This document shows positions 1-11,525 of a stretch of DNA of 11,525 bases, piece by piece (positions within the stretch are counted from its first letter, which is position 1; each line of letters begins with the position of its first letter). The stretch covers positions 1 through 11,525 of the forward strand of contig WJKZ01000072.1 in NCBI GenBank assembly GCA_014728785.1, written 5' to 3'. A program made the position numbers and the translations under genes. The DNA is from Candidatus Omnitrophota bacterium (GTDB lineage Bacteria > Omnitrophota > Gorgyraeia > Duberdicusellales > 4484-171). The notes under the pieces are model-generated. The model was not told the origin of the DNA, did not search any database, and worked only from the letters and a program-made list of their open reading frames with translations.

Positions 1-1
1 G

Positions 2-745
2 ATAGTACCTGGTCACGTCTATAACGGTATGCTTTTGGAATTTTCCTGGGGTGCTGACAGGCAGCACCGGGTTGTATCCGAAGTTTTAATCGACCCCATA
101 AGGACCCATCAGTTGAGAGTGACCGAGGATGATTTTCCGGTTGTTTTGGGCAATTTAGAATCGGCCATAAACAACGCAGAGAGTGCGATAAGTAAATTAG
201 AAGAGGCTAAAGATAAACTGGATGATGCCTGCGGTTGTGAAGAATGCCATGATGATTGTAACGATTGTGATCCGGATACCGACCCTGATTGTACAAATCC
301 CTGTTCCGACTGTTGCGATGTTGATGATTACTGTGAAGAAGCGAAAGAGCTATTACAGGACGCTTTAGATTATGAGGCGGATGCAGAAGCTGCCAGTGTT
401 GAGGCCTGGGAAGGCATACAAATAGAATGCCGTTCTTACATAAGCTTTATAATGGATGACCCTATCAGATATCACGAAAAAATAATAGGCTGGGTTTATG
501 ATATATTAGCTCCGGAAGGAGGGGCCACTCACCCCCGGGAGGTTTTTTCCAGAAATGAGCAGTTCCATCAGGGAAATACCGGCCAGGAATCCTCGGATTT
601 ATATGAACTGGAAGATGTTTCAATAGAAAGCTCAGCCGTTGCTACCTGGAATTACGAAGACAGGGGTTATATTTGTTTTACAGATTGTGAAGATTGTACT
701 CCTATATGGGAGCACGATGCCTCTATAATCCTTATTGAAGAGTAA
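2..745 (+). CDS. Acidic protein with Cys/Asp-rich tip, 5' partial, unknown function
   Basis: I do not recognise this protein. The frame is open to the first bases of the window, so the gene probably begins upstream; an internal ATG lies at 29 but has no Shine-Dalgarno before it. Numbering from that ATG, residues 1-36 look like part of a beta-containing domain. Residues 37-67 are a helix rich in Ala, Glu and Lys. Residues 68-102 hold ten cysteines among many aspartates (for example CGCEEC and CSDCC). Residues 103-130 form a second Ala/Glu-rich helix, and a CFTDCEDC motif lies close to the C-terminus. This arrangement suggests a helical hairpin capped by a disulfide-bonded or metal-binding tip. 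It ends 20 bases before the next gene, in line with the operon of pilus genes that follows. A role as a minor pilin or pilus-associated surface protein is possible from context only. Confidence 0.75.
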   Translation: MVPGHVYNGMLLEFSWGADRQHRVVSEVLIDPIRTHQLRVTEDDFPVVLGNLESAINNAESAISKLEEAKDKLDDACGCEECHDDCNDCDPDTDPDCTNPCSDCCDVDDYCEEAKELLQDALDYEADAEAASVEAWEGIQIECRSYISFIMDDPIRYHEKIIGWVYDILAPEGGATHPREVFSRNEQFHQGNTGQESSDLYELEDVSIESSAVATWNYEDRGYICFTDCEDCTPIWEHDASIILIEE

Positions 746-765
746 CCATCACCTTAGTCAGGCGT

Positions 766-1146
766 ATGGTAAAAATATTAAGTTTTTTTATTTTGACTTT
801 CTTTTTAATTTTCTCATGCCTTGCGGATTTACCCGAAATCGCAAGGCACCCTAAGGCTCGGTTGATAAGCGAAGAGTCGGTTACGGGCAGAGAAAAGAAG
901 GTTTATGTTTACCGGGCGCCTCTTTCAAAAGAAGGTGTGGTAAGGTTTTATAAAGAAATGCTGGAATACCAGGGGTGGCAACTACAGGATGGAGGAGGAG
1001 GTATTTACACTTTCAGGAAAAAAGATCTTTCTTTTATTTTAAGCTTTGTATACACCGGAGTTAAAAATACCACCAAATACCGCATATCTTTAGAGCGGAG
1101 GTCATCTGAGGATAGTGGGAGCGGATGTGAGAGCTGCAGCAATTAA
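766..1146 (+). CDS. Small putative lipoprotein with FYKEML...GW domain
   Basis: This 126-residue protein starts with a hydrophobic export signal (residues 1-17) ending in FSC at residue 18, a weak lipobox, so it may be lipidated and anchored in the envelope; ordinary signal peptide cleavage near residue 20 is the alternative. The mature part (about 45-110) has an alternating beta pattern, VYVYRAPLSKEGVVRF, followed by FYKEMLEYQGWQL at 61-73. That pattern recurs in small secreted bacterial proteins of unknown biochemical role, in which a predicted helix carries the FY-x-x-x-L-x-x-x-GW signature. The C-terminus is Ser/Gly-rich and ends in CESC-SN. It sits between the Cys-rich protein and the pilin-like gene, co-directional with short gaps, so it is probably an accessory part of the pilus locus. 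No clear Shine-Dalgarno precedes the ATG at 766. Function is unknown. Confidence 0.8.
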   Translation: MVKILSFFILTFFLIFSCLADLPEIARHPKARLISEESVTGREKKVYVYRAPLSKEGVVRFYKEMLEYQGWQLQDGGGGIYTFRKKDLSFILSFVYTGVKNTTKYRISLERRSSEDSGSGCESCSN

Positions 1147-1198
1147 ATTAGAGGTTATTGTTTAAATATAAATCGACTTTTTAACAAATTATGATAAA

Positions 1199-1387
1199 AT
1201 GATAAAAAATAAAGTGATTTTTGCCGGAAAACAGTCACAATCATACCTTACCTATGCGTTGCTTATGGCAGTTGCAGCTGTTGCAATAGCCATGATGGCA
1301 GGATATATTGCCAGGAGAACTCAAGGGAGCTACAAACAAGCAGCCGATACCTATGGATTGGAAGAGCAATATGATTCAGGCAGCTGA
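1199..1387 (+). CDS. Pilin-like small membrane peptide (variant type IVb/class III leader)
   Basis: This 62-residue peptide has the layout of a Flp-type prepilin: a short basic leader (MIKNKVIFAGKQS), a QSYLTY motif at 14-19, then a hydrophobic helix (about 20-37, ALLMAVAAVAIAMMAGYI) followed by RR and a short polar tail. By alignment with the pilin at 3234, cleavage would fall after Ser13. The residue aligned with the conserved Glu at +5 of mature Flp pilins is Thr18 here, so it may be a minor pilin or pseudopilin, or it may not be processed normally. It lies directly upstream of tadB (30-base gap), which supports a pilus role. The start is uncertain: there is no Shine-Dalgarno near the ATG, and a GTG shortly downstream is an alternative. 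Confidence 0.7.
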   Translation: MIKNKVIFAGKQSQSYLTYALLMAVAAVAIAMMAGYIARRTQGSYKQAADTYGLEEQYDSGS

Positions 1388-1417
1388 AGCATTTTAGGTG
1401 ATCAAGAAAAGATAATA

Positions 1418-2260
1418 ATGGTTATAGCCTACATCCTTCTTCTAGCTTCTTTTGTTATCCTTTCATATTACGGAGTAACCTTCCTTCTTAATAAATGGGA
1501 AGAAGCACAAAAAAGAAAAGCTGAGGATACTGCTTCTCAGTTTGAGGAGATGTTTATATTTCTCCACCGGCGGATGCTGGTAGTTCTTTACATTGTTGTT
1601 CCCCTTTTCGTTGCCGTTATAGGCTACATTCTTACCCGAAAGCTATGGATTATACCTATATTTCTTCTGATAGGGGCTTCTTTTCCCTTTTTGCTTGTCC
1701 GGTTTTTAGATAAAAGAAGGCGTCGGAAATTTGTAAATCAGCTGGTGGACGCGCTAATGATAATGAACAGTTGCCTTAAAGGCGGTCTTACTCTGGTTCA
1801 GTCTTTTGAAGTGCTGGCTGAGGAGATGACCCCTCCGATGAGCCAGGAGATATCTCTTCTGAGCCGGGAAATAAAGGTTGGTGTCACATTAGAGGAAGCT
1901 CTTATAAGGCTCGATAAGAGGATGCCTTCGGAGGAGATGACCCTTGTGTCCTCGGCTATATTAGTTGCAAGAGAAACAGGGGGTGATTTGACCAAAGTTT
2001 TTTCCCGTTTAGTTGAGACTATAAGGGATCGGCTTAAGCTGAAAGAGCTGGTTTCAACCTTAACTCTCCAGGCACGTCTTCAGGCTATAATAATATCCGC
2101 CCTGGGTCCTATATTTTTCTATGTAGTAAATAAGATAAATCCCGGGCACTTTGAGGTAATGTGGAAGGACGACGTGGGCAGGATGTTTTTGTTCATAGCC
2201 ATTGTGCTGCAGATTCTGGGTATAGTTTTAATCGTTATTTTTAGTAAGGTAGAGATATGA
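1418..2260 (+). CDS. tadB: Tad pilus inner-membrane platform protein TadB
   Basis: TadB and TadC form the inner-membrane platform of tight-adherence (Flp/type IVc) pili and couple the cytoplasmic ATPase to pilin assembly. The 280-residue length and plan fit TadB. Membrane segments lie near residues 1-20, 53-72 and 76-94, then a cytoplasmic type II secretion F (T2SSF) helical domain at about 106-220, then membrane segments at 221-238 and 255-276. Family hallmarks include QLVDALMIMNSCLKGGLTLVQSF, EIKVGVTLEEAL, the RETGGDL motif near 185-191 and TIRDRLKLK. The gene starts 30 bases after the pilin-like gene with an AGGTG about 17 bases before the ATG, and its TGA overlaps the tadC ATG. No truncation is seen. 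Confidence in the T2SSF assignment is high; TadB rather than TadC rests on gene order and the RETGGxL signature. Confidence 0.93.
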   Translation: MVIAYILLLASFVILSYYGVTFLLNKWEEAQKRKAEDTASQFEEMFIFLHRRMLVVLYIVVPLFVAVIGYILTRKLWIIPIFLLIGASFPFLLVRFLDKRRRRKFVNQLVDALMIMNSCLKGGLTLVQSFEVLAEEMTPPMSQEISLLSREIKVGVTLEEALIRLDKRMPSEEMTLVSSAILVARETGGDLTKVFSRLVETIRDRLKLKELVSTLTLQARLQAIIISALGPIFFYVVNKINPGHFEVMWKDDVGRMFLFIAIVLQILGIVLIVIFSKVEI

Positions 2261-3135
2261 TAATAGTCATTTATGTCCTTTTGATTATTGGTTTTGTATT
2301 GTTCTTCTTAGGCCTGATCCCTAAGCCCGCAGAGACTATTTCTGTTTTCGGCGATAAAATTAAAGAAGAGAAGGGTTCCTCGTCTCTGTTTTTATCTATT
2401 TTGCGTATATTTGCCCCTCTAAATAAAGGAATAATTAAATTTATGAGGCTCGAAGGGCCTTTGAATAATAAAATAAATCTGGTTAAATGGAGGGTCAAAC
2501 CGGAGGAGTTTCTGGCTTCTCAGGAGTTGCTTGCGGTTGTATTTCCTCTTATTCTTTTTCTTCTATTTGAAATAGAAGGCATGCCCTGGCTTGTGGGTGC
2601 TGCGATGCTCGGATTTTTTCTCCCTCTACATATTCTTAATTCTAAAGTAAAAAAACGCAAATATTCAATTGTAAGGGTTTTGCCTGAAACAGTGGATTTA
2701 TTAACCCTCTGTGTAGGGGCGGGTCTTGATTTTATGGCAGCTGTCCGCTGGGTTATAGATAAGGTGAGGGTCAACCCATTGATTGAGGAATTAGCGCTGG
2801 TATTGAAGGAGATAAATGTGGGAAAGCCCCGAATAGAGGCATTAAGAGATATGGCAAGAAGATTAGATATCCCCGATGTAACTTCTTTTGTAAGGACACT
2901 TGTGCAGGCAGACAGAATGGGCACCTCGGTTGAAGAAGCATTTAAAATACTTTCAGAAGATACCAGAATGAAGAGGTTTCACCGGGGGGAAAGGCAGGCC
3001 ATGAAAGCCCCTCTAAAGATGCTTATCCCTTTGATTTTTTGTATACTTCCGGTAATTTTAATAGTTGTTGCAGGGCCGGTCCTCATTAAATTTATCAGGG
3101 GAAGCTTATTTACCGGCTTAGGCGGCGGTCTCTGA
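2257..3135 (+). CDS. tadC: Tad pilus inner-membrane platform protein TadC
   Basis: This 292-residue protein is the partner platform protein of TadB. A membrane segment at 1-20 is followed by a Lys/Glu-rich cytoplasmic stretch, two membrane segments around 90-106 and 109-127, a T2SSF domain at about 142-250, and a C-terminal membrane segment at 254-276. Typical TadC signatures are visible: LPETVDLLTLCVGAGLDF (142-159), the EINVGKPRIEALRDMARR stretch, DVTSFVRTLVQADRMGTS (207-224) and the basic MKRFHRGERQAMKAPLKM before the last membrane helix. The ATG at 2257 overlaps the tadB stop as ATGA, which implies coupled translation and matched amounts of both proteins. The C-terminus ends in a Gly-rich tail (TGLGGGL). 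A 98-base gap separates it from the next pilin gene. Confidence 0.94.
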   Translation: MIIVIYVLLIIGFVLFFLGLIPKPAETISVFGDKIKEEKGSSSLFLSILRIFAPLNKGIIKFMRLEGPLNNKINLVKWRVKPEEFLASQELLAVVFPLILFLLFEIEGMPWLVGAAMLGFFLPLHILNSKVKKRKYSIVRVLPETVDLLTLCVGAGLDFMAAVRWVIDKVRVNPLIEELALVLKEINVGKPRIEALRDMARRLDIPDVTSFVRTLVQADRMGTSVEEAFKILSEDTRMKRFHRGERQAMKAPLKMLIPLIFCILPVILIVVAGPVLIKFIRGSLFTGLGGGL

Positions 3136-3176
3136 TACTTATCTTTCAGGTCGAATATAAATATATTTTAAAATTT

Positions 3177-3207
3177 TTGGTCCAAGCCTTTAAAAATATG
3201 TTATATT
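3177..3207 (+). promoter_or_regulatory. Possible promoter before the pilin gene
   Basis: The 98-base gap between tadC and the pilin gene holds TTGGTC (3177-3182) and TATATT (3202-3207), with a 19-base spacer, in strongly AT-rich DNA. The spacing is longer than the optimum, so this is a weak call. A separate promoter here would allow the major pilin to be made in excess of the platform proteins, as pilus systems generally need. Confidence 0.3.
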
Positions 3208-3233
3208 TTAAGTGAAATCCAGGAGGCCGGTTT

Positions 3234-3464
3234 ATGTTAATAAAAATTAAATCCCAGAGCATTTTAGAGTATTTAATAATTTTAGCGGCTATCGTTGCGG
3301 TTATAGCAACTTTCGGGGCCACGACAGTGAGAAATGCGGTACAGGGGATGTTTTCAAGCGGTTCTCAGGCAATGAGTGCCAGCTCAGCCAATTTAGTTGA
3401 TACCGTAGGCGGGGAAGAGGAAGAAGAGCACGAAGTATACCTTCCTATTGTAATTGGAAGGTAA
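3234..3464 (+). CDS. Flp-like type IVb pilin with class III-type leader
   Basis: The 76-residue product has a short basic leader (MLIKIKS), then QSILEY at 8-13, a hydrophobic helix at about 14-30 (LIILAAIVAVIATFGAT), a Ser/Ala-rich stretch and an acidic end (GGEEEEEHEVYLPIVIGR). Cleavage after Ser7 would put Glu at +5 and Tyr at +6, the hallmark of Flp pilins, which are processed by a TadV-type prepilin peptidase and polymerised through the hydrophobic helix. The same pattern describes class III signal peptides. Ser instead of Gly at -1 is unusual, though the peptide at 1199 shares S|QS. A strong AGGAGG lies 7 bases before the ATG, the best ribosome site in the window, fitting a highly made pilin. 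It is the last gene of the Tad block. No intrinsic terminator follows; CCTTCC/GGAAGG arms at the gene end lack a T-run. Confidence 0.85.
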   Translation: MLIKIKSQSILEYLIILAAIVAVIATFGATTVRNAVQGMFSSGSQAMSASSANLVDTVGGEEEEEHEVYLPIVIGR

Positions 3465-3894
3465 AGTTGTGCCTACCGCTTTCTGTGTTTACGGACGTTT
3501 GAACATCAGCCTCAAAAATATACCTTTTCCTGATTTTTCTAATTAATTCAAGCCTTTTTAAAACTTCAGCATAAAGCCATATCTATCAATAGTCTCTCTT
3601 TAAAGGCATTCTCCGCATATTTTTACTTTTATGAGCCGCGGAGTATAATATCTTGGCCTTCTCCCGGTTTAATTTTGGTTATTTTAGAGGTTGTAAGTAA
3701 ATGCAGCCTCGGCTCCTGGAGGGGTTCTGCCTGATTCAAAACGTTAAAGTTGAATTTAGCTGTTTTTTAAGCCCACGTTGCTTAAATATACTGATAAAAC
3801 AAGGACTGTTTTTTTGAAGTTAAAGTGTTTTTTTGCCCAATATTTATGGGCTAAAAGGCGGTTTAGGTTAAGAAATTCAAGCAGGCAAGAGAAG
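3465..3894. other. Gene-free gap between convergent genes
   Basis: These 430 bases separate the plus-strand pilin gene from the minus-strand Tyr-rich protein gene. I see no open frame with a ribosome site or protein-like composition. A small hairpin at 3835-3851 (GCCCA, 7-base loop, TGGGC) is flanked by T-runs on the wrong side for an intrinsic terminator in either direction. Stops for the two converging transcripts are therefore not evident from sequence, and read-through or factor-dependent termination is possible. Confidence 0.5.
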
Positions 3895-4335
3895 TTATTC
3901 TTTGTCCGAACTTTCTTTATTGCTTTTACCGTTCTCTTCCTCTTCTTCATCTGTTGAATAGTAGTAATAGGTTCCTTCTTCAGTTTCGTATGCGTAGTAA
4001 TTCTGCATATTATTTTCCGGCAGGTAATTTGAGATAAGGTCCTTATATAAATTTATATCGCTTTCATGATAGGAGTAATAGTTTTCACCTTTGCCTTTAC
4101 AACAATTTTCTCCTTCCGGAACAGGTATGTAGTCGTACTGATTTGCAAGGGGAGCAGAATTATAACCTTTGTCTTCATCTCCGTTGGGCTGGTAATAATT
4201 ACCTATTTTTGTATTATAAGTCTTGGTGCCTTCTAAAGAGGTATTTACCGTATAACTTTCATTCCAGCCATAACCGGTTGCGGCAGGAAAAAATATCAGT
4301 ATAAATATTAAAATAAATAAGTATTGATGACCCAT
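3895..4335 (-). CDS. Tyr-rich acidic exported protein, unknown function
   Basis: The 146-residue product begins with a short export signal (residues 1-20, YLFILIFILIFFPAATG). The mature protein is strongly biased: 21 tyrosines in the whole sequence, clustered as NYYSYHE, NYYAYETEE and TYYYYST, many Asn, Gly and acidic residues, a single CC pair (78-79) and a charged tail (DEEEEENGKSNKESSDKE). No enzymatic motif is visible, and the composition suggests a disordered surface or matrix protein. It is transcribed away from the giant gene and towards the Tad block. A TTGACA-17-TATATT promoter lies just upstream. GGAGG at 4355-4359 is 19 bases from the ATG, which is long, but an in-frame stop shortly upstream leaves this ATG as the first usable start. 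Its Tyr bias echoes the linker of the giant protein at 7058. Confidence 0.8.
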   Translation of the reverse strand: MGHQYLFILIFILIFFPAATGYGWNESYTVNTSLEGTKTYNTKIGNYYQPNGDEDKGYNSAPLANQYDYIPVPEGENCCKGKGENYYSYHESDINLYKDLISNYLPENNMQNYYAYETEEGTYYYYSTDEEEEENGKSNKESSDKE

Positions 4336-4366
4336 AACGACTTTTTTCTCTTATCCTCCACCCATT

Positions 4367-4395
4367 AATATACGGCCAACCGGAGCTTTTGTCAA
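4367..4395 (-). promoter_or_regulatory. Sigma-70-type promoter of the Tyr-rich protein gene
   Basis: Read on the minus strand, a perfect -35 TTGACA (4390-4395) is followed after exactly 17 bases by TATATT (4367-4372), one mismatch from consensus. Transcription would start near 4360, giving a leader of roughly 25 bases before the ATG at 4335. This is the best promoter in the window. Confidence 0.8.
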
Positions 4396-4497
4396 CTTCC
4401 TTTGGATATTGCCTAAAGTGCACTGGAAGAAAGAGAAGATAGAGGCTGGGGTGAGGTCTTTTTTTAAGCCGGGGGGGGAGTTAAAATATAGACACAA

Positions 4498-4530
4498 AGC
4501 AGGGATTTTTAAAAATTGTCCATAAATAAG
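4498..4530 (+). repeat. Dispersed repeat AGCAGGG...TGTCCATAAA, copy 1
   Basis: AGCAGGG is followed after 12 AT-rich bases by TGTCCATAAATAAG. The same arrangement recurs at 6529-6560 in the same orientation with a 13-base spacer. Repeated TGTCCA-type motifs near the edges of a region are typical of transposase binding sites in some insertion-sequence families, but no transposase is present here. Confidence 0.5.
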
Positions 4531-4687
4531 CCATAGAGAATTGTAACTTTCCTGTAATAATCTATAAATAAAATACTACTTCACACGGTTTTATATAGGA
4601 AAATGTCCTTTTTAATCCTTATCCAAAGTGTGTTTTATCATACTTTTCCGGCAAAGAATTAGTTGGATTATGGTTGAAGGATGATTC

Positions 4688-4699
4688 AGCCGGCCGGCT
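4688..4699. repeat. 12-base perfect palindrome
   Basis: AGCCGGCCGGCT is a perfect, GC-rich palindrome in AT-rich surroundings. It is followed by GGGGG-TTTT-CCCGC and a short T-run, which could form a weak terminator-like structure on the plus strand. It could equally be a protein binding site. Confidence 0.4.
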
Positions 4700-5435
4700 T
4701 GGGGGTTTTCCCGCTTTTTAAACATAATACGGAATCTAAACTAATATTAGTAACATCTCAACCAAGCGAATAGAATATCAAGCCAGGCATATTAAAAGAG
4801 GCGAGTATGCACTCAAAGTATTTCTGCGGATAATATCTACCCTCTTTAGTTTATGTTTTAAAGAATAAAATTAGGTGTTTTAATGACCGGTTATTCAACT
4901 ATTAATTCTTAATTATATTTTTTATTCTTGAGGTAAATTAAGCTTATTGGCAGGTTGTTTTACAGATAAAGTTTTATATATATTATAAAGGTTAAGCATG
5001 ACTCCATAAGATCCACCCCTTCATTATTTTCATGGATTTGAAAAAGTTTTCTCATACCAGTTAAATATGCCGATACCCCTGTTTTCCACTCTTTTATACT
5101 AAAAAATTCAAAACCGTCCCTATATATAAAACCCGACATCAATATTTATATAAGATTTAATAGTCTTTAAAACTAAAAAAGAGCCCCCTTAGCCGGTGGC
5201 GGTTTACAATGCCGGGTGAGAACCCCCCCTTTTTTTAAGGTTAAATGAGCCGTAGATGATTGTCGAGGCAGGGCAAGAAGATTTAGTCTCTGACAAAACC
5301 AGAGGCTATAGACTTTAATTTATAGTGCAGCTTATTAATCCCTTGGGTTGATTTCAAGCATATATTAAATACTCTATTTAGGCACTTAGTTTTTTAGATA
5401 ATAGTATATCATTTGCATTAGAGAGGCACTCTTTA

Positions 5436-5470
5436 CGGACAATTCCAGGCAAGTGGCCTGCCCCTGTCCG
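5436..5470. repeat. Two-part symmetric hairpin
   Basis: CGGACA (5436-5441) pairs with TGTCCG (5465-5470), and CAGGC (5446-5450) pairs with GCCTG (5456-5460). The two helices are separated by a symmetric 4x4 internal loop and closed by a 5-base loop (AAGTG). All 11 pairs are Watson-Crick. No T-run follows, so it is not a terminator. Confidence 0.5.
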
Positions 5471-5710
5471 GCTTATGGTGGTTTTAGATGCCTATATATC
5501 CGGGTTTAGGCCAGGCTTAAATAATAGCATTACGCACTACCTTTTAAAAGCAGATGGTTCCTGTAATCTAAGCTTCCTCCCTTTGTAAGAAGGGGGCTTG
5601 AATAATTCCCGGAAAAAGAAACACCCTTTTTCTTAATAAGCGGCTATATAATAAAGATTTTTGAGCATATTATTTATATTATAGAAATTTTCTCCGGCCG
5701 GGAAACTTTT

Positions 5711-5733
5711 GTTTTTGTGGACATTTTTAAAGT
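5711..5733 (-). repeat. Dispersed TGTCCA repeat, inverted copy
   Basis: Read on the minus strand this is TTTAAAAATGTCCACAAAAA, closely matching TTTAAAAATTGTCCATAAAT at 4508-4527 but inverted. The pair brackets about 1.2 kb, a typical insertion-sequence length, although the interior has no transposase frame. Confidence 0.4.
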
Positions 5734-5903
5734 ATATTGATTAGGTAGCAGGCTGATGATACTTAATAACCTGCCGGAGGTTGGATAAAGGTGTAAAATT
5801 AAAAATCGCCCGGCTTTCAAAAGGATTAAAAGAGGCCTTTTAAGGAGACATTTTATAGTTGTATACGGCAGGGGATACTTAACTAAGCAGGCAGGTTTTA
5901 AAA

Positions 5904-5923
5904 CTTTCTTTTAGTAAAGAAAG
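5904..5923. repeat. 8-bp AT-rich hairpin
   Basis: CTTTCTTT and AAAGAAAG form a perfect 8-bp stem around a 4-base loop (TAGT), followed on the plus strand by a pyrimidine-rich stretch with two T5 runs (GTCTCTTTTTATCTTTTT). This could act as a weak intrinsic terminator for plus-strand transcripts, but the T-rich part is interrupted and no upstream gene needs it. Confidence 0.35.
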
Positions 5924-6050
5924 GTCTCTTTTTATCTTTTTGCCTTGATTTTTACTTTATATTATAATTACAGGTTTTAATTCATATTTATTCTTAGAAA
6001 CTGCTCTAAAAACGGTAAATTAACAAAAAAGCTAAAGTTCAGGGAAGTAA

Positions 6051-6159
6051 GAAATGAAGTAAGGGAACCCGAAAATAATCAGGGGAATCCGGTCAGTGCT
6101 CTAATCTTTTTGAATAGATTTCTCGAGAGCCGCCTTGAGACCGTACCTTCCTTCATTTC
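6051..6159. repeat. Long inverted repeat, possible structured RNA
   Basis: GAAATGAAGTAAGG (6051-6064) pairs with CCTTCCTTCATTTC (6146-6159) at 13 of 14 positions across about 80 bases. The inner segment contains a smaller hairpin, AATCT/AGATT, near 6103-6120. The left arm is preceded by a second GAAGTAAG copy 12 bases upstream. No promoter or terminator clearly delimits a transcript. Confidence 0.4.
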
Positions 6160-6361
6160 AGCCGAATTCTTATTACTTAAACAGTGGGGTTAAATCCTAA
6201 CCTGGTAAGTAGAAAAACGGGAGATTGAGGTAAAACGGACCAAATACAGAGTTTTAGGATAAGAGAATATAACACGGGCTTTTTTTATAGAATCACACAT
6301 ACTCCCACGTTTACTTTTAATAAAATATCCTAAAAAGGCAGAAAGCGGTATAAGTAAAAGT

Positions 6362-6459
6362 TAAACAGGAGACCTGTTTATATGACAAAACTCTGGAAAA
6401 TATGGAACCAAATGTATATCCGGAGAGGAAGAAGTTGTGTCGTAATATTTGTCCTTTAA
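6362..6459 (+). other. Hairpin enclosing a Shine-Dalgarno, with possible 25-codon ORF
   Basis: TAAACAGG and CCTGTTTA (6362-6380) form an 8-bp stem with a 3-base loop (AGA) that buries AGGAGA (6367-6372). Nine bases after this ribosome-site match, an ATG at 6382 opens 25 codons ending at a TAA (6457-6459). The peptide would be basic in the middle (IRRGRS) with a short hydrophobic end (CVVIFVL). It resembles no family I know and could easily be chance; the notable point is the overlap of stem and ribosome site. Confidence 0.2.
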
Positions 6460-6516
6460 AGAGACTTATTAATATAATTTTACAATTATCTCAAATATGT
6501 GGATTTAAAACATTTT

Positions 6517-6560
6517 ATGTCCATAAATAGCAGGGAAAATTTGTAAAATGTCCATAAAAG
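6517..6560 (+). repeat. Dispersed TGTCCATAAA repeat, tandem copies
   Basis: ATGTCCATAAA occurs at 6517-6527 and again at 6548-6558, 31 bases apart. The second copy is preceded by AGCAGGG (6529-6535), as at 4498. This places direct copies near both edges of the gene-free region, about 2 kb apart. Confidence 0.5.
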
Positions 6561-6762
6561 TAATTATCCTGATTAGTCCATCTTGCCCCTGTGGATTATC
6601 TACCTTCCCTTCATTCCAACCATTATTTTATATTAAAGTGGGTATAATTTTTTGTTTTCATAAGAAATTTTGTTGATTTTAGATAAATAGTGAAAAAAAT
6701 GCCTTAAATGTGAGAAGATAGTGAAAAGGTTTTCAAAAATAGGTGATTTTCCTCTAAAAATG

Positions 6763-6792
6763 TTGACTTTTTTAAAAGATATATGGTATATT
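6763..6792 (+). promoter_or_regulatory. Promoter of the riboswitch-giant gene transcript
   Basis: TTGACT (6763-6768) and TATATT (6787-6792) each differ from the sigma-70-type consensus at one position and are 18 bases apart. Transcription would start near 6799, a few bases before the riboswitch aptamer. The position fits a riboswitch leader well. Confidence 0.75.
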
Positions 6793-6820
6793 TTAAACGG
6801 ATTTGACACCGTAGGATTAG

Positions 6821-6945
6821 AGATCGAAAGGGCAAACCTGATTGGAAAATCAGGGGCGCAAAGCCACGGGTCCCAAAACACAATCAGTTCAATTAGCACA
6901 ACTTACGAAAGTAAATTGTGTTTCTCGGATAGCCGGGTTGCCGAA
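6821..6945 (+). promoter_or_regulatory. GEMM-I (cyclic di-GMP class I) riboswitch aptamer
   Basis: Class I cyclic di-GMP riboswitches are recognised by a fixed set of motifs, and all appear here in order: GGGCAAACC (6830-6838); a first stem CCTGATT/AATCAGG (6837-6843, 6848-6854) capped by a GNRA tetraloop (GGAA); GGCGCAAAGCCACGGG (6855-6870, consensus GACGCAAAGCC with one change); a second stem with 9 bp AAACACAAT/ATTGTGTTT (6876-6884, 6915-6923); and AGCCGGGTTGCCG (6931-6943). The second stem is expanded by about 30 bases holding a TTAC-GAAA-GTAA hairpin. The GGG before CAAACC is intact, which favours cyclic di-GMP over the cyclic AMP-GMP subclass, but I cannot map the exact deciding base. 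It sits between a good promoter and the giant gene. Confidence 0.93.
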
Positions 6946-6977
6946 ACTCAAGAAGGTTCGTTAACCCGGTTTTTTTT
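6933..6977 (+). terminator. Intrinsic terminator overlapping the riboswitch 3' strand
   Basis: CCGGGTTG (6933-6940) pairs with TAACCCGG (6962-6969), including one G-T wobble. After a mismatch the stem continues with CGAA/TTCG (6942-6945, 6957-6960) around an 11-base loop, and eight Ts follow (6970-6977). The ascending arm lies inside the conserved AGCCGGGTTGCC of the aptamer, so the aptamer and terminator cannot form fully at the same time. Ligand binding should hold the 3' strand in the aptamer and prevent termination, predicting that the signal turns the downstream gene ON. Confidence 0.85.
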
Positions 6978-7002
6978 ATGCAATTAACAAAAAGAAACCA
7001 AA

Positions 7003-7038
7003 AACGGGCAGACTTGGGGAAAGGGGGAATTTCCCGTT
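7003..7038 (+). promoter_or_regulatory. Leader hairpin before the giant gene
   Basis: AACGGG (7003-7008) pairs with CCCGTT (7033-7038) around a 24-base purine-rich loop containing AAGGGGGAA. The loop carries the only Shine-Dalgarno-like run in the leader, but it lies about 30 bases before the ATG at 7058; nearer the start only a weak AGAG (7049-7052 region) is seen. It may affect translation, or it may be incidental. Confidence 0.3.
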
Positions 7039-7057
7039 CTTTATATTTAGAGTCTTT

Positions 7058-10000
7058 ATGAGAGATAATACCGATACCCCACAAGCCGGCATTTTTAATG
7101 AAACCCACACACCGAGGTTTAAACCCTGGATGAGGGTTATTGCTTGTTTTGTGTTGTTCTGTTTCGTTTATCAGGACATAGCCTCGGCTATGATGCCCGA
7201 TTATGTTACCAGCCTTAATACAATGCTTAAAGGTCCTACCCCCATGCAGCAGGTTAAGCCGAATATTCTTACATCTTTATTTTCTTTAGGAAAAGTTTAT
7301 GCGAGACTTGACGACGGTGGCGGAGGCGGCGGTGGTAGCTATGGTTACTACTACTCGGGCAGCAGCAGTTCTTCCTCCAGTAGTTCCTCGTCTTCTTCCT
7401 CTTCTTCTTATTATGGGGATTATGGCTATTCAAACCCCGGGGCGTATTCCGGCAGCCAATACCGTAATCCGAGCTACTATAGTTCGCCCAGCTCTCAGGG
7501 GTCCTCTCATTACGGAGATTACGGCTACTCTAACCCCGGAGCTTTTTCCGGAAACCAGTATCGTAATCAGAGTTATTATACTCCATCTAGGCCTAGCTCT
7601 TCTTCTTCAAATAGTCCAACTTATCCCAGTGGAAACTACTGGGTAACGGTAAATCCCGACGGAAGACGAGTTTATCAATCAATGGATACCGGTTCAAGCA
7701 GAGGTAGCACTGTTCCTCATAGTGGCTGGTACGGTTCTCCCAGAATAGACCCGGGACCGGATGTTGACCCCGAACCCGCAACCAGAGTAACCTCTTCCCC
7801 TACCAGAGGAGAAGCTTTTACCCCCTATACCGGTTCTACTGGTCTTTCGGGAGATATGCCTTATCCCACTATTCCTACCGACAGGGTTACATTAGAGATG
7901 TTTGACGGCGGGCCTACCAGAGACCATATAATGCCGGTACCTATACATAATGGTGATAGTGATTTTCCTGTCTTCCTTGTTCCTACCGGCGGAACTCTTG
8001 AAGGGGGAGATGGTTTTGAGCCATATCAGATAGGGACTGCTGCCGACGGCAGCGCTATCTGGGTGGGTGTAGGAGAACAAACCAGAGGCGTATGGAAAGA
8101 TATACCCGGAACCCCTTATGGATATAACGCCTATGGCTCCGAAGCAGTTAATACGCTTCTTGATAGGCCTGATACCAGTGATTTATCTGCTCTTGCTCCT
8201 TATTTTGAAACACCCCAGGCAGGAAGCACTTTTAGCTATAATCCTCATTCGAGCAGCGGCACAGATATAAGTGTAGGAATGACTTACCAAGGTAGCTATA
8301 CAGAAGTTACCTCTGTAAACGGCCAGCAGGTTACCGGCATGATGGGGGGTCATATTACCTACGGGGGTAATAATGTATTTAGTCCTTATGATGGTTATAC
8401 CTATACTTATGACCCCGCCACTACTAATTACACATCTAACTATACCCCCAGTGTCATAACTTTCGGAACTCTTGTTGATCCTCTGTGGAATAATCCGGTT
8501 GAGATGGCACAGATGTTTTCAGGCGAGGGAGATTTGTTGGGCGTGGCTTTCTCTAACCCCTTAGGCTCAGAAATTGCCGCTGCCACTTTTAGTTTCACCG
8601 AGCAGAATGTTCATCCTGTCCAGGCAGGTTTTGAAATAGATGTTTCTGCCCAGCAAGGCAGCCTTACCTCCAATAATCTTCTTGGGAATACTGCTTCCTC
8701 ATCAGGTCTTTCTCACCTTACAGGAGTCCTGGGCATAGCTCCTATTCAGGATGAAAACGGTTGGGTTAGCCCTGCACAGGCATTTGGGGAGTTTGTTAAA
8801 GTATCAGACCCGGCCCAGAATTATAGATATAATTTACCTGATCCTACCTCAGACCCACAAAGGTATAATCTTTTCCTCGGCCAGGATACAGCTACCATCG
8901 CAGCAAGCAGACAGATTGGTTCCCAGAATAGCTGGATGGTATCACCGCAGGCATTTGGTGATTTGTCGGGCCAGCTTGTATTCGGAAGAATAGTAGAAGG
9001 AGCAGGCGCAACAAGGCCCCAGGAGTGGCAGTTCAATGCAACCGGTTTAGGAACTCACTTTACTAATATAGGTAATAATTTAGATACCACCCCTCTTAAC
9101 CCTTATATAGGTATAAGAACAGGGGACACTTTAGCTAATTTGCCTGTACCCGGAACTCCCGATAGCGGTTTGTTTTTAAACACCTCTTTAAATACTGTAG
9201 AGTGGAGAGATTATACTTTCGATACTCCCCGGGATGTCAGCTGGAATATAGGTAATTTTGTAGATAATTATAATAGTTTTGTAAATGACATTAACGCGCA
9301 AATAACAGCCCCTCTTGACCCCTTGGGTAGTAATCAATCAACCGCTCTTCCCACTATAAATGCAAGTGATTATGCTTATTTTCCTTTATTTGAACCCCAG
9401 ACAGTCAGCGGAGTGATGACAGACAATGAAAATTATTTCAGCAATATGGCACCGGCCAATACAGTTGCAGTTAATCCTTCCGGTTATACTTATGATATTT
9501 TCGGTATGGATTTATACAGTACTTTTGAAGTAAGCAGAGTGGGAGATGCTTTACGCCTGGATAGCCATCCTATCGAGGGAATAGGCGGAGGTTTGTGGCA
9601 GATAGAAACACTTTCCACAGCTTACAGCCCTGATTTTACCGACCACGTAACTCATAACATAACTAATGGTTTTGTCTGGACCCCTCAGGTTTCTAATATT
9701 CCGGGATTAGACTTAATTTCCGGAAACATCAGTTCAGACCCCGATTTTGATTTCGGTGCATTCAGCGATATGGCAATACCTTTTGCCAATGGATATGGGC
9801 TGAATTTAGCCGGAGCTTTTATAAATCAGGGAGAGATTTTAGGCCCCGGTTTAGCGGACAATTATTCTATAGGCAATTGGACGAGTGCACCCGAATTACC
9901 TCAGGTTTTAATAAGCGGTATAGAAGGAATTAATATTACAGATCAGGAACCATTCAATGACGGGTTAGCCACTCTTACTACAACTTTTACCGATATGTCG

Positions 10001-11525
10001 GTATTTTCGGAGATAAATTTTGTAGCCCCGACTGTAGTAGAGAGTCGTGATTTCTTTACCAATCTTCACGGTAATATGACCCAGCAGCTGCAATTCAATC
10101 CAGGTACAGGTTTAACCCCTGATGAGATGTTCCGATTTACCAGTGAGCGTGTGGATATAGGCGGACTTGATTTTGCCGAAGTTTTTGAAGACGCAATAAG
10201 CGGTAATACAATAGACCTTTCCTTTGACTTGGCAAGAGACGGTTTCGGCGCTGAGTTTACAAATGAAGGTATAAAGATTTTAACCCCGGCTGATACAGTG
10301 ATGTTTTCTCACTCTCATCTTTTCGGGGCAGAAACCGACCCTAACAGTATGCAGCCAACTGCGAATTTAGGAGAAGGTATTGTACTTGACTGGATTTCTC
10401 CTATTGCCAGAGATTCCGATATTAATATACATCAGGGTGTTGCCGGTATACATATAATGCCCACTATAGGTAACGACGGCAGCCTGAACCACGCTTTTGA
10501 TTTCTCACCCGTTTATTCTTCCGGGGCAGTATGGAGGCAGACCCCTGCTTTTGATATATCTCAAGGGTATGTCGATAAGGGAACTGGCGTTCATTTTGAT
10601 GATAACACTTGGGTAGGACATATGCCGGGTTATAGTTATTTTAACCCATCTATGCTTACTCCGGTCACAAGAGAAGCTCAGTCAGGTATGGTCAGGATTA
10701 CCGATACCGGCTTCGTAGGCGATGCGGCAATAGTAAGACAATACGAACAGCCCATCAGTCTTCCTTTAAGTGGTCCCGGCTTTGATAGACCCTTTACAAG
10801 GGATGCTACCTTAACGGGTGAATTTTTACATCTTGTTACCGACGCGGGTTTACTTGAAGCTACCCATACCTTGAACGACCCTTTTATCAGGGATTTAACT
10901 CTTAATACCAATTTTATGCCGGCTCATAATGTAGTTATAGATTCGGGGCCGCAGTTACAATTAAACCAGGTTGATATAGGAAGAGTAGCAATATATGATG
11001 CAGAAACCGAAGCTTTCTTAAGGACCGACTTAACCTATCTGGTGTCAGGTCCTACTCAGGGGATAGTTAATTTTACTCAGCCTGTAGAGGAAGGCAGCAG
11101 TGACCCTCTTAACGAGAGACGGATTTTAATGAACAGCGGCTGGAATACTTTCGGTTATGATACAGTTTCAGGAGGAAAAGCATTTTTTACTGTGGGAGAT
11201 GAACAGAGGCTTCAGTTTGAGTTGCAGCAGTTTGATTTTAACTATGGATTTACAGCCCGCGGCACCTGGCAGGATATAGGGGCAAGGACCTTTATACCCC
11301 GGGGTATGACTCAGGACGGAGTAAATTTAGTTAATCCCCGTCTTGATTCATATGATTCTATGCCGGTATTTAATGTATGGGGCAGAGATTTTCGTGCCAG
11401 CACCATAGAAGGGGCCGAAGGCCCGGGCCTTGTCTACTTCAGGCCGAGAAATTCCCACAGACTTTATAGCCCCACCCCTTTTACTACCTCGGTTTTACCT
11501 TTCGGGGGAGCAAATGATTGGGCAA
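7058..11525 (+). CDS. Giant exported low-complexity surface protein, 3' partial
   Basis: The frame stays open for at least 1489 codons to the window end, so the full protein is longer. Residues 1-24 are a polar, basic-ended leader (TPRFKPW). A hydrophobic segment at about 27-38 ends in ASA (42-44), a likely signal peptidase I site. Residues 87-93 are seven Gly and 102-117 sixteen Ser, and Tyr is frequent. A 23-residue unit beginning YGDYGYSNPGA occurs twice (119-141, 152-174). The rest is rich in Thr, Ser, Asn, Asp, Gly and Pro with alternating hydrophobics and few Lys or Cys, suggesting extended beta-sheet structure. A W-x-SP-QAFG motif recurs at 569 and 626. No catalytic domain is recognised. 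Very large exported proteins with such leaders are known from Omnitrophota-like genomes; adhesion or envelope roles are inference. Expression should be set by the upstream riboswitch. The Ile/Thr codon style matches neighbouring genes. Confidence 0.9.
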   Translation, partial: MRDNTDTPQAGIFNETHTPRFKPWMRVIACFVLFCFVYQDIASAMMPDYVTSLNTMLKGPTPMQQVKPNILTSLFSLGKVYARLDDGGGGGGGSYGYYYSGSSSSSSSSSSSSSSSSYYGDYGYSNPGAYSGSQYRNPSYYSSPSSQGSSHYGDYGYSNPGAFSGNQYRNQSYYTPSRPSSSSSNSPTYPSGNYWVTVNPDGRRVYQSMDTGSSRGSTVPHSGWYGSPRIDPGPDVDPEPATRVTSSPTRGEAFTPYTGSTGLSGDMPYPTIPTDRVTLEMFDGGPTRDHIMPVPIHNGDSDFPVFLVPTGGTLEGGDGFEPYQIGTAADGSAIWVGVGEQTRGVWKDIPGTPYGYNAYGSEAVNTLLDRPDTSDLSALAPYFETPQAGSTFSYNPHSSSGTDISVGMTYQGSYTEVTSVNGQQVTGMMGGHITYGGNNVFSPYDGYTYTYDPATTNYTSNYTPSVITFGTLVDPLWNNPVEMAQMFSGEGDLLGVAFSNPLGSEIAAATFSFTEQNVHPVQAGFEIDVSAQQGSLTSNNLLGNTASSSGLSHLTGVLGIAPIQDENGWVSPAQAFGEFVKVSDPAQNYRYNLPDPTSDPQRYNLFLGQDTATIAASRQIGSQNSWMVSPQAFGDLSGQLVFGRIVEGAGATRPQEWQFNATGLGTHFTNIGNNLDTTPLNPYIGIRTGDTLANLPVPGTPDSGLFLNTSLNTVEWRDYTFDTPRDVSWNIGNFVDNYNSFVNDINAQITAPLDPLGSNQSTALPTINASDYAYFPLFEPQTVSGVMTDNENYFSNMAPANTVAVNPSGYTYDIFGMDLYSTFEVSRVGDALRLDSHPIEGIGGGLWQIETLSTAYSPDFTDHVTHNITNGFVWTPQVSNIPGLDLISGNISSDPDFDFGAFSDMAIPFANGYGLNLAGAFINQGEILGPGLADNYSIGNWTSAPELPQVLISGIEGINITDQEPFNDGLATLTTTFTDMSVFSEINFVAPTVVESRDFFTNLHGNMTQQLQFNPGTGLTPDEMFRFTSERVDIGGLDFAEVFEDAISGNTIDLSFDLARDGFGAEFTNEGIKILTPADTVMFSHSHLFGAETDPNSMQPTANLGEGIVLDWISPIARDSDINIHQGVAGIHIMPTIGNDGSLNHAFDFSPVYSSGAVWRQTPAFDISQGYVDKGTGVHFDDNTWVGHMPGYSYFNPSMLTPVTREAQSGMVRITDTGFVGDAAIVRQYEQPISLPLSGPGFDRPFTRDATLTGEFLHLVTDAGLLEATHTLNDPFIRDLTLNTNFMPAHNVVIDSGPQLQLNQVDIGRVAIYDAETEAFLRTDLTYLVSGPTQGIVNFTQPVEEGSSDPLNERRILMNSGWNTFGYDTVSGGKAFFTVGDEQRLQFELQQFDFNYGFTARGTWQDIGARTFIPRGMTQDGVNLVNPRLDSYDSMPVFNVWGRDFRASTIEGAEGPGLVYFRPRNSHRLYSPTPFTTSVLPFGGANDWA
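7412..7579 (+). repeat. Two-copy 33-codon-period repeat in the giant gene
   Basis: Codons 119-141 and 152-174 encode near-identical segments: YGDYGYSNPGA, then Y or F, SG, S or N, QYRN, P or Q, SYY. The DNA copies differ mostly at third codon positions, so the duplication is old and the protein sequence has been kept. Confidence 0.85.

Follow-up and report, generated by a model that had tools for sequence, protein, structure and literature searches.

Vc1 and Vc2 from Vibrio cholerae, which belong to the c-di-GMP-I (GEMM-I) family RF01051, are among the closest described systems to the riboswitch considered here. Vc1 controls gbpA. In the related cGAMP riboswitch selectivity rests on A14, the nucleotide immediately 5′ of P2, with A41 in J2/3 and C75 in J1/3, and the cGAMP and c-di-GMP switches are told apart by an A to G change at the selectivity position (PMC6274999). 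Further facts for the comparison were taken from PMC4744006 and PMC6456294.

Little is understood of what the giant genes of Omnitrophota do. The phylum was without isolates at the time of a 2023 survey, which describes a 3-fold rise in attached cells for peptides from one giant protein (PMC10066038). The main text of that survey describes no regulation of these genes and contains 0 occurrences of either "riboswitch" or "di-GMP". No report that combines Omnitrophota with a riboswitch or c-di-GMP was found in a literature search that had preprints and most subscription papers outside its reach.

Here we describe a leader from Candidatus Omnitrophota bacterium (assembly GCA_014728785.1, contig WJKZ01000072.1). 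The whole stretch of 11,525 nucleotides that was analyzed, hereafter the window, is one entire contig from a genome assembled into 286 contigs, with a completeness of 68.6%. The phylum is Omnitrophota, in keeping with the uncultured phylum that a preliminary description had thought probable. The leader is very probably a transcriptional ON switch in which the binding of c-di-GMP blocks a terminator, so that a gene for a very large, probably exported protein beside Tad genes is transcribed.

Aptamer and Predicted Ligand

Positions 6821–6945 of the forward strand were found to match Rfam model RF01051 with 57.1 bits (E 2.8e-9; gathering cut-off 35), and the match spans the entire model from position 1 to position 87. 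This covariance search had been called for in the preliminary description, and its result agrees with the complete GEMM-I motif set reported there. The E-value and the conserved placement of the aptamer rule out a chance motif. The helix borders were taken from the RF01051 alignment and set against PMC6274999, which places P2 at 6832–6859 and P3 at 6862–6939; 18 of the 18 pairs that the model names in P2 and P3 are standard. By these borders G6831, A6860, and C6941 occupy the positions of A14, A41, and C75 of the cGAMP switch, and the same three bases are the equivalents of the pocket bases G20, A47, and C92 of Vc2. When the aptamer stretch was searched alone, the model listed was RF03167 (c-di-GMP-I-GGC), with 53.9 bits, below its cut-off of 59. 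The window riboswitch itself is an ordinary member of the c-di-GMP-I family.

The base at the selectivity position is G6831, and c-di-GMP is therefore the predicted ligand. GGDEF domains were found at 3 places above the Pfam cut-off in the same genome, and 2 readable frames carry GGEEF. A second c-di-GMP-I aptamer in this genome (locus L003, 5952–6039; 69.6 bits) precedes an exported-looking frame, at least 257 codons long and still open at the contig end.

Terminator and Mutual Exclusion

An intrinsic terminator was located at 6931–6977 on the forward strand, from its fold and from covariation in nine leaders. Its arms are 6931–6942 and 6960–6971, followed by eight T at 6970–6977, which bears out the earlier suggestion of a terminator that overlaps the aptamer and ends in eight Ts. 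The segment AGCCGGGTTGCC at 6931–6942 serves twice, as the 3′ end of the aptamer and as the 5′ arm of the terminator. In the RF01051 alignment, 6931–6939 belongs to the 3′ strand of P3 and 6940–6941 to the junction with the ligand-pairing C. Since the terminator takes both from the aptamer, the two structures cannot coexist, and an expression platform that excludes the aptamer is present by fold, by covariation, and by RNAfold. Folding of 6926–6985 gave −20.1 kcal/mol with a z of −3.0. A consensus terminator scan of 6400–7100, which allows loops of 3–8 only, did not list the shared hairpin. The shared terminator being unlisted and the promoter scan weak, the relatives were used for comparison.

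The 3′ region of the switch was aligned for nine leaders: those of the window, the second aptamer of genome G010, G015, G029 (two leaders), G058, G016, G006, and G001. Across the 12 pairs of the shared terminator stem, 99.1% of the 108 cells are paired; 6 pairs are invariant and 3 have changed on both sides in a compensatory manner. The covariation score was reached by 1 of 500 shuffles, and only 17–57% of cells were paired when the stem was slid by 1–3 columns; these controls are a guide and not a probability, since the leaders were chosen for their likeness and themselves supplied the pairing. The sole unpaired cell belongs to the window: of its 12 terminator pairs, the one that involves the ligand-contacting C is broken, a point against the proposed mechanism. 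With RNAfold, the terminator fold was favored by 3–5 kcal/mol before base 6970 and by 13–15 kcal/mol with that base present, energies that ignore the ligand and tertiary contacts. These margins would leave a short co-transcriptional interval for the ligand.

Overlapping terminators were also counted for 147 aptamers of the class among the matches listed. Stems of at least 10 pairs were found for 40 of these, versus a mean of 20.8 and a maximum of 27 in a swap control, and stems of 7 pairs for 56, versus a mean of 48.5 and a maximum of 54. Because the excess is about 2-fold at 10 pairs or more and barely present at 7, the overlapping terminator is claimed for the window's set only; as a trait of class aptamers in general it was dropped, the counts being too near the swap control.

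In the mechanism that we propose, transcription would start a short distance 5′ of the aptamer. Without c-di-GMP, 6931–6942 would pair with 6960–6971 to form the terminator, and transcription would stop at the T run. The interval open to the ligand would run from the completion of the aptamer (6945) until the second arm of the terminator emerges (~6970). Bound c-di-GMP would hold P3 and the pocket in place, no terminator would form, and the gene next to the Tad pilus genes, for a very large and probably exported protein, would be transcribed. We infer the ON direction, which is supported by the covariation of the aptamer-breaking terminator and by the folding energies; stem pairing with compensatory changes in nine leaders is as expected of a ligand-ON switch.

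Promoter and Second Leader Element

A sigma-70-like promoter, TTGACT-18-TATATT with TG, was assigned to 6763–6792 on the forward strand by a consensus scan and by its conservation in the relatives. The scan alone was not above chance (4 promoter-like sites versus 3.1 expected). An alignment of seven leaders shows no variation in TGAC or TATAT, and at least 10 of 12 promoter matches are found in the 75 nt upstream of 27.9% of the 147 aptamers among the matches listed, versus 2.3% for shuffles. Five of the nine leaders reach 10 of 12 matches; those of G010, G016, G001, and G029:C47 fall below, and in G016 and G001 TTGACA-TATAT sequences are nonetheless visible in the alignment. The promoter named in the preliminary description is thus upheld at 6763–6792 by conservation, at chance level as it is on its own.

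Between the terminator and the start codon lies a conserved purine-rich element, TTGGGGAAAGGGGGAA, at 7014–7029 on the forward strand, which recurs at this place. Searched across 1.45 Mb of loci, a strict pattern related to the element was matched at 9 distinct sites, some of them overlapping; a leader of this type follows 8 of the 9 after 23–46 nt, one of these being from a distant family (L118). Within its own genome TTGGGGAAAGGGGGAA has one exact match, that at 7014–7029, and one two-mismatch match elsewhere. Under a looser pattern, a match lies upstream of the leader at 4 of 30 loci, and the G015 leader is without the element. The AAGGGGG motif could presumably pair with the usual anti-Shine-Dalgarno sequence; its distance from the ATG is large for an ordinary ribosome-binding site. 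No description of this second element was found in the literature searched. In the leader of genome G096 (L193, ~1370–1430) the 3′ part of the aptamer, the terminator, and the purine-rich element are kept and no aptamer was recognized, which suggests a decayed or repurposed switch.

Putatively Regulated Gene and Tad Neighborhood

The gene behind the switch starts with an ATG at 7058 and occupies 7058–11524 of the forward strand; the frame, of at least 1489 codons as had been reported, is open to the contig end. It is the 5′ part of a gene for a large and probably exported protein, for which a role at the cell surface is presumed. The first ~50 residues form the conserved leader. A search for phage origin of the leader found no similar DNA in a phage collection, and that origin was rejected. 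The window protein has no match in Pfam or NCBIfam, and structure prediction of residues 620–1239 without an alignment was uninformative (mean pLDDT 29.5). Pfam searches on pieces of the G006 relative identified a thioredoxin domain and HEAT repeats, which do not settle the function.

The Tad neighborhood proposed earlier is supported by two adjacent T2SSF proteins at 1418–3135, one TadB-like (1418–2260; E 1e-20) and one TadC-like (2257–3135; E 2.8e-15). Two Flp-pilin-like small proteins at 1199–1387 and 3234–3464 were assigned by eye and have no Pfam match; all four genes are on the forward strand. No CpaF-type ATPase was found within the window, and ATPase-like frames were seen by eye in G006. 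The TadC proteins of G006, G010, G015, G016, and G029 are 66–70% identical to that of the window and lie within 10 kb of the switch. No TadC-like gene was seen by eye in the 20 kb of G001 examined, and the contig of G058 is too short to judge. In G006, G010, G016, and G029 the switch is separated from the Tad genes by an exported-looking gene (657–976 aa). The corresponding 2.4 kb of the window, from 4336 to 6760 (~34% GC), holds no frame longer than 88 aa, and no remnant of that gene was found in the window by tblastn with ten proteins, these four included, at E 0.01.

The TadC search returned 31 loci in named genomes, 28 of which bear the name Omnitrophota, Omnitrophica, or Kappaea (placed in Omnitrophota by NCBI). 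Six of the 14 closest loci have at least 4.5 kb after TadC, and an aptamer is found there in 5 of the 6; these five are again G006, G010, G015, G016, and G029 and not additional cases. Among the more distant loci scanned, 6 of 9 have an aptamer. In L234 and L235, TadC is followed by an aptamer and then by frames of at least 2808 and 1919 codons, respectively, with a similar leader. The L230 aptamer precedes an exported-looking frame of 1315 codons, and those of L233 and L236 precede pilin-like frames. In L237 an aptamer (13149–13240) likewise follows TadC and has no clear frame after it; group II intron matches lie farther along the locus (18578–18855).

Recurrence among the Relatives

Of the 37 genomes in the family, 9 contain relatives of the window protein, with its own genome counted. 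In the other eight genomes, a c-di-GMP-I aptamer lies directly upstream of the related leader at 7 of 8 loci; a scan of the G031 locus found none upstream of the related gene. The eight aptamers in these loci are all listed under RF03167, four of them above the cut-off of 59. Two tandem c-di-GMP-I aptamers precede the G010 relative (L050, 7619–7881).

A profile search with the leader found 67 places, spread over 61 of the 293 genomes of the class; the longest frame among them has 45,379 codons. At 13 of these 67 places an aptamer lies on the same strand no more than 400 nt upstream, versus ~0.2 expected if 1000 transcription units per genome are assumed, as we did; weak hits to the leader profile may be spurious, and relatives from one family are not independent. 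The 13 places fall in six families (five in f1 and four in f4), with frames of up to 14,792 codons (G216). No aptamer was found within 400 nt upstream at the remaining 54 places, that of the 45,379-codon frame included. The riboswitch would therefore be a recurrent but not a general control of giant-type genes.

Among the matches listed, c-di-GMP-I aptamers occur in 51 of 58 genomes, that of the window included, with up to 12 in each; 0 of 14 control genomes have one. Frames of at least 1000 aa follow 22 of 143 aptamers among the matches listed, or 23 of 147 with four added, as raw counts uncorrected for background frame length. Behind other aptamers lie pilins, small proteins that look exported, transposase-like frames, or nothing clear, and one precedes a TPS-type exoprotein (Pfam TPS, E 2.8e-21). 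G015 has a further aptamer 675 nt before a pilin-like frame, and in G029 and G034 aptamers lie ~600 nt before such frames. In G119, the estimated position of an aptamer (C12:146946–147025) is close to the 3′ end of a frame of 11,305 codons and not upstream of it.

Alternative Interpretations

Three other readings of the locus were weighed. It is very unlikely that the aptamer senses 3′,3′-cGAMP as a GEMM-Ib type rather than c-di-GMP. cGAMP ON switches with an identical overlap logic do exist (pilM; PMC9262584), and a simple pattern finds A at the selectivity position in 14 of the 147 relatives' aptamers among the matches listed (e.g., L007 and L147), with G in 110 and 23 unassigned, so that cGAMP-type switches may exist in Omnitrophota. 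The window, however, carries G6831, and by our own reading of the motif the 2 readable GGDEF frames of its genome carry GGEEF, with an aspartate in the segment that in Hypr enzymes contains a serine. An OFF switch, or a leader that no longer responds to a ligand, is most improbable. Class I switches operate in both directions, with Cd1 as OFF and pilM as ON (PMC9262584), and the G096 leader retains the 3′ part of the aptamer and the terminator without a recognizable 5′ part. Yet the shared P3 strand bars the coexistence of aptamer and terminator, both of which are kept in nine leaders, and a separate antiterminator is unnecessary. The preferred reading remains a c-di-GMP ON switch.

As for the size of the gene, the frame reaches at least 4.47 kb at the contig end, and the criterion for giant open reading frames is >20 kb. 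We consider it unlikely, though less so than the two readings above, that the gene is not giant and that the contig ends within a protein of normal size. In favor of this, no more than 1489 codons are visible in the window, and the one complete relative, in G001, stops at 452 codons. Against this, the relatives in G006 and G015 have at least 15,506 codons (at least 46.5 kb) and 3,169 codons, both running off their contigs, and frames of at least 2000 codons were found at 31 of the 67 leader places in the class. The relatives in G010, G016, G029, G058, and G031 reach a contig end after 104–932 codons. The word "giant" in the preliminary description is supported by the largest relatives, and for the window the length is a minimum. 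The 452-codon relative indicates that size varies and that the target need not be giant; for the window gene a giant protein is the likelier reading.

Comparison with Known Systems

As far as the searches show, the repeated use of a riboswitch before giant Omnitrophota genes is new within the literature searched. The relatives keep the arrangement of switch before gene, which suggests a way in which some of these genes are switched on. A c-di-GMP ON switch that is conserved ahead of several giant genes would provide a concrete and testable signal for their expression, and the switch RNA can be studied without culturing the organism. Control by c-di-GMP would also agree with the published proposal of an attached lifestyle for giant proteins. 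A broader proposal, which we offer tentatively and judge somewhat more apt to fail than to hold, is that in several families of Omnitrophota c-di-GMP ON riboswitches induce giant exported proteins, Tad pili, and other secreted proteins upon attachment to surfaces or cells, and that a second leader element, TTGGGGWAAGGGGGAA, acts once termination has been decided, perhaps by affecting the loading of ribosomes.

The window aptamer resembles Vc1 and Vc2 in its fold, conserved core, and pocket bases, and control of a surface or secreted protein gene would be common to Vc1 and the window. The Vibrio switches differ in their phylum and in their targets, that of the window being an Omnitrophota gene of very large size. 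The terminator of the window overlaps P3, whereas none is apparent behind the Vc1 aptamer in the accounts used here. RF03167 is the best model for the eight relatives' aptamers and for the aptamer stretch of the window searched alone, although the window and four of the eight score below 59. The pilM ON switch of Geobacter metallireducens has the same logic as the window, a terminator arm that takes the 3′ strand of the aptamer in mutual exclusion (PMC9262584), but it senses cGAMP and has A at the selectivity position, where the window has G (PMC6274999). The expression of the large surface proteins FrhA and CraA of V. cholerae is raised by c-di-GMP, as is proposed here, through protein regulators and LapD/LapG, unlike the riboswitch of the window (PMC6890996). 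The giant open reading frames described for Omnitrophota (>20 kb; PMC10066038) share with the locus reported here the phylum, the Tad genes, and, through its largest relatives, giant frames with few known domains.
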